NCBI GenBank assembly: GCA_005116745.1
Contig: SWDS01000010.1
Span: 698,922 to 762,921, forward strand
Source of the DNA: Nitrospira sp.
GTDB lineage: Bacteria; Nitrospirota; Nitrospiria; Nitrospirales; Nitrospiraceae
Length of the DNA: 64,000 nucleotides
Reading direction: 5' to 3'
Shown: positions 1 through 64,000 of the stretch, in pieces
How positions within the stretch are numbered: the stretch's first letter is position 1
Layout: the number at the start of each line of letters is the position of its first letter
Position numbers and translations under genes: made by a program
The notes under the pieces: generated by a model
The model's input: the letters and a program-made list of their open reading frames with translations, nothing else
Told to the model about the DNA's origin: nothing
The model's database searches: none

Positions 1-589
1 CCCCCCCGCCTTGCCGCTCGCTCCCACCACCGGATTCGCGCACTCGTGGTGCCAGATAATTGAGCCTTGCGATTTCCACTTGGAGTCGGGCTGCTCTGGT
101 TCGAGCATGTCGACTGAAAATCTCGATAATGACCCCGGTGCGATCAAGCACCGGCACGCCGGCGGCACGTTCGAGATTCTTCAATTGTGACGGCGACAGA
201 TCACAGTCCACGATAACAATCTGCGCCTGCTCGCGTGGGCTGGGTACGGTCTCGCTCGGTTCATCCGATTCGCGTTCTTCTGACTCCTCTGCTTCGTCTG
301 ATACAGCAGCCTCGTGCTTCAAGGCCGCTTTGTGCATCGGTTTTCCAAATGACGCCGCGATGGTTCCCGGCCCACCGGTCCATCGTGCTAATTCGGTGAG
401 TTTGCCCTGCCCGAGGACCGTCGCAAATGTATCGGAACTCCGCTTTTGAGTCAGCTGACCGACAACGTGGTATCCGAGGGTTTTTACCAGACGTGTGAGC
501 TCGTGCAGCGAGCTCTCCAGCTCCTCCCTCGTCACACGAGGGGTCTGAATCGTCACCAGCACGGCACGGGATTGTGAGGGAGTGGTCAT
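1..589 (-). CDS. hflX: GTPase HflX, N-terminal part (runs off left edge)
   Basis: Reading the minus strand from ATG at 589 gives about 196 codons with no stop before the window edge. The N-terminal half resembles the HflX N-domain: a region of the type TVLGQGKLTEL, then VLDRTGVIIEIFSRHARTR, then LQVEIARLNYLAPRVRESGGGSERQGGG, the linker that precedes the G domain. HflX is a ribosome-associated GTPase that splits stalled or heat-inactivated ribosomes. An acidic insert (about residues 95-115, rich in Glu, Ser and Asp) separates the two conserved parts and is longer than I expect. The G1-G4 GTPase motifs are outside the window, so the GTPase part is inferred from the family. Plus-strand ORFs here are shadows. 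Confidence 0.85.
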   Translation of the reverse strand, partial: MTTPSQSRAVLVTIQTPRVTREELESSLHELTRLVKTLGYHVVGQLTQKRSSDTFATVLGQGKLTELARWTGGPGTIAASFGKPMHKAALKHEAAVSDEAEESEERESDEPSETVPSPREQAQIVIVDCDLSPSQLKNLERAAGVPVLDRTGVIIEIFSRHARTRAARLQVEIARLNYLAPRVRESGGGSERQGGG

Positions 590-673
590 CGTGTCTTGTT
601 CCTGGGCTACATTGTGGGTGAAGGGGTCTGATCTTAACAGGGAATTTTGTGTTTAGGGCAGCTCACGTCGCGG

Positions 674-1819
674 TTATGTATTGAGAACGTCTTTCACAAC
701 GAAGTGCGGGACGAAGCGGCTCTGATTTCCGTGAATCAGACCACGATCTTCCCGAATCCCCATTCCCGCCGGCTCGTCCCCGACCACCCAGGATCCGATC
801 ACCGGGTGCCATCCCTCGAATACCGGTAACGGAATGTATTGCTGATAAACCGAGAGCTGCACATTGTAGGGCCCGGCGGTCGTCAGCACCTGATCCCCAT
901 TCACAATCGAGATATTGGCGCCTTCGCGTGACCAAAATGGCTTCTTGACATAGGCCGCACAGTCCCCCGGTCCAGAAAAGAAGGCGGGCAATAGGTTCGG
1001 GTGATCGGGATACCACTCCCACAGCAACGCCAGCAAACCTTTGTGGCTGAGCACCTGCTTCCAGGCCGGCTCCAGCACCATCATCGAAGACCGGGGCAGC
1101 TCTGCCGCAAAGGCGTCCTGACACATCCATTCCCAGGGATAGAGCTTGAAGAGCGCGGAGATCGGCTCGTTCCGGTGATCCACAAACCGTCGCCGCTCCG
1201 GCTCCCACCCAATCTGTTCGATCGGCAAGGTCTGTACGCGCCACCCGGCCTGGTTTGCCGTATCGGCCAGATAGGTCACCGTTTGTCGGTCCTCGTCGCT
1301 CCCATCCAAACAGGCCAAATGGAGCAGATCGTTCGAGGACTGCTGACGAATCGTGCGCCACTGTCCGATCAACCGCTCATGCAGACTGTTGAATTGATCC
1401 GCCTCCGGACAGGTCTCTCGCAGCCATCCCCATTGCCCGACTGCGGCTTCCAGCAACGAAGTGGGCGTATCGGCGTTGTACTCGAGTAATTTCGGCGACC
1501 TAATCCCGTCATACCAGAAATCAAACCGTCCATAGAGCGACGGCTCCTGCCGCTCATACGAATCGATGATCCGGGGCCGCCACTGTTCGAGAATATGGAG
1601 ATCGGCAAACCGATCCTCGCGGATGATCCGCTCGACGGCCTCGATACAGAGCCGATGTAGCGAGCCCGTGGCCGATGCGAGACCGTCGACCTGCGTCTCG
1701 CTCAACTCATAGGCGACATCTTCGCGCCAATAGCCGCCGTCCAGACTGTGATAGGTGACGCCGACTCGGTCGAGTTGCGCGGGCCAATCGGCGCGCGGTT
1801 GCCTCACACGGCGATGCAT
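674..1819 (-). CDS. Glutathionylspermidine synthase-like ATP-grasp protein (YgiC/YjfC type)
   Basis: This 381-residue protein matches the C-terminal synthetase part of glutathionylspermidine synthases, the family of E. coli YgiC and YjfC. The pattern is an N-terminal region with YWREDVAYEL, the motif RFDFWYDG, LLEYNADTPTSLLEA, then KPFWSREGANISI (ATP-grasp lysine and ATP-binding loop), and a C-terminal segment with VVGDEPAGMGIREDRGLI. There is no amidase domain. The family is expected to ligate an amine or peptide with ATP hydrolysis; the substrate of the stand-alone type is not settled. ATG at 1819 lies two bases after the stop of the small gene 1822..2127, so the two are probably co-transcribed and translationally coupled. 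Family assignment is firm, substrate is not. Confidence 0.85.
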   Translation of the reverse strand: MHRRVRQPRADWPAQLDRVGVTYHSLDGGYWREDVAYELSETQVDGLASATGSLHRLCIEAVERIIREDRFADLHILEQWRPRIIDSYERQEPSLYGRFDFWYDGIRSPKLLEYNADTPTSLLEAAVGQWGWLRETCPEADQFNSLHERLIGQWRTIRQQSSNDLLHLACLDGSDEDRQTVTYLADTANQAGWRVQTLPIEQIGWEPERRRFVDHRNEPISALFKLYPWEWMCQDAFAAELPRSSMMVLEPAWKQVLSHKGLLALLWEWYPDHPNLLPAFFSGPGDCAAYVKKPFWSREGANISIVNGDQVLTTAGPYNVQLSVYQQYIPLPVFEGWHPVIGSWVVGDEPAGMGIREDRGLIHGNQSRFVPHFVVKDVLNT

Positions 1820-1821
1820 GG

Positions 1822-2127
1822 CTACGTTCCCTCTTCCGGCTTATAGAATTGGCCGCCGGTCCTGCCGAAGCCGCCGCGTTGGCATACGACCGTGAGAGCA
1901 TCGCCTGATGGAATGTCGAATCCCGGTATGGCAGGAACGACCAATCCCAGGTCGGTCATCTGATCGCCTCGCACAGACGGCCCATCCGATCCCTGCCCGA
2001 CCGCGATCCATACCATCGCTCCTAAGCCATCTGCCACCGCGGCCAGACTCACCCGCACCTCGGGTGAATACCGCAGATGAGGAGGCAGCGGGCTGGGCAC
2101 AGGCCCATCCGGCCTTTTCTTGTCCAT
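1822..2127 (-). CDS. Small hypothetical protein upstream of the GSP-synthase-like gene
   Basis: The 101-residue product is proline- and glycine-rich with no transmembrane segment. It ends in a VVCQRGGFGRTGG segment. In E. coli ygiC is preceded by ygiB (DUF1190), whose C-terminal part also carries an RGGFG motif, so this may be a shortened, soluble DUF1190-like partner. That is inference from position and one short motif. The very tight spacing (two bases) to the ATP-grasp gene supports a real gene rather than a shadow. An overlapping frame (1841..2140) has no matching context and was left out. Confidence 0.5.
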   Translation of the reverse strand: MDKKRPDGPVPSPLPPHLRYSPEVRVSLAAVADGLGAMVWIAVGQGSDGPSVRGDQMTDLGLVVPAIPGFDIPSGDALTVVCQRGGFGRTGGQFYKPEEGT

Positions 2128-2417
2128 GGGAACCTTTCACTCAAAACAGAAGACCTGGGAAGGAACAGGGAGACGGGCTGAGCTCACGGCCAGCCGTGAC
2201 AGGCACGTGCGACATCTTACACGGATTGAAGGCTCGCTGGGTGAGTCAACTGCGGGCACATCATGATACCGGCTGTTGATGCTCAAACGCACACCGTCAG
2301 AGAGGTGCCTGCACGGCTCAAGATCCGCCTCCTCCATTCTTTGCGACTTCAATGGGCCATTGCTGCTAACATGTTTCGCACCCTAGAATCTTGCAACTAT
2401 GACCACAAGGAGCGACC

Positions 2418-3233
2418 GTGAACCGAATGCCCCTCCTCGCCGCCTCCATTCTGTTGTCACTGACCGGCCTTCTTTCCGCCTCTGCGGCCCAGGCAGAAAA
2501 CGGCTCTCTCAATAGCGGCTCTAGCTCGTCGCGGAATGCAGCGATCCAAAAGACCAGCAGCGCCGACGAATCGCCAGCTGGTCGCACACAGACAAACGAA
2601 GCCGATGGGCCGTCCCCAGAGGCCGCCCATACCAGCAAGACTCTGGAACCCGTGGGCGTTCTCTTGCTCCTGCTGTTCCTGGGAGCGGCGACAATTTTCT
2701 ACTACCTCAAAATACAGCGCCCCTCCCTCCCCGACTTTTCCGGACTCCCCGGGCGCGACCCCGCCCTTGATAACCGGTCAGAAACGCCGTCTCTCACACA
2801 CACACGAAACCTGTCAATTGAACAGGTCACCTCCGCGGATAAAGCCACCTTCCAGCAACTGCTGAGCGACGTCCATGCAGCCTGGAGCAGGCAAGACCTG
2901 GCCGGATTGGGGCAATTCGTGACACCGGACATGCTGAACTACTTCAGCACCACCCTGACTGATCACACCAAGCGGGACATCCAGAACCATGTGGAAGATG
3001 TGATCTTGCTCCAGGCCGAAGTCCTGGAAGCCTGGATGGAAGGCACCGCGTACTATGTGTCGGCAGGGCTCCGCTGGAGCGCCCGTGACTACAACCTGTC
3101 CCTGACCAAGCAGCGCGGAGAGCCAGGATATGTCGTCACAGGCAGCGAAGAGACGCCAACTGAGTCGCGCGAAATTTGGACCTTCGTGCGCGAGCAAGAT
3201 GGCACATGGCTGCTCTCAGCGATTCAGAAATAA
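2418..3233 (+). CDS. Secreted/membrane Tim44-domain protein
   Basis: The 271-residue product starts with a typical signal peptide (residues 1-26, ending ASAAQA). A low-complexity Ser/Thr/Glu region follows, then one transmembrane helix (about residues 76-95, GVLLLLLFLGAATIFYYL) and a C-terminal domain of about 130 residues. That domain has the Tim44/MBA1-like pattern: FQQLLSDVHAAWSRQDL, then LGQFVTPDMLNYF, then VILLQAEVLEAWMEG, ending with EIWTFVRE and TWLLSAIQ. Such bacterial Tim44-like proteins are membrane-tethered and of unknown function. The gene stands alone, and a hairpin follows it at 3346-3377. Confidence 0.75.
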   Translation: MNRMPLLAASILLSLTGLLSASAAQAENGSLNSGSSSSRNAAIQKTSSADESPAGRTQTNEADGPSPEAAHTSKTLEPVGVLLLLLFLGAATIFYYLKIQRPSLPDFSGLPGRDPALDNRSETPSLTHTRNLSIEQVTSADKATFQQLLSDVHAAWSRQDLAGLGQFVTPDMLNYFSTTLTDHTKRDIQNHVEDVILLQAEVLEAWMEGTAYYVSAGLRWSARDYNLSLTKQRGEPGYVVTGSEETPTESREIWTFVREQDGTWLLSAIQK

Positions 3234-3345
3234 GAAAAGCAGGACGCGCGGAACCGGCGGGATGAGACGTGACATATGAACGGTGAAACGAGCCAAGAGA
3301 GTGGGTTGTCTGGTCAACCAATCGCCCCCCTGCCACAGAAACCAG

Positions 3346-3377
3346 AGCCCATTCATTCACCACTGTATGAATGGGCT
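3346..3377. terminator. Hairpin between convergent genes
   Basis: An 11-base inverted repeat (AGCCCATTCAT at 3346-3356, ATGAATGGGCT at 3367-3377) encloses a 10-base loop in the 245-base gap between the convergent Tim44-domain and Sel1-repeat genes. The run of T after the stem is short, so termination is plausible but unproven. Confidence 0.45.
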
Positions 3378-3478
3378 TAGAGCCGCTGCAGTGACCGGCC
3401 ACGCAATTCGATTCCGGCCCACACGTGCCGCGTCTGGATCACGAAGGCTGAGGTACTCCCGTCCTCATGCTCGTACTC

Positions 3479-4060
3479 TCACTGGCCTTCCGGTTTCCAC
3501 TCACTCGCCAATTTCTTGGCCTTGGCAATTTGAGCCTCTGTCATCCCTTTGGCCAAGATATCACGCAGCATGGGCGCGGACTTATCTCCGTTCGTCGCGG
3601 CCAGACTGACCCACTTATACCCCTGGACTTTATCTTTCGGCACGCCTTCCCCGTCATCGTACATAATCCCGAGTTTCGTTTGAGCGAGCGCGTCTCCTCG
3701 GTTTGCCCCGAGACGGAACCATCGTAGGGCTTGCTGATAGTCCTTCGGACCGCCTTCTCCATTAAAGTACAAGGTGCCCAGGCTGAACTGCGCCCTGGCG
3801 TGTCCCTGCGCCGCAGCTTTGGCATACCACTTTCTCGCTTCTGCATCGTCCTGCGGCACCCCCCGGCCCTTGTGATACAGCATCCCCACGTGATACTGCG
3901 CCACGGCATCGCCCTGCTCCGCCAGCGGCTGCCACTCACGCATGGCAGTGGCGTAGTCTTCAGCGTCATGGGCCGTCATACCAGCCTGAAAATCCGCCCA
4001 TGCCGGCATGGCGAGACAGAAGATCGACAACACAAGGGTACTCGCGAATCGAAACGTCAT
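3479..4060 (-). CDS. Sel1-repeat (TPR-like) exported protein
   Basis: ATG at 4060 gives 193 residues starting with a signal peptide (MTFRFASTLVLSIFCLAMPAWA). An upstream ATG at 4084 would place hydrophilic residues before the signal and is less likely. Then follow about three to four Sel1-like repeats with the pattern A-x-Y-x-G-x-(M/L)-Y-x-x-G-x-G-V-x-x-D: AQYHVGMLYHKGRGVPQD, AQFSLGTLYFNGEGGPKD and AQTKLGIMYDDGEGVPKD. The C-terminus is charged. Sel1 proteins act as protein-interaction scaffolds; the partner is not predictable. Transcription is convergent with the Tim44-domain gene. Confidence 0.8.
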   Translation of the reverse strand: MTFRFASTLVLSIFCLAMPAWADFQAGMTAHDAEDYATAMREWQPLAEQGDAVAQYHVGMLYHKGRGVPQDDAEARKWYAKAAAQGHARAQFSLGTLYFNGEGGPKDYQQALRWFRLGANRGDALAQTKLGIMYDDGEGVPKDKVQGYKWVSLAATNGDKSAPMLRDILAKGMTEAQIAKAKKLASEWKPEGQ

Positions 4061-4405
4061 AGGCTCCTCGTGAAAATGGCGCATTCTAAAAGAATCGCGC
4101 TGGGAGGTGCAAGATCAACCATGAGGCAGCCAGCGGCCACACATGCGCAAGAGCGGGGGCATCAGATAAGAGACGGCTACAGACAGCACGACACCAACCA
4201 GCGATCCAAGCAGGTCTGTGACAGAGCGACCAGCAGAGTGAGCAAGAAATAGGATGAGCATTATCAGTCACGCGAGAGACCGATGTTGTTCGCAAAACCT
4301 ACGGCGGTGGTGAACGGCGAGGGACTCGGCAAAAGATCATACTGATTTCTTCTTCGGGCCGCTCAATTCTTTCTACCAAAGGCTCCCACCCTACTTTATG
4401 CCAGC
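4061..4405. other. Intergenic gap with one weak small-ORF candidate
   Basis: No gene is firmly supported here. On the minus strand 4115..4261 encodes 48 residues with a hydrophobic stretch (VGVVLSVAVSYLMPPLLRM), which could be a single-span membrane peptide, but no Shine-Dalgarno sequence precedes it. The longer track ORF in another frame (4086..4295) looks random. The gap probably carries the promoter of the Sel1 gene. Confidence 0.3.
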
Positions 4406-4801
4406 CTATCTGCTCCGGTACTTTTCAGACAGGTGTGTAACCGCTTGTTCGGCGTGTTTCTTTGCCACGTCGGCATGACCGGCTTTCCCATGCTCAATGG
4501 CCTGTTTGAGTTCCTTGATCCCTGCGTCCACATGCGGAGCCTCGCCGGCCTTCAGGGCAGACTGGAGTGCCGCTTCCGCACTGGTCAGGAGTGCCCCCAC
4601 ATGACCCTGTTGGCCATGGTCAGCCGCCTCTGTGGCAAGCGTGACGGCATCCTGGCGGTGCTGCTCCTCCGCACGCACCACATCCCGCCTGGCCCCGCCT
4701 TCACCAAAGACCGGTTGCAACGGCAGCACTGTGGCCGCGGCGAGGATGAACAGGGAAGCAAGTGCGACAGCTCGTGGCATGGTAGATCGTGTCATTGGCA
4801 T
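4406..4801 (-). CDS. SmbP-like small metal-binding protein
   Basis: The 131-residue product has a signal peptide (residues 1-33, ending QPVFG). The mature helical part is rich in His, Lys, Ala and Glu, with HGQQGHVGALL, AGEAPHVDAGIKELKQAIEHGKAGHADVAKKHAEQAVTHL spaced at near-heptad intervals. This fits SmbP, the periplasmic copper/metal-binding four-helix protein of Nitrosomonas europaea and relatives. About ten histidines lie on the predicted helices. It may buffer metals in the periplasm. It stands alone with no metal-efflux neighbours. The assignment rests on composition and spacing, since the family is short and repetitive. Confidence 0.65.
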   Translation of the reverse strand: MPMTRSTMPRAVALASLFILAAATVLPLQPVFGEGGARRDVVRAEEQHRQDAVTLATEAADHGQQGHVGALLTSAEAALQSALKAGEAPHVDAGIKELKQAIEHGKAGHADVAKKHAEQAVTHLSEKYRSR

Positions 4802-5085
4802 TCTCCTTATCTTACAAGAAGTGAACCGACCTCAGTGAACGCCCCGCTACAGAGTGAGGGACCGTAGATGGCGCCTTCCGGCTTTCGCTGAAGTTACTGT
4901 ACCATGCATCACCCTGGAATTTCCCCAGGACCAGTCGACAACAACGGTGGCCGTCGATCATGGTGAGTCTTCAGTGCGACCGTGCCGCGCTGTCGTCCGG
5001 TACGTCGATGACTCAGTCCTTCAACGAGAACGGTGTGAAGTCCGGTGGTGGTCATGGACATCACCGCGCACGATTATCGGAGGCA

Positions 5086-5355
5086 ATGATGAAGACGAAA
5101 GACGTTCGTCCGGCAAAAGCTCGGGTTATGGTCTCAGTTGGAGAGTCCGTTCGGATCGTTCGTGAGTTACAAGGACTCACGCAGAGCGAGCTGGCTCGAA
5201 GGGCCAAGATTCCACAGTCCACAATCTCAGCGATTGAAAACGACACCATCAATCTTGGCGTCGAACGAGCTAAAACCCTGGCGCATGTGCTGCAATGCCA
5301 TCCAGCCGTCCTAGTCTTTCCAGGCTGGGACGTGGCCAAGCCGTCCGCAGCCTAA
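5086..5355 (+). CDS. XRE-family helix-turn-helix regulator (solitary antitoxin-like)
   Basis: The start at 5086 (ATGATG) is preceded by a GGAGG-type ribosome-binding site and gives 89 residues. The core is a classical HTH_3 domain: VGESVRIVRELQGLTQSELARRAKIPQSTISAIEN, then LGVERAKTLAHVLQCHPAVL. Proteins of this length are usually HipB/HigA-like antitoxins or phage repressors. No toxin gene lies on either side: upstream is about 285 bp to smbP, and downstream is the IS30 element. The partner may have been lost or displaced by the insertion. Extending the frame to 4960 adds residues with no family similarity and was rejected. Confidence 0.8.
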   Translation: MMKTKDVRPAKARVMVSVGESVRIVRELQGLTQSELARRAKIPQSTISAIENDTINLGVERAKTLAHVLQCHPAVLVFPGWDVAKPSAA

Positions 5356-5552
5356 CTGCGACGACTCTTTGGACGAATCAAGTGCGACGACATGAAAGCC
5401 ATTCCTGGGACCGCCGACATCAACTCTGACGACGATAGAACCGAGATCGAGTTGATTCATGCCGATTGAAGCGCAAGACAAGACTCCTCGTGCATTTTCT
5501 CTATCCTATGCACGGTACAAGGTCTGACCCCATTGTTCTTTGTTACACGACC

Positions 5553-6660
5553 GCGCGCATTCATACAATAAGTGCAATTTCTCAAGTCGAGACACTCGGT
5601 TAGTATTGGGATGTCCAGCACACTCACCCTACTTGAGGCATTACACCATGACCGGCTATCGACATCTGAGCCATGAAGAACGGTTTTACATTCACCAGGC
5701 GGTGCGCGAAGGTAAGAGCAATGTGGAGATTGCCCGCGCGCTTGGGCGCCATGCCGCGACGATCGGTCGAGAACAGCGACGCAATATGTGGCCCAGCGCG
5801 TACCTGTATACCTACGACTGGGCGCGATATTTCCAACGGCAACGACAACGCTGGGCCAATGCGCGTAAACATCGCAAGCTGACAAAGCATACCGAGCCCT
5901 TCATTGTGGCCCTGCTCAAACAGTGGCTGAGCCCGGAACAAATCAGCGCCTATCTCAAGGCCCACCATGCGATCGCGCGGAGCCATGAAACCATCTATCG
6001 CTTCATCTACACGGCGGGGCACACCCATGGACCGTTACGCGGATACTTGCGCCATGCTGGGAAGAAGCGGCGCAAACGGTACGGCTCGGGAGCTCGGGCT
6101 TCATGCATCCCCAATCGTACGCCAATTCAGGCCCGCCCACCCATCGTCGCGCAGAAGGGACGTATCGGAGACTGGGAATGCGATACCCTCGTGGGGGGAG
6201 ATCGCACGAGTGCACTGGTCACCCTGGTGGAGCGCAAATCCTTATTCACGCTCTGTGCCCCCGTCGTGCAGAAAACGGCGGAGTCTGTCCAACAAGCCAT
6301 CATCGGGCTGCTGGCTCCTCTGGCGCATAAGGTGAAGACGCTCACCTTCGACAACGGCACTGAGTTTACCCAGCATGAGAAAATCGCGGCGGCCCTCAAG
6401 GCCAGGACGTACTTCGCGACGCCCTATGCATCCTGGGAGCGGGGGATCAACGAGAACACCAACGGCCTGTTGCGCCAATTCTTTCCCAAGCGTACTAACT
6501 TCAAGACGGTGACGCCCGCGCAAATCCAACAGGCCGTCGCACTCCTCAACAATCGGCCCAGAAAGACGAGGCACTACAAAACACCGAATGAGCTTTTTGC
6601 CAATACCTTCGTTCCGCTCATTCAACCCGCAGAAATTGCACTTATGAGTTGAATTCGCGC
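5553..6660 (+). mobile_element. IS30-family insertion sequence
   Basis: The element is bounded by imperfect 30-bp terminal inverted repeats at 5553-5582 and 6631-6660 that match at 25 of 30 positions. The inner 15 bases (ATAAGTGCAATTTCT) are perfect. It contains one transposase gene. A clear target-site duplication could not be identified (flanking trinucleotides ACC and CGC), so the exact ends may be off by a few bases or the duplication has decayed. The right end lies 21 bases beyond the stop codon of the Shedu gene. Confidence 0.8.
5648..6652 (+). CDS. IS30-family transposase
   Basis: The product is 334 residues from ATG at 5648, within the usual IS30 length. The N-terminal HTH is of the IS30 type (YRHLSHEERFYIHQ, then NVEIARALGRHAATIGREQRRN). 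The catalytic DDE core is visible: first Asp in IGDWECDTLVGG, second Asp in LTFDNGTEFTQH, and Glu in the GINENTNGLLRQFFPK block. The C-terminal LNNRPRKTRHYKTPNELF is the family signature. The frame is open throughout, so the element may still be active. The upstream extension of this frame to 5540 crosses the left inverted repeat and is not coding. Confidence 0.95.
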   Translation: MTGYRHLSHEERFYIHQAVREGKSNVEIARALGRHAATIGREQRRNMWPSAYLYTYDWARYFQRQRQRWANARKHRKLTKHTEPFIVALLKQWLSPEQISAYLKAHHAIARSHETIYRFIYTAGHTHGPLRGYLRHAGKKRRKRYGSGARASCIPNRTPIQARPPIVAQKGRIGDWECDTLVGGDRTSALVTLVERKSLFTLCAPVVQKTAESVQQAIIGLLAPLAHKVKTLTFDNGTEFTQHEKIAAALKARTYFATPYASWERGINENTNGLLRQFFPKRTNFKTVTPAQIQQAVALLNNRPRKTRHYKTPNELFANTFVPLIQPAEIALMS

Positions 6661-6681
6661 CGCTCACCGGAAACTAGCTTC

Positions 6682-7832
6682 CTAGATAGGCCGTGAAGGC
6701 CTCGATCTCGGTGATTCCAAGACGCGGATCAGCTGCTCAGTCCGCGAGAACAGTTCGTCATAGGTGATGATGGTGACACCGGAGAACTGATTGCGGAAGA
6801 GTTCAAACGACTTTCGTTTGTCCTCGTTAAGAAGCTCGCGGCCAGCGTTTCCTACAACAATCGCGCAACGAGGATCGAACGAATCGAAGGGATTTACCTG
6901 ACCGTGGGTGATGGAGTGATACTCCTGTTGGAGGGAGTGCTTGTAGTTAAGCACTTGCATGACTCCACCGGTAAGCTCGCTGGATGGTGGATAAACTCCG
7001 CGGCGGTACTCCCGGGGAGCGATCAAGGGGGTGGTTGGCGTTTTGATTTCAATGAGGGCAGCATTTCGGGTTACCTGATTATTCATTAGGAAGTCAATTA
7101 CGTTGCCGCCTGTATTCATGACGGACTTACCGCCCACATACGCCTTTCCTCGGACGATTGTGGTCGGCCAGGAGAACACGTGTTCCAGGACGAAAGAATT
7201 GTCGGTAAGTGCTCGCTGCCAGAACTCTTCGTCTGCGGTTGTTTGGTTGGATTGCCAAAGCACAATGGCTGCTTTCAGGCTTTGGAGATTAACCGCGATA
7301 TTGAGCGTACGGAGGCTAGCGGAGGAAGTTCGATTAGGTATTCGAGGAGCGCAGCCGGGTTTTCAGCGTGGGTTGCCCATGTGATAAGTCGCATAAGGAA
7401 CGAGGAACCTACCGCGTGGTTGGCTGCTAAAATCTTCTGGAGGTCGCCGGGGGCCATTTGCGCGATTTCGGCCAGCTGCCGATTGACTGGAACGAACTCA
7501 TGGTCCCCGAGAGGGATGCCAGACCCCGAGTGGAGTTTGTAGAGGTCGGTGAGACTTTTGTATAGAAGCAGGATTTCGGAAGAGTCGATAGCGAGCTTGT
7601 AGGCGTCTCCTTTCTTCAATTGAGATAATGGGATGGTCTCCACCTCAACCCACTCGTCCCTGGGGCCTTTCCGCAGAAACATAAATGTCCCCTTGACCGC
7701 TGCTGCTGGGGTGGAAGGGTTCTCTACCAGCATTGGCCGAAACACGAGGCGGGTGATATTCGTCTCGCGAAGGACAATGTCCGAGCACTCGGCTGAAGAC
7801 AGAGAGGTTGACTTTATGCGGAGCTTGTCCAT
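6682..7832 (-). pseudogene. sduA: Shedu anti-phage protein SduA (DUF4263), split by a frameshift
   Basis: Two overlapping minus frames together make one protein of about 380 residues. The first (7832 to a stop at 7275) holds the N-terminal domain, ending in LLEYLIELPP. The second continues from about 7320 with ASLRTLNIAVNLQSLKAAIVLW, then DEEFWQRALTDNSFVLEHVFSW, KAYVGGKSVMNTGGNVIDFLMNN and AALIEIKTPTTPL, the conserved DUF4263 block. The Asp of NVIDFL and the E-x-K of IEIKTP are the PD-(D/E)XK-type catalytic residues. Going from one frame to the other needs a -1 shift near 7316-7325, as if one G had been lost in the CCTCC(G)GCTAGC stretch. The nuclease domain is otherwise intact. It could be a true mutation, a sequencing error or, least likely, recoding. 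Confidence 0.8.
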
Positions 7833-8376
7833 CTAGGCCCCATTCCCTCTTGAAGGATTTTGGAATCTATTGCACAAGAATGAGAGGCAGGTCTTGCGAT
7901 CATACATTGATCCAGAGCCCGCAGGCTTCAATTCTTGGCTCTGCAGAGATAAGCGCAGGGAAGCCGGGCTTCCTATCAACGACCGGGCCGAAGCTTACCC
8001 CTTTCTCCTTGAGAAATCACGCCTCTCTCGGCTAAGAGCTGATGGCTGGAAATGTGGCAGGGAGCTTATGGCGTATGGCCTATGGCAGAACCCAGCAACG
8101 GCTCGGGAATCTTGTTCTGACACCTTCGGGACGAGATCCGACCAGCCTCACGCGGTGAGAACCCATTTTCGGACCCAGCGGCGGGGTGCGTGCTCCACTC
8201 CCCTCGCTGCTCACGATTTCAATACCCTGCTCCGCCACGCCATAGACCGGCACGCTTCGACAACATAGAATAGCCTGTCTTCTTTATCCGGCCGGGACTG
8301 TTGTGGTTCGGGGCTTCCGCGCTTGTGCTGTCGGGGACACTCCCCACGTTTGAATGGTGAGGCATTCTCGCAGGCC
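7833..8376. other. Long gap without convincing gene
   Basis: This 544-bp stretch lies between the divergent Shedu gene and the alpha/beta hydrolase. Open frames exist (for example 7870..8268 plus) but their composition looks random and no family motif or ribosome-binding site was found. It should contain the Shedu promoter. It may be remnant DNA from a rearrangement in the island. Confidence 0.4.
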
Positions 8377-9372
8377 ATGAACTACGTCATTGGATGTGTC
8401 ATCACCCTACTGGCTCTTGCAGGATGGGTGTCTGCGCGTTATGAGTCCGATCGTGCTGAGGTCACCGCACGGCTGGTCAGAGACAGCCACGTTGCGACCA
8501 CGGCCTGCGGCCTCATCGAGTATTCGGAGGTCGGATCGGGCCCGGCCGTGCTCGCTATCCATGGAGCCGGTGGTGGTTATCCGCAAATGGCGGACTTTGG
8601 CAATACGCTGGCTCCTGCCGGATTTCGTGTGGTCGCTGTCTCCCGGTTTGGCTATCTCCGAACACCATCGCCCATCCATCCCGGTGTGAAAGAGCAGGCG
8701 GCGGCCCATGCGTGCCTGTTGGATAGCTTGGGGATCACGACTGCCGCCGTGTTTGGGGTGTCCGCCGGCGCGCCATCATCCATACAGTTCTGCCTGGACT
8801 TTCCGGCCCGTTGCTCCGCCTTAGTCCTGCTCGTCCCTGCGGCCTTTCCCCCCGGCACAACCACGAAGGACACCACCCCTCCGTCACCCTACATGTCGTT
8901 TGTGCTCGACCATGTGCTGGGGTCAGACTTCTTGATCTGGACAGTGACGCGAGTGGCTCCGCGCATGCTGATTGAATCGGTCCTGGCGACACCGATCGAG
9001 GTGTATCGGAATGCCGATTCCAGCGAACAGGCACGAGCCCTCCGCATCATCCAAGACATCTTTCCGGTTAGCCGGCGGATTGAAGGCTTACGCATCGATG
9101 CCCGGATGGCCGCCCCCCTGAGTGCGAAAGAACTCCAGACGATCTCGGTGCCAATGCTTGCCATGAGCTGTGCGGACGATCTGTACCGGACGCTGGCGGG
9201 AGCTTCGTACGCCGCTACGCACATTCCGAGTGCTCGCTTGGTCACGTTTCAGAGCGGCGGTCACGGCTGGCTTGGCCACGATGCGGAGGTGAAGCGTGAG
9301 ATCACGCAATTTCTCCAAGCGGTAACGTTGGCCAACGTTACAGGCAAGGGGCAGAACCGCACGAAGGACTGA
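8377..9372 (+). CDS. Alpha/beta hydrolase, membrane-anchored
   Basis: ATG at 8377 gives 331 residues beginning with a hydrophobic segment (MNYVIGCVITLLALAGWV), a signal anchor or signal peptide. The fold signature is clear: oxyanion loop HGAGGGYPQM, nucleophile elbow GVSAGAPS (G-x-S-x-G, Ser nucleophile), a cap with VLDHVLGSDFLIW, acid in MSCADDLYRTLAG and catalytic His in SGGHGWLGH. Substrate is unknown; homologues include lactonases, epoxide hydrolases and esterases. The track start at 8323 would add an unlikely extension. It sits inside the accessory island with no operon partner. Confidence 0.85.
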   Translation: MNYVIGCVITLLALAGWVSARYESDRAEVTARLVRDSHVATTACGLIEYSEVGSGPAVLAIHGAGGGYPQMADFGNTLAPAGFRVVAVSRFGYLRTPSPIHPGVKEQAAAHACLLDSLGITTAAVFGVSAGAPSSIQFCLDFPARCSALVLLVPAAFPPGTTTKDTTPPSPYMSFVLDHVLGSDFLIWTVTRVAPRMLIESVLATPIEVYRNADSSEQARALRIIQDIFPVSRRIEGLRIDARMAAPLSAKELQTISVPMLAMSCADDLYRTLAGASYAATHIPSARLVTFQSGGHGWLGHDAEVKREITQFLQAVTLANVTGKGQNRTKD

Positions 9373-9450
9373 GTTGTGAGGGCTGAGGACTGAGTATCGA
9401 GGACTGAGCGCTGAGTGCTGGGGAGTGAGGCCGCACGGGAAGGACGGAGG
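9367..9450. repeat. GACTGAG-rich repeat tract with copy of a 14-bp repeat
   Basis: GACTGAG occurs at 9367, 9388 and 9402, embedded in CTGAG-rich low-complexity DNA. GGGAAGGACGGAGG follows at 9437-9450. The same 14-mer recurs at 10314-10327 next to another GACTGAG (10341), so the two tracts flank the toxin-antitoxin pair at 9558-10226. A further GACTGAG copy is at 11382. These are intergenic repeats, not genes. Confidence 0.6.
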
Positions 9451-9557
9451 GTTGACAGAGACTGTCAGGTAGGAGGCACAACAGCTCGCGCTAGGCTGCG
9501 TGGCGGCCTTTGCCTTTCTCCCCTTCGGTTCCTCGTCCATCACCCGCTCAAAGGCGC

Positions 9558-9881
9558 TCAGCTAGCCTTCGCCGTGACATGGAGTCTGACGCGGGTCTTT
9601 TTCTGAAGCGCATGCACGATCCCGAAAAAGTTTTCAGTGCTCGGGTTACCATGGGGGGCGAGCATGCGATGGAGGCTCTTGCTCGGCTTCTTAAGCACAT
9701 GCGCCAGTTCCTCGAAGCCCACCGTCGCATTTACCAGGTCGCGGAGGATCGCTTTTCCCGTACCAGTGTCCCCTCCGAGATAAGCGTTCATCGCCTCGAT
9801 GAAGAGCGCTTCCCGAAACCGAGGATCGCGTTGGACTCGTACGACAACCGTATCTTTAAATTCTCGTGTGAGCGCCATCAT
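9558..9881 (-). CDS. HTH antitoxin of a RelE/HTH toxin-antitoxin pair
   Basis: The 107-residue product fits the addiction-module DNA-binding antitoxins that follow RelE-type toxins. It has an N-terminal helix with VVVRVQRDPRFREALFIEAMNAYLGGDTGTGKAILRDLVNAT, then an HTH with FEELAHVLKKPSKSLHRMLAPHGNPSTENFFGIVHAL. Proteins of this type neutralise the toxin and repress the operon through a palindromic operator. The gene starts 13 bp after the toxin stop at 9894, the usual toxin-first order. The reading frame is intact, unlike the start of the toxin gene. Confidence 0.8.
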   Translation of the reverse strand: MMALTREFKDTVVVRVQRDPRFREALFIEAMNAYLGGDTGTGKAILRDLVNATVGFEELAHVLKKPSKSLHRMLAPHGNPSTENFFGIVHALQKKTRVRLHVTAKAS

Positions 9882-9893
9882 TCCTCCGTTTCC

Positions 9894-10178
9894 TTATCGC
9901 TCTGGCTTCTTGATTTTCCGACGGCGATAGTCGGCCCATCGTTCGTGTGCGGCGTCGATGGCTTGTTGCTGCCGCTGCTTGCTGCTTCCACCAAGGAGAA
10001 TCACGAGGCGTTCCCCATCCTTTCCAAAGTAGACTCGATAGCCTGGACCACAGTCTATCTTCCGCTCGAAGACTCCACCTCCTACCTCTTTGACCTGTGA
10101 CCAGTTCCCTGCCTCGAGCTGATAGAGTGTGGCGGTGACCTTCGCCGCGGCCGCTGCATTGAGTCCGTCAAACCACAC
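9894..10178 (-). CDS. RelE/HigB-like toxin (phage Gp49 family), start region damaged
   Basis: From a GTG at 10178 the frame gives 94 residues with the family core: KVTATLYQLEAGNWSQVKEVGGGVFERKID, then GPGYRVYFGKDGERLVILLGGSSKQRQQQAID and ARERWADY-type C-terminus. These toxins are ribosome-associated mRNA endonucleases. The homologous N-terminal strand continues upstream in frame (VRVLEYLDGRGRSPFA, codons 10226 to 10181) but has no ATG, GTG or TTG; its first codon is GTC. The nearest ATG (10236) is out of frame. So either the toxin starts late and lacks its first strand, or a start or frameshift mutation has silenced it. Confidence 0.7.
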   Translation of the reverse strand: MWFDGLNAAAAAKVTATLYQLEAGNWSQVKEVGGGVFERKIDCGPGYRVYFGKDGERLVILLGGSSKQRQQQAIDAAHERWADYRRRKIKKPER

Positions 10179-10238
10179 TGCAAAAGGCGACCGCCCCCGC
10201 CCATCAAGATATTCTAAGACCCTGACTCTTACACATGC

Positions 10239-10262
10239 TATGGTAACAGATAAGTTACCATA
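10239..10262. promoter_or_regulatory. Palindromic operator candidate of the RelE/HTH module
   Basis: A perfect 9-bp inverted repeat (TATGGTAAC at 10239-10247, GTTACCATA at 10254-10262, spacer 6 bp) sits just upstream of the toxin gene. GTAAC/GTTAC palindromes of this spacing suit a dimeric HTH antitoxin, so autoregulation is likely. Binding is inferred. Confidence 0.6.
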
Positions 10263-10388
10263 ATGGCAATGACGGAGCCTGCATTTGCCAAGTGAAGGAG
10301 GCTGAGGCGGCTGGGGAAGGACGGAGGAATTAGGGCCACGGACTGAGTGCTAAATCCTCAGTCTGAATGCTGGGCGGAGTGGCCCGAG

Positions 10389-10417
10389 TTGACAGGTGTC
10401 ATGCACCACATTACACT
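10389..10417 (+). promoter_or_regulatory. Sigma-70 type promoter with overlapping palindrome for higBA
   Basis: TTGACA at 10389-10394, a 17-bp spacer and TACACT at 10412-10417 form a good housekeeping promoter, seven bases before the higB GTG start. An imperfect palindrome (GTGTCATG at 10396-10403, CATTACAC at 10409-10416, 7 of 8 pairs) covers the spacer and the -10 box, as expected for a HigA operator. Confidence 0.6.
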
Positions 10418-10423
10418 TAGGCC

Positions 10424-10636
10424 GTGATCAAGACCTTTGCCGACAAGCGTACAAGGAATCTGTACAAGAACGGCAAATCTAAGCGGTTTCCACCTGATAT
10501 GTGGGAGCGGGCCTTACGTAAGCTGGAGCGCGACCGGATGGGTCAGCACTCGATTTCTATTAATGACCAATGGCGCATCTGCTTTCGCTTTAAGAACGGA
10601 GATGCGTACGATGTGGAGATTACAGATTATCATTGA
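10424..10636 (+). CDS. higB: HigB toxin with internal deletion
   Basis: The 70-residue product has both ends of HigB (COG3549 type): MIKTFADKRTRNLYKNGKSKRF with PPDMWERALRKLE, and the C-terminal GQHSISINDQWRICFRF followed by DAYDVEITDYH. Usual family members have 92-93 residues with a segment of the type D-L-x-x-P-P-G-N-R-L-x-x-L-x-G between the two blocks. Here that segment of about 22 residues is missing with the frame kept. HigB toxins are ribosome-dependent mRNA interferases; the missing strand and loop contribute to the fold, so activity is doubtful. Start is GTG at 10424. The antitoxin gene follows 12 bases after the stop. Confidence 0.8.
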   Translation: MIKTFADKRTRNLYKNGKSKRFPPDMWERALRKLERDRMGQHSISINDQWRICFRFKNGDAYDVEITDYH

Positions 10637-10648
10637 GCGAGGTGGCTA

Positions 10649-10963
10649 ATGAGTCTACCCAATAAACGCGTGCGAAACGTTCGGCCTACTCATCCGGGTG
10701 TGATGCTGCGAGAGGACTTCCTGCCTGAATATGGATTGACGGTGTCCGGCTTTGCCAGATCGCTCCGGGTGTCCAGGCAAACCGTCAACGACCTGCTGCG
10801 GGAACGACGCGCGGTCAGTCCCGAGATGGCGTTGCGGCTCTCGCGGTTATTCGGCAACAGCCCCGAATTCTGGTTGAATGCCCAGCGTGCAGTTAATTTG
10901 TGGAAAGCCGCACGGACTATCAAGAAGACGATCAATCATATCACTCCGCTGTCTGCCGCCTAA
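10649..10963 (+). CDS. higA: HigA antitoxin (XRE/VapI family)
   Basis: The 104-residue product matches HigA: N-terminal PTHPGVMLREDFLPEYGLTV, HTH with GFARSLRVSRQTVNDLLRERRAVSPEMALRLSRLF, then the signature NSPEFWLNAQRAVNLWKA and a short C-terminal tail. HigA binds HigB and represses the operon. The frame is full length and starts at ATG 10649 after a GAGG-type ribosome-binding site. It remains intact although its toxin carries a deletion. Confidence 0.9.
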   Translation: MSLPNKRVRNVRPTHPGVMLREDFLPEYGLTVSGFARSLRVSRQTVNDLLRERRAVSPEMALRLSRLFGNSPEFWLNAQRAVNLWKAARTIKKTINHITPLSAA

Positions 10964-10969
10964 GGTTGC

Positions 10970-11020
10970 TTATGGGCGCAGAAGAGCCGGAGGCTCCCGA
11001 CGATCGCGATCTTCCCTCAT
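10970..11020 (-). pseudogene. Remnant of HEPN-domain partner of the MNT nucleotidyltransferase
   Basis: ATG at 11020 begins MREDRDR, the usual start of HEPN (DUF86) proteins paired with MNT nucleotidyltransferases. The frame then runs into unrelated residues and stops after 16 codons at 10970. Position is right: directly after the MNT gene on the same strand. The rest of the HEPN RNase-like toxin is gone. The call rests on seven residues plus gene order. Confidence 0.4.
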
Positions 11021-11041
11021 AGGGCGCTTCAACACATCTTT

Positions 11042-11302
11042 TCAAACCAGTCGACGGAGTCCACGCTCGGAGGCAGCATCCACCGGTCGCTTCAGTAGTC
11101 GCTCTAGGTCAAGGATCAGCGCCGCATGGTCGAGCAAGCTCCGGCCCTCATCCATGTCGACGAGAAAGTCGATGTCGCTGCCGAGGTGTGCAGTGCCGCG
11201 CGCGACCGATCCGAACACTCTCACCTTTCGCGCTCCATGCCGCGCGGCTATTTGCAGAATTTGGCCTCGCTTGGACTGAAGTAATTGGCGGATGCTCATC
11301 AC
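11042..11302 (-). CDS. MNT-type minimal nucleotidyltransferase (antitoxin of HEPN/MNT)
   Basis: The 86-residue product has the minimal nucleotidyltransferase signature: VRVFGSVARGTAHLGSDIDFLVD (G-S-x9-11-D-x-D) followed by LLDHAALILDLERLLKRPVDAASERGL. In HEPN/MNT systems such proteins AMPylate and inactivate the HEPN RNase toxin. It ends about 8-10 residues earlier than usual (LRRLV then stop), and the remaining codons seem to continue in another frame as far as the HEPN remnant. The C-terminus may therefore be damaged along with the partner. Confidence 0.8.
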   Translation of the reverse strand: MMSIRQLLQSKRGQILQIAARHGARKVRVFGSVARGTAHLGSDIDFLVDMDEGRSLLDHAALILDLERLLKRPVDAASERGLRRLV

Positions 11303-11405
11303 GTATCTCCGTGCCTAATGTAGCCAAAACTGACCGGGAACTCCAGCAATACGCCCCACTTGGCTGAAGCCGCCAGAGCAGGACTGAGGACTGACCTTGC
11401 CCTGT

Positions 11406-11475
11406 TTGTCTTGAGCTTGTCGAAAGGCCTGCGGCGAGCCTAGTCGAGGTAAGCTCGTCGAAGGGTGCGAGGTTT
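11406..11475. repeat. Dispersed intergenic repeat with TTGAGCTTGTCGAA-type arms
   Basis: The stretch has CTTGAGCTTGTCGAAAGG and, about 30 bases on, AAGCTCGTCGAAGGG. This type of sequence is scattered as an intergenic repeat in many bacterial genomes. It lies in the 234-bp gap between the MNT gene and the nucleotidyltransferase module. I see no gene in the gap. Confidence 0.4.
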
Positions 11476-11536
11476 GAGCATGCCTTGAATGGTCAACCGG
11501 GCGGAGATTCGGAAGGAAACGGTTGGCGAAGGAATA

Positions 11537-11806
11537 TTACTTTGAGATGGGACGGGCTGCAGACTCGATAGCGGCGAGGATTTTGGCGCGAGTTTCATGA
11601 TCAAACTCATGCCCGTAGAAACGCAGGAAGAGCCCTTTCCGAATGGCCTCGACCGTGGCTTGAGGGTCGCGTTCTCTGAGGGACGCCTCGACGAGGGCGC
11701 GGGAGGTGTCTCGCATTGTACACCCCATGATTAGTCGTTCTTCACCGGTGCGTGCCAGGAGCATGGCCCGAAACTGCTCGTCAATTTCTGGGGCGGTATC
11801 GTTCAT
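11537..11806 (-). CDS. Small helical partner of the nucleotidyltransferase module
   Basis: The 89-residue product is soluble and helical, with the conserved-looking blocks EQFRAMLLARTGEERLIMGCTMRDTSRALVEAS and GLFLRFYGHEF. I do not recognise a named domain. ATG at 11806 overlaps the stop of the upstream nucleotidyltransferase gene by four bases (ATGA), so the two are translationally coupled and likely act together, perhaps as a toxin-antitoxin pair. Which of the two would be the antitoxin cannot be told from sequence. Confidence 0.6.
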   Translation of the reverse strand: MNDTAPEIDEQFRAMLLARTGEERLIMGCTMRDTSRALVEASLRERDPQATVEAIRKGLFLRFYGHEFDHETRAKILAAIESAARPISK

Positions 11807-12348
11807 GAATGGACCTCACGATACAGTGCGGTCAGCCCTAAGCGATCGGCCCAATGACTGAGATAGACCCTGTCCAAGTCCTGCACGGACCGGAGCAAGT
11901 TCCGCACATCATCGAGTTGCATCTGCGAGCGACTCTCTCTTGCCCAGTCCAACTTTGACAAGATCAGATCCTCGGGAGCCACGATGGCCACCGATTGGCC
12001 GGCAAGAGTGATAGTCCGTCGCCGTGCGAACTCTTCCCGCCGATAGTCGGTATCTTTTCGAACCACGCAATCAACTTTGACCACCAACGCATTGTGAATC
12101 ATGTTGAACATGGAACGGTTTCGGATGGCCTGCTGCACCATGTCTGGATCGATGTAGTACGTATCTTGAAAGAGACCGACGACACGATCGATATCGGCGT
12201 CCGACAGTTCAACCACCAGGTCGATGTCTCGCGTCATGCGAGGGGTGGCATAGAAGTTCGCTGCCATAGAGCCGGTCACCATATAGAAAATACCGCTTGC
12301 CTGTAACCTCGCAGTCACGGACAGCAAAACATCGAGTTCATCACTCAC
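11803..12348 (-). CDS. AbiEii-like nucleotidyltransferase
   Basis: The 181-residue product has the polymerase-beta-type nucleotidyltransferase core: MVTGSMAANFYATPRMTRDIDLVVEL (G-S and D-x-D metal ligands) and a third acidic strand, VKVDCVVRK. The C-terminal helices PEDLILSKLDWA and QLDDVRNLLR are seen in AbiEii/DUF6036-type proteins. AbiEii-family enzymes act as toxins in abortive infection systems, but several relatives are of unknown role. It is the first gene of a two-gene module with 11537..11806. Confidence 0.75.
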   Translation of the reverse strand: MSDELDVLLSVTARLQASGIFYMVTGSMAANFYATPRMTRDIDLVVELSDADIDRVVGLFQDTYYIDPDMVQQAIRNRSMFNMIHNALVVKVDCVVRKDTDYRREEFARRRTITLAGQSVAIVAPEDLILSKLDWARESRSQMQLDDVRNLLRSVQDLDRVYLSHWADRLGLTALYREVHS

Positions 12349-12455
12349 AGATACGTCTCACTCTGTTTGCCAATCGAAATTGTCTTGATGTGGAGCTTAC
12401 CCGTTTCCCTCCCATAAATCATGTTCTTCACTGGCGTGGCTCCTTCCGTCACCAC

Positions 12456-13781
12456 CTACTCGGCAATAGACTGCATGGCTGATGCCGACTTCGTCTTCCC
12501 GACGTCGAGTAGGATGGCCACGAGCATGTCGCTCATGACGTTCACGCCGGAACGGGCGCGGGCGATGATCCAATCCACAGTCATGATGAGGGGAATGGCG
12601 GCGAGGATGACCTGATCCGGCAAACCGGCGGCGGCTAAGACTAGCGGCAAGACGATCAACCCCGCTTCCGGTATGCCGGCGACCCCGGCCCCGGCGATGA
12701 TGGAGGCGAGGACAATCAAGACCTGTTTCGCCATCGGGAGATCATAGCCCAGCGCTTGCGCGAGAAAAAGCGCGGCCATCGCTTCGTACAATGTGATGCC
12801 GTCGTTATTGAGATTAGTCCCGACACAGGCCGCGAGACGCGCCGATTGCGCTGAGACCTGCATCCGTTCGAGACAGCGGAGGGTGACGGGCACGGTGGCC
12901 AGGCTGCTGTTACACGAGACAGCCGTCATGATGGCATCGGCCCCCTGCCCCAGATACTTCTTCGGTGACTTCTTTCCCACCAGCCAGGCGACGAGCGGAT
13001 AGTAGAGAAGGGAATGGATCGCAAGGCCGGCGAGCATGGCCACGAGAAAGATCCAGAGGACGGAGAAGACGCCCACGCCGGACTTGCCGACGACATGTGC
13101 GACGACGCCGAAGACGGCCAGTGGGACAGCCAGGATAATCCATTCAAGGATCTGCACGAGCCAACCATAGATCCGTTCGATGCCCCGTGCGACCACGGCA
13201 ACAAATCCACCCGTCTGGTCTGACTGGCCATGCAGGTATCGCAGAGTGCCGCCAAGGAGCAGGGCGAGGAGCACGACGCCGATGATGTTGTTACTCGAAA
13301 AGGGGTTCGTGAGGGTGCGGGGAATATAGGACGCCAGATACTGGATCGGGCTTTGCGATCCGGCTTGCACGTTGGCCAGCGCCGACGACGAGAGTGTGGA
13401 GCCAGGCACGAGGTGGAGCAGCTCATCCACGTGCCCCAGCCAGGCCAAGCCCGGTTGCCAGAGATTCATGATGGCCAGGCCGATGGCCATGGCGACGGAG
13501 ACGTTTACGAGACAGATGACCAGCAGCTTGGTCCCCTGGCTCAGGGGGATACTGGTGCGAAGAAGGGCGTCGAGGATCGCAAAAAAGATAAGGGGGATGG
13601 CCAGTGTCTTGAGCATCCAGACCACCCAGAGCCCAAGTTGCCCCAGCTGCTCGTTACGCAGGCCACCCAGATAGGGCTCTTGGCCAAAGACCACACCAAG
13701 CGTTGTGCCACAGATCACGGCGACAAGCACCTGCGCATAGAGGGGAAACGGATGACGTTGGGAGGTTTCGTGCGTCGTCAT
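12456..13781 (-). CDS. Dicarboxylate/amino acid:cation symporter (DAACS family)
   Basis: The 441-residue product matches GltP/DctA symporters. It has eight or so hydrophobic segments, the re-entrant HP1 serine-rich motif (here AVSCNSSLATVPVTL), the TM7 motif NLNNDGITLYEAMAALFLAQALG (usual N-M-D-G-T) and HP2/TM8 with IIAGAGVAGIPEAGLIVLPLVLAAAGLP followed by DWIIARARSGVNVMSDMLVAI. These carry glutamate, aspartate or C4-dicarboxylates with H+ or Na+ across the inner membrane. The TM7 motif N-N-D-G-I differs from N-M-D-G-T, so substrate is uncertain. It is monocistronic and borders the accessory island. Confidence 0.9.
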   Translation of the reverse strand: MTTHETSQRHPFPLYAQVLVAVICGTTLGVVFGQEPYLGGLRNEQLGQLGLWVVWMLKTLAIPLIFFAILDALLRTSIPLSQGTKLLVICLVNVSVAMAIGLAIMNLWQPGLAWLGHVDELLHLVPGSTLSSSALANVQAGSQSPIQYLASYIPRTLTNPFSSNNIIGVVLLALLLGGTLRYLHGQSDQTGGFVAVVARGIERIYGWLVQILEWIILAVPLAVFGVVAHVVGKSGVGVFSVLWIFLVAMLAGLAIHSLLYYPLVAWLVGKKSPKKYLGQGADAIMTAVSCNSSLATVPVTLRCLERMQVSAQSARLAACVGTNLNNDGITLYEAMAALFLAQALGYDLPMAKQVLIVLASIIAGAGVAGIPEAGLIVLPLVLAAAGLPDQVILAAIPLIMTVDWIIARARSGVNVMSDMLVAILLDVGKTKSASAMQSIAE

Positions 13782-13933
13782 AGTGGGGACCGCGGCAGCT
13801 TACTCGGTTTCGTTCAAAGAAACCATGTCCGCCCTCATCTCCCTGACTGATTTCGTCCAGTTGCATCTCTATTTTGGGAGGCGTAGGTTCGTAGGCTCAT
13901 CACGTCTCGGGTGTATCTGAAACGGAGGATTCC

Positions 13934-15115
13934 ATGAATCGGTTTCGACTGATTGCTTCGACTGTAGCGCTGTTGCTTTCGATGCCATCGATGACATCGA
14001 TGGCATCAGCGGAACTTTTGGCGCTGCTCAACTATGAAAGTAAGCCAGGTCAAACGGTCAGGCGGGAAGGCATTGCAATCATGGAGATCGATCCAAAGTC
14101 GGTAGACTTCGGAAAGATTCTCATGGATATTCCCCTACCCGCCGACCTTGTCGCTCACCATATTTTCTTCAATCGCGATCACACGAAGGCCTATATCACG
14201 TCCTTGGGAAAAAGTGAGCTGTACGTAATCGATCTCACACGCTTCCCCTACCGGCTGCGTACCATTGCTGTGCCAGACTGTCAGGTCGGGGAAGATCTGG
14301 TCGTCTCCGAAGATAACAAGACTTGGTATCTCACCTGCATGGGTTCGAGTACCGTCATCATGGGCGACGCCGTCCAGGATCGCCCGATCAAGACCGTGCG
14401 GGGATCGGACCCGACCGCGCAGATTCTCTATCCGCACGGGATTGCCATCCATAATGGGATCGATCGCGTGTTGGTCACCAGCACGGTCAAGCCCGACATG
14501 TCGGAGATGGGAGAGTCCGTCACGGTTCTGGAGGCGAGCACCGGCAAGGTCTTGTCCACGCACAAGGTGTCCCTAAAGCCTTCTCCCTCGAAATCCGCTC
14601 CCGTGGAAGTCATGTTTGCCCCGAATACGAATCCCCCAGTGGTCCATATCACGAATATGATGGAAGGGACTCTGTGGGCCGGCCTGTGGGATCCCAGCAG
14701 CAAATCGTTTTCGTTTACACAGGTCGATGATTTTGGACCGCGCCAACAAGGAGTCCCACTCGAGATGTTGTATAACGCGAGGGGCGACCGACTCTACATC
14801 ACCACCGCCAAACCAGGCTTCGTCAATCTCTACGATAACAGCAATCCGCGTCAGCCGAAGTTTCTCAAAGCCCTTCCCGCAGCGGAAGGCGCCCATCACA
14901 CGGTGTTGTCGCCGGATGAACGGTACCTGTTCGTTCAGAACAGCTTGCTCAACCTGGAGGGCATGAGCGACGGGTCCATCACGGTCATCGATTTGCAAGA
15001 AGACAAGGTGCTGGGGAGCATTGATACCCTGAAGGCCGCTGGGTTCAACCCCAACTGCATCATGCTGTTACCCAACAATTTTCAAAAGGGCGGGATACGT
15101 GGGAGCATGCAGTAA
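13934..15115 (+). CDS. Secreted YncE-like beta-propeller protein
   Basis: ATG at 13934 has a GGAGG site eight bases upstream. The 393-residue product begins with a signal peptide (to about residue 27, MASA), then beta-propeller-like repeats: HHIFFNRDHTKAYITSLGKSELYVIDL, EDLVVSEDNKTWYLTCMGSSTVIMGD, EMLYNARGDRLYITTAKPGFVNLYDN and HHTVLSPDERYLFVQNSLL, each ending in a (V/L)-x-(V/I)-(I/Y)-D-like strand. Such proteins are periplasmic. A ligand or enzymatic role cannot be named. The signal peptide is encoded by a three-fold 9-bp repeat that forms a perfect palindrome (13981-14007). Confidence 0.75.
   Translation: MNRFRLIASTVALLLSMPSMTSMASAELLALLNYESKPGQTVRREGIAIMEIDPKSVDFGKILMDIPLPADLVAHHIFFNRDHTKAYITSLGKSELYVIDLTRFPYRLRTIAVPDCQVGEDLVVSEDNKTWYLTCMGSSTVIMGDAVQDRPIKTVRGSDPTAQILYPHGIAIHNGIDRVLVTSTVKPDMSEMGESVTVLEASTGKVLSTHKVSLKPSPSKSAPVEVMFAPNTNPPVVHITNMMEGTLWAGLWDPSSKSFSFTQVDDFGPRQQGVPLEMLYNARGDRLYITTAKPGFVNLYDNSNPRQPKFLKALPAAEGAHHTVLSPDERYLFVQNSLLNLEGMSDGSITVIDLQEDKVLGSIDTLKAAGFNPNCIMLLPNNFQKGGIRGSMQ
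13981..14007. repeat. 27-bp perfect palindrome made of 9-bp tandem repeats
   Basis: GATGCCATCGATG at 13981-13993 and CATCGATGGCATC at 13995-14007 are exact reverse complements around one central A. The same stretch can be read as three tandem TCGATGNCA units encoding Ser-Met-(Pro/Thr/Ala) repeats within the signal peptide of the propeller protein. Confidence 0.9.
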
Positions 15116-15178
15116 CCGCACTGTCAGCAAGGTCGTTCTGTTGTCAGCGATTCCTGCCTGAGAGAACGGAGCAGGTTG

Positions 15179-15457
15179 CTAGGTGGGGATGTCGCGTGTG
15201 CCGTCGTAGGACGTGCGGGATTGGAATGACACTTTGACGACGTCGCCGTCGCGCACAGGTGAATCGTCCGACCCGATCTTCTTGTTGATGGTGATGAGCG
15301 CTTCTCGGTTCTTGATATAGTGCAGCAATGGGCCCAGTTGTATGGGGTGTGCTTCTATCAGTTGTTTCACGGTCGTTGGACCTATCACCTGGACCTCCAA
15401 CTCACTCTCTTCGACCACCGCACGGAGGGTCTGTCCAAAAATCTGCACCGACACCAT
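15179..15457 (-). CDS. ThiS/MoaD-family ubiquitin-like protein
   Basis: ATG at 15457 gives 92 residues with a beta-grasp pattern: MVSVQIFGQTLRAVV, TTVKQLIEAHPIQLGPLLHYIKNREALITINKKIGSDDSPVRDGDVVKVSFQS. The D-G-D-x-V motif is typical of ThiS/MoaD sulfur carriers. The tail (SRTSYDGTRDIPT) lacks the C-terminal Gly-Gly needed for adenylation, so it is probably not a classical sulfur carrier. The track ORF start at 15532 adds a non-conserved extension. It stands alone, with no thiamine or molybdopterin genes near it. Confidence 0.65.
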   Translation of the reverse strand: MVSVQIFGQTLRAVVEESELEVQVIGPTTVKQLIEAHPIQLGPLLHYIKNREALITINKKIGSDDSPVRDGDVVKVSFQSRTSYDGTRDIPT

Positions 15458-15523
15458 CAGCGATTCACCAGTCCTATCATCCACATGATTCCCATCTTTG
15501 TGCGGAGCTACTATACACGATCT

Positions 15524-15736
15524 AGCCCGCACTATTCATGACGGTTCGTGACGAAACTGCCAAGACGCCAAGCGAGACGGGCACGCGGAGCCCTGAGAGA
15601 CCGAGGCATACTTGAAGCAGTATGTTGAGGTCACGAGGGGCGAGCCTGTCCGCCCGGCCGTGAGACAACCACGGCCAGGCTTGTCACTGCGGCGTATCGG
15701 CGGTTGTAGTAGAAGCGTTCATGAATAATGCGGGCT
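15524..15736. repeat. 213-bp intergenic element with terminal inverted repeats
   Basis: The ends are 21-bp inverted repeats (AGCCCGCACTATTCATGACGG at 15524-15544 is matched by the complement of 15716-15736 at 18 of 21 positions). No ORF lies inside. Size, terminal repeats and lack of coding capacity suggest a MITE-like or repeat-family element inserted between the ThiS-like gene and the oxidoreductase. Confidence 0.55.
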
Positions 15737-15747
15737 TGGAGCGTGAC

Positions 15748-18585
15748 TCAGCTCTTCTCGTCCTCGGCCGCTCGATAAGCCTCTTGAAGCAGTTGCGCGA
15801 CGTGTTTGACCTCGACGTCTTCATCTAATCCATTTTTCAGCTGAATCATGCAGGCTGGACAACTGGTCGCGACCACGTTTGCGCCGCTCTGATTGATGGC
15901 ACGGGATTTTCGCTCAAAGATCTTCTTCGACGTGTCATAGTCTTTGACGACGTAGGTGCCTGCGCCTCCGGCACAACGGTCGGCATCCTGCATTTCGACG
16001 AAATTGACCCCAGGCAATGAGGAGAGGACTTGTCGCGGTTCCTTGGTCACCCCGGCTGCCCGCAGATGGCAGGATGAATGGTAGGTGACGCGTTTCGTGG
16101 TTTCTCCAGTCTTGGCCATTGGAGGGTGCTCCGAGGAGCGGGCGACGAATTCTGAAATATGCACGACTTTCTTGGCCAACGATTCGGCCTGCTGCCGCTC
16201 CTCTCCTTCCGGGAACAGCGTGGGATAGTCTTTCAGCATCAGGGTGCAGGAGGCACAACCGGTCACGATGGTTTCGTAGGGTGCGAAGGACCGTAGATTG
16301 AATCGGGCTCCATCACGCACCAGATCGACATGCCCATAGGTTTGAATTGGGGTTCCTGAACAACGTTGCGGAGGCAAGGCCGGCTCTACCCCATGCTTCT
16401 TCAAGACCTCGATGACGGCGTCACCGACTCCATCATCAAAATAGTTGGCCGCACAACCGTGGAAGTAGGCGACGGTCCTCGTTGGCGACTCCTCTATTTC
16501 TCTCGTGGCCAAATGCGCATATCGCTCGCGCAAGTGGCGTCGAGCCAGTTTCGGTAACACAAGATCATGTGGCAAACGAGCGGTTGGAGCCAATGCCTTC
16601 ATGATCGGCCCGGTGATTCGTTCCACCAGCTTCCTCACAAATGGACGGTCCCACAGTCGTTGTGTGCTCGCCAGCACGTGCATGAATGCGTCAAAGTGGA
16701 ATCCTTTTGCTTGCTGTCGAAATATCCAGCCTGCCAACCGGTTGGGATGTTCTGCCCGCTTCTGAAGAATCAGGTCTGACACATCCACGCCGGCGGGACA
16801 GATCGTCCGGCACGATTTGCAGTTGAGGCAGGCCTCTACCACGCGTTTTGAATTGAGATAGCTGTAGTCATTCGCCGTGACAATTTCAAACCAGCCGCGC
16901 GCACTCATATCCTCGGACTGAAAGACGTCATACACCGGACAGACCGAATTACACTTCGCACAGGTGGCGCAGGATTTTGCGAGTCTGGTGTAGTCGATGT
17001 GGTCTGTAAACGACGCGTCGCTCAGCTTGATCCCTGGGTTCAGAATGTTGTCCGGATCGAACGCCTTCTTGACCTGCACAAAAAGGCCGTAGAGTTCCTC
17101 CCCGAACATGCGTTGAACCAATTCGGCCCGGATGCGACCGTCGCCATGCTCGCCGCAAATCGATCCGCCGAACTGATTCAGCACGGTCGAATGGACATCC
17201 TCGTAGGCCTGTACCATTTTTTCAAAATCACCACGATCGTTCACGTCCAACAATGGGACGATGTGCGCATTCCCGTTTCCAATATGGCCGAAGATGGCCA
17301 CCGGGACCTGCTGGCTTCCAAAGAAGCCCTCGAGATAGCGGATCAACTCGCTGATACGCTCTGCTGGCACGACCACATCATCGACAAAATTAATCGGTTT
17401 CTTCTTTGGGTCGAATCGATAGAGGGTCGGATACAATGCCTTGCGTGCCTTCCACAGTTGTTCCCTTCGTTCAGCATCGAATGCGAGTGTGGGTTCCGAG
17501 GCCAGCTTGTAGGGCCGACAGATGGTACGAAGGGCATCGGCCTGCTCTTGGAGATCGATCTCAATCGAATCGGCATCCAGCTCAAGCAAGAGGGTGGCTG
17601 CCGCATCAGCGGGAATGCCATGCGATGCCCGCCCGATTAAGTTGAGTGTATTGGCATCCATGACCTCCAAGGCACTTGGCTGGAGGGTCAAGATCTGCGG
17701 CACCGCGTGACCCACGTCTTCCAAGTGTTTGAAATGCAGCAGCGCTGTCAATGTGGACGTCGGTTTGTTCACCAGCCTCAACGTCGCTTCACTCATGATA
17801 CCCAGTGTCCCTTCGCTGCCGACGAACAATTTGGGTAAGTCAAACACTTCCTGTGCTAATCCATCAGCCACTCCGAAGAGATTGTACCCGCAGCTATTCT
17901 TGCTGACAGTCGGTCGTTTCGCGGCGATGAGGTCAGCGTGGGCCTGCGTCAGCACCAGCACATCGCGCAGGGCCGGCACCATCGTCAACAAACGTTCAAG
18001 CGTTGGATCAGTCAGCGGATAGGCTCGCGCCTCAATCCAGGAGGATGAGGTGAGGCACAACCGGATGCTCTGCACATTGTCTTTGACCGAGCCGTAGCGG
18101 AGCGTATGGGGGCCTGAAGAATTGTTGGCGACCATGCCGCCCAGTTTGCACATGTCGCCGCTTGAAGGGTCTGGCCCAAACATCAGTCCGCGAGCATTGA
18201 GCTGTTTGTTCAATTCTGCCAGGACGATTCCCGGTTGAACTCGCGCCCATTGTTCCTCTTGATTCACCTCAAGGATTCGATTGAGATGTGAGACGTCAAG
18301 GATGATCCCCGAACCGATCGCGGAACCAGTGAGATTGGTGCCGGCTGCCCGAGGGGTCAGCGGAATTCCTCGCGACCGGGCATAGCCGATAGTCGTGGCA
18401 ATGTCATCTTCCGACTCAACGAGGACGACGGCCTGTGGAGGAATACGATAGATGCTGGCGTCCACCGCATAGGCGGTGAGCGTCGGTCGATCGTCTTTAA
18501 CTTTTTCCGAGCCTAACAAGGCGCGAAGGTCATTGCCGATTGCATGAGAACGCGTCGGTTGGATTAGTGGAGAAGAGGTAGCCAT
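15748..18585 (-). CDS. FAD-linked oxidase fused to Fe-S and CCG domains (glycolate/D-lactate dehydrogenase type)
   Basis: The 945-residue product joins three parts. Residues about 40-220 are a PCMH-type FAD-binding domain (TPRAAGTNLTGSAIGSG, PDPSSGDMCKLGGMVANNSSG). Residues about 225-510 are the FAD-oxidase C domain (FGHIGNGNAHIVPLLD, CGEHGDGRIR). Two 4Fe-4S clusters follow (SCATCAKCNSVCPVYDV and CLNCKSCRTICPAGVD). Residues about 690-930 are two cysteine-rich CCG domains (YFHGCAANYFDD, CASCTLMLKDYP, CHLRAAGV, CAGGAGTYVV, CPACMIQL). This is the GlcD-GlcF/YdiJ fusion arrangement: oxidation of a 2-hydroxyacid with electrons passed to the quinone pool. It is divergent from a 2-hydroxyacid dehydrogenase with an 87-bp shared promoter region. 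Confidence 0.88.
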   Translation of the reverse strand: MATSSPLIQPTRSHAIGNDLRALLGSEKVKDDRPTLTAYAVDASIYRIPPQAVVLVESEDDIATTIGYARSRGIPLTPRAAGTNLTGSAIGSGIILDVSHLNRILEVNQEEQWARVQPGIVLAELNKQLNARGLMFGPDPSSGDMCKLGGMVANNSSGPHTLRYGSVKDNVQSIRLCLTSSSWIEARAYPLTDPTLERLLTMVPALRDVLVLTQAHADLIAAKRPTVSKNSCGYNLFGVADGLAQEVFDLPKLFVGSEGTLGIMSEATLRLVNKPTSTLTALLHFKHLEDVGHAVPQILTLQPSALEVMDANTLNLIGRASHGIPADAAATLLLELDADSIEIDLQEQADALRTICRPYKLASEPTLAFDAERREQLWKARKALYPTLYRFDPKKKPINFVDDVVVPAERISELIRYLEGFFGSQQVPVAIFGHIGNGNAHIVPLLDVNDRGDFEKMVQAYEDVHSTVLNQFGGSICGEHGDGRIRAELVQRMFGEELYGLFVQVKKAFDPDNILNPGIKLSDASFTDHIDYTRLAKSCATCAKCNSVCPVYDVFQSEDMSARGWFEIVTANDYSYLNSKRVVEACLNCKSCRTICPAGVDVSDLILQKRAEHPNRLAGWIFRQQAKGFHFDAFMHVLASTQRLWDRPFVRKLVERITGPIMKALAPTARLPHDLVLPKLARRHLRERYAHLATREIEESPTRTVAYFHGCAANYFDDGVGDAVIEVLKKHGVEPALPPQRCSGTPIQTYGHVDLVRDGARFNLRSFAPYETIVTGCASCTLMLKDYPTLFPEGEERQQAESLAKKVVHISEFVARSSEHPPMAKTGETTKRVTYHSSCHLRAAGVTKEPRQVLSSLPGVNFVEMQDADRCAGGAGTYVVKDYDTSKKIFERKSRAINQSGANVVATSCPACMIQLKNGLDEDVEVKHVAQLLQEAYRAAEDEKS

Positions 18586-18672
18586 GGATCGTGCTGTCTC
18601 CTACTCAGTGAATTCTTCAGACATCTTCAGTCGTTGTCCTTGTATTCCATTTCTCCTACAATAGATCGCACT

Positions 18673-19629
18673 ATGGATCGCTCGAACTTATATATCACCC
18701 GCCAGTTACCACAGCCAGTGTTGGACGCAATTCCGCGATACTATCATGTGTCTGCCACACCAGCAGATCGGCCACCAACGTTGGAGGAACTTCACCAAGG
18801 TGTTGCACAAGCAGATGCCATGATTTGCACACTGACGGATCGCATCGACGCCTCGTTATTGTCCCATGCAACAAGGCTCAAAATCATCGCTAACTATGCA
18901 GTCGGCTACAACAACATCGACGTGCCTGCCGCAACCCAACGTAGTATCACCATTACCAATACCCCGGACGTGCTCACCGATGCTACTGCCGATTTGACGT
19001 GGGCGGTGTTGCTGGCGCTGGCACGGCATATCGTGAAGGGAGACACCTGGATCCGGACCGGCGACTGGCCTGGGTGGACGCCAACTCAACTGTTGGGCGC
19101 CGATGTCTCTGGCAAAACACTGGGCATCGTTGGCATGGGGCGCATTGGCCAGGCTGTTGCGCAACGAGCGTCCGGATTTCGGATGCCCGTGATCTATGCA
19201 GGTCGTCATCGCGTCCCTGCCCCATCGAGTGTCATGTGGGAATGGCAACCCCTTGATACGGTCCTTGCGAAATCCGATTTTCTTTCGCTCCACGTCCCTC
19301 TCACCGATACGACTCGTCACCTGATCGGCCGACGCGAGCTGACCCTGATGAAATCAACCGCCTACCTGATCAACACATCCCGTGGTCCAGTGATTGATGA
19401 GGTGGCGTTGGTGTCGGCGCTTGAGGCACAAACGATCGCAGGCGCTGGGTTGGATGTCTACGAACACGAACCGATGGTTTCTGCTGGGTTGAGCGCTCTG
19501 CCGAATGTGGTTCTTCTTCCTCACCTCGGATCGGCGACATGTGAGACGCGTGTACGTATGGGGCTCATCTGCCTCGACAATATTGCAGCCGTGTTGGGAG
19601 GACGCCAGGCACCGAATCGAGTGAATTGA
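18673..19629 (+). CDS. D-2-hydroxyacid dehydrogenase (glyoxylate/hydroxypyruvate reductase type)
   Basis: ATG at 18673 yields 318 residues with the family layout. The NAD(P) fold has LGIVGMGRIGQAVAQRA (G-x-G-x-x-G). The catalytic Arg is in NTSRGPVIDE, the Glu in YEHEP and the His in LLPHLGSAT. The N-terminal substrate domain contains ANYAVGYNNIDVPAA. Probable reaction: reduction of glyoxylate or hydroxypyruvate with NAD(P)H, or the reverse. A longer start at 18634 is possible but adds nothing conserved. The divergent neighbour is a flavin oxidase for 2-hydroxyacids, so the pair may cycle glycolate/glyoxylate or D-lactate; this is inference. Confidence 0.88.
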   Translation: MDRSNLYITRQLPQPVLDAIPRYYHVSATPADRPPTLEELHQGVAQADAMICTLTDRIDASLLSHATRLKIIANYAVGYNNIDVPAATQRSITITNTPDVLTDATADLTWAVLLALARHIVKGDTWIRTGDWPGWTPTQLLGADVSGKTLGIVGMGRIGQAVAQRASGFRMPVIYAGRHRVPAPSSVMWEWQPLDTVLAKSDFLSLHVPLTDTTRHLIGRRELTLMKSTAYLINTSRGPVIDEVALVSALEAQTIAGAGLDVYEHEPMVSAGLSALPNVVLLPHLGSATCETRVRMGLICLDNIAAVLGGRQAPNRVN

Positions 19630-19657
19630 GGTGTGAACAGAGAAATGGGATTGGACC

Positions 19658-21784
19658 CTACGAGGCGTACCGAAAGCCGACGTCCCCTCCCCCGTGTTTC
19701 CCCTTCAAGGCCACCAGTCGCTGTGGGACATCATGGAATGAAGGAATCGACGCGAATGCGTGAGCAGCCTTCTCCCACAGTTCCTCCGCTTCATAGAGTA
19801 ACCCTAACTCATAGCGAATGGCTTGCCCCTTAGCCCCTTGGCAACGAGGATCAGCCAAGACCGTTTCTAGTCCAAGAATTGCCTGAGAGGGATGATGCTC
19901 TTCTTTAAGACAGACCGCCGTCATGAGCGCCGAATCAAGATAGTAGGAGTCGCTGTTCATCGATACGTGAAATTCCTCCTTGGCTTCCTCATACAACCCC
20001 ATGTTCTTGTACGCGACGCCTAACGCATAGTGCGTCTCGTAGTCAGAGGCCGCCATCGGTTCCTGTACGGTCGCTGGAGGAGCCACGGCGGGTTTACTAG
20101 GAGCAGCTGATTCCACAGATGTTTGAACCGAGACGAGCTTGGGTGGCTGCGGAACAGGTGCCTGCTGGACTTCGGCCTTGCGCACTTCGCTCGTTTTCGC
20201 AGCGACTGGCTTCTCGATTGCTGGAGCTCCTGCCGGTTTGTTCTGCGGCGGATGTGCGGCCATCGGGGCTTCTGGTGCTACGTGTGGAGCTGGTGGAGTC
20301 TTGGCACTCGACCCAGGTGAGGCAGTGACCGATGGATGCTGAATATCTTGTCCATTAGGAGCTGCTGTTGACTCACTGGTGGTTTTCTGCGATCCACTAT
20401 CCTTAGCAAAAGGGTTGACGTCGTCGGGTTCCGCACCTGCCACCGACAATTGTTGGCCTTCCTTCATGCGATCATTTGGATAGACTGCCTGAACACTGTC
20501 TGAATCAGCTCTCAGTGATTCACCCTCGGTTCGTTGGGACTCGACGTGATTCACCGGTGCGCTCACAAGAGGCGCAGTCTGAGCAGATTCACTCGGTTCG
20601 TCAGAGACCCCTCTCTTCATCTTCGTCGTCAATCGATTCACCAACGCGTCATCGCTGGATAGCGATCGTACTTTTTCGAAGAGTTCCTCATGCAAACTTT
20701 CCATGCCGGGCTCTGGATGTTCAAGTAAGAGTTCGATGGCTTTTGCATACTGGATGGCCGCTCCCCCACCATCGCCTTGTTCTTCGAGGAGTTCACCGTT
20801 CAGCTCCAATAACGGAACGGAGTTCGGGTCTGCGGATAAGAACTCCTGAATCAACGATTCGGCAAGTGTGAGGTCATGGGCCCGCAACGCGGCCCCAGCC
20901 AAGAAACGATACTCTCCCAGCGCCACTTGGACATCCCCGCGTTGTAAGTGCAACCGAGCCATGAGTTGACAGACTTGGGGGTTCCCCGGTTCTCGTGTGA
21001 GCATTTGGTTCAGAATCGCTTCTGCACCGGCATACTGTTTTTCGTCAATGCGCCGCACGGCCTCAGTCAGAAGGTCGACTGGTTCTGACGATTTCTGTAC
21101 CGGCACAGTGGATCCTGGCTTGACGGCCTTGGTCGATCCGGTTCCACCCTTCTTCAAGCTCTCCACGAATTGGGATGCCTCGTTGTTCGCAGGATCAATC
21201 CTAAGGATGGCGAGATACGCGTCTTTCGCCTCATCGTATCGTCCTTGCGCTGATCGCTCACGGCCCAGCTGAAGATACACGGTGGTCGCTTCATCTTGCT
21301 GGTTTTCCTGGACACAGAGTTCGGCGACGCGCTGTTGTGCGTTGAGATTCGATGGATCGTGGAGGACGATCTTCTTGTACACTTCGAGCGCGTCTTTTCC
21401 GCGACGTTCTTTTAGGTAGTACTTCCCCAGTGTGAGGTAGTCCTGGACCGCGCTGCTGATGAGGCCACGTTCAACATTCAAGTCGCCAAGGTGGCGATAG
21501 ACCTCATATCGAGCGGAATCGTATTTCAGGACTTTTTTAAAGGCGGCAATGGCCTTGAGGGTCGCGCCTTCGGCTCGGAATGCCGAGGCCGCCTGCAAGA
21601 ATGCAGTAGCGGCTTCCCCTGAAGCGTTTCGTTTCAGTTGCAAATCACCGATCGTATTATGAATGGTGCCGTCGGCGGGGGAATCTGCGGCAAGCTTTTT
21701 CCATTCGGCTATGGCCGCTTCGTACTGTCCGCGGGACGCGAGGAGCTGCGCTTGTTGGAGAACTCGACTTCGATCCGGGGGCAC
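19658..21784 (-). CDS. Large TPR-repeat protein
   Basis: GTG at 21784 is preceded by GGAGGT six bases upstream and is a better start than the TTG at 21811. The product has about 708 residues. Residues 1-210 hold about six TPRs (for example YEAAIAEWKKLAADSPAD, LKAIAAFKKVLKYD, GKDALEVYKKIVLHDPSN, YDEAKDAYLAILRIDPAN). A second TPR group covers about 230-360, followed by a Pro/Ala/Gln-rich disordered linker (about 390-580) and a C-terminal pair of repeats (HYALGVAYKNMGLYEEAKEEF). No signal peptide is seen, so it is probably cytoplasmic. It may be a scaffold; homologues in pilus and gliding clusters have a similar layout, but nothing here proves such a role. Confidence 0.85.
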   Translation of the reverse strand: MPPDRSRVLQQAQLLASRGQYEAAIAEWKKLAADSPADGTIHNTIGDLQLKRNASGEAATAFLQAASAFRAEGATLKAIAAFKKVLKYDSARYEVYRHLGDLNVERGLISSAVQDYLTLGKYYLKERRGKDALEVYKKIVLHDPSNLNAQQRVAELCVQENQQDEATTVYLQLGRERSAQGRYDEAKDAYLAILRIDPANNEASQFVESLKKGGTGSTKAVKPGSTVPVQKSSEPVDLLTEAVRRIDEKQYAGAEAILNQMLTREPGNPQVCQLMARLHLQRGDVQVALGEYRFLAGAALRAHDLTLAESLIQEFLSADPNSVPLLELNGELLEEQGDGGGAAIQYAKAIELLLEHPEPGMESLHEELFEKVRSLSSDDALVNRLTTKMKRGVSDEPSESAQTAPLVSAPVNHVESQRTEGESLRADSDSVQAVYPNDRMKEGQQLSVAGAEPDDVNPFAKDSGSQKTTSESTAAPNGQDIQHPSVTASPGSSAKTPPAPHVAPEAPMAAHPPQNKPAGAPAIEKPVAAKTSEVRKAEVQQAPVPQPPKLVSVQTSVESAAPSKPAVAPPATVQEPMAASDYETHYALGVAYKNMGLYEEAKEEFHVSMNSDSYYLDSALMTAVCLKEEHHPSQAILGLETVLADPRCQGAKGQAIRYELGLLYEAEELWEKAAHAFASIPSFHDVPQRLVALKGKHGGGDVGFRYAS

Positions 21785-21882
21785 AACAATACCTCCACGA
21801 TCAGAGAACAACCAAACGCTAACAGTCGCAAGGAACTTTGTCTAGGAAATGGAAGAATCAGACAGCACGTACTCAAGGAAAG

Positions 21883-21913
21883 GAGCTGGTCCTCCGATTT
21901 GGAGGACCAGCTC
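21883..21913 (-). terminator. Strong hairpin downstream of the cold-shock gene
   Basis: A perfect 13-bp stem (GAGCTGGTCCTCC at 21883-21895, GGAGGACCAGCTC at 21901-21913) with a 5-base loop lies 31 bases after the csp stop. Only a short pyrimidine run follows. It separates the csp transcript from the TPR gene on the same strand. Confidence 0.7.
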
Positions 21914-21944
21914 TTCTACTGAACAAAACGGAAGACGTAACGAC

Positions 21945-22163
21945 TTATGATGCGGCGATCTCCGCCTTGAGCACATTGGACGCTTGAGGCCCCTTGGCTC
22001 CCTGCACGATCTCAAACTCAACGTTTTCACCCTCCTTGAGGGTCTTAAAGCCGTCTCCTTGTAATGCAGAGTAGTGGACAAAGACGTCTTCTCCGCTATC
22101 CAGCCGGATAAAGCCAAACCCTTTTCGATCGTTGAACCACTTGACCGTGCCTTTTGTCTTCAC
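21945..22163 (-). CDS. Cold-shock protein (CspA family)
   Basis: The 72-residue product is a single cold-shock domain with both RNA-binding motifs: RNP1 as KGFGFIRL and RNP2 as DVFVHYSAL, flanked by [10 protein letters not shown] and the C-terminal GPQASNV. It binds single-stranded RNA/DNA and melts mRNA structure. The GTG start at 22163 follows a GGAGGG site in an A-rich leader. The 291-bp divergent region to lptF should carry a long 5' leader, as is usual for csp genes, but I could not identify a conserved cold box. Confidence 0.93.
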
Positions 22164-22454
22164 AGAAGCCCTCCTTTTTTCAACAACTACGACTGGTTAC
22201 GTAGCGGCCCCACTCAACTACGCGCATCAAAACTGAAAATAAATTGTGAAAGAATTCGGTTGGGAGAAGGGACGGGAACCTGAAGGAGTGGTGCATCGCT
22301 CACGGAACCCATCTTGTGAGTGGAAAGTCGCGCTGCATGTAACATAGGCTTCAGGACCTGTCAAGCGAATCTTTATGGAGGAGACTTTCTCCTGTGTTTA
22401 CAGGCGAGAAGGACTTCCCTATAGTGATCACAACTTTTCCCATCCAGACATTCT

Positions 22455-23546
22455 GTGATCTTACGAACACTGCTCGATCGCTACATCTTTACGGAACTGC
22501 TCTCTCCGTTTGGTCTCAGTCTCGGTGCGCTGTGCTTTGTCATGTTGACGAGGGAGCTGTTGCGCCTTGTCGAACTGTTGGTGTCCAAGGGGGTTGGGTT
22601 CTGGGCGGTCCTCAAAGTGATTGCCATGCTGCTTCCATCCGGTCTCGTACTCACGCTTCCGATTGCAGGTTTGATTGCGTCGGTCACGGCATTCGGCCGA
22701 TTGTCCTTTGATAAGGAATTGGTTGCCATGCGCGCGACCGGACTCAGTCTGTATCGGCTTTCGCAACCGGTCCTTCTGTTCTCCGTGTGTGTCTTTACGT
22801 TGACCTTGATCTTATCTCAATGGGGACAGCCGTGGAGCTCATTGAATCTCAAAAAGGTGGCGCTCAACCTGCTCAAAGATCAGCTTGTTCTGGCGTTGGA
22901 GCGAGGCACCTTCAATGAGCCAATTCCACGCATGATGATCTATGTTCCAGAAGGTGAGCCAGGCCGGCCGGCAGAGGGCATCTTTATCTCAGATGAACGT
23001 GTGCCCGAAGAGCCTCGCGTCATCGTGGCGGAACAATACCACGTGTTTATGGATGCCGCCCATGCGCAGGTCGCACTTCAGCTGGTGAATGGAGTCATCC
23101 ATAGCCGGCCGCGTCAGGTGGACCAGTATCAGCAGATTGCGTTTGCCCGTTACGATCTCAAGATCGATCTGAACCTCAGCAGCTATTCGGCTAGTGAAGA
23201 GCGCCCGTCTTATGAACAGATCATGGCTCGGCTAGCCGAGTCCGGCGGGAAGGATGCCGGCTCGCTTCGTCGTCTGATGGAATACTATAAAGATTTGGCT
23301 TTTCCGACCGCATCGCTTGTATTCTGTCTGCTCGGCGTGCCAGTCGGAATCGTCTCGAAGCGGTCCGGACGGGTCGGCGGGTTTGCTGTCGGTGTGGGTA
23401 TCATCATCGCATTTTACATCCTGAATGTCGGGTGCGATTTTTTGGTGACGGCTCTGATTCTGCATCCCTTTGCGGGTGCGTGGCTGCCTAATATTATTTT
23501 CATCATCATCACGGTCGCACTGTTTTTACGGATGAGCAGGCAATAA
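22455..23546 (+). CDS. lptF: LPS export ABC transporter permease LptF
   Basis: The 363-residue YjgP/YjgQ-family product has six transmembrane helices: three near the N-terminus (LLSPFGLSLGALCFVML; FWAVLKVIAMLLPSGLVLTLPIAGLIA), a periplasmic beta-jellyroll domain (about residues 120-265), then three near the C-terminus (FPTASLVFCLLGVPVGIVS). The start pattern LLDRYIFTELLSPF is typical of LptF. With LptB, LptG and LptC it extracts LPS from the inner membrane. Start is GTG. It is followed after four bases by lptG. Confidence 0.92.
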   Translation: MILRTLLDRYIFTELLSPFGLSLGALCFVMLTRELLRLVELLVSKGVGFWAVLKVIAMLLPSGLVLTLPIAGLIASVTAFGRLSFDKELVAMRATGLSLYRLSQPVLLFSVCVFTLTLILSQWGQPWSSLNLKKVALNLLKDQLVLALERGTFNEPIPRMMIYVPEGEPGRPAEGIFISDERVPEEPRVIVAEQYHVFMDAAHAQVALQLVNGVIHSRPRQVDQYQQIAFARYDLKIDLNLSSYSASEERPSYEQIMARLAESGGKDAGSLRRLMEYYKDLAFPTASLVFCLLGVPVGIVSKRSGRVGGFAVGVGIIIAFYILNVGCDFLVTALILHPFAGAWLPNIIFIIITVALFLRMSRQ

Positions 23547-23550
23547 CAGC

Positions 23551-24642
23551 ATGACGATTCTTTTCCGGTACATCCTCCGAGAATACGCGAAAATCTTCGG
23601 GATGTGCTTTTCCGGTTTGGTGACCATCTATCTCGTGATCGACTTTTTCGAGAAAGTGCGACGGTTCTTACGATATGAATCGGGAATCGTTCCAATCCTC
23701 ACGTACTTTGCGCTGAAGATCCCCTCAATTTCGTTCCAAGTCGCGCCGTTCGCGATTTTGGTGGCAACCTTGTTGACACTTGGTCTGTTTGCGCGCAGTA
23801 ATGAAATCACCGCCATGCGCAGCTGCGGGGTCAGTTTATTGTGGATGACTTCGCCTTTTTTCTTGTTTGCCACTGGCGTGTCTATGATTCTCTTTCTCTT
23901 CAGCTCGACCGTCATTCCGCTCGCGTCGGAAAAAGCCGAAGAAATCCGTGCGGTCCAGATCGAACAACGACCGGCTCCAGTCACCGTCAAAGCCACCCAA
24001 CCATGGGCCCGTATCAGCTCCGACAGCCTCATTGAAGTCAATGAGATCGATGTCGCAGGAAAGACCGTTCGAGGAGTTCGAATCTTTCATTTTCGTCCGC
24101 CATTTGCACTCGATCGCATTACGGAAGCGGCTGAAGCCCGCTATACACCTCAAGGCTGGACCCTACTGAACGGGAACCATCGTAAGTTTCAATCGGACGA
24201 GACCGTAGAGCTGGCACTATTTATGGAACACGCGATCAGCATGCCCTTGATTCCCGATGATTTCTCCTCCTCACTGGTGGGGAACTCAGAAACCATGACG
24301 TTTGGGGAAATCCAAAATTACCTCGCGCGTTTTCGGCATGAAGGATTCTCATTCGCCCGTCTGTTGACGGACTACTACAGCCGTGTGGCCTCCCCATTGG
24401 TCACGGTCGTGATGGTGCTCGTCGGTATTGCATTGAGTTTGCGCCGGAGCGGTGTCCGAGGGGGCAGCATGGCCGTGGGTATCGGACAAGCGTTCATCAT
24501 TGGGTTTTGCTATTGGACGACACATTCCGTCGCCATCGCACTCGGGCGAGGTGGCGCGTTGGCTCCCATGCTGGCTGGCTGGATGGCTAATACGCTGTTT
24601 CTCAGCTTCGGCCTCTATCTATTACTCAAAGTTAGGCACTAA
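23551..24642 (+). CDS. lptG: LPS export ABC transporter permease LptG
   Basis: The second YjgP/YjgQ-family protein has 363 residues and the same 3+3 transmembrane layout with a periplasmic jellyroll. Its N-terminus, ILFRYILREYAKIFGMC, followed by YLVIDFFEKVRRFLRYE, is typical of LptG. A conserved segment, LFARSNEITAMRSCGVSL, is the coupling-helix region that contacts the ATPase LptB. It forms the LptF-LptG heterodimer with the preceding gene; lptB, lptA and lptC are not in the window. Confidence 0.92.
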   Translation: MTILFRYILREYAKIFGMCFSGLVTIYLVIDFFEKVRRFLRYESGIVPILTYFALKIPSISFQVAPFAILVATLLTLGLFARSNEITAMRSCGVSLLWMTSPFFLFATGVSMILFLFSSTVIPLASEKAEEIRAVQIEQRPAPVTVKATQPWARISSDSLIEVNEIDVAGKTVRGVRIFHFRPPFALDRITEAAEARYTPQGWTLLNGNHRKFQSDETVELALFMEHAISMPLIPDDFSSSLVGNSETMTFGEIQNYLARFRHEGFSFARLLTDYYSRVASPLVTVVMVLVGIALSLRRSGVRGGSMAVGIGQAFIIGFCYWTTHSVAIALGRGGALAPMLAGWMANTLFLSFGLYLLLKVRH

Positions 24643-24719
24643 AGAGAGGTTTCCTAGTTGACTGTCCATCGGTCTTCCGGTAAGAAAGGCGCCGTGTGTG
24701 CCCATAAGGAGGGAGAAAC

Positions 24720-25976
24720 ATGGCCTCGCGCGTAGTCATTACCGGTCTCGGGGTGATTTCTCCCATTGGGATCGGCGTCAGTGAGTTCTGGAAGTCAGCC
24801 CTTGCGGGTCGCTCGGGGATTACTGCAATCCCTTCCCTGGGATGGTTTCCGATGTCCGATTATCGTTCGCGGGTCGCCGGGCAGATCCACAATTTCTCAC
24901 CTGAACAGTATTTAACAACGATGCAGGCAAGTCGCGTGGATCGGTACGCGCAATTCGCCTTAGTCTCCTCAAAAGAGGCACTCGCCGATGCCGATCTGAA
25001 TATGGCCAAGGAGGCTCCCCATCGCGTCGGTGTCATTGTTGGAGCTGGCATGGGTGGGATGGTGATGGGCGAGCGTGAAATCTCACAGCTCTTTAAAACG
25101 CAACGACCGCATCGCGTCCACCCAAATTTTATTCCAACGATCACCCTCAATTCGGCGTCGGGTATCGTCGCAATGGCACACGGTGCCAAAGGCCCAAATT
25201 TGACGATCTCGACAGCCTGCTCCTCCAGTGCCCATGCCCTTGGCCAAGCCCTGCAAAGCATTCGTAGTGGCCAGGCCGATGTGATTATTGCCGTCGGAGC
25301 TGACGCGAGCATTACGCCTCTGGTGTTTGCCGGGTTCTGTTCCTTGCGTGCGCTCTCCAGTGAGTTTAATGATTCTCCAGAGCGAGCCTCACGTCCCTTT
25401 GATCGACTCCGGGACGGATTCGTCATGGGCGAAGGAGCTGCCACATTAGTGGTCGAGTCATGGGCCCATGCCAAGAAGCGGAAAGCGAGAGTCTATGCTG
25501 AACTCGTCGGCTATGCGGCCACCAGCGAAGCCTATCACATGGTCATCCCTCAGGAGGATGGTCAGGAAATCGCCACGACCATGAAGATCGGGCTCGACTC
25601 GGCCGGGATCAGGCCGGATCAGGTTGACTACATCAACGCGCACGCGACCTCTACGACGATCGGCGATGCCGTTGAGACCAAAGCGGTCAAGAGTCTGTTT
25701 AAGAATCGAGCAGACAAAATTGCCATCAGTGCCACAAAATCGCTCATCGGCCATACCTTGGGGGCAGCTGGAGCGATCGGCGCGGTGGCTACGACTCTTT
25801 CAATCCATACCGGGCAAATCCATCCCACAGCGAACTATGAGGACCCGGACCCAGCTTGCCGTTTGGATGGGATCTCACGTGCCGTTCAAGAACGAAAGGT
25901 TCGGTACGCCCTCTTGAACGCCTTCGGATTCGGCAGTAACAATGCCACGGTCGTCTTTAAGAAATTTGTGGCATAA
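24720..25976 (+). CDS. fabF: 3-oxoacyl-ACP synthase II (FabF-type ketosynthase)
   Basis: The 418-residue product is a full-length ketosynthase with the Cys-His-His triad: TISTACSSSAHALG (active Cys), NAHATSTTIGD (His) and KSLIGHTLGAAGA (Lys and His). Its N-terminus VVITGLGVISPIGIGVSEFW is typical of FabF. It extends malonyl-ACP during fatty-acid synthesis. A strong GGAGGG site precedes the ATG. It sits between lptG and an unusual ACP gene, so it may serve lipid A or another envelope acyl chain rather than bulk fatty acids; that part is inference. Confidence 0.9.
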   Translation: MASRVVITGLGVISPIGIGVSEFWKSALAGRSGITAIPSLGWFPMSDYRSRVAGQIHNFSPEQYLTTMQASRVDRYAQFALVSSKEALADADLNMAKEAPHRVGVIVGAGMGGMVMGEREISQLFKTQRPHRVHPNFIPTITLNSASGIVAMAHGAKGPNLTISTACSSSAHALGQALQSIRSGQADVIIAVGADASITPLVFAGFCSLRALSSEFNDSPERASRPFDRLRDGFVMGEGAATLVVESWAHAKKRKARVYAELVGYAATSEAYHMVIPQEDGQEIATTMKIGLDSAGIRPDQVDYINAHATSTTIGDAVETKAVKSLFKNRADKIAISATKSLIGHTLGAAGAIGAVATTLSIHTGQIHPTANYEDPDPACRLDGISRAVQERKVRYALLNAFGFGSNNATVVFKKFVA

Positions 25977-26055
25977 CAACGGTTGAACGATATCGAGGGT
26001 CCCGTCGCAGCCGTCACATGCGAAGAGCCTCATTCCACTTGAAGGAGCACCTATA

Positions 26056-26532
26056 ATGACTGAACGGATCGATCCCGCGGTTACCGCTAAAATCATTCAG
26101 GCCTTGGCCAGCTATCTCAAACGAGACCCCGCGTCGATTACTGAAGCTCATCATCTTCGTGATGACCTCGGCCTCGACTCGGTGGCGATCATCGAATTGC
26201 TGTTCGAGATCGAGGAACGATTCAAGCTCCAAATTCCAGACCAAGACCTTCCGGGTTTGAGTACCGTTGGTACCGTAGCGGCCTATGTCCAGCAACGGCT
26301 CGCTGAGTCGAAAACGGAGTCCAAGCCTGCATCGCCAAAGCCTGTGGCTGCTGCCAGCAAGTCGAAAACAGCCAAGTCGACCAAGATCAAGATCAAGGCC
26401 AAGTCGACCAAGACAACTTCAGCCAAGTCCCCGTCTACTAAGAAAGCAGCTGCGGCAAAAGCCGTTATGGCCAGTAAATCGAAGAAGATCTCTTCCGGTA
26501 AATCCGGAAAGAAGAAAGTCACGGCCCGATGA
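26056..26532 (+). CDS. Acyl carrier protein with long lysine-rich C-terminal tail
   Basis: Residues 1-83 are a normal [32 protein letters not shown], where the Ser of D-S-V is the 4'-phosphopantetheine site, followed by [18 protein letters not shown]. Residues about 84-158 form a low-complexity tail of Lys, Ala, Ser and Thr with about 22 lysines and no acidic residues after the first few, reminiscent of histone H1-like tails. Typical ACPs end near residue 78-85 and are acidic. Its stop overlaps the lpxD start (ATGA), so it probably donates the hydroxyacyl group to LpxD. The tail may bind anionic membrane or nucleic acid; that is speculation. Confidence 0.85.
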
Positions 26533-27629
26533 GCAAACCACAACTACCCTCTCCAATCACGTTGGCTCAAGTCCAAGAGGTTGTTGGAGGGGTGATTCAC
26601 GGAGACGACCAGACACCGATCTCCAGCTTAACAAGCCTCGGCGAAGCCGATCCACACGCCCTCTCGTTTATTGCCAATGAGAAAATGTCAAAGACAGTGA
26701 CTACTCTTCACGTCGCAGCACTCCTGGTCCATCGGCATTTGTCCGATCTCTCCCTACCACAAATCGTCGTCGACAATCCGCTGTTGGCTTTCGCACGCGT
26801 CGCTCAGAATTTTTTCGTTCGCGTTCCTACGCCCCGCGGTGTAGCGGAGTCTGTCACGCAAGGATCGGATGTGCAGATCGGAAGTGATCCCTCTCTCTGG
26901 CCATGCGTCACGCTGGGCGACCGCGTCACAATCGGCAATCGCGTCACGCTCTATCCGGGGGTCTTTATCGGATCGGATTCAAGGATTGGGGATGATTCCG
27001 TACTCTATCCCAATGTCGTCGTTCGCGAGGGCTGCTCACTTGGGGCGCGAGTGATCGTGCACAGTGGAACCGTGATTGGAGCCGACGGGTTCGGATACGT
27101 GCAGCATCAAGGCCGACACCATAAGATCCCTCAACTCGGTGCTGTCGTCATTGAAGATGACGTTGAGCTGGGAGCGAATGTAACGGTCGACCGTGCGACA
27201 TTCGGGCGGACCCTCATCAAACAGGGCACCAAAGTCGACAATCTCGTCCAGATTGCCCACAATGTGACTGTGGGAGAGCACTGCATTCTGGTGGCGCAGG
27301 CTGGCATCGCCGGTAGTACCACCATCGGTCATCATGTGATGATCGGTGGCCAAGCCGGGCTTTCCGACCATATTACCATCGGCGACCAGGTGATGATCGC
27401 CGCGCAATCAGGTGTCAATCGTAGCCTGGAATCGAACCAGATCGTCGGAGGCAGTCCTGCGATGGTACGTGAAAAAGCCCTGAGGGTTCAGGGCGTGTTC
27501 TCCCACTTACCTGAGTTGAATCACCTCGTGCGAGAGTTGGAACAACGCGTGGTCACGCTTGAAAATCAGCCCAAGAAGTCGGTGCGTCGGCCCGCACGAT
27601 CAAAGGCGAAGCAGCCCAAGAAGAAATAG
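26529..27629 (+). CDS. lpxD: UDP-3-O-acylglucosamine N-acyltransferase LpxD
   Basis: The 366-residue product has the LpxD layout. The N-terminal uridine-binding domain reads [18 protein letters not shown] and [15 protein letters not shown] left-handed beta-helix of hexapeptide repeats follows from about residue 115 ([34 protein letters not shown]). The catalytic His is in [13 protein letters not shown]. It transfers a 3-hydroxyacyl chain from ACP to UDP-3-O-acylglucosamine in lipid A synthesis. The C-terminal helix is followed by a basic tail ([18 protein letters not shown]), echoing the basic tail of the upstream ACP. The next gene is convergent; a weak 7-bp stem covers the junction. Confidence 0.92.
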
Positions 27630-27633
27630 GTTC

Positions 27634-28173
27634 TTATTTCTCTACCTTGCCTAGCTTGATCACTCTTCGCCATAAGAACATCCTTGCCCAATAGTATCCC
27701 GCCCAGGGCATCAAGATCGCTGGCACGATGCTCACTCGTTCATAGGCAAATGCTGCAATGGTCCCTCCTACCAAGAGGAGGCCCCCAAGCAAATAGGCGA
27801 ATGGAACGAACTGACGTCCCGGATGCTCAATTGTTGTCGCGTCCGACCTTTTCTTGAGCGTTCCTCGTTGCCGACTTATGCCTTCCCTCATGCGAGCCGC
27901 CAGAACTTCTGGAAACTCCCGTAAGAGATAGCGTTGGTAGAGTGTCTGCACCACCCCCAAGCCTATGCCTGACATGAACAATGCTGAACTTTGATAGAAG
28001 GTATCCCAGGAATAGCTGTCGGTGGCGAGCCATTGGTATCCCAGACCTCCAACTGCCCCGATCACACAGATCAGCCCAAGCAGACCGGATGGCATGAGAA
28101 TGTAAGTTTTTACATACTCCTGGGCTTGCTGCGTTGTTTGCTGCGGATGTTGAACGTTGATGAGTTTTGGCAC
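27634..28173 (-). CDS. Hypothetical membrane protein, four transmembrane segments
   Basis: GTG at 28173 has a GGAAGG site seven bases upstream and gives 179 residues. The open frame continues up to 28341, but that part crosses a 37-bp perfect palindrome and looks non-coding. Predicted helices: LLGLICVIGAVGGLGYQWL, SALFMSGIGLGVVQTLY, FAYLLGGLLLVGGTIAAFAYE and IVPAILMPWAGYYWARMFL, with a basic loop (ISRQRGTLKKRSD) between the second and third. I do not recognise the family. It is convergent with lpxD and has no operon partner. Confidence 0.55.
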   Translation of the reverse strand: MPKLINVQHPQQTTQQAQEYVKTYILMPSGLLGLICVIGAVGGLGYQWLATDSYSWDTFYQSSALFMSGIGLGVVQTLYQRYLLREFPEVLAARMREGISRQRGTLKKRSDATTIEHPGRQFVPFAYLLGGLLLVGGTIAAFAYERVSIVPAILMPWAGYYWARMFLWRRVIKLGKVEK

Positions 28174-28813
28174 GTGATTCCCTTCCAATTGCCAGTCTAC
28201 CAAGAAGTCAGCGTATGCATTATAACCATCTAGATCTCCACAGCAAAGGGGAGAACGCAGGGGTGGCTCATTGATTGTAATCTGCTGGAACAACGAGTGG
28301 TCCACTCGTTGTTCCAGCAAAACTGTGTATCTTGTTAGCATTTCTGTGAATTACCCCTACAAGGCCATCACAAGACCATCACGAGCAAAGTACTGTGATA
28401 TTAAGTTGAGCCTTGCACAGGCAAGAAAGGGATGTCCACTTGAAATGTAAGACGGACCCGATTGTACTTTCGAGCAGGATCGTATTGGCAAGAACGAACG
28501 TCGTGGCTAGCGGTAAAGCTCTGTTTGATGGAAGCTGATCGATACTATTATGAGGGATTGAGGGTTGGATCAGAAGGAGATGGCTACGGTTGCCTTTATC
28601 CTAGATAGGTGTCGCGTTGTGGTTGACCTGGAATCGTCTTCGTCGGTCCTAACCAACAGGATTTAGAACTCTTGTTTTCTACTGATGCGCCGCACGTGTT
28701 TCTGATCTCCGACTGCATGGTCCCAAGTTCTCCTTGCAATTTGACATATGCTGGGGAGATGGTCAATTCACCTCAGTAATCGTATTGGAGTCAGGACCAA
28801 GATCTGGTTATTT
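28174..28813. other. Gap of 640 bp with a palindrome and no convincing gene
   Basis: Apart from the palindrome at 28283-28319 nothing could be assigned. Base composition is lower in GC than the flanking genes and all six frames are broken or overlap the end of the HD-GYP gene. The stretch may hold the terminator of the chemosensory operon. Confidence 0.4.
28283..28319. repeat. 37-bp perfect palindrome
   Basis: TGCTGGAACAACGAGTGG at 28283-28300 and CCACTCGTTGTTCCAGCA at 28302-28319 are exact reverse complements around one T. Such an 18-bp stem can form a long hairpin on either strand or a binding site for a dimer. It lies about 110 bases upstream of the preferred start of the membrane protein gene. 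Confidence 0.9.
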
Positions 28814-29830
28814 TCAGGAGGTTCTTTTGGAATTCACCACCCCTTGCAGTGTCAAGACCACCGCGTCAAGACCTTCGAGCAGCGATGTGAAGGAATCAGA
28901 CGCAACAATCGGCACAGCAGACATTGCCGGTCTCGGTGGTGGTCCTGAAAATGTGATTCGCCCGACTTCGGGTGGATTGAGAATCTCCACGATCGATACT
29001 AATGGCGCACGACTCAAATCAATCTCACACGAGCTATTGTCCCCATGTTCCTGCTGCTCATCCAGCCGCACAACCGGGCGAAGAGGGTAGCGGCTATTCA
29101 CTGTGACCACGGTTCCTATTTGTCCGGTCGTCAATCGCACGGTCGTTCCAAGTGGGTACACCGCAAATTGCTCGACGAGTGCCTTCAGAATTTCTCGAGG
29201 AAAAGCTCTTCGCTCAGCGACGAGAAGCTCCTTGACCGCTTCGTGCGGGAGCAGACGACGGCGATAGGGGCGCTCGCTCACTAATGCATCAAATATGTCA
29301 ACCACTCCGACGATCAAGGCCATTTCACTGATCTCTCTTCCTGTCAGTCGATTGGGGTACCCTTGCCCATTGAAGCGTTCGTGAGCCTGACGCGTCAATT
29401 GCCCCAACCAGTGATACGCTGGTCCGCACTTCTCAACCACCTGATAGCCAAGCTCAGGATGTCTTTCGATCAGTGCCCGCTCTTCCTGAGTCAAACGGCC
29501 GGGCTTCGTGATCAAGGATTTTGGGACGGCAAATAATCCAATATCATGAACAAAGCCCGCGAGGGTCAACTGGTGCAGTTCTTCCCCATAATACCCAAGA
29601 CCAATCCCGACCTTCGTTCCGAGTATAGCCACATTAATTAGGTTGGTGATGAGTGGTGGTCCGACCGGTCCAGCAAGTGCTTCTACCACGAGCTCATCGT
29701 TGCGTTGCAACGATGACACGACATCTCCTGCGAGCGCTTCAAGTCGTTCGAGAGATATGGTACGATGCTCCTGAACGGCAGTCGCGATCTCCCCCACCAC
29801 CTGTTCTGCCTTGTGATACCAGTTTGTCAC
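28814..29830 (-). CDS. HD-GYP domain protein (c-di-GMP phosphodiesterase family)
   Basis: The 338-residue product has an HD-GYP core. Metal ligands are visible in LAGFVHDIGLFAVPKSLI (HD), LIERHPELGYQVV, and RQAHERFNGQGYPNRLTGREISEMALIVGVVDIFDALVSERPYR, where the GYP triad is kept as GQGYP. The N-terminal 90 residues are helical and unassigned. The C-terminal 80 residues (GTTVRLTTGQIGTVV) form a small beta domain often found after HD-GYP. It is the last gene of the chemosensory operon, so c-di-GMP turnover may be the output. Start is GTG after a GGTGAG site. Confidence 0.88.
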   Translation of the reverse strand: MTNWYHKAEQVVGEIATAVQEHRTISLERLEALAGDVVSSLQRNDELVVEALAGPVGPPLITNLINVAILGTKVGIGLGYYGEELHQLTLAGFVHDIGLFAVPKSLITKPGRLTQEERALIERHPELGYQVVEKCGPAYHWLGQLTRQAHERFNGQGYPNRLTGREISEMALIVGVVDIFDALVSERPYRRRLLPHEAVKELLVAERRAFPREILKALVEQFAVYPLGTTVRLTTGQIGTVVTVNSRYPLRPVVRLDEQQEHGDNSSCEIDLSRAPLVSIVEILNPPEVGRITFSGPPPRPAMSAVPIVASDSFTSLLEGLDAVVLTLQGVVNSKRTS

Positions 29831-30111
29831 AACTCACCTCTGTGTCGTCATGGGCTTGTCGCTGCAACAACTCGTCTGCGAAGTTTTCGACCATGCGTTC
29901 GTCGAGCCCACGCCTCATGTGCGACTTTGTCGACTAATGAGCGTCCAATCTGAGGCGCTTCAGAAACACACCCAAAGTAGAGACATACATCGCAAAGCAA
30001 GTTGATCAACCGACATACACCAGAATTCAGCCTCTCATCTCCTAGTGCCACTTGCCGATGCGATACACAGTCGAGCTCTCTTTTATTTCAGTACCCTAGT
30101 CGCATGGGGCT
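29831..30111. other. Intergenic gap inside the chemosensory cluster
   Basis: The 281-bp stretch between the HD-GYP gene and the Hpt-like gene has no supported gene; the 67-residue frame at 29848..30051 has no motif. A separate promoter for the HD-GYP gene is likely here but no clear -35/-10 pair was found. Confidence 0.35.
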
Positions 30112-31056
30112 TTATGAAGCGCATGGCAAGACACCCTGTATTGCCATGCGCTCCATCCGTCCGTTGGCTGCCCATTCCTCAATCCCTTTTAGGATCTGGT
30201 CCAACCGTGATTGGATGGCCTCATAGCGTGTGGCTCCCACGACCATGTGATGCTGCGTGACGATTGTAAGGAAACTATGCAGTCCCATGAAAAACAACAT
30301 CGCATGGGAGGCATTGACCTGCTGAGCGGCAGACCATAACTGCGCGACACGTTCAACGGTGTTCTGCAAATCTGAGGGTGGCGTACTAAGGGCGTTGCCA
30401 CTAGTCTTAAGGGTCTGAATGATGGCCATCAGATGTGGAAGTTCTTGTCGAACGACATCCTGAAAGCCTTGCTCTTCCTCAGCAGACCGCTTAAGAAACT
30501 CATGGATGGACGACATATTGCATTGTTCAACCCCTCGCTCCATCAACCCTTCTGCCTGGGCCAGCATCGTCTGAAACAAATTACGATGGAATGCGTTGGA
30601 CGCAATGCATTGATCTTGGATCCCACGCAGTAATGTCAAAAACTCCTTCGTGGGGATCATCGTTGGTGGATCTTCGAAGGATGCTGAGACGTCATCTGCC
30701 TCAAAGGTCACACCTGTTGCTCGGGTTAGGGCTCCATGAATGTGCCCCAGTTGTTTGCAGAGCGTGATGAAGTCATCCGTGGAGATTTGCGCGGAAGGGT
30801 CTTGAACCGCTTCCACAAAAGGAAGGGCTGAGAAACTCGCGCGCTCAACATCACTCAGATTGAGCGTGGCCGCAGACCCACCGAGGTTTGAGACACCAAC
30901 CTTGATAGTCTGAGCCAAAGCACGATGGCGTTCGGAAGGGGGAGATTGCTGTAGCTCATCGAGGGCAACGTGAATTTGCTGAAGCCATTCCTGTGCCTCT
31001 TGAACGAATAGTTCAACTAGTTCTTTCTGGAACGCATCTTCAGTTTCAACGGACAT
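30112..31056 (-). CDS. Degenerate Hpt-like protein of the chemosensory operon
   Basis: The 314-residue, all-helical product starts with LVELFVQEAQEWLQQIHVALDELQQ, the N-terminal helix pattern of CheA/ChpA Hpt domains. The segment around residues 52-65 (VSNLGGSAATLNLSDVERAS) aligns with the active Hpt motif H-T-L-K-G-S-A-x-T-L, but the phosphorylated His is replaced by Ser and the Lys by Gly. It is thus a pseudo-Hpt and cannot accept phosphate there. The remaining residues (about 130-314) are helical and unassigned. Position in the operon suggests a binding or titrating partner of CheA or the receivers. Confidence 0.6.
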   Translation of the reverse strand: MSVETEDAFQKELVELFVQEAQEWLQQIHVALDELQQSPPSERHRALAQTIKVGVSNLGGSAATLNLSDVERASFSALPFVEAVQDPSAQISTDDFITLCKQLGHIHGALTRATGVTFEADDVSASFEDPPTMIPTKEFLTLLRGIQDQCIASNAFHRNLFQTMLAQAEGLMERGVEQCNMSSIHEFLKRSAEEEQGFQDVVRQELPHLMAIIQTLKTSGNALSTPPSDLQNTVERVAQLWSAAQQVNASHAMLFFMGLHSFLTIVTQHHMVVGATRYEAIQSRLDQILKGIEEWAANGRMERMAIQGVLPCAS

Positions 31057-31110
31057 CGGCGTTGGCCCTTCAGCAAGAACACGACCATGTAACCACTCCG
31101 GCTACCTGGA

Positions 31111-32307
31111 TCAGGATTGCCCCCTCCCGCTTCCAAGTTGGGAGGCCAAGCTCGCAATCTCACCTAACTTGCGTGCCATTTCCTCGAGCCGTTTTGTGGC
31201 ACTCTCGGCAGCTTGTTCGGCTTCAGTCACTCGTCGAGTGAGGGTTCCGTTGCGATCTCGTTCTACGGTTAGAAGCCCTTCCATTTCCTGAACATTCATC
31301 GCAACTTGCTCTAATTCTTGAAGGTGTCCCACTGCCTCTGCCCCCTTTCGCCGTTCGGTCAGCAGTTCAGCCTCGAGGTTCTGAAGTTTCTGATGAAGTT
31401 CGGCTGTCAGCTGTTCTGCATTTGCGAGTCCTGCTTCCGCCTCTCGTGTCCGGGTCGATATCTGCTCTAATTCCCCCAGTTGTTGCACGAGTTGCTCTGC
31501 AGCAGTCCGTTCAGCATGCAGAGTAGATTCCAGTTCCGAAATTCGAGCAGAAGATTTCTGCCAGTGCACGGCTTCCTCTTTGAATGCACCGACTGCGTCC
31601 TGTTCCGTTTTCAGTGCTGCTTCCAGCTCGGGAATTCTTGATACTTGATGCTCGACCTTGGCGAGTGTCTCCCGAAGCTCGTTGAGACGTGTGCGCTCAG
31701 CTGCCAACTGCACTTCACTTGTCTTGGCCTTGGCGAGCTGTTCCGAGGACTCTGATAACCGTTTGGTGAGCTCTTCGGAGCGAGCCCGTTCTGCCCGTAA
31801 CTGTTCTTCAATCTCTTTAGACTTCTGAACCTCTTGGTGCTGTCCCTGTGGCTGTTGCACTACCATCTGCATCGTCGGTTCACCAACGGCCGCCACAGGG
31901 GCAGAAGCTGGCCCAGCGACGAAGGCTGGTGCTGCGTTCTGTTGTTTTGCTATTAGCTCGAGGACTCGATCCTTGAGGGAAGTACCTTGAAAGGGCTTCT
32001 TCAATACTCCATCCGCTCGGCACGATTCGGCCTGTTTGGTCACTTCGTGGTTCACGATTCCTGAAATGAGTAGTACGGGCGTCGAGGCGAGGGTTGCGTG
32101 TCCACGGACAAATGCACACACTTCATACCCACTCTTATCCGGCATGATGACGTCGGACACGACAACGTCCGGCCGTTCCTTTGCTAAATACGCCAGCGCT
32201 TCCTCTCCGTTTGCCGCAAGCGTGACGCTGAGTCCGGCCTCGGTCAACAGTCGTTCAGCCACTTTACGAACTGCGATACTGTCATCAGCTACTAAGATCT
32301 TCGGCAT
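31111..32307 (-). CDS. Receiver domain protein with long coiled coil
   Basis: Residues 1-120 of 398 form a CheY-like receiver: ILVADDSIAVRKVAERLL (acidic pair), phospho-acceptor Asp in VVVSDVIMPDKSGYEV, Ser in VLLISG and Lys in VLKKPF. After a Pro/Ala linker, residues about 165-385 form a coiled coil rich in Glu, Ala, Leu and Arg (RAERARSEELTKRL, AERTRLNELRETLAKVE). The start has an AAAGGTG site. Comparable REC-coiled-coil proteins act in gliding and pilus chemosensory systems, where the coil may give polar localisation; that is inference. Confidence 0.85.
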   Translation of the reverse strand: MPKILVADDSIAVRKVAERLLTEAGLSVTLAANGEEALAYLAKERPDVVVSDVIMPDKSGYEVCAFVRGHATLASTPVLLISGIVNHEVTKQAESCRADGVLKKPFQGTSLKDRVLELIAKQQNAAPAFVAGPASAPVAAVGEPTMQMVVQQPQGQHQEVQKSKEIEEQLRAERARSEELTKRLSESSEQLAKAKTSEVQLAAERTRLNELRETLAKVEHQVSRIPELEAALKTEQDAVGAFKEEAVHWQKSSARISELESTLHAERTAAEQLVQQLGELEQISTRTREAEAGLANAEQLTAELHQKLQNLEAELLTERRKGAEAVGHLQELEQVAMNVQEMEGLLTVERDRNGTLTRRVTEAEQAAESATKRLEEMARKLGEIASLASQLGSGRGQS

Positions 32308-32345
32308 GCCTGCACCTTTCGCTCATCCCGGCCCACAAGGAATCA

Positions 32346-32792
32346 TCATTCAGTCGACCCTAGTTGAGATATCGAGAGAATCGGAACCTCATCTAGGCCA
32401 TTGGTATAACTGCCGTCGGCCGGCAAATCCTTGCCGTGGTATGTTTGAAGCACGGCAGGATCCACAGTATGAAGGATTGGAATCTCTTCATCGATGCACA
32501 TGGCCATTTCTCCGAGAGGGTGCTTCACTCTCAGATACAAGGGCCTGCTCCCTTGCACGGTAAGTCGAAGAGATGCGGCCAGATCAAATACTGGTAACAC
32601 AGTCTGTCCTTGACGAACGACTGATGTGATAAATGGGGTTTGACCAGCGACTGGAATAGGGTCAGCCCACTTGAAAATGCCTGATACATCTACTGCCTTC
32701 ACCGCCAGTCGCCTCCCCCCCACAAAAAACACCAATAGATGATATGATTGACGCGCCGTTCCCCGATGATGATTTTGACCAGTCCTCAGCAT
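32346..32792 (-). CDS. CheW-like adaptor
   Basis: The 148-residue product has a CheW fold pattern: YHLLVFFVGGRRLAVKAVDVSGIFKW, PFITSVVRQGQTVLPVFDLAASLRL, then LYLRVKHPLGEMAMCIDEEIPILHTVD. It is more divergent than the CheW at 38735..39265; the usual N-L-R-G motif is replaced by S-V-V-R-Q-G. It overlaps the preceding gene by seven bases. It may be a second adaptor for CheA or the receptor, or a CheV-like part. Confidence 0.7.
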   Translation of the reverse strand: MLRTGQNHHRGTARQSYHLLVFFVGGRRLAVKAVDVSGIFKWADPIPVAGQTPFITSVVRQGQTVLPVFDLAASLRLTVQGSRPLYLRVKHPLGEMAMCIDEEIPILHTVDPAVLQTYHGKDLPADGSYTNGLDEVPILSISQLGSTE

Positions 32793-33298
32793 GCCTGGCT
32801 ATTGTTCACGGACATCTTTGGGGCCGCTATGAGTCGAGGAATGCCTCCTTGTTCCCCACTGTCCTCTACGCTTGCCACCTGCTCATCGAGAACCCAGCTT
32901 GTATTGAGCACCAACGCAATACTGTTTTCAAATAGGATCATGCCTCGGTACCAGCGTCGCTCCGGTCCACAGAACTGCGGGGAAAGCGGCAGGACTTGAG
33001 AGAGATGGAGTTCTAGCCACCCCTGCACCGTGGTAACACGAATACTCCCCTGCACACCTTGCTCAGAAAGCAGCACAATACGGCTATGTGTTGAACCTTG
33101 ATTATTCACTATCCTCAATCGATCAGCTAGATTGATGGCTCTATACACCAGGCCGTGAATCGTTGGATCGTCAAGGGATCCAAGCTCTTCGAGCGTCAAT
33201 ACCCCCTGTATCGACTCGGCATCCAACGCGAGATACCGTCCGCCAAATAGCACGATGAGAAATCGTGATGGAGAAGCTGATGACGAAATTCCTGTCAT
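32786..33298 (-). CDS. CheW-like adaptor, divergent
   Basis: ATG at 33298 gives 170 residues; the track start (TTG at 33316) adds six residues. The N-terminal strand order (FLIVLFGGRYLALDAESIQGVLTLEEL, then YRAINLADRLRI, then HSRIVLLSEQGVQGSIRVTTVQGWLELHLSQVLPL) suggests a CheW domain. The RGMILFENSIALVLNTSWVLDE end fits the last CheW strands. Conserved CheW motifs are weak, so this is inferred partly from position between CheA and another CheW-like gene. Confidence 0.55.
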   Translation of the reverse strand: MTGISSSASPSRFLIVLFGGRYLALDAESIQGVLTLEELGSLDDPTIHGLVYRAINLADRLRIVNNQGSTHSRIVLLSEQGVQGSIRVTTVQGWLELHLSQVLPLSPQFCGPERRWYRGMILFENSIALVLNTSWVLDEQVASVEDSGEQGGIPRLIAAPKMSVNNSQAC

Positions 33299-33386
33299 TG
33301 GTTCCCGGACGCCCAAGCCAAGACCATTTTACTTATTCTCTGTAACAAGCCTCATTTCGTCAATCGATACGAGTATTTCCGCAAGG

Positions 33387-36300
33387 TTACTTGCGCAGCA
33401 CGGGAGCCTTTCCAAGCCATCGTGCTACCTCTTGCAACAACATCCGTTCTTCTACCGGCTTGGCGATGTACGAATTAGCACCGAGGTTGATCGCCATCTG
33501 CCGATGCTTGTCTCGCGCCCTCGTCGTCATGACGACCACCGGTGTGTGTCTAGTTTCCGGGCGGCTTCTGAGAGCTTGAATGACTTCAAATCCGTTGAGC
33601 TTTGGCATTTCAAGATCGGTGAGGACCATCCGATAATTAGTCGTTGATGCCTTTCGAAGTCCATCTTCTCCGTCAACTGCCGTATCAAATGGATATCCAG
33701 CCAACTCCAACATCCTTCCTACGAACTTGCGAATGCTTAATGAGTCGTCTATCAAGAGCAGGCGGGCCTCTTGCGGCTCATTCGACAATTGCTCTTGTGG
33801 TGGAGACTGCTTCGAGAGCGGCGTGGTTTCGAAAAAGAGAGTATGGGTAGCCGATTCCTTCAGCTCTCTCGTCGTCAACCGGTTTGGATCGAGCACAAGA
33901 ACAACCCGCCCTTCTGGATCGATCGTCGCGCCTCCAAAACATGATTGCTCCAACGGTTTGAGTGATCCAAGGCGCTTTATGACGATTTCTTGGCGGCCCA
34001 ACAGTTCGTCAACGGCTAATCCCATTGTCGTTCCCGCTGTCCGAACGATCACCACGGGCATGGTCCAATCAACAACTCCTGGTTGCCGACGAAGGATGTT
34101 ATGGAGAGAGTGGATGTCAATCATTTGTTCGTTGATCTGTAAGACTGTGCGAGTACCTTCCTCGCGCACGGAGGAAGGTGTCGGCATCGTGACTTCCTGG
34201 ATGTTCGCGAGCGGAATCGCATATTTTTCAGTTCCGACTCGCACGAGCAACGCCGTTGCGATCAGGAGGGTGAGCGGAAGATGCAAGGTAAATTTGGTAC
34301 CAATACCGGGCTCAGACTCCACCTCGATATGCCCGTTCATGCCTTCAACTACTCGCTTAACCACATCGAGTCCAACGCCTCGACCTGCTTGATCCCCCAC
34401 CTTGTCAGTCGTGGAAAAGCCAGGCATGAAAATCAACTGCCGGACGTCCCTATCCGACATAGCTTGGATGTGGCGCAATTGTGCTGATCCCATCTTGCCG
34501 GCTTTGGCTCGTATTTTCTCCAAATCCAACCCGGCTCCATCATCTTCGACCTCGATGATGACCGAATTCCCACGATGCGTCGCATGGAGGTAGACAGTTC
34601 CGACGGCCGGTTTACCTTTCGCAATTCGATCGGCCCCTAGCTCGATACCGTGATAGACAGCATTTCTAACCAAATGCACCAATGGATCCACCAATCGTTC
34701 CACGAGTCCGGTATCTACTTCGGTCTGCTCGCCCAATGTGACCAAAGATACTTCCTTATTGGATGCTCTGGCGATTTCTCTGATCGCTCGACGAAACCTT
34801 GTGAATGCTGTACCGATTGGAACCATGCGGGCATGGGCGATTTCGTCTCGCATGACCAGCGTCAACTGTTGTAGTTGACTCATCTCGTCATGGGCTCTTT
34901 GGATGGACCCATCCAGTTGCGACATTGATTCAGTGATATCAGCGGTCACTTCCCCGATACGCCGAGCCAAAATATTGAAATCGTCGTATTTGTCCAGCTC
35001 GAGGTTGCCAAAATCACCGAAGGCGGGAAGGCCTTGACTCGAAGGCGTCGCTGAAGTACTTGGTGCTTCCTGATAGGTAAAGGTGTGTTTGTCTGAAAAG
35101 GACTGGATAGAATCCACCAAGCGACTCTTGAATGTTAAGACTTGCTGTGACAGTTGCTCTAAGACTCGCAGTCGTTGTTCCAATCGACCTCGTCCGATGA
35201 CGAGCTCTCCGACGAGGTTCATCAGTCGCTCGAGTCGCACATAACTGACACGGATGACCTCACGTTCTTCTCCTGCTTTTTCATTTGGAATGCCCTCATC
35301 ATGCCGAGGAGACTCCTCCCTTTCGGACTGTCTCGTCGTCGCCGAGCCAGTGAGGTCATCAGATAGACCTGCCGCCGCCTTCTCCTGTATGCTTCCCTGG
35401 TCTAATCGTCGTAGTTCGGTTCGCGCCGCATCAAAGCGATGCTTCGTGTCATCTACTTTTGTGAGATCTCTGTGCATGAGTACTCGTACAACATCGATGG
35501 CGCGAAGTATGAGATCAGTATGCCCTGGCAACACGTGGAGGCTGCCATCTCGCACCGCTCCCATGAAGTCTTCGACATGGTGGACGAGGTCACCGATTGA
35601 TTGAAACCCAACAGTATAGGCAGATCCCTTCAAGGTATGCGCGCTTCTGAATAGCTGATTGATGAGTTCCGTGTTGTGCGGTTCCTTGTCCAATCGTAAG
35701 AGATTAGCTTCCAATAGCTCCAGATACTCTTCTGCCTCAGGGATAAAGTAGGAAAGGATTTCTGAATCCAAATCCGGAATTACGTACCGATCGGATAAGT
35801 CGGCGGGTGGCTCTTCCATCGTAACAATGGGATCACCATAGACAGAACGCGAAGTAGGTACGTGGGTCTCGTCGGAGAGCGCAGCCGGTGGAGATGGGGT
35901 AGCAGTGCCTCTAGATATCTGCGTGAAACGATTAAGAAGAAGTGGTATATCGTACTGGAGTTGCGACAGACTCGTCGGCTCATGTCGGAGAATAAGCCGG
36001 ATCAATTCAGTTGCCTTCACCATCAGGTCAAGAATGTCAGGACTGAGAGGAAGGCGTTTTTCCTGAACCTCGATCAGGCAATCTTCCATCGGATGAGCGA
36101 CATCTCCAATAACTTGATAGCCCACGGTATACGCTGACCCCTTCAAGGTATGCGCCGCGCGAAAGAGCCGATAAATCGAGTCTTCTGCATCTGGCGTGGC
36201 TTGAAGCGTACAAATCAACCTGTCTATGGTGCCGAGATACTCTTCCGCTTCAGGGATGAAGTAAGATAAGATTTCGGTATCAAGTTCGGGAAGCACGTAG

Positions 36301-36743
36301 TGCTCATCGGCTATTGGCAGGGAAGATAGGGATGTTGGCGGATTGTTTATTCCTTCTTCTCGTTCTTTGATCGAAGCCCAACAGCGGGCTACGGCCTCTA
36401 CATCCTCAGCGCCTCCTTGCCCGATGACTCGAACGATTCCCTGAAGACTGTTCGTAATGTTCCTCATCAAGTCTACGACTTGATCCCAGTGAGCCATCCG
36501 AGTCGGCGTCACCTGCTCAAGGAGTGTTTCCAGATGTTCAGCGAGCTGAGCGACTCCACTGAAATCGTACAGGGCAGCAGCACCGCAAATACGGTGGGCA
36601 ATAATATATTGGTCTGTCAGTTCCTGAGGACCAGGAACTCTCCCATCGGGAGGATGTAAGGCTTTCGTCAGGGCATCCAACCCATCCGATGCTTCGAGCA
36701 CAAAGATGCTGATGAGGTTCTGCCTGTCGAACTCCGAGCTCAT
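33387..36743 (-). CDS. CheA-type hybrid histidine kinase with three Hpt domains and a receiver
   Basis: ATG at 36743 follows a GAGGGA site and gives 1118 residues. Domains in order: Hpt1 (His about 50, IIAHRICGAAAL), Hpt2 (His about 198, AAHTLKGSAYTV), Hpt3 (His about 369, SAHTLKGSAYTV), dimerisation helix (RLERLMNLVGELVIGRGRL), HATPase (HLVRNAVYHGIELG, DDGAGLDLEKI, GRGVGLDVVKRVVEGMNG), CheW domain, and a C-terminal receiver (LLLIDDSLSIRKFVG, MVLTDLEMPKLNGFEV, AKPVEERM). This is a ChpA/FrzE-like architecture. Hpt2 and Hpt3 are nearly identical in their first helices (SEILSYFIPEAEEYL), so they come from a duplication. It is expected to phosphorylate its own receiver and the CheY-like partners. 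Confidence 0.93.
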   Translation of the reverse strand: MSSEFDRQNLISIFVLEASDGLDALTKALHPPDGRVPGPQELTDQYIIAHRICGAAALYDFSGVAQLAEHLETLLEQVTPTRMAHWDQVVDLMRNITNSLQGIVRVIGQGGAEDVEAVARCWASIKEREEGINNPPTSLSSLPIADEHYVLPELDTEILSYFIPEAEEYLGTIDRLICTLQATPDAEDSIYRLFRAAHTLKGSAYTVGYQVIGDVAHPMEDCLIEVQEKRLPLSPDILDLMVKATELIRLILRHEPTSLSQLQYDIPLLLNRFTQISRGTATPSPPAALSDETHVPTSRSVYGDPIVTMEEPPADLSDRYVIPDLDSEILSYFIPEAEEYLELLEANLLRLDKEPHNTELINQLFRSAHTLKGSAYTVGFQSIGDLVHHVEDFMGAVRDGSLHVLPGHTDLILRAIDVVRVLMHRDLTKVDDTKHRFDAARTELRRLDQGSIQEKAAAGLSDDLTGSATTRQSEREESPRHDEGIPNEKAGEEREVIRVSYVRLERLMNLVGELVIGRGRLEQRLRVLEQLSQQVLTFKSRLVDSIQSFSDKHTFTYQEAPSTSATPSSQGLPAFGDFGNLELDKYDDFNILARRIGEVTADITESMSQLDGSIQRAHDEMSQLQQLTLVMRDEIAHARMVPIGTAFTRFRRAIREIARASNKEVSLVTLGEQTEVDTGLVERLVDPLVHLVRNAVYHGIELGADRIAKGKPAVGTVYLHATHRGNSVIIEVEDDGAGLDLEKIRAKAGKMGSAQLRHIQAMSDRDVRQLIFMPGFSTTDKVGDQAGRGVGLDVVKRVVEGMNGHIEVESEPGIGTKFTLHLPLTLLIATALLVRVGTEKYAIPLANIQEVTMPTPSSVREEGTRTVLQINEQMIDIHSLHNILRRQPGVVDWTMPVVIVRTAGTTMGLAVDELLGRQEIVIKRLGSLKPLEQSCFGGATIDPEGRVVLVLDPNRLTTRELKESATHTLFFETTPLSKQSPPQEQLSNEPQEARLLLIDDSLSIRKFVGRMLELAGYPFDTAVDGEDGLRKASTTNYRMVLTDLEMPKLNGFEVIQALRSRPETRHTPVVVMTTRARDKHRQMAINLGANSYIAKPVEERMLLQEVARWLGKAPVLRK

Positions 36744-36796
36744 CGGTCCCTCGTTACACCAGAAGGCGTTCCTCACGCAGCGGATGAGGGGGATTC

Positions 36797-38686
36797 TCAG
36801 GCCAACTTAAACTGCGACACTGACGTCGTCAGACCTTCAGCCAAGGTCACCATATCTTCGACTGTCGCACGAGCCGAATCGGTGGCCTTTTGCGTTGCCA
36901 CGGCACCTCCGGTAAAGTCCTTGATTGAACGACCGACTTGATCGGTTGACACCGTTTGGTTAGCCGCTGCTGCCGCAATACTTTGCGCAAGTTCCGCCGA
37001 CCGTTGCGCAATCGACGAAATGTCCTTAAACACATCGCCTGTTCGCAAGGCCGAAGCCGACCCGGCTTCGACCGCCTGAGTTTCATGTTCCATGGCAACG
37101 ACCGCATGTTGCGTTTCGCTCTGAATGACTTTCACCAGGTCCGCGATCTCGCGTGTGGCCTGTGTCGAGCTTTCCGCAAGCTTCCGCACCTGATCGGCGA
37201 CGACCCCAAAGCGCGCTCCAGCCTCACCGGCACCGGCGGCCTCGATCGCAGCGTTGAGGGCTAACAAATTGGTCTGATTGGCAATATCTCGAATGGTCGA
37301 GACGATTTGTGAAATTTCCAAAGAACGGTCGCCGAGCGCTTTGACCTGCTTTGACATCCGTTGGACCGCCAATTGAATGCGCTGCATATCGTGAACCGTT
37401 TCTTGCACCGCGAGCCGACCGTCTTCAGTGGCCTTGAGCACTTGACGAGCTGCGTCGGACGAGGCTCCTGCGGTCTCTGACACTTCGCGCATCGATGATG
37501 CCAGCTGTTCAATCGCGCCGAGCGCCTTGATTGATTCATCCGCTTGATGTCTGGCAGTTCCGGACATCTGGCCCGCAGTGTCCCGCAACCTGCCTGCCGA
37601 GCTATTGACACGTTCGGCGGCCTGGCGCACGTGTTTCATTAACTGTGAAAAGCGCTGAATCATGAGATTGAATCCGTCCGCCAAATTGCCAAACATATCG
37701 GCCGTCACTTCACCGCGCTTGGTCAAATCTCCTTTCCCGACATCGGAGACCAATACGAGGAATTGCACGAGTTGCTTTTGCATCCTGTCCCGCTCTTCCT
37801 CTGTTGACACCAGCGCCGTGACTCGATCCAACATGATGTTGAATGCCTTGGCCATATGTCCGACTTCATCGTCGCTCTCCAGGTTGGCACGTGCCTTCAA
37901 ATTGCCCGCGGCAGCCTGTGTCGCAACGTCGGCGACATGGATGATGTCTTTCACAATGCTGTGGGCGAGGAAATATCCAATCGCGATGGCTATGAGGAGT
38001 GCCGCGACTGCTGCGCCGAGCATGACCTTCGTCTGGTAGATGGCCATACTCTGCCCATCATCATTTAGTTCGCCGGCAAAATCCCGAATGAGCTGCGCCA
38101 TCCATTGAAAGCGCCATATCGACCGACCGTGCCACAACGAGACCTCAGTGGACAAGACCGAAGCTCCCAGTTCCCTCATCGACTGTTTTTGCTCATCGGT
38201 GAGCGAAGAGTCAAAGCTATCGTTCAATGCTCCCACTGCGCTTTCAGCCGACGCAAAATATTCTTTTAACGTAAACAGGAGGACATCTAACTCTTGTCCA
38301 TCTCGACGACCGTCTAGGGTTTCATGTGTTGCAGACGGCCGATACGCCTCAAGCGGCGTCAGCGTCCGCCTCTTCAATTCAGCGAGCGGAATGATGGCCT
38401 CATCAAAGTCACTCTTTTGTCTTTGGTCCGTGACGCTCAACAACGCACTGTGATACAAACTGAGGTTGGTGCTGCTCACCGCGAGATGAGAAACCCCCAC
38501 GGTTGATTCGTCATACATGGAACTTAGCTGGTTCTTCAGCTGGTGGAGACCGAACACACCGATCAAACCAATGGCAATCATGCCGATCAGGATGACGGTG
38601 AACCCGATAAAGATCTTGTGCAGGGCTTTGAGGTTTTTAAACCATGTACGAGGCGACCAGTTCCATGTTGATTTAGCGTTCGCCAT
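36797..38686 (-). CDS. Methyl-accepting chemotaxis protein, PilJ-like
   Basis: ATG at 38686 is preceded by AGGAGG and gives 629 residues. Layout: short cytoplasmic N-terminus, TM1 ([22 protein letters not shown]), periplasmic helical sensor (about 45-215), TM2 ([19 protein letters not shown]), HAMP ([36 protein letters not shown]), a second HAMP-like segment ([31 protein letters not shown]) and the signalling domain with the hairpin tip [41 protein letters not shown]. The second HAMP-like part is typical of PilJ. No CheR or CheB lies in the operon, so methylation adaptation may be absent or provided elsewhere. Confidence 0.92.
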
Positions 38687-38734
38687 GACTCTCCTCCTGC
38701 GCACGACTCAAGATGGAATGTACCTTTGTCGGCA

Positions 38735-39265
38735 TCATCGTTCCTCACTATGATGGTATGGCATCTGGTCATCGGCAGTTCCCTCTATGGAGGCCAATAG
38801 TCGAGACAGCTCTAAGACCGCGCCCGGTTTGTTCTCAGTTGTAAAGAACGCCGAAATCATGGGACGCCTCTCAGCTGCCGTAGAAGTCGAGGGAATGACC
38901 AGATCATCCAACTGGATGGTGCGAATTTCGGGAACCTCTTGGACCAGGATACCGACCAGTTGCATGCCGTGACGAATTACCACCGCATATTTCGGCATGA
39001 CAGAGGTCGATATGCCTAATGCGCACCTCAAATCCGTAAGGGGAATGATGGTTCCTCGTAGATTGGTGACACCGACCAGCGCCGAAGGCATTCCTGGTAC
39101 GGGCGTGATCGACTTGGGTTCGAAGACCTCACGGACCTGGCGGATATCGATCGCGAATGTTTCATCTCCCAATGCAACGAGACACACCCGCAATGATTCG
39201 GTGGATGTTGCCTGTTCTAGGACTGAATCGGAATACAGTTGAGGTAATGCGTCTAAGGGAATCAT
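38735..39265 (-). CDS. CheW coupling protein
   Basis: The 176-residue product is a canonical CheW/PilI: VCLVALGDETFAIDIRQVREVFEPKSITPVPGMPSALVGVTNLRGTIIPLTDLRCALGI, then YAVVIRHGMQLVGILVQEVPEIRTI. The N-L-R-G motif is intact. It links the PilJ-like receptor to the CheA hybrid. It is directly upstream of the receptor gene and downstream of the CheY-like gene on the same strand. Confidence 0.92.
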   Translation of the reverse strand: MIPLDALPQLYSDSVLEQATSTESLRVCLVALGDETFAIDIRQVREVFEPKSITPVPGMPSALVGVTNLRGTIIPLTDLRCALGISTSVMPKYAVVIRHGMQLVGILVQEVPEIRTIQLDDLVIPSTSTAAERRPMISAFFTTENKPGAVLELSRLLASIEGTADDQMPYHHSEER

Positions 39266-39295
39266 CGTATTACGACCCTTGCAGTATCGGCTCTC

Positions 39296-39658
39296 TCAGC
39301 TCAGTGCGTGCTTCACAGCATGCAGGAGCTCCTCTGATTTGAAGGGTTTCACCACGTGTCCGTTCGCCCCCTGTTGCTGTCCCCAGAACTTGTCGCTTTC
39401 CTGTCCTTTGGAGGTGCAGAGCACGATCGGAATGTTCTTGAAACGAGCATCAGTTTTTAGATCCCTGCACGCCTGAAATCCATTGCGGCCTGGCATCACC
39501 ACATCCAAGACGATCAGGTCAGGTTTTTCAGAGACAACCTTCTCCTCCAATCCATCCGCGTTGGAGAATGAGACAACGGTGTGTTGAGCAGCCTTCAGAT
39601 ACGACTCGATGAGTTGCAGTTCCGCGTACGAGTCGTCGACAACCATTATTTTGCTCAT
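39296..39658 (-). CDS. CheY-like single-domain response regulator (PilG/PilH type)
   Basis: The 120-residue product is a stand-alone receiver: IMVVDDSYAELQLIESYL (acidic pair), acceptor Asp in LIVLDVVMPGRNGFQACRDLK, Thr in VLCTSKGQ and Lys in HVVKPFKSEELL. GQESDKFWGQQQGANGHVVKPF is typical of PilH-like receivers in pilus chemosensory clusters. It is the first gene of the operon, with a GAGAGGGA site before the ATG. Its output partner is not visible; it may act on pilus motors. Confidence 0.9.
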   Translation of the reverse strand: MSKIMVVDDSYAELQLIESYLKAAQHTVVSFSNADGLEEKVVSEKPDLIVLDVVMPGRNGFQACRDLKTDARFKNIPIVLCTSKGQESDKFWGQQQGANGHVVKPFKSEELLHAVKHALS

Positions 39659-40172
39659 AAACCATTCCCTCTCTCTTTCAAGAAAGACTCATGCTGTGCT
39701 TAACGCATCGGCATTGCCGTCCGTGTCGTGTATCGCTATTCTGAGGGGCGAGAGGCCATGGGCATGTGCGAAGCACCTTCGCCTCAACGTCGTCAGGTTC
39801 AGCGTTTTCTATTCGATCATCTGGATGTACCCAAGTGACTCAACTGTCAGTCTTGAAAAACCATGTGTCCCCGGCATGAGTACCGCAATGAACGGTTCCG
39901 CACCGTCAGCTTCTCCGTCCGTGACATAGAACATACTTCCGAAGATTACGACACACAACCAGTCCCCACGATCTGTGACGGCGCGCTCACGTCTACGTCA
40001 CCTCTTCCTACCCTTCAAGATCAATTGATGCTGCTCTCATGGAGTGTAGCGACTTGTTGCTAGTTGGCAAGAAAACGCTGAATATCAACATCTTTGTTGA
40101 GTGTGGTGGATGTCGATGCAAAGGCGAGAAGTGGTATTGGAACGAAACGTGGCTAAGACCGGAGAGGCGAGG
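39659..40172. other. Gap between chemosensory operon and corrinoid cluster
   Basis: The stretch should contain the promoter for the chemosensory operon (minus strand). A 41-codon minus-strand frame at 39809..39934 (MFYVTDGEADGAEPF, ending GYIQMIE) has a weak GGAAG site, but no family could be named. The rest of the gap looks non-coding and AT-richer than the corrinoid genes. Confidence 0.35.
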
Positions 40173-40737
40173 TCATCGGAGAAGGCAAGTCAGATTGACG
40201 TTCCTGGATAAATGAGCAGCCCACCGATCAAGTTCATCCTGCAACCGAATAGTGACTGACATCGATACATGAATATCGAGAGCTGGAAGTCTTTTCCTCA
40301 GGCGAGCACGATTAAGCCAGCCACGACGAAAGCCGGGCTCATCAAACACACCATAAATGTACGTGCTCCACACAAGACCGTCGTACCGAATAGCTCCATC
40401 GAACGCTTCTTTGTGCATAGCGGTCGATTGGTAATCGTTCTCAATCAGGACGGAAGGACGGCGAATTCCACGACTGGCCAATTCACGAGATACCATTTCG
40501 GAGATTGACTCCAGCTGCACTGCCCGCCCCCCAATCACCATCACATCGAACTACTTCGACAGCCGTACATAGCTGTCTTTCACGACCGACCAGAGCCTTG
40601 CTCGCCCATCACAATATGCCGAAGCCTCTTGCTTCGCAAACACCTGTGTGGTGAAGCAATCGGCGTATCCCGGCTGTGACCAAATATTTTTCTACGTCAA
40701 AACCCGATCCAAGAACAGAAACTGTCGGTATCGTCAT
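40173..40737 (-). pseudogene. Decayed second cobyric acid synthase (cbiP) remnant
   Basis: ATG at 40737 overlaps the cbiZ stop (ATGA). The first frame reads MTIPTVSVLGSGFDVEK, then YLVTAGIRRLL, which aligns with the CbiP/CobQ P-loop start (Q-G-T-x-S-D-V-G-K-S-x-L-V-A-G-L-C-R). It stops after 42 codons. A second frame has LWSVVKDSYVRLSK, then stop, then FDVMVIGGRAVQLESI, matching LWPVVxxSLDRLRxxYDVVVIEGAGSPAEI. The final frame matches the CbiP C-terminus: DGLVWSTYIYGVFDEPGFRRGWLN, split as DGLVWSTYIYGVFD and EPGFRRGWLN, then LDRWAAHLSRNVN. Most of the middle of the gene, including the amidotransferase Cys, is gone. The intact copy is at 52971..54521. Confidence 0.75.
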
Positions 40738-41465
40738 TGACACGACTCCCGCCAAGCCTTCGCTTTCGCTAAGCCGCGAGTCATACAGTTGGTCACTGCG
40801 CGTCCAATAAGCGCTCCGATCACTGTATGGGTTCCGCTATAGATGTGTGATGGACCCTGTCCCTGTAGCTGACACGCAATCACGACCGCATCCGTACCAG
40901 TTCCGGTGGCTGCTATGCCGCCACGGCAATTTGGCACTGCATGATCGCGCAAGACGCCGGTCTTGGCCTCGGTGGCCACTTGCACGACACCAACCATCGC
41001 GGCATGAGAGAGACTCCCGTTTGTGATGAGAATGAGATTGATCGTGCCGGGCTTGCCCGGTCTGTCGCGATGAGAATATTGAGGTGGCCATTCTCCCGCC
41101 CGGACGGCATTCGTCACACCAACCGTCGCAAAACACTCCACCCAGATCCCATCCGAAGCAACTCGTGCCATTACCAGCTGTGTCATCGGGACAGCCGTCA
41201 TGAGTCCAACGGTTCGTGCACGGATGCCAAGTCGGGAGGCCACTTTTCGCAAAAAGTGGGCAGGATCAGTGAAGGTTCTAGACTGATCCTCGGTCGCCAA
41301 GGAATGTGCCTCGACCTGATGATTGAGGACATAGGAAGCCAGCGTGAACCCTCCCCCTTGTGGCGCAGAGGAAAGCACCCGTCTCCGACCTTCAAGGTTG
41401 ATGACCAGTGTCTGCCCCATCACTTGATAGCTGGTACGGACTCGTGTGGAAGTGCCTTTCATCAT
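40734..41465 (-). CDS. cbiZ: Adenosylcobinamide amidohydrolase CbiZ
   Basis: The 243-residue product fits CbiZ. It has VRTSYQVMGQTLVINLEGRRRVLSSAPQGGGF split over the first strands, a Gly-rich core (GIWVECFATVGVTNAVRAGE; GTINLILITNGSLSHAAMVGVVQVATEAKT) and TGTGTDAVVIACQLQGQGPSHIYSGTHTVIGALIGRAV. CbiZ cleaves the aminopropanol (or ethanolamine) amide of adenosylcobinamide or pseudocobalamin to yield adenosylcobyric acid, so imported corrinoids can be rebuilt through CbiB. The start overlaps the cobD stop (ATGA). Finding CbiZ next to a full de novo pathway suggests corrinoid remodelling. Confidence 0.88.
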   Translation of the reverse strand: MMKGTSTRVRTSYQVMGQTLVINLEGRRRVLSSAPQGGGFTLASYVLNHQVEAHSLATEDQSRTFTDPAHFLRKVASRLGIRARTVGLMTAVPMTQLVMARVASDGIWVECFATVGVTNAVRAGEWPPQYSHRDRPGKPGTINLILITNGSLSHAAMVGVVQVATEAKTGVLRDHAVPNCRGGIAATGTGTDAVVIACQLQGQGPSHIYSGTHTVIGALIGRAVTNCMTRGLAKAKAWRESCQ

Positions 41466-42574
41466 GAGACGCCTTGGAGGAGCAGTCGAGATATGGTCCG
41501 AACGATCCGGTCATTGTTTTGAACAGTCCGCACTGCGAGTCTGATGGAACGTGAGTTTGTGCCAGGCACGGACGAACAGTCTCGAATCAACAGGCCTGTG
41601 CTTCGCAATTGTTCGGTCATGTCACGTGCCTGCCAGCCACGAGGCAATTCAACAAGGAAGTAATTTGCGTGTGTCGGCATCACAACGCAGCCGGGCAAGG
41701 CCACCAGCAATGCGTGCAACCGTTCACGCTCTCGCGCCATGAATCGCAAACTCTTGCGCGCATGTGCCGCATCGTTCACGGCAGCGAGCGCGGCTACTTG
41801 CCCCATTGCGCTCACTGACCACGGTGGCAGCTGCCATTGTAGTTGTCGAGCGGTGATACGGGTTGCCACTGCATATCCTACTCGCAGCCCCGGCAGGGCA
41901 TAGAATTTGGTCATGCTGCGCAAGACTACGACATGCGACCAGGAGGCCGCATGCGGCAGGACAGATCGCTCTGGACAATAGTCGGCAAATGCTTCGTCGA
42001 TCACTAGCCAGAGCCCTCGCCGGCGGGTAGCCTTCGCTAACCGTGCAATATCGTCGGCTGAGCAGGCTTGTCCCGTTGGACTGTTGGGATGACAGAGCAC
42101 GACGCCATCAATAGAACGACCATCATGCCGGCCTGCTTCCATTGCATGGCAAAGACGGTCGATTGGGATGGCATACTGGTCGCTTCGGTCAGCAAAGAAC
42201 GCTGTGGCCTGTCCTCCCGCTCGCACCATTGCGGCAGCATATTCGGAAAAGGTGGGCTGAACGACAAGGAGCCGATGAATCCCCAGTGCGCGAGGGAGCA
42301 CCTCAATTAACTCTGTGGAACCGTTACCAACGACGATGTGTTCCGGATCAATCTGCCAGAATGTGGCCAATGCCTGCCGCAGATCCCAACAGTTGGGATC
42401 TGGATAATGACTCAACAGATGTCTGGACGCGGTGATGGCTTTCCACACTTGTGGAGAGGGTCCTAGTGGGTTGATGCTGGCGCTGAAATCAAGAATCTCG
42501 GTAGGGTCACGGTGCAGTTCTCGTGCAGCACTGTAGATATCCCCGCCATGCACGCGTGCCCTCAGACGAGCCAT
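41462..42574 (-). CDS. cobD: L-threonine-O-3-phosphate decarboxylase CobD
   Basis: The 370-residue product is a class I PLP enzyme with VHGGDIYSAARELHRDPTEILDFSASINPLGPSP at the start, the region typical of CobD (Salmonella naming; CobC in the aerobic pathway). The PLP lysine lies in LRSMTKFYALPGLRVGY, and the cofactor Asp/Tyr region is VIDEAFADYCPE. It makes (R)-1-amino-2-propanol O-2-phosphate, which CbiB attaches to cobyric acid. It overlaps cbiB by 13 bases and cbiZ by four. Confidence 0.92.
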   Translation of the reverse strand: MARLRARVHGGDIYSAARELHRDPTEILDFSASINPLGPSPQVWKAITASRHLLSHYPDPNCWDLRQALATFWQIDPEHIVVGNGSTELIEVLPRALGIHRLLVVQPTFSEYAAAMVRAGGQATAFFADRSDQYAIPIDRLCHAMEAGRHDGRSIDGVVLCHPNSPTGQACSADDIARLAKATRRRGLWLVIDEAFADYCPERSVLPHAASWSHVVVLRSMTKFYALPGLRVGYAVATRITARQLQWQLPPWSVSAMGQVAALAAVNDAAHARKSLRFMARERERLHALLVALPGCVVMPTHANYFLVELPRGWQARDMTEQLRSTGLLIRDCSSVPGTNSRSIRLAVRTVQNNDRIVRTISRLLLQGVS

Positions 42575-43518
42575 TTGATCCCCACCGCCAGAATGACCCC
42601 CAGCACCGAAGCGGCCACCATGATAGTTGCCGCTAACGTCATGTCTCTTGGCTCTGCGCTCCGCCCCTCTACACCAAGAACAGGACGGTCTTGCGCAATT
42701 CCATCATAGAAGTTGGTGCCTCCCAACCGTATTCCTAAGATCCCGGCCATCGCTGCTTCAGGCCTGCCACTATTGGGACTGGGGTGGAGACTTCCATCTC
42801 GCTGAAACACCAGCCATCCGTTGCGAATCCGTTCCAGCTCTTGAGTCATGAGACCTGCGCCCAGGAGAAGCAGCACTGCCGAAAGCCGGGCAGGAATCCA
42901 GTTCACCAGATCATCAAGCCGAGCCGATGCCCAGCCAAGATAGGCATAGCGCTCATCACGATGGCCGATCATGGAATCCAATGTATTGACGGCCTTGTAG
43001 GCCAAGGCCAATGGGACCCCTCCAACCGCCAGATACAACAATGGCGCAATCACACCGTCTGACACACTTTCTGCGACCGTTTCCACTGTCGCACGGGCCA
43101 CCTCGGATTCGGAGAGCTCCGCCGTGTCTCGCCCCACGATCATGGCCACAGCTCCACGGGCAGCAGGAAGATCACCGGCTTGGAGCGGATCATTCACCGC
43201 ACGGACATGATCCCATAGGTCCCGTGTGGCGAGAGTGGTTGAGGCCAATCCAATTGACAGGGCTGATCCCAGCCACCCTGCAAAGTGCTCAGCCTCTTGA
43301 ATGATGACAGCGCCGAGACAATAGGCCACAATCGGGAACCCTCCGGCCAGACAAATCCCTACCATCCGAAGGCTAGTGTTACTTCGACAGATGTTTCGGA
43401 CCCGGTGATCGAGCCATGCAATGCACCGGCCCATCATACGGACTGGATGGGGCAACCAGCGAGGATCACCACATATCCCGTCAAGTGCAGAAGCGATAAG
43501 GAGTTCGCCGCCGGTCAT
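42562..43518 (-). CDS. cbiB: Adenosylcobinamide-phosphate synthase CbiB
   Basis: The 318-residue inner-membrane protein has the CbiB pattern LLIASALDGICGDPRWLPHPVRMMGRCIAWLD, then TVETVAESVSDGVIAPLLYLAVGGVPLALAYKAVNTLDSMIGH, and GRPEAAMAGILGIRLGGTNFYDG. Several hydrophobic helices are visible. It condenses adenosylcobyric acid with aminopropanol phosphate. It overlaps cobS by four bases (ATGA), typical of this tightly packed operon. Confidence 0.93.
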   Translation of the reverse strand: MTGGELLIASALDGICGDPRWLPHPVRMMGRCIAWLDHRVRNICRSNTSLRMVGICLAGGFPIVAYCLGAVIIQEAEHFAGWLGSALSIGLASTTLATRDLWDHVRAVNDPLQAGDLPAARGAVAMIVGRDTAELSESEVARATVETVAESVSDGVIAPLLYLAVGGVPLALAYKAVNTLDSMIGHRDERYAYLGWASARLDDLVNWIPARLSAVLLLLGAGLMTQELERIRNGWLVFQRDGSLHPSPNSGRPEAAMAGILGIRLGGTNFYDGIAQDRPVLGVEGRSAEPRDMTLAATIMVAASVLGVILAVGIKWLV

Positions 43519-44279
43519 GGTAACCGGAGCAAGAGTGGAACGAGTAACAGGAAGAGGATTTCAATCACTTCATTCATAGCTCCAAGCGTATCCCCAGTGA
43601 TCCCACCGAACCAGCTACGGCAGGCTAACCAGCCAGCGAGTACGATTGGAGCGCCAGCGAGGAGGATCAAACATGTACCAACTGTCCCAAAGCCTCCTGC
43701 CAAAGCAATCGTCAAGACCGCCGTGGATATGGCCACGTGCCGCCACGACAGATGAGTGAGGAACGGCGCTGCCAATCCGCCTTCCGATCTGGCATAGGGC
43801 GAAATCCAAGCCAGCATGACCATCGCCCAACGACCCATTGCCGGCATGCAGAGCACGGCAGGGAGCCGAAACTCAAGCGGCAGAGCCATCAATCCCGCAT
43901 ACCGGAGAATCAGTGAGAGAAAAAGTCCTGTCGCGCCGATCGCACCGATACGGGGATCGCGCATGATCGAAAGCCGTTCTACCGGTGTACGGCCTCCCGC
44001 CAATCCATCTAATGTGTCAGCCAACCCGTCCTGATGAAGCCCCCGCGTCAACAGCACCAACAGGACAATCAGCAGCACATTCACAACCGTCGGTGAGAGA
44101 ATTGCCGTCAATCCAAAGTCCGCCACGATGAGTCCGCCGCCGATCAGCAAACCAATGACGGGATACCAGGCCATCGATGCGGCCAGTTCTGGCGCGGTTG
44201 GCTCGTGATGAGTTCGGCTCAACGGAATCGTCGTCAGAAAGTGCCAGGCAAAGATAAATGGACGGGCCACAGTTCCCAT
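43515..44279 (-). CDS. cobS: Adenosylcobinamide-GDP ribazoletransferase (cobalamin synthase) CobS
   Basis: The 254-residue membrane protein shows the CobS motif set: FAWHFLTTIPLSR, PVIGLLIGGGL, LLTRGLHQDGLADTLDGLAGGRTPVERLSIMRDPRIGAIGA (D-G-x-x-D-x-x-D-G metal motif) and MGRWAMVMLAW. It joins AdoCbi-GDP and alpha-ribazole to give adenosylcobalamin (5'-phosphate) at the inner membrane. It starts two bases after the cobT stop. Confidence 0.94.
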   Translation of the reverse strand: MGTVARPFIFAWHFLTTIPLSRTHHEPTAPELAASMAWYPVIGLLIGGGLIVADFGLTAILSPTVVNVLLIVLLVLLTRGLHQDGLADTLDGLAGGRTPVERLSIMRDPRIGAIGATGLFLSLILRYAGLMALPLEFRLPAVLCMPAMGRWAMVMLAWISPYARSEGGLAAPFLTHLSWRHVAISTAVLTIALAGGFGTVGTCLILLAGAPIVLAGWLACRSWFGGITGDTLGAMNEVIEILFLLLVPLLLRLP

Positions 44280-44281
44280 CG

Positions 44282-45334
44282 TTACACCTTGTCAGACACG
44301 CCTGCTTCGTCGAAGGTTGCCATCTCCGTATAGATCTTGATCGCGGCACAGACCAAATCCATTCCCAAACAGGCCCCCGTACCCTCGCCAAGACGCAAGT
44401 CGAGATCCAACAGCGGCTTCAATCTCAGATGGTCCAAGACCACGCGATGGCCCTGCTCGACCGAGCGATGGGAGGCGATGAGATACTCACGACACAAGGG
44501 CTGAAGCCCGACGGCAATCAATGCCGCAGCCCCAGCGATGAACCCATCCAGCACGATAGGCACCCGGGCTGCTGCCGCCCCGAGTATCAAACCCGCCAAT
44601 CCAGCGATCTCCAGCCCCCCAACTTTTGTCAGAACATCAAGTGGATCCATCATGTCGGGACGATGCAGGTCGAGCGCCCGCTCAATCACTGCTATCTTAT
44701 GCCGACGACTGGACTCGTCGATGCCGGTCCCGCATCCGGTTACATCGGCCACAGGCCGACCAGTCATCGCCGCGGTGATAGCGGCACTGGGTGTCGTATT
44801 GCCAATACCCATCTCACCGGTGCCGATCAGGCCAATCCCCTCTCGCACGACTTCTGTCGCCAGTTCAACTCCGATCATCACAGCCTGCTCTGCTTGGCTG
44901 CGTGTCATCGCCGATTCCACCGCCAGATTGTTCGTGCCCTTCATAACTTTCCGAGCAAGCAGACCGGGCACAGCGTCGAACTCATAATCGACGCCTATGT
45001 CCACCACGCGCACATCCACACCGGCATGCTTTGCCAACACATTCACGCCAGCCCCACCTCGCAGAAAGTTCAAGACCATTTGAGGGGTGACCTCCCGAGG
45101 ATAGGCACTCACCCCTTCCAGAGTCACTCCGTGATCAGCGGCAAACGTAAAGACTACGCCGCGTGGAACATTAGGCTTCACTTCACCGGTGATGGAGACG
45201 TAGGAGGCCGCCAATTCTTCCAGGCGCCCGAGACTGCCGAGCGGTTTGGTCAGCCGATCCAATCTGGCTTGTGCCTTTCCACGGAGACTAATATCGACCG
45301 GCTGAATACGACGGCACAGGTCCTGTATCGACAT
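44282..45334 (-). CDS. cobT: Nicotinate-nucleotide-dimethylbenzimidazole phosphoribosyltransferase CobT
   Basis: The 350-residue product carries CobT motifs: LDRLTKPLGSLGRLEELA, FTFAADHGVTLEGVSAYPREVTPQM, GEMGIGNTTPSAAITAAMTG and a catalytic-Glu region near the C-terminus (LRLGEGTGACLGMDLV). It activates the lower-ligand base to alpha-ribazole phosphate. A long plus-strand open frame (44258..45922) lies opposite this gene and cobU and is a shadow. Downstream, cobU ends 14 bases before its start. Confidence 0.95.
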   Translation of the reverse strand: MSIQDLCRRIQPVDISLRGKAQARLDRLTKPLGSLGRLEELAASYVSITGEVKPNVPRGVVFTFAADHGVTLEGVSAYPREVTPQMVLNFLRGGAGVNVLAKHAGVDVRVVDIGVDYEFDAVPGLLARKVMKGTNNLAVESAMTRSQAEQAVMIGVELATEVVREGIGLIGTGEMGIGNTTPSAAITAAMTGRPVADVTGCGTGIDESSRRHKIAVIERALDLHRPDMMDPLDVLTKVGGLEIAGLAGLILGAAAARVPIVLDGFIAGAAALIAVGLQPLCREYLIASHRSVEQGHRVVLDHLRLKPLLDLDLRLGEGTGACLGMDLVCAAIKIYTEMATFDEAGVSDKV

Positions 45335-45348
45335 GACGGCTCCTCTAG

Positions 45349-45909
45349 TTACTTCAAGCGAAGCGATAGTCCGCTCACGATCAGATGCACTTCATCCACT
45401 CCAGCGGCAATCTGCTGGTTCACCCGTCCGGCAAGATCGCGAAACGCACGTGTTGCAGGCTCAGCCGGAACCAGCCCAAACCCCAACTCATTACTGACGA
45501 TGACCACTCTAGCCGTTGCAGTCCGCATCCGTTGCACCAGCGTTCCAGCTCGGGTGAGAATGACTGATTCGTTGAGGCCGGCTCCAACCAAATTACTCAA
45601 CCACAATGTGACGCAATCAAAGAGAATCGTCTGGTACCGAGGACCCTGTTTGGCAAACCATGCCTCCACCTCGAGCGGCGCTTCAACGGTCTCCCAATCC
45701 GCCGAGCGTGTGGCCTGGTGTCGAGCGATGCGTGCCGCCATTTCACCATCCAACCCTTGCCCCGTTGCAACGAATGCGCGTGGCCCTCGGGATCCGGCTA
45801 ACTTGAGTGCGGCCTCACTTTTCCCAGACGACGCCCCGCCAAGCACAAGAATAATACGGCCCTTGGCTCGTCGCGTCGGTCGGCGGTTACTTGGCTTTCT
45901 TGGCGACAT
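45349..45909 (-). CDS. cobU: Adenosylcobinamide kinase/guanylyltransferase CobU
   Basis: ATG at 45909 gives 186 residues. The P-loop is LVLGGASSGKSEAALKLA, followed by AFVATGQGLDGEMAARIARHQATRSADWETVEAP, in which the His of RHQATR is the guanylylated residue. It phosphorylates adenosylcobinamide and transfers GMP. An upstream ATG at 45981 would overlap pduO by 95 bases and is less likely; the chosen start overlaps it by 23 bases. A basic N-terminal segment (PRKPSNRRPTRRAKG) precedes the P-loop. Confidence 0.92.
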   Translation of the reverse strand: MSPRKPSNRRPTRRAKGRIILVLGGASSGKSEAALKLAGSRGPRAFVATGQGLDGEMAARIARHQATRSADWETVEAPLEVEAWFAKQGPRYQTILFDCVTLWLSNLVGAGLNESVILTRAGTLVQRMRTATARVVIVSNELGFGLVPAEPATRAFRDLAGRVNQQIAAGVDEVHLIVSGLSLRLK

Positions 45910-46483
45910 CACGTTCCCATAAGAATTCAGGCTCGCCCTGCGTCTTGGAAACCCACCGAGCCAGCACGAACAACGCATCACTCAACCGATTGACGAACTT
46001 GATGATCGTCGAATCGACCGGCTCCGTTTTTGAGAGAGCCACACACAACCGTTCAGCGCGGCGACAAACCGTCCGAGCCTGGTGCAAAAACCCTGAAACT
46101 TTTCCGCCTCCCGGCAGGATGAATTCTTTCAGCGGCTCCAAATCTTTTTGGCACCGATCCATCAGTTTTTCTAACCGTGTGACGTCCTTCGCCGCGACCT
46201 GCGGCATATTCTTGAAGGTTTGTCCCGGTGCCGTCGCCAGAATACTACCCACATCGAATAATTTGTTCTGTACCCAGCGTAGCTCGTCTTCAAGTTGTGC
46301 AGCAGCTGAATACTCGTCCACAACATCGGTATTCATCACTCGCACCACACCGATCGACGCATTCAACTCATCGATCGTGCCGTAGGCTTCAACCCGCAGA
46401 CTGTCTTTCCACACCTGTTGTCCGCCGGCCAGTCTGGTTTTCCCCGCGTCCCCTGTTTTTGTGTAGACCTTGGTGATGCGCAT
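45887..46483 (-). CDS. PduO-type corrinoid adenosyltransferase
   Basis: The start at ATG 46483 gives 198 residues beginning MRITKVYTKTGDAGKTRLAGGQQV, the ATP-binding N-terminal motif of PduO-type ATP:cob(I)alamin adenosyltransferases. VEAYGTIDELNASIG and the C-terminal FILPGGGKVSGFLHQARTVCRRAERL and FVNRLSDALFVLARW complete the family pattern. It attaches the adenosyl group to cob(I)alamin. It coexists with a CobO-type enzyme at 47392..47991 in the same operon. Its 5' end overlaps the reading frame of bluB by about 95 bases. Confidence 0.93.
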   Translation of the reverse strand: MRITKVYTKTGDAGKTRLAGGQQVWKDSLRVEAYGTIDELNASIGVVRVMNTDVVDEYSAAAQLEDELRWVQNKLFDVGSILATAPGQTFKNMPQVAAKDVTRLEKLMDRCQKDLEPLKEFILPGGGKVSGFLHQARTVCRRAERLCVALSKTEPVDSTIIKFVNRLSDALFVLARWVSKTQGEPEFLWERDVAKKAK

Positions 46484-47165
46484 CCCCATCCCCTCTCTTG
46501 TCATGAATCCGATTGCCCCATGACTCGTCGTGAATTAACTGGCCAACTGGAATCCGACTCCGCCATCCGGCTGCTTCTAGATCCGGTCGGTCTTCAAACT
46601 TGGATACATAGCCGAGGCAGAGATAGGCAAGGATCGTCACCGAGTGAGGTACGCCGATCACTTGTTTGAGCTTCTGGTGATCTACAATACTGACCCAACC
46701 GACGCCGATGCCCTCGGCCCTCGCGGCTAACCAGAGATTCTGAACGGCGCAACAGGTACTGTACAAATCCGTTGCGCGCACCGTGGAGCGGCCAAGTACG
46801 GATGGCCCGCCGCGCCGCCGGCTGCACGTGATGCACAGATTGACCGGCGCTTCCTCGATACCTTCCAGCTTCAATCCTCGATACAGTGCTCTCTTGTTGC
46901 CTGTATACCGAGCGGACGCCTTGGTATTGGCGTCGATAAAGAGATCTTTCACTGCGCGCTTCGTCGCGCGATTGCGGATGACCACGAAATCCCACGGCTG
47001 CATGAATCCCACCGATCCCGCATGATGCGCCGCCGTCAGCAGCCGCATCATCACCGCATCTGGAATCGGCGTCGGCACAAAATTCCGGCGCACATCTCGC
47101 CGCTCAAATATCACGCGATAGACAGCTTCCCGCTCAGCGTCTGAAAATCGGCTCTTGGTTCTCAT
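46389..47165 (-). CDS. bluB: 5,6-dimethylbenzimidazole synthase BluB, with extended C-terminus
   Basis: Residues 1-220 match BluB, a flavin-destructase of the nitroreductase fold: FERRDVRRNFVPTPIP, HHAGSVGFMQPWDFVVI, DLYSTCCAVQNLWLAARAEGIGVGWVSIVD. It cleaves reduced FMN with O2 to give the lower ligand DMB, so the organism makes true cobalamin under oxic conditions. Normal proteins end soon after the segment here reading RIPVGQLIHDESWG. This one continues about 35 residues (DAHHQGLHKNRGRG and on) in a frame that overlaps the start of pduO, as if the original stop had been lost. It overlaps the CWC gene start by four bases. Confidence 0.9.
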   Translation of the reverse strand: MRTKSRFSDAEREAVYRVIFERRDVRRNFVPTPIPDAVMMRLLTAAHHAGSVGFMQPWDFVVIRNRATKRAVKDLFIDANTKASARYTGNKRALYRGLKLEGIEEAPVNLCITCSRRRGGPSVLGRSTVRATDLYSTCCAVQNLWLAARAEGIGVGWVSIVDHQKLKQVIGVPHSVTILAYLCLGYVSKFEDRPDLEAAGWRSRIPVGQLIHDESWGNRIHDKRGDGDAHHQGLHKNRGRGENQTGRRTTGVERQSAG

Positions 47166-47395
47166 GATTGCCTCGCTCGATCGCCCTGGTTATGGCTAGT
47201 CACATTGAGCTGAGGCTCCAGCTCGCCTGCTGCGATTTTTCCCAAACAATGAGAACAGAGGCACTCCTTATACCTCGCCGCAATCCAATCCATGTGTGCC
47301 TCGGTAATGCCGAGCTTGCCACACCAGCACTGGTATCCGCCACACTCGAAGTCCTGCCCACAGCGCTCGCAGGTCTTCTGAACTGGTCCTCTCAA
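47162..47395 (-). CDS. Cysteine-rich CWC-type small protein
   Basis: The 77-residue product has a Cys-rich N-terminal half: KTCERCGQDFECGGYQCWCGKL, split as CERCGQDFEC and CWCGKLG, then CLCSHCLGKIA, giving eight cysteines, most in C-x-x-C or C-W-C pairs. This is the pattern of the cysteine-rich CWC family (DUF-type), probably binding zinc or an Fe-S cluster. Function is unknown. It overlaps both neighbours by four bases (ATGA with cobO stop side and bluB), so it is an integral member of the corrinoid operon. Confidence 0.75.
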   Translation of the reverse strand: MRGPVQKTCERCGQDFECGGYQCWCGKLGITEAHMDWIAARYKECLCSHCLGKIAAGELEPQLNVTSHNQGDRARQS

Positions 47396-47991
47396 AATTC
47401 AACCCCCGGTTGCGCCTTGATGCCATTTCGGAAGGGATGCTTCACTTGCTTCATCTCCGTCACAAGATCGGCTTCTTCCAAAATCTCTGCTGGCCCCCCT
47501 CTGCCGGTGATCACCACATGCTGCATCGGCGGACGGTTGCGCAGTACCGGGAGCACGTCATCCAGCGCGACATAGCCGTGCTTCAGCGCGATATTGAACT
47601 CGTCGAGGACCACCATGGCATAGGAGGGATCGCGGAGAAACTCACAGACCTTTGCCCACGCTTGTTGAGCACATTGAGTGTCTCGCTCCCGATCCTGTGT
47701 CTCCCAGGTGTAGCCTTCACCCATTCGGAGAAATCTCATCCGATCCCCGAAGGACTTCAACGCCCGCTCTTCCGCGGTGTCGATAGCTCCTTTGATAAAT
47801 TGGACCACTGCCACCTTCCAGCCATGCCCGATGCAGCGCAATATCATCCCCAGCGCCGCAGTCGTCTTTCCTTTGCCGGCGCCGGTGTAGACAATCAAGA
47901 GTCCTTTCTCCCGTTGCGCTTCCGCAATGCGCCGATCAACCGAGGCCTTGAGACGCTCCATTCTTGCTGTATGTTCGTTCTGTTCAATCAT
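47392..47991 (-). CDS. cobO: CobO/BtuR-type corrinoid adenosyltransferase
   Basis: ATG at 47991 has an AAAGGTG site six bases upstream and gives 199 residues. An earlier start (48096) adds a non-conserved piece. The P-loop is LLIVYTGAGKGKTTAALGMILRC. Family motifs WKVAVVQFIKG, YAMVVLDEFNIALKHGYV and HVVITGRGGPAEILEEADLVTEMK are present. It adenosylates cob(I)yrinic acid diamide and salvaged corrinoids. Unrelated in fold to the PduO-type enzyme also encoded in this operon. Confidence 0.93.
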   Translation of the reverse strand: MIEQNEHTARMERLKASVDRRIAEAQREKGLLIVYTGAGKGKTTAALGMILRCIGHGWKVAVVQFIKGAIDTAEERALKSFGDRMRFLRMGEGYTWETQDRERDTQCAQQAWAKVCEFLRDPSYAMVVLDEFNIALKHGYVALDDVLPVLRNRPPMQHVVITGRGGPAEILEEADLVTEMKQVKHPFRNGIKAQPGVEF

Positions 47992-48129
47992 CACACACCT
48001 TTGATGTTCACAGCAGAGCCAAGCAAGATCACGGCCTTCTGTGCGTGAAAAACTCTTTGTGAGTATAGAGCGTCCCTCTGAATACCCACAACCCATCCGT
48101 GAGACTCACTGGGGCTCTAGGTTGTACCA

Positions 48130-49659
48130 CTAAACCAGAGGTTTCTGCCTTCGTGGCTCCATGTAATTCCGTGCGCTACCGGATAACCAAGAACTTCGGC
48201 GACTCATAGTGACGAGCCTGGCAATCCCCAGACACACACCGGACAAGCTAAACAGGAATCCTGCGCCGCAGAGCCCTACAAGTATCATTCTCCGCTGCCA
48301 GTCACGTTCCAAGAAAAACGGAACATCCCAGCTATGCAGACCATGAAATAGCCATCGATATGCTCTTCCGCTAGAGTCCATGATCTCCATCAGCCGGCCT
48401 GTGCTCGTATCGATGTGAACCCAAGTCCGTGCGGGATCATTCAAGACAATTCGCAATCCGGAAAGTGGACGAGGATTATGAACCGTACTGTAATAATAGA
48501 GATCTCCTTGGGCGATTTCGCTTCGATCCAACTGTTGAGCTGACATCACCAGCTTTGCCGCTTCAGCTAGCGTATCGAGCGTAAATTTCGACGCAGGGGC
48601 CCGAACCGAGTCGGCGCTCATTACCACTTGCTGCTCGGAATCTGAGCGGAAGACATAGTAGCTCGCACCTCCGACTTTACTGAGCAGGATCTCTTTGACT
48701 GGAGCATCAAGCTGGAGATGCCGCATGGCGTCTCCTAGCGGAACGCCAATATCTTCAGGTACCAACATTCCACCCATAAAGCGTTGCCGCTGCTCCATTG
48801 TTGGCTCACTACGCGAGAACCATCGGCCGTGATCCATCGAGAGTAGGCCACTGAAAAGCCATAGACACACCACAGCTCCAATGGCCATCCCCCCCAGGTG
48901 ATGCCACCGTTTGATTCCTATAAATTGGCTATGCAGACGTTGTCCTTGACCGTGAAGCCCATGCTGAATGCCTAGGACCAGCCCGGAGACAGCCGTGATG
49001 AGCCCAGCAGCAGCCAACCACCAAACTGTTTGATCCCACAGAGCCCAATGTCGTCGGAGCATCGGTAGATAGAGCCAGTGGATGACAGCCCCAATGGTAT
49101 TCCACTGCCGTTCGAACGCCGTCGTATCCATGACTAGTTCCCCGGTTGTGGAGGACAGATACAACTCTGTTTCCTCCGCATCATGCAGCTGGACCTTCCT
49201 CAGCGGTCGATGTGGATCGAATCGCTGGTGAACCGTCCATCGGTCGTCTCGTAACATTTCAACCGTTGAATCAACACCGAACGTGTATCCATGTTGCGTA
49301 GTCTGGACTGCGTCATATTGCGTGATCTCTGATAGCAGCTCACCCTGATCTGCCCACAGACCCTTCAGCGTACCGTCTAGGAAATGGATCACGTAGACCG
49401 GTCGCCCGGAGGCCATGACTAGACGTACCCGCTCGACCGCTTGAGTCAGCCCAACCTGATTCCAGATTAACTCCAGCGGCAGACAGCAGTGATCCAACTG
49501 GAGTGGCTCCAGCGATTGAAATCGCTCTTCTTCGTTCAGGTTTGGATAGGGAACAAAGAGCAACACCGCACCTGATCCAAACCATATCGTGACGAGTAAA
49601 GCGAGGCACGTCCCAAGTACTCGATGAAGGCTTCTGAGGCCGGCCCGAATCCACATCAT
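48130..49659 (-). CDS. PepSY-associated membrane protein
   Basis: The 509-residue product has the PepSY_TM layout: TM1 (LGTCLALLVTIWFGSGAVLLFV), a periplasmic PepSY-like domain, a central pair (LWDQTVWWLAAAGLITAVSGLVLGI; HHLGGMAIGAVVCLWLFSGLLSMDHGRW), another PepSY domain (YYYSTVHNPRPLSGLRIVLNDPARTWVHIDTSTGRLM) and a last helix (MILVGLCGAGFLFSLSGVCLGI). Conserved His in HRVLG, HWLYLP and HGLHSWD may bind heme. Such proteins often accompany TonB receptors and are thought to reduce periplasmic metal-siderophore complexes. It lies 12 bases after the receptor gene. Confidence 0.8.
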   Translation of the reverse strand: MMWIRAGLRSLHRVLGTCLALLVTIWFGSGAVLLFVPYPNLNEEERFQSLEPLQLDHCCLPLELIWNQVGLTQAVERVRLVMASGRPVYVIHFLDGTLKGLWADQGELLSEITQYDAVQTTQHGYTFGVDSTVEMLRDDRWTVHQRFDPHRPLRKVQLHDAEETELYLSSTTGELVMDTTAFERQWNTIGAVIHWLYLPMLRRHWALWDQTVWWLAAAGLITAVSGLVLGIQHGLHGQGQRLHSQFIGIKRWHHLGGMAIGAVVCLWLFSGLLSMDHGRWFSRSEPTMEQRQRFMGGMLVPEDIGVPLGDAMRHLQLDAPVKEILLSKVGGASYYVFRSDSEQQVVMSADSVRAPASKFTLDTLAEAAKLVMSAQQLDRSEIAQGDLYYYSTVHNPRPLSGLRIVLNDPARTWVHIDTSTGRLMEIMDSSGRAYRWLFHGLHSWDVPFFLERDWQRRMILVGLCGAGFLFSLSGVCLGIARLVTMSRRSSWLSGSARNYMEPRRQKPLV

Positions 49660-49671
49660 TATTTGCTCATC

Positions 49672-51879
49672 TCAGAAGCGCGCCGTGAGCATCACTTCCA
49701 TCGTCCGGGGGGCGCCGAGCAACACTTGGCTGGGATAGAACGGATCGGCCCAGAGCGCATAGGTCTTGTCCGCCAGATTCCGCCCTCGGATGGTGAGCGC
49801 GAACTGCTTATACGGAATCGTGACCCAGACATCCGCCGTCGTGTAGCTATGCAGGCGCACCGCATTGGCATTGTCCGCGAAGCGTGGGCCCACATAGCGG
49901 AACGAGGCGCCTAGGTCGAACGGCATGACGAACGGTATCCGGTACTGACTCCAGAGATTCGCCACCGTCTGCGGGACGTTCGGCGGCCGATTGCCATCAT
50001 GCGAGACGAGATTCCCGCCAGTCTGCTCGGCGAAGTCCTCAAACTCCGCTGATAGAAAGGTCAGGTTCCCTTGGATCCGCCATGCGTCCGTTGGGCGCAC
50101 CGCCGCGCTCAGTTCGAAGCCTTTGGAGGTCTGGCGTCCCGCGTTCTCCGCCGTCGTCAAGGTGGTTTGGGTCAAGATGTTCTTCCGGAAGATATCAAAG
50201 TAGGCTACGGTCCATTCCGCCCGATTGTTCCAGAGGCTTTGCTTCAGGCCGACTTCCCACTGCGCGCCGGTGGCGAGATCGAAGTTCTCCGCCGCTCGCA
50301 CGAGGAAAATGTTCGTGCCGACAGGATCCGCCGCCGTCGCATAGTGCCCATACAAGGTCAGCGTCGGGAGCAGGTCGTACACGGCACCGACGCGCCAGGT
50401 GACCGGCTGAAAGTCCCGCTCAAAACTGGCCGCCGTATTGAACACCCCGGCGTTGTTGAACAGCTTCCGGTTCAGGTCGATATGGTCGAACCGCATCCCG
50501 CCGACCAGTTTCAATGCATCGGTCACATGGAATTGGTTCTCCGCGAAGATGGCGGTCGTGGTGATGGTGGACCGCTGTTCTGCTGAGACGATCGGCCCGA
50601 AGGAGCCGGAGGGAAGCCCCAAGGGGTCCACGCTGTCTCCCCCGCTGAAAAAGCTCGGGCGATTCAGGTGCAGGTGGCTGAAATCCACGCCAACGACGAA
50701 CCGATTCTTGTGGGCGAAGAGCGATTCATTGACCTGCATCTCCAGCCGGTCTCCGAGGATGTATTGATCATGCTGAACAAAGAACCGATCCCGGTCGATC
50801 AACAGGGTGCCGGGGTTGAATTGGTAGGTCTCGGCATTCTGCCAGTCCCGCCCAGCCCAATAGTAGTAGCCCTGATTGCGAATCTGGATGGTGTCGGTCG
50901 GTTGCCAGTTCGCTTTGAGTTTGGCCCAGTAGGTCGTGGAGCTCATGTTGGCATCGACAACGTTGAAGTTCTGACGGAGGATGCGCGCATCGATAGTCCG
51001 CCCATCCCGTGTCGTGACGACATCGGGAACGGCAGAGGCCCCGGCGAAGCTCCCAGGGACCAGCGGGGTACCCCAATAGGGGACGCTGCGGTCATGGCTG
51101 ACGTCGAACGACAGTTCGAAATTTAAACGTGAGGTCGCGTCATAGAGCAGGGCGCTGGTCATGTTCCAATAGGTGTAGGGCGTGCGTTGGACGCCGCTGA
51201 AACTGTCCGACGTCTGATAGCTCAGATCGACGCGATAGTGCAGGTTATCCCAGCGGAGAGGGCCGCCACTGCCAGCTGACGCACGCAGCGTATTGAACGT
51301 CCCATATGACAACAGCGCATCCACGGTGACGTGATCACTCCGCACCGGCCGCTTGGTGACGAAGTTGATCGCCCCGCCGAGCGCGCCTTCGCCATAGAGG
51401 ACTGAGGCGGGGCCCTTGAGGATTTCGATGCGCTCCAGATTCCAGGTGTCCCGAGGCCGAGAGGTCATGGAGGCGGGGCCGATCATCAGCCCGTCGTAGA
51501 GCAACCGGAGTTGATTGTGGGTGAAGCCGCGCATGGAGAAGTTCGCCGGGTTGCCCGGGGAATCCCCCACGGTCACGCCGGTGGCTCCTTCCACTGCTTC
51601 GGAGATGGTGCGTAACCCCCGCTCGTGCAAGAGCGTCTGATCCACGATTTCCACGCTGGCGGGAATCTCTCGCATCGAGAGACCCAGCCGACTCGCCGAG
51701 GGATTCGGCTGGTCCAGATGCAGGGTGCCCGTGCCTCGAGGTTTAATCGACGATCCGATCACGGTCACTTGCGGAACTTGTACTTCTTCATGACTCTGAC
51801 TTTCACGATCTTGAGCACTGACGGCAGAAGGCACAACACACGACACAATTGCGAGTGCGTAAATAAAGCCACGACACAT
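49672..51879 (-). CDS. TonB-dependent outer-membrane receptor
   Basis: The start at ATG 51879 has AGGGG seven bases upstream; an ATG at 51885 is in frame. About 735 residues: signal peptide (to VSAQ), TonB box-like VPQVTVIG, plug domain (MREIPASVEIVDQTLL, GATGVTVGDSPGNPANFSMRGF, LERIEILKGPASVLYGEGALGGAINFVTKRP) and a 22-strand barrel ending in a terminal aromatic (APRTMEVMLTARF). It looks like siderophore receptors of the FhuA/FecA group rather than BtuB. A cobalamin riboswitch lies directly upstream, so the ligand is probably a corrinoid or cobalt chelate. That ligand choice is inference. Confidence 0.9.
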   Translation of the reverse strand: MCRGFIYALAIVSCVVPSAVSAQDRESQSHEEVQVPQVTVIGSSIKPRGTGTLHLDQPNPSASRLGLSMREIPASVEIVDQTLLHERGLRTISEAVEGATGVTVGDSPGNPANFSMRGFTHNQLRLLYDGLMIGPASMTSRPRDTWNLERIEILKGPASVLYGEGALGGAINFVTKRPVRSDHVTVDALLSYGTFNTLRASAGSGGPLRWDNLHYRVDLSYQTSDSFSGVQRTPYTYWNMTSALLYDATSRLNFELSFDVSHDRSVPYWGTPLVPGSFAGASAVPDVVTTRDGRTIDARILRQNFNVVDANMSSTTYWAKLKANWQPTDTIQIRNQGYYYWAGRDWQNAETYQFNPGTLLIDRDRFFVQHDQYILGDRLEMQVNESLFAHKNRFVVGVDFSHLHLNRPSFFSGGDSVDPLGLPSGSFGPIVSAEQRSTITTTAIFAENQFHVTDALKLVGGMRFDHIDLNRKLFNNAGVFNTAASFERDFQPVTWRVGAVYDLLPTLTLYGHYATAADPVGTNIFLVRAAENFDLATGAQWEVGLKQSLWNNRAEWTVAYFDIFRKNILTQTTLTTAENAGRQTSKGFELSAAVRPTDAWRIQGNLTFLSAEFEDFAEQTGGNLVSHDGNRPPNVPQTVANLWSQYRIPFVMPFDLGASFRYVGPRFADNANAVRLHSYTTADVWVTIPYKQFALTIRGRNLADKTYALWADPFYPSQVLLGAPRTMEVMLTARF

Positions 51880-51914
51880 GGGCATTCCCCTTTTGTTCTC
51901 GAAAGGTTGGTCTG

Positions 51915-52072
51915 AATGTTCCCGTACCCAGGTCTCCTGACTTTCGGATCGCTCTACGCTCTGCGCCTTCCCATCCGTGCGGACAGTGGCTGCGTGCAGA
52001 GTTCGTCCCCGATTACAGTTGCGGACCAGTGGCGGACTTTCACCGCGCTTCCCTTGGGGTACATGGGCGCTA
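51915..52072 (-). ncRNA. Cobalamin riboswitch
   Basis: Reading the minus strand, the gap between the metal transporter and the receptor contains the conserved elements of the B12 riboswitch. GGGAAGCGCGGTGAAAGTCC (starting near 52054) is followed by GCCACTGG and GCAACTGTAATC. Then comes a variable stem and the B12 box AGTCAGGAGACCTGGG at 51942-51927. The box ends about 48 bases before the receptor start. Adenosylcobalamin binding should block translation or elongation of the receptor gene and the genes after it. The 5' limit is approximate. Confidence 0.93.
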
Positions 52073-52921
52073 TCACTTCATGGGGTTAGAAATGTTCTGT
52101 GATGTCAGACCTCCCTTCGGTTCCGCCACCAGGCACTTTGCCTTCACCAGTGCGGTTATAAATGCCAGCAACACCGCGCCTAGCACCATCATCGTGAGAC
52201 CCAGATCGCTGATCGGCAACGCAAACGATGTCGGCTGGAGCAGCTTGATGATCCCGACGACGTAGGCCAACCCCACAACGGTCAGCGTCATCATGCGATT
52301 GCCCTGGATGGCCATCGTAGTGGCGGCCAGATACATCCGCCTGACGATCAGTCCATTGATCGAGTCCGTGACGACCATTCCCAGGCTGAAGGCCACTCCG
52401 ATCAGCAGTGCGCCGAACAGGCCATAGCCCATCGTGCCAGCAAGAGCCCAGGCCGACATTTGGCTGGCAGTCTCAAACCCCAGACCGAACAAGGCACCAA
52501 TCGGCACCGCGCTCATCGGATGTGTGATATTGAGGAATCGCCTGGGCAACAAATGGCCGATGACGCCGTGGCTCAGCGCCGCTGATCCAGTCGGCAGCGT
52601 GACCAGTCGCGCCACATTCAACGACCCAATAAGAAATAAGAGGCCGGCCGACAAGACTCCGCTGACGTGCAACACAGAGGTACTAAAAGATTGCAGATAG
52701 TCGGCCGCCAGCGCGATCGCTGTCGCAATCAATAACACTGACAACGCATGCCCAAACGCGAACCATGTGCCTACCCACCGGCTCATCCGCGGATGTCGAT
52801 CCACCGACGCCCTCGTCATGCCGTCGATGGCGGTGAGGTGGTCTGGATCAGCCCCATGGCTTAACCCCAATGCGCAGGCGAGACCGAGTAAGGGCCAGAG
52901 AGTACCGTCAGCTGGATACAT
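52073..52921 (-). CDS. NiCoT-family nickel/cobalt transporter
   Basis: ATG at 52921 gives 282 residues (a TTG at 52936 is possible). It is a membrane protein with about eight helices. Motifs of the HoxN/NixA family are present in divergent form: LSHGADPDHLTAIDG in the first helix (canonical H-x-x-D-A-D-H, here H22, D25, D27, H28), FAFGHALSVLLIA, and GFETASQMSAWAL (canonical G-F-D-T-A-T-E). It probably imports Co2+ for corrin synthesis. It follows cbiP after about 50 bases and precedes the riboswitch, so it belongs to the upstream transcript. Confidence 0.82.
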   Translation of the reverse strand: MYPADGTLWPLLGLACALGLSHGADPDHLTAIDGMTRASVDRHPRMSRWVGTWFAFGHALSVLLIATAIALAADYLQSFSTSVLHVSGVLSAGLLFLIGSLNVARLVTLPTGSAALSHGVIGHLLPRRFLNITHPMSAVPIGALFGLGFETASQMSAWALAGTMGYGLFGALLIGVAFSLGMVVTDSINGLIVRRMYLAATTMAIQGNRMMTLTVVGLAYVVGIIKLLQPTSFALPISDLGLTMMVLGAVLLAFITALVKAKCLVAEPKGGLTSQNISNPMK

Positions 52922-52970
52922 AGGACTCGTTGGCAATTGTCCATCTCAAAGGAAAGTCATGCTGCATGGT

Positions 52971-54521
52971 TCACATGGGAGAAACTGGAGAGAGGCCCGT
53001 GAGACGCCTGAGCATTTCGCAATCGAGATGCTCACGCACCGCGGCTTCTAGCCGGTCATACTCAGCCTGCTTCGTGGGGATGCGCGGAATCGTGGTACCT
53101 GTGGGGAGACCTTTACGGGTACGCAGAAACGAAAGAGTCCGGTCCCTGATCACCTCATTCTCAAACAGGCCGTGCAACATGGTGCCCACCACCATCCCGT
53201 CGTCGCTGAGGGCTCCATCCCCGCGCCGCTCCACACGGCCATTTCGCAACCGTATGTCAAACATGCTCGTCCGTTCGTTCCTCAGCTCCACCATGCCCAT
53301 ATGGATTTCATATCCCTGAATCTCTTCTTCGACCACCGTTCCATTGGTGAGAAACGAGGGCTGTGCCACGTGAGCACGAACTTGTGCCGTCACCTTTTCG
53401 CGTTCGAAGTGCGTCCGCAGGGCCAGCAGCCCCAACCCACGTACGTGGGCTTCCATCGATTCGACCCTATGAGGATCACTGATGCTCTCCCCAAGCATTT
53501 GACACCCGCCGCAAATCCCAACGATCGGTTTCCCTTCACGAGCGCGGGCCTCGATCGCGTTCGCGATACCAGATGTGCGAAGCCACGAAAGATCAGACGC
53601 AGTATTCTTTGACCCTGGCAGGATCACCAGATCTGCCTCTTGTATCGTGTCGGGCTGCTCGACGAATCGAACAACGACGCCTGGCTCGTGTTCCAGAGCT
53701 TCAACATCGTCGTAGTTGGAAATGCGTGGCAACCGCACCACCACGATATCGAGTTCCTTCCGCGATGGTTTGGGACGAGCCATGCGGTCTTCAAGTGAGA
53801 CGGAATCTTCATCAGCAATACGAAGGTCTTGAATAAACGGCAGGACGCCCAACACGGGTTTGCCAGTGCGTGCGGTGAGAAAATCGAGCCCCGGCGCAAG
53901 CAGCGCCTGATCTCCGCGGAACTTATTGACGACAAACGCCGCAATTCTGGCTCGTTCATCTGGATCGAGCAGTTCCATTGTTCCGACAAATGCCGCAAAT
54001 ACCCCGCCGCGATCGATATCCCCCACGAGCAGCACTGGCGCATCCGCCAACTTGGCCACGTGCATATTCACGATGTCGCGAGACTTCAAATTGATCTCGG
54101 CGGGACTCCCTGCCCCTTCGATCACGACCAGGTCATAGTCGGTGCGGAGTCGCGTGAGTGAATCTGCGATCACGTCTGACAGACGGGGCTTGTACTCGTG
54201 ATACTCGGTGGCTGTCATGCTGCCGATCAATTTGCCGAGCACCACCACCTGGCTTCGCCGATCACCTTCTGGCTTCAGAAGGATCGGATTCATATCGACA
54301 GTGGCCACGATCCCTGAGGCCTCGGCCTGTACGGCTTGCGCCCGACCGATCTCCAGACCGTCGGCTGTGACCGCTGAGTTGAGCGCCATGTTCTGCGACT
54401 TGAATGGAGCGACCCTGAGCCCCTCACGGCGGAAGAATCGACAGAGGGCTGTGACCAGGAGACTTTTCCCAGCCGAAGAGGTGGTCCCCTGAACCATGAT
54501 CGTGGGTGCAAGACCTTTCAC
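52971..54521 (-). CDS. cbiP: Cobyric acid synthase CbiP
   Basis: GTG at 54521 overlaps the cbiA stop (GTGA) and yields 516 residues. The N-terminal P-loop domain has MVQGTTSSAGKSLLVTALCRFF and VAPFKSQNMALNS. The central part has LVVIEGAGSPAEINL and ILVGDIDRGGVFAAFVG. The C-terminal glutamine amidotransferase domain has the active Cys in IVGICGGCQMLGESI. It amidates four side chains of adenosylcobyrinic a,c-diamide. The upstream extension in this frame to 54668 lies within cbiA and is not coding. A decayed second copy lies at 40173..40737. Confidence 0.95.
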   Translation of the reverse strand: MKGLAPTIMVQGTTSSAGKSLLVTALCRFFRREGLRVAPFKSQNMALNSAVTADGLEIGRAQAVQAEASGIVATVDMNPILLKPEGDRRSQVVVLGKLIGSMTATEYHEYKPRLSDVIADSLTRLRTDYDLVVIEGAGSPAEINLKSRDIVNMHVAKLADAPVLLVGDIDRGGVFAAFVGTMELLDPDERARIAAFVVNKFRGDQALLAPGLDFLTARTGKPVLGVLPFIQDLRIADEDSVSLEDRMARPKPSRKELDIVVVRLPRISNYDDVEALEHEPGVVVRFVEQPDTIQEADLVILPGSKNTASDLSWLRTSGIANAIEARAREGKPIVGICGGCQMLGESISDPHRVESMEAHVRGLGLLALRTHFEREKVTAQVRAHVAQPSFLTNGTVVEEEIQGYEIHMGMVELRNERTSMFDIRLRNGRVERRGDGALSDDGMVVGTMLHGLFENEVIRDRTLSFLRTRKGLPTGTTIPRIPTKQAEYDRLEAAVREHLDCEMLRRLTGLSPVSPM

Positions 54522-55897
54522 CGAACTCTCCTCGCATGCGTGGCACACGCGTGCACGAACCCCTGAACCAGGAGAGGATTTGAAGCCCAATGGGCATGGA
54601 TATAGGAACCCAGCGTATTGCCACGGCGATAGCCCTCCCCAAAGGGCTCCCCGCCACGTCGACGACACACGTTGTAGGTGCGCTCGACGTCCGGCGAAAG
54701 GTGAAAGTCTGAATAGCGAAATTGATGGCCGCGAAATCGCAGACCTGCTGGACCAAGCAGCGTGTTCTCCTTCGTCTCGACCTCGACATATCCCAGCGCC
54801 TGCAGGCGATCTTTCATCTCTGCTTCACCAGGAATGAGCCCCACCATCGGATACAGCGTGCGATCGAGCGTTCGAATGCCGCTGGATAAATACATGAGAC
54901 CGCCACATTCGCCATAGATAGGTCCTTGCATCTCCGCAAACGATGCCACGTCTGTGCGCATGCTCTGGTTCCGAGACAGACGTTCGGCATGGATTTCCGG
55001 GTACCCGCCCCCGAAATAGAGACCATCCACATTGGGCACATGCGCGTCATGAATAGGAGAGAATCGAACAAGCTCCGCGCCAAGACTCTCAAGACGGCGG
55101 AGGTTATCGTCGTAATAGAAGTGAAAGGCTTCGTCAAAGGCGAGGCCAATTCGGCACCGTGCTCCTTCCGTAACAATTCGTTCCATCGTTTGAATTTCTG
55201 GGAGAGCCGGCGCGGCATGAGCCAGTGCTATGATGGAATCGATATCGCACCACTCGGTCACCCGATCGCCCCAGGCGACGAAGACATCTTCCGACACCGT
55301 TGCTCGATCGGCGCTATGCAGCCCCAGATGCCGATCTGCAAAAGCCAAGGAGGATTCCTTGGGAAGCCCACCCATAACGGGAGGCGAACCCTCCGTCGCT
55401 TTGCGGAGTAAATCCAGATGTCCACGGCTGCCAACTCGATTGCAGATCAGTCCCGCAACCTGAAGATCTCCATCAAAAGTTGAAAACCCTCGGGCCAATG
55501 CCGCAACACTGCGGGCCATACCTCCTGTGTCGCAGACAAGCAGCACCGGTGCCTGGAGCCACTTCGCGATCTCAGCGGTTGACCCTTCGTCGCTCGTCGG
55601 TGATGCGCCATCAAAGAGACCCATCACCCCTTCGAGGAGTGCGATATCAGCCCCGTGCGTTGCGCGTGTGAACGTCGAGAGAACCGCATCACGCCCCATC
55701 ATCCATCCATCAAGATTGTGACATGGCGCATCGGCTGCACGAACGTGATAGGTCGGGTCGAGGTAGTCCGGACCACATTTGAAGACAGCCACGCGCAGTC
55801 CCCTTGCACGCAATGCCCGAGCAAGACCAACCATGACTGTCGTCTTGCCAACATTACTAGACGTTCCCGCAATAACAAGTCGTGGGATCTTCAGCAT
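54518..55897 (-). CDS. cbiA: Cobyrinic acid a,c-diamide synthase CbiA
   Basis: ATG at 55897 yields 459 residues; the frame extends to 55948 without family similarity. The ATP-binding domain has RLVIAGTSSNVGKTTVMVGLARAL and ALLEGVMGLFDG. The glutamine amidotransferase Cys is in GPIYGECGGLMYLSSGI and a His at RFRGHQFRYSDF. It amidates the a and c carboxylates of cobyrinic acid (or the cobalt-precorrin product). A 109-base gap separates it from cobA-hemD, the longest break in the upstream corrin gene group. Confidence 0.95.
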   Translation of the reverse strand: MLKIPRLVIAGTSSNVGKTTVMVGLARALRARGLRVAVFKCGPDYLDPTYHVRAADAPCHNLDGWMMGRDAVLSTFTRATHGADIALLEGVMGLFDGASPTSDEGSTAEIAKWLQAPVLLVCDTGGMARSVAALARGFSTFDGDLQVAGLICNRVGSRGHLDLLRKATEGSPPVMGGLPKESSLAFADRHLGLHSADRATVSEDVFVAWGDRVTEWCDIDSIIALAHAAPALPEIQTMERIVTEGARCRIGLAFDEAFHFYYDDNLRRLESLGAELVRFSPIHDAHVPNVDGLYFGGGYPEIHAERLSRNQSMRTDVASFAEMQGPIYGECGGLMYLSSGIRTLDRTLYPMVGLIPGEAEMKDRLQALGYVEVETKENTLLGPAGLRFRGHQFRYSDFHLSPDVERTYNVCRRRGGEPFGEGYRRGNTLGSYIHAHWASNPLLVQGFVHACATHARRVR

Positions 55898-56006
55898 TCC
55901 ATGTCCTGATGAGTCGAGAACAGACCTACCAATGGATCTCACATTCAATTCGGGCTTGACGAAGGAACATCGTCGCAGTGCGAAGACCCAGGAACATCAT
56001 GATTCG

Positions 56007-57482
56007 TCACAATCTCCTCACCATCGACACAACAAGAGATACTAATGATGCCACGCTGTCTTCCTCAGCCCGCACCACAGACTGAGCCCCACATTGACGC
56101 GCCGCGGCTTCGGTCTGTGGCCCTATCGCCGCCATCGCCACCCCTCGCAAAGCCTGACCGAAATCACCTGACAGGACAGTGCGAGCCGCAGAGGAGCTGG
56201 GCAGCACCACGAGATCGATCGGCGGCAACGATGCAGTGGGCATCCGGTGAACATAACGGTAGACAGCCATCGTTTCGACTGCTGCACCGATCTTCATGAG
56301 TTCGTGCTGCAAGTTCGGCCGACCGCCTTCTGCCGTCACCAAAAGGAATTGTCCCTTCTGAAAAAACATCCCATGCTCGACGAGCGCCTCTTGACAGGCA
56401 CCACGCACAGCACGCGTGACAGGAATGCCATGTCGGGACAGGGCCTGCGTAGCCGCCATTCCCACTGCGATCACCGGCACGTTGAATGTGGGTGCGTGCG
56501 AGACCACCGTGTCGACACCGGTGGCACATCCAAAGACAATGCCGTTGAATTCCTGAAGACGCGCAAGGGTCGCTTCGATGGGAGCGCGTCCCTCGAAGGG
56601 TGTCACCTCGACCTCGGGCATTTCCAATACCTCGGCTCCGAGCATACGAAGGTCTGCGGCCAGTGGAGACCGGCCTGGACGCGCACGCGCAACCAGCAGC
56701 CGCCGACCAGCCAACGGACTTCGTTCAAACCAAGCGATCCGCTCGCGCAGCGCGACCACCTCACCCACGACGACGAGCGCGGGAATCGTCAGGTCGACAT
56801 GTTGTGTCTTGTCCGCGAGAGACGACAACGTACCAACAATGACCTGTTGATGTGGCGTGGTGGCCGACGCGATATAGGCTGCAGGTGTGTCGGCGGAGCG
56901 GCCTGCTTGAATCAGACGCTGAAGACTTGCGGATAGCTTTCTCGCTGCCATAAACAAGACCAACGTACCTCTGCCAGAGGCAGCCTTGGACCAGTCGGTG
57001 AAACTGTCCCGATTGCCTTCGACATCATGGCCACTCATGAAGGTCACATCGGAGGCATGGAGTCGATGCGTCAACGGGATACCGGCATAGGCCGCTGCAC
57101 CGAGCGCGGCTGACACACCAGGGACGATCGTACAGGGGATGCCGGCTTCTGCCAGTTCCTCTGCCTCTTCCCCACCTCTTCCAAAAATGAATGGATCGCC
57201 TGCCTTCAAGCGCACCACCGTACGCCCTGCTTTGGCGCGAGCCAGTACCTCAGGATGGAGTCGATAGGAGGTCACTCCCGTACCATGGCGTCGTCCAACC
57301 GGTAGTAACTCTGTTTCTGGTCTAACCAGTGAAAGGATGGCCGGAGAGACCAGTTTGTCGTAGGCCACCACGTCAGCAGCGCGCAGCAATTCGAGAGCTC
57401 GGACTGTGAGCAGCCCAGGATCGCCTGGTCCTGCCCCGACCAGATAGACCATGCCTTTTCGGATTGTTGGCTCAGTCGACAC
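56007..57482 (-). CDS. cobA-hemD: Uroporphyrinogen-III C-methyltransferase / uroporphyrinogen-III synthase fusion (CobA-HemD)
   Basis: GTG at 57482 gives 491 residues and overlaps cbiF by 11 bases; ATG at 57452 is the alternative start. Residues about 10-250 are the SAM-dependent methylase: VYLVGAGPGDPGLLTVRALELL, VVAYDKLVSPAIL, VRLKAGDPFIFGRGGEEAEEL, VPGVSAALGAAAYAGIPLTHR and LFMAARKL. Residues about 265-490 form HemD (GRRLLVARARPGRSPLAADLRMLGAEVLEMPEVEV, GIVFGCATGVDTV, GMAATQALSRHGIPV). One polypeptide thus closes hydroxymethylbilane to uro'gen III and makes precorrin-2, the branch point to corrins and siroheme. Confidence 0.94.
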   Translation of the reverse strand: MSTEPTIRKGMVYLVGAGPGDPGLLTVRALELLRAADVVAYDKLVSPAILSLVRPETELLPVGRRHGTGVTSYRLHPEVLARAKAGRTVVRLKAGDPFIFGRGGEEAEELAEAGIPCTIVPGVSAALGAAAYAGIPLTHRLHASDVTFMSGHDVEGNRDSFTDWSKAASGRGTLVLFMAARKLSASLQRLIQAGRSADTPAAYIASATTPHQQVIVGTLSSLADKTQHVDLTIPALVVVGEVVALRERIAWFERSPLAGRRLLVARARPGRSPLAADLRMLGAEVLEMPEVEVTPFEGRAPIEATLARLQEFNGIVFGCATGVDTVVSHAPTFNVPVIAVGMAATQALSRHGIPVTRAVRGACQEALVEHGMFFQKGQFLLVTAEGGRPNLQHELMKIGAAVETMAVYRYVHRMPTASLPPIDLVVLPSSSAARTVLSGDFGQALRGVAMAAIGPQTEAAARQCGAQSVVRAEEDSVASLVSLVVSMVRRL

Positions 57483-58263
57483 GCGGATTTCCTGGTTTCT
57501 TCGCGGCAGGTTCACCCTTCCTGAACCGGTGGGTAAACTCCGGATCGTACAACCGCGAATTCGTGAACTCGGTTGCCGTCAGCACACGCCCCACCAACAC
57601 CATCGAAGTCGAGTTGAGCTTGGCCGCCTTGGCCTTGTCGGCGATATCCGCCAGAGTCCCGGTCACGATCACCTGATCGGGCCAGGAGGCTTTATGGACG
57701 ATGGCCACAGGACAATCGGCTCCATAGGACGGAGTCAGATCACGGACAACATCCTTGAGCAGGGTGATGCTCAGGAACAAGGCCAAGGTCGCGTGATGCT
57801 TTGCGAGGTCTTCCAGTTTTTCCCCAGCTGGCATTGAAGTCCGTCCCTCTGCCCTGGTCAGGATCACTGTCTGAGATAATTCTGGGAGGGTCAGTTCACG
57901 GCCCAACGCTGCCGCTGCCGCAGTGAAGGACGAGACACCGGGAACAATCTCATAGCCAATCCCCAGCTCCATCAGCCGGCGCATCTGTTCCGCGGTGGAC
58001 CCAAAGATCATCGGATCGCCGGTATGGACTCGCGCCACATCCTGGTCCGCATCGCGGGCTGCCACGATCACCTCGACAATCTGTTCGAGCGTCATCCCTG
58101 ATGAGTCCATCACCGTGGCGTCGGGCCTGGCATGGGCAATGATTTCTTTGGGGACTAGCGAGCCTGTGTAGAGCACCACGGGACAGGAGGCGATCAACTC
58201 CGCTCCGCGCAGCGTGAGGAGTTTTGGATCACCCGGACCTGCCCCGATAATATAGACACGCAT
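57472..58263 (-). CDS. cbiF: Cobalt-precorrin-4 C11-methyltransferase CbiF
   Basis: The 263-residue product has the tetrapyrrole methylase pattern: VYIIGAGPGDPKLLTLRGAELI, VLYTGSLVPKEI, ARVHTGDPMIFGSTAEQMRRL, YEIVPGVSSFTAAAAALGRELTLPE, VILTRAEGRTSMP. The VHTGDP motif and the LTLPELSQTVI segment distinguish CbiF/CobM from the other methylases. It methylates C-11. It lies 10 bases after the unknown gene 58274..58687 and overlaps cobA-hemD. Confidence 0.95.
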   Translation of the reverse strand: MRVYIIGAGPGDPKLLTLRGAELIASCPVVLYTGSLVPKEIIAHARPDATVMDSSGMTLEQIVEVIVAARDADQDVARVHTGDPMIFGSTAEQMRRLMELGIGYEIVPGVSSFTAAAAALGRELTLPELSQTVILTRAEGRTSMPAGEKLEDLAKHHATLALFLSITLLKDVVRDLTPSYGADCPVAIVHKASWPDQVIVTGTLADIADKAKAAKLNSTSMVLVGRVLTATEFTNSRLYDPEFTHRFRKGEPAAKKPGNPRVD

Positions 58264-58273
58264 CAGGACTCCT

Positions 58274-58687
58274 TTACGTACACTTCAACACGGTCTCTCG
58301 CACAATGTGCCAAATCTCTGCCGGGATCTCTCCCAGCCACTGCGCATCGATTGTGCCACCCGATACAGCGCGATCCTCCTGTTTGGGGTCGGTCACTAGC
58401 CGCCAGAGACGATCGCTCACTGAGCCATTCCGCTGAATCACGAAGCGATCGACCAGTAATCGAGCCAGGCCTTCTCCCTCGACAGTCATCGTCAGGTACG
58501 GGTGTGGTATCTGAACCAGGCGAAGAGGCGAGAGTCTAATAAAGGGCCGCTCCATAGCGTTAATCACGCCAGGACACTCGAACCCCACCGCAACGAAATC
58601 ACACGGCTCCTTGGGATTGCCCACCAGAAAGAACTGTCCTCCAGTCTCAGCTAAGATGGCTCCGGCTAACCGCCCAACCAGCGCCAT
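58274..58687 (-). CDS. Unknown protein inside the corrin operon
   Basis: The 137-residue product has no transmembrane segment or recognised motif. The N-terminal part (AILAETGGQFFLVGNPKEPCDFVAVGFECPGVI) is followed by a beta-rich middle (MERPFIRLSPLRLVQIPHPYLTMTVEGEGLARLLVDRFVI) and a helical end (LGEIPAEIWHIVRETVLKC). Its ATG shares a base with the stop of cbiH (TGATG) and cbiF starts 10 bases downstream, so it is translated with the pathway enzymes. It contains two or three cysteines and no Rossmann motif. It could be an accessory or chaperone for a corrin intermediate; no function is claimed. Confidence 0.7.
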   Translation of the reverse strand: MALVGRLAGAILAETGGQFFLVGNPKEPCDFVAVGFECPGVINAMERPFIRLSPLRLVQIPHPYLTMTVEGEGLARLLVDRFVIQRNGSVSDRLWRLVTDPKQEDRAVSGGTIDAQWLGEIPAEIWHIVRETVLKCT

Positions 58688-59523
58688 CAGTCCATCTCCG
58701 AGACAGGAGGCACAACCAGTGAGAACCCCGGCCTTTGACCGGGGAGGACTGCCCCGTCGAAACGGTACTTATTGGTATAGCCGCGCGGCGTGACCATGTA
58801 GCCTTCGAACATGAAGGTATTGCTCGACCCGATGATGACAGTAGTCAACATCCCGATCTCGTAATCTAGAAAGGTATCCAGATTGGTCAGAACGACCTGT
58901 TCCATATCGCGATACGCGCTCTTCACGAGGGCTACCGGCGTGTTTCCCTCGCGGTGACGCCGAATAATCGCCTGAGCATCCACAATCTGTCTCGTGCGCC
59001 GACCGCTGGCCGGGTTATAGAGACCAATCACAAAATCCGCACTGGCCGCCGCCTCGATCCGCTTCTCAATGACAGACCAGGGGGTCAGCAGATCCGACAG
59101 CGAGATCGAACAGGAATCGTGGACCAACGGCGCACCGACCAGGGACGCGCAAGAGTTGAGCGCAGTCATCCCTGGAACGAGCCGCAACTCCGGCGAGTCA
59201 CCCTTTTTCCAGCCCATTTCTTTTAGAACCTGAAAGACCAAACCCGCCATCCCATAGACCCCCGCGTCCCCGGAGGAGATTAACGACACCGTTGCACCGT
59301 CTCTTGCCCGTTCAATGGCGGCCCGTGCACGACCGATTTCCTCTGTCATTCCGGTCTTGACGATCTCTTTTCCTTCAAGAAGATGACGGACGAGCTTGAT
59401 ATAGGTGGTATAGCCGACCACGAGCTGTGACTCGGCGATGGCTTTCAAGGCGGCAGGAGTCGCATGGTCTTGCGCACCTGGCCCGATGCCTACCACGTAG
59501 AGAATTCCTTTTGAATCGTTCAT
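58687..59523 (-). CDS. cbiH: Cobalt-precorrin-3 C17-methyltransferase CbiH
   Basis: The 278-residue product matches CbiH/CobJ: LYVVGIGPGAQDHATPAALKAIAES, VVGYTTYIKLVRHLL, AIERARDGATVSLISSGDAGVYGMAGLVFQVL, and RLVPGMTALNSCASLVGAPLVHDSCSISLSDLLTPWSVIEKR, in which SLSDLLTPW is the family signature. It methylates C-17 with ring contraction. The C-terminal 30 residues include TPRGYTNKY. It overlaps cbiG by four bases. Confidence 0.95.
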   Translation of the reverse strand: MNDSKGILYVVGIGPGAQDHATPAALKAIAESQLVVGYTTYIKLVRHLLEGKEIVKTGMTEEIGRARAAIERARDGATVSLISSGDAGVYGMAGLVFQVLKEMGWKKGDSPELRLVPGMTALNSCASLVGAPLVHDSCSISLSDLLTPWSVIEKRIEAAASADFVIGLYNPASGRRTRQIVDAQAIIRRHREGNTPVALVKSAYRDMEQVVLTNLDTFLDYEIGMLTTVIIGSSNTFMFEGYMVTPRGYTNKYRFDGAVLPGQRPGFSLVVPPVSEMD

Positions 59524-60659
59524 AGGCTCACCACCTCCACCTGCCGTTTTGTGAAGGCCCGCCGCGCCACAGCCAGAGTCATTGATCGTCCCGCTCCTGG
59601 TTCCGTATAAATCTGTTTGGGCACGAGGAGCTCATCCGCCCCTGCCGCAAGCAATGCAGCCGGCTCCGACACTCCGCGCGAACCGACATGCTGTTTCACC
59701 TTGTCGGATGGATTTTGAATGCCCGGCACCACGTCCAGTTGCTCCGGCGAATAGGTGCGCAAAGGCCAGCCATATTTCTCGCTCAAGACCAGCAAGGCAA
59801 CCTCGTCCTTCTTCATATCGATGGTCGCCAGTTCCTTGACCGACTTGGGGGAAAGGCCCTGCTTCGCCAAAATAGCCAGGACTCCCCGATCTACCAAATC
59901 GGGAGCCGTGCCCCTGTCACAACCGATCCCGAGCACGAGACTCTTCGGATGATAGATGACAGCGTTCTTCCAATGGGCCGGATGAGACTCACTGATTTCT
60001 CGATCCGTGGCAATTAAGAGGATCTCGAACCCCTGCGGGTCCACGCCCTCCAACGATGTCGCGTACTGAACCCCTTCCGGCAAGGGCTTCCCAGCAGGCC
60101 ACCAATCCGGCTCTCCCGTCTCTTGCACAAACAGCACCTTGGTCGCATTCACCACCGCAGCACAACCTCTCGTCACATTGCGATCCATGTCATCGAGCGT
60201 CCAGCCCAGATCGCGTCCTAGGATATCCACGGTCAGGGTCCCGATCGCATCAGACGCAGTCGTCACAATCGACTGCGCGCCTAACGCGACCGCAATCCGA
60301 TCAGTGAAGCTATTCCCGCGGCCCACGTGACCGGAGAGCACACAGATTGAGAACCGGGCCGCATCATCGATACAGACCACCGCTGGATCAACCTTCTTAC
60401 TCTTCAAAAGAGGCGCAATCATGCGAATGACCGCTCCAATACTAATGATAAAAATATGACACTCGTAGGTCGTAAACGTCTCGAGTAAGGTTGGGCCCAT
60501 CGGAAGCGGCAAGCGTCGCGCACCGGCCGGTGCCGAGGCGATCAGCTTCTCCGACACGAAGAGGTCCGCGTCGGACAACTGCGGCACTAAACGGGAGGCA
60601 ATTGCGATCCCATGCTTCGTGATGGCATAAACGGCAAATGGTTTATGCTCAACGATCAT
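59520..60659 (-). CDS. cbiG: Cobalt-precorrin-5A hydrolase CbiG
   Basis: The 379-residue product has the three-part CbiG layout: N-terminal domain (AVYAITKHGIAIASRLVPQL, IFIISIGAVIRMIAPLLKSKKVDPAVVCIDDAARFSICVLSGHVGRGN), a middle region, and the C-terminal CbiG_C domain (VLGIGCDRGTAPDLVDRGVLAILAKQGL, IQNPSDKVKQHVGSRGVSEPAALLAAGADELLVPKQIY). It opens the delta-lactone and releases C2 in the anaerobic pathway. Together with CbiD it marks the pathway as the early-cobalt (anaerobic) type. It overlaps cbiH and cbiL by four bases each. Confidence 0.94.
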   Translation of the reverse strand: MIVEHKPFAVYAITKHGIAIASRLVPQLSDADLFVSEKLIASAPAGARRLPLPMGPTLLETFTTYECHIFIISIGAVIRMIAPLLKSKKVDPAVVCIDDAARFSICVLSGHVGRGNSFTDRIAVALGAQSIVTTASDAIGTLTVDILGRDLGWTLDDMDRNVTRGCAAVVNATKVLFVQETGEPDWWPAGKPLPEGVQYATSLEGVDPQGFEILLIATDREISESHPAHWKNAVIYHPKSLVLGIGCDRGTAPDLVDRGVLAILAKQGLSPKSVKELATIDMKKDEVALLVLSEKYGWPLRTYSPEQLDVVPGIQNPSDKVKQHVGSRGVSEPAALLAAGADELLVPKQIYTEPGAGRSMTLAVARRAFTKRQVEVVSL

Positions 60660-61438
60660 GCCCCTGTCTCTCTCATGGCCAATCTTGAGGTCGCAGGCAC
60701 GAGGCCTGCCAACAGACCATTCCGTTCCTTACGCGACACGATAATCATTGCGAAACAATCGCCCCGCTCGGTCTGGATCGTGCGAATATCCCGCACAATC
60801 CGTTCCTCAGCCATGGTGGCTTTCGACACGTAGACCGCTCGGTCGACGAGCCCCTGCTGCTCCAGTGCCTGGACCACCTTGGGAATCTCGGTGCCCATCT
60901 TCATCAAGACGACTGTGTCGAACATCTCCAGAACCTGGCTCAGATCTTCTACTCCATAACTAGCAGGCAAAATGGCGATTCGCTCCTGTCCGTCCGCCAG
61001 GGGAATGCCGGTCACAGAAGGCACAGCCATGATCGAGGAGACGCCTGGGACGACTTCGATACGGATCCCAGGCCAGCGCAGTGGGGCTTCTCGACGTAGA
61101 TAGATGAACGTACTAAAGAGCGAGGGATCCCCTTCTGTTGCAAACGCCACCGACAAACCCCTCTCCAGGCGTTCCCCGATGGCGGTAAAGGCGACATCCC
61201 ACGCCGGTCGAAGGCGCTCAGGATCCTTGTTCATCGGAAACGTCAAAAAGATGCGTTCTTGTCTTGGAACTTCACCCAACGTCGGCTTGAGAATCTTCCA
61301 GGCCATCGACTCTCCGTAATCGGAGCTGCGAGGGAGCGCGAGGACCTGCGCCTGTTTCAACACGTTCAGCGCGCGCAGCGTAATCAGGTCCGGTGCGCCT
61401 GGACCGACGCCGACTCCATATAACGTTCCATAATTCAT
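60656..61438 (-). CDS. cbiL: Cobalt-precorrin-2 C20-methyltransferase CbiL
   Basis: The 260-residue product matches CbiL/CobI: LYGVGVGPGAPDLITLRALNVLKQAQVLALPRSSDYGES, FATEGDPSLFSTFIYL, VEVVPGVSSIMAVPSVTGIPLADG (here read as EVVPGVSSIMAVPSV), and VVLMKMGTEIPKVVQAL. It methylates C-20 of (cobalt-)precorrin-2. It overlaps cbiET by four bases (ATGA) and cbiG by four. Confidence 0.95.
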   Translation of the reverse strand: MNYGTLYGVGVGPGAPDLITLRALNVLKQAQVLALPRSSDYGESMAWKILKPTLGEVPRQERIFLTFPMNKDPERLRPAWDVAFTAIGERLERGLSVAFATEGDPSLFSTFIYLRREAPLRWPGIRIEVVPGVSSIMAVPSVTGIPLADGQERIAILPASYGVEDLSQVLEMFDTVVLMKMGTEIPKVVQALEQQGLVDRAVYVSKATMAEERIVRDIRTIQTERGDCFAMIIVSRKERNGLLAGLVPATSRLAMRETGA

Positions 61439-62691
61439 GAGGCCACTCCTGCCTGGCTGGGTTTCTCGACTGCAAAAATTTGAATAGGATTCAGAGATTC
61501 GTACCGCAAATAATGGGCCAATGGTTCAGCACGCGACACTTGGAGCAAGGTGACATCCGGCACCAATCCCCGCTTGCGAAATGTTTGATACGTCTCCGCG
61601 ACATTCTCCAAGGTAATGGCATTGACGACGAGACGTCCGCCTGGTTGCAGGCACTCCATGACGACATCAATGATCTCCTCCATACTCCCTTTGCTGCCGC
61701 CGATGAAGACCGCATCTGGTGCCTCCAGACCGGTCAGCGCCTCCGGTGCTCGACCGGCGATGACCCGCACATTGTCGACCGCATGGGTCAAGAGATTCTC
61801 GCGGCAGATCTGGACACCTTCAGGATCGACCTCGATCGCATAGACCACCCCCTTGGGTGCGAGCAAAGCCGCCTCAATTGCCACAGAACCAGAACCGGCC
61901 CCGATGTCCCAGACCACACTGTCCGGCCTGATCCCCATCGCAGCCAACGACAAGAGCCGCACTTCGCGTTTTGTAATGAGACCTTTCTTCGGCATCCGCT
62001 TCGCGAACTGATCTTCGTGAAGAAACGGAATAGTACAGGGCATTCGCCAAGACGAATCGGAACGGACAAGTACGAGCACGTTGAGTGGTCCGATGTCCTG
62101 GCAGAGGGCCAGATCTTTCACGTCGAATCGCCGCACCCGTTCATCTGGCCCACCAAGACTTTCACAGACCCACGCCTCCCAGGCCGTCTCTCCATGCTCG
62201 ACCATGCGCTGGGCTAAGACCGATGGGGAGTTCTTGTCATCGGTGAAGATCGCCACCTTGGTTTGCCTCTTGAGCTTGGTGAGAAATCCCTCGGATGAGC
62301 GGCCATGCAAGGAGACAAACGCGGCGTCATCCCACTTCAAGCCGGCTCGAGCAAAGGCCCATTGCATCGAACTGGGCTGAGGCAGCACCTCGACATGCTC
62401 GGCGCCCAGCCGTGCGATCACCAGACTGCCGATGCCAAAAAATAAGGGATCGCCGGACGCCACCACACAGACATTCCGCTCCTCTGCCAGTTCCGCCACC
62501 CGATCGAGCACCGACGACACACCACCCTTGAAGACGATCCTCTCGCCCTGAAATTGCGGAAAGAACTCAAGATGGCGATCGCCACCTACGAGTACCCCCG
62601 CCTTCATCACCGCGTTCACTGCACGGCTCGTCAGACTCGCACAGCCGTCATCCCCAATCCCGACCAAGGTAATGGCGCGCCGAAGACTCAT
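61435..62691 (-). CDS. cbiET: Cobalt-precorrin-6B C5,C15-methyltransferase, CbiE-CbiT fusion
   Basis: The 418-residue protein joins a CbiE methylase (residues 1-205: ITLVGIGDDGCASLTSRAV, VGGDRHLEFFP, CVVASGDPLFFGIGS, VLPQPSSMQWAFARAGLKWDDAAFVSLHGR) to a CbiT Rossmann methylase (about 225-400: GLITKREVRLLSLAAMG, VVWDIGAGSGSVAIEAALL, DAVFIGGSKGSMEEIIDVV). It adds methyls at C-5 and C-15 and decarboxylates the acetate at C-12. It overlaps cbiC by four bases. Confidence 0.95.
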   Translation of the reverse strand: MSLRRAITLVGIGDDGCASLTSRAVNAVMKAGVLVGGDRHLEFFPQFQGERIVFKGGVSSVLDRVAELAEERNVCVVASGDPLFFGIGSLVIARLGAEHVEVLPQPSSMQWAFARAGLKWDDAAFVSLHGRSSEGFLTKLKRQTKVAIFTDDKNSPSVLAQRMVEHGETAWEAWVCESLGGPDERVRRFDVKDLALCQDIGPLNVLVLVRSDSSWRMPCTIPFLHEDQFAKRMPKKGLITKREVRLLSLAAMGIRPDSVVWDIGAGSGSVAIEAALLAPKGVVYAIEVDPEGVQICRENLLTHAVDNVRVIAGRAPEALTGLEAPDAVFIGGSKGSMEEIIDVVMECLQPGGRLVVNAITLENVAETYQTFRKRGLVPDVTLLQVSRAEPLAHYLRYESLNPIQIFAVEKPSQAGVAS

Positions 62692-63338
62692 GCCTGTGCC
62701 TTTGCCGAGAGGAGTAGCAACGCATGAATGATCGCGACCGCAATAGGACTGCCCCCCTTGCGGCCACGGGCCACGATAGAGGGAGTCGAGAGTTCCAATG
62801 TGACCTCTTTCGACTCAGCCGCCGACACGAATCCAACTGGGACGCCAATGATGAGAGCCGGCTTCGCTCTCTCCTCGCGAATCAAGCGAGCCACCTCCAG
62901 CAATGCGGTCGGGGCATTGCCGATGGCCACCACTGCGCCATCGAGGACATTCAGGCGATGCGCTTTTTTCATGGCTTCAATCGCGCGTGTCGAATTATTG
63001 GCCTTAGCCGTGAGGATGACATCGTCGTCCGAAATGAACGAATGAACCTTGCACCCGTAAGAAGAGAGTCGCTCCTCGTTCAGACCGGCAGAAATCATCT
63101 TCACATCGACCAGAAGCGGACAGCCTCCTGTAAGTGCCATCACACCGGCTCGCACTGCCTCAGGGTGGAACCGCATGAGCGTCTTAAACTCGAAGTCCGC
63201 CGTGGCATGAATCACTCGGCGCACCACTTCCCATTCGCCCGAGCTGAACTCGTGCGGACCTGCCTCCTGGTCGATGATGGCGAAGCTTCCATCCTCAATG
63301 CTCCGTCCGAGTGCCGTCATCTGTCTCATATCATTCAT
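62688..63338 (-). CDS. cbiC: Cobalt-precorrin-8 methylmutase CbiC
   Basis: The 216-residue product has CbiC motifs: VVRRVIHATADFEF, the active His in LMRFHPEAVRAGVMAL, PLLVDVKMISAGL, DDDVILTAKANNSTRAIEAM, GAVVAIGNAPTALLEVARLI and IIGVPVGFVSAAESKEVTL. It shifts the methyl from C-11 to C-12 to make cobyrinic acid. It overlaps cbiD and cbiET by four bases each. Confidence 0.95.
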   Translation of the reverse strand: MNDMRQMTALGRSIEDGSFAIIDQEAGPHEFSSGEWEVVRRVIHATADFEFKTLMRFHPEAVRAGVMALTGGCPLLVDVKMISAGLNEERLSSYGCKVHSFISDDDVILTAKANNSTRAIEAMKKAHRLNVLDGAVVAIGNAPTALLEVARLIREERAKPALIIGVPVGFVSAAESKEVTLELSTPSIVARGRKGGSPIAVAIIHALLLLSAKAQA

Positions 63339-64000
63339 GTGTGACCCTCCGTGTAACGACCGAGCAAGGCCCCGCCGAAGTCGACAAGACTGGCCTCCAC
63401 AATCAACCGTTCACCGGCATGGCGCTGACACTGTTCAGCCACTTTTTTGCAAATCAGCGACGTGATGCCGACGAGACCAGCCTCACGGCACAATTCCAAT
63501 ACATGCCGGGCGGTATTGGCCTGACGGATGGCCGCCACTAATTCGTCAGGCGCGGAGAGCTCGGCTGCCAGCGACGCCAGAAACTCCATATCCACTTCCG
63601 ATCCGGCGGCATGCGTCTGCATCTTGCCATTGGCCATCTTTGAGAGTTTCCCCATCATCCCGACGATGATGGCTCTCGTCACCCCTCGCTTCGCACACTG
63701 CTTCACGCCGACACCGATGAAGTCGCCGACCTGAATGAAGGCCTGCTCTGGCAATTGCGGATAGAGGGCCATCGCATATTGTTCTGACTTGCCGCCGGTC
63801 GTGAGTGCCAGTTCGCACAAACCCCCAACCGCTGCGACATCGATCTCCTGCATCACGCTCGCTTTGAAGGCCGCCGTGGAATAGGGCCTCACGATGCCAG
63901 TCGTGCCGAGGATAGAGATACCGCCCAAGAGTCCAAGACGGGCGTTGGTCGTCTTCTTCGCCATCTCCTCGCCATCCGGCACTGTGATCGTGACGACGGC
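63335..64000 (-). CDS. cbiD: Cobalt-precorrin-5B C1-methyltransferase CbiD, C-terminal part (runs off right edge)
   Basis: The minus frame is open to the window edge and gives 222 codons of the usual 360-380. Visible motifs: ITVPDGEEMAKKTTNARLGLLGGISILGTTGIVRPYS, split as ITVPDGEEMAKKT and LLGGISILGTTGIVRPYS, then IVGMMGKLSKMANGKMQTHAAGSEVDMEFL. CbiD methylates C-1 and has no relation to the other methylases; it is specific to the anaerobic route. The GTG at 63982 is an internal Val codon, not the start. Genes beyond the edge may supply cbiJ and a chelatase. Confidence 0.93.
   Translation of the reverse strand, partial: AVVTITVPDGEEMAKKTTNARLGLLGGISILGTTGIVRPYSTAAFKASVMQEIDVAAVGGLCELALTTGGKSEQYAMALYPQLPEQAFIQVGDFIGVGVKQCAKRGVTRAIIVGMMGKLSKMANGKMQTHAAGSEVDMEFLASLAAELSAPDELVAAIRQANTARHVLELCREAGLVGITSLICKKVAEQCQRHAGERLIVEASLVDFGGALLGRYTEGHT

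Follow-up and report, generated by a model that had tools for sequence, protein, structure and literature searches.

Does the locus at 6682-7832 of the window (the whole stretch of 64,000 nucleotides that was analysed) encode a working Shedu defence nuclease, and why do its two halves lie in different reading frames? Shedu SduA is a single-protein anti-phage nuclease, in which an N-terminal sensing domain is combined with a C-terminal PD-(D/E)xK nuclease. One E. coli SduA forms a homotetramer with an N-terminal clamp that grips DNA ends and guides the PD-(D/E)xK domain to nick nearby, and Shedu systems expressed heterologously can be toxic (review PMC12904381). The locus is a genuine Shedu (sduA) gene, and we consider it probable that its frame was recently lost by a single small indel and that the cell no longer produces the full-length protein.

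The assignment to SduA was made from family models and solved structures. The N-terminal ORF was matched by the Pfam family SduA_N (PF21407, E 5.4e-30, 104 bits) and the C-terminal ORF by SduA_C (PF14082, DUF4263/PD-(D/E)xK, E 1.8e-26, 93.7 bits with a cut-off of 27), and one PADLOC SduA model, PDLC00399, spans both ORFs serially (positions 3-170 in the N ORF and 193-373 in the C ORF, of 375). Among the solved structures, the N ORF matched residues 5-172 of 8TI8 (E 1e-20) and the C ORF residues 195-381 (E 1e-49); 8TI8, 8TI9 and 8TIA are SduA of Bacillus cereus. Since the C half was aligned to residue 381 of the 382 residues of 8TI8, its C-terminal end is complete. A second frame break at this end, hinted at by a short segment that is open in a different frame (LGITEIEAFTAYLGS), was rejected, as 8TI8 stops at LLE and the homologues stop nearby. 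The catalytic Asp and the E-x-K motif that characterize Shedu lie in NVIDFL and IEIKTP, both of which are intact, as the first-pass annotation had read them, and align with 8TI8 and the homologues (Table 1).

Table 1. Coordinates of the features in and around the sduA locus (positions in the window).
Feature	Position	Strand	Evidence or remark
Variable site, flanks kept in sister genomes, contents swapped for other defence genes	5044..8034	.	Sister-genome comparison
IS30-family insertion sequence, 1106 bp	5554..6659	+	Imperfect ~30-bp terminal inverted repeats; CCG at 5551-5553 and 6660-6662
IS30 transposase, convergent with sduA	5648..6652	+	NF033563, E 4.6e-82
SduA C-terminal PD-(D/E)xK nuclease domain ORF, 193 aa from first GTG	6682..7263	-	PF14082, PDLC00399, 8TI8 alignment
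IEIKTP, catalytic E-x-K region; C ORF residues 71-76 (E72, K74)	7036..7053	-	Direct reading and alignment
NVIDFL, catalytic Asp region; C ORF residues 54-59 (Asp = residue 57)	7084..7101	-	Direct reading and alignment
SduA N-terminal domain ORF, 185 aa	7275..7832	-	PF21407, PDLC00399, 8TI8 alignment
Stretch with frame break, net -1, at domain boundary	~7309..7334	-	Alignment with intact relatives
Gp49-like	9894-10178		Part of 9387-12492 cluster
HigB-like	10424-10636		Part of 9387-12492 cluster
HTH	10649-10963		Part of 9387-12492 cluster
MNT-type nucleotidyltransferase	11042-11302		Part of 9387-12492 cluster

The two ORFs had been annotated as neighbouring frames separated by a single -1 break, and both their coordinates and the break were confirmed. 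Relative to the N frame, the C frame is shifted by -1. From the Glu that ends the in-frame part of the N half to the Leu-Asn pair at which the match with the homologues restarts, the window has 23 bases, while the homologous genes L008, L019 and L020 have 8 codons, hence one base net is missing in the window, within the break stretch of Table 1. Both halves align in order with 8TI8. The final ~15 residues of the N ORF are out of frame relative to the homologues. On the minus strand the C frame stays open back to 7362, and the homologous reading extends upstream to about 7318.

The first-pass annotation had also allowed that the two halves might normally be separate genes, which was contradicted by the homologues: in all seven that were checked (L009, L010, L019 from Mangrovimicrobium sediminis, L020 from Methylotetracoccus oryzae, L024, L025 and L026) the protein is encoded in a single ORF. 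Short ORFs of other members of the phylum (L075, L079, L083 and L080) were inspected by eye as candidates for split Shedu genes and rejected, with no out-of-frame SduA N domain found. Because the domains of the window lie in two frames and those of the homologues in one ORF, the locus is classed as a broken copy of Shedu and not as a working system. Three intact homologues are identical to one another at 71 columns of the C half and at 37 of the N half. The window retains 60 and 27 of these, respectively, and where it departs from them the substitutions are mostly conservative. Together with the C frame, which runs for 225 codons without a stop, these well-kept columns indicate that the loss is recent. 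The description of the gene as recently inactivated is thus supported by the family models, the intact one-ORF homologues and the retained conserved residues.

The gene is sparsely distributed, and its nuclease half was matched in only 7 of 236 genomes of the order. The nearest relative belongs to Nitrospira sp. Ga0074138 (G066, L008/L021), of the same genus; a search of 235 further genomes in the order gave no closer copy, so that no close strain offers the gene for a strain-level comparison. The G066 gene (L008:929-2049) is also frame-broken, inside the N domain near L008:1160, and sits at a different genomic site (contig C56). Within the genus, the two Shedu genes found of this close subfamily are both broken, at different points, and since the break points differ they point to repeated loss and against a conserved recoding site. 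No relatives were found in viral contigs and no match in plasmid DNA, while 133 plasmid records gave protein matches, all below 60% identity. Matches H6 and H7 from S. meliloti were considered as unannotated genes and set aside, since these records are almost without annotation and allow no inference.

The neighbourhood of sduA is variable. In sister genomes its flanks, up to about 5044 on one side and starting at about 7881-8034 on the other, show 86-95% conservation, and the content between them differs: G076 (L043) has a Fic-domain gene with HsdM, HsdS and HsdR of a type I restriction-modification system, G066 (L047/L048) another type I system with an IS1-like transposase, and G077 (L046) an OLD/GajA-like AAA-TOPRIM nuclease. 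By this comparison the site is a defence-gene exchange hotspot of Nitrospira-type genomes, of which Shedu is the occupant here. An HTH_3 regulator gene lies at 4960-5355, and copies of the segment 5041-5500, 89-95% identical, are present in G061, G068 and G100. Another stretch varying between sister genomes, at 9387-12492, holds a cluster of small toxin-antitoxin-like genes (Table 1).

The insertion sequence next to sduA has the transposase, the terminal inverted repeats and the short target duplication (3-bp CCG) of the IS30 family, and two elements of G121 end exactly as it does. It adjoins the sduA stop codon, as annotated in the first pass, but 22 bp and not 21 separate it from the final base of that codon. 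Truncation of sduA by the element was ruled out, since the element is complete with its CCG duplication and leaves these 22 bp to spare. The IS30 copy, a neighbour independent of sduA, removed nothing from the gene, and nothing connects it causally with the frame break. Its right end is shared with two partial copies elsewhere in the same genome, L002 (G000:C10:442552) and L003 (G000:C3:1006), one of which adjoins a 100-N gap, suggesting further copies that were not assembled.

Whether the break could be bypassed was judged from the sequence around it. The proposal that the gene is phase-variable, or that the CTAGC flanked by GGAGG (7311-7325, + strand) promotes slippage, was not supported. 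Genes that vary in phase by strand slippage carry a homopolymer or a short tandem repeat where they switch; between 7362 and 7275, where both frames are open, the longest run is 3 bases, TRF reported no array at the break, and the nearest relative is broken elsewhere. The gene lies on the - strand, where the mRNA reads CCUCC, and the GGAGG motifs of the non-coding strand therefore cannot act as Shine-Dalgarno stimulators. A CCTCCG direct repeat does occur at the break in two copies 10 bp apart, but an equally short repeat arose in 17% of shuffles. Programmed -1 frameshifting would call for a slippery heptamer near the frame change, a stimulatory structure and conservation in relatives. The only zero-frame X_XXY_YYZ heptamer of the zone, A_AAC_CCG at 7362-7356, lies at its far edge, ~30 nt upstream of the point at which homology is lost, and slippage there would swap ~14 residues matching the homologues for non-homologous ones; the RNA fold downstream is no better than that of shuffles (z -0.68), the intact relatives need no recoding, and the broken G066 copy differs in position. 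It is extremely unlikely that frameshifting or phase variation yields full-length SduA part of the time.

In a two-piece Shedu, re-initiation at GTG 7263 would yield the nuclease domain as a polypeptide apart from the N-terminal sensor, the two acting jointly or with the nuclease free. This would fit the position of the break between the N domain (8TI8 residues 5-172) and the nuclease domain (from residue 195), which would also suit two separate products, and by direct reading this GTG is only 11 nt past the first stop (TGA). However, no ribosome-binding site is visible ahead of it, the product from this GTG would lack the conserved linker helix (SLRTLNIAVNLQSLKAAIV), split relatives of such an arrangement were not found, and the G066 copy breaks inside the N domain instead; we regard such a system as very improbable. 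A sequencing or assembly error in an intact, ordinary Shedu gene deserves somewhat more weight, although it is still unlikely. Consistent with an error are the well-kept conserved residues in both halves, the draft state of the assembly with N gaps in its scaffolds (gaps of ~100 N, which suggest a short-read assembly) and the lack of strain-level confirmation among genomes of the order. Against it, no run longer than 3 bases occurs in the zone open in both frames, so that the usual homopolymer errors do not apply, and frame breaks are infrequent here: when 220 kb around the window were compared with the sister genome G076, 43 of the 49 ORFs in common kept a single clean frame, and several of the other six resemble artefacts of upstream start codons. 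We infer that the break exists in the living cell and is no artefact of the assembly, and that the defence is lost.

If the gene is a recent pseudogene, a Shedu gene would have arrived at a defence-gene exchange site, where one small indel between the two domains would have broken the sduA frame and left no full-length protein. With the frame lost ahead of the nuclease domain, sensing would no longer be coupled to cleavage and the defence would most likely be abolished, and Shedu toxicity or scarce phage pressure may favour such losses. The locus is a case of ordinary defence-gene turnover, of a known kind and without a new mechanism. It is a clean example of this process, since one site in relatives of Nitrospira holds a type I restriction-modification system, an OLD/GajA-like nuclease or Shedu, depending on the species. 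Automated defence annotation could call the locus an intact Shedu system or nothing at all, so that marking it as a probable pseudogene is advisable.

Compared with known systems, the G066 SduA is 56-58% identical to the window in the nuclease half and likewise frame-broken, but inside the N domain and at another genomic site. The SduA proteins L019 and L020 are 58-59% identical in the nuclease half with the same architecture, each in an unbroken single ORF unlike the window. The PADLOC model PDLC00399 is covered by both ORFs, but the window needs two frames for it. The likeness to B. cereus SduA (8TI8) extends over almost the whole length, with both domains in order, the D...E-x-K motifs in common and the same C-terminal end (LLE) followed by a short tail, whereas the domains of the window lie in different frames and its tail is ~10 residues longer.
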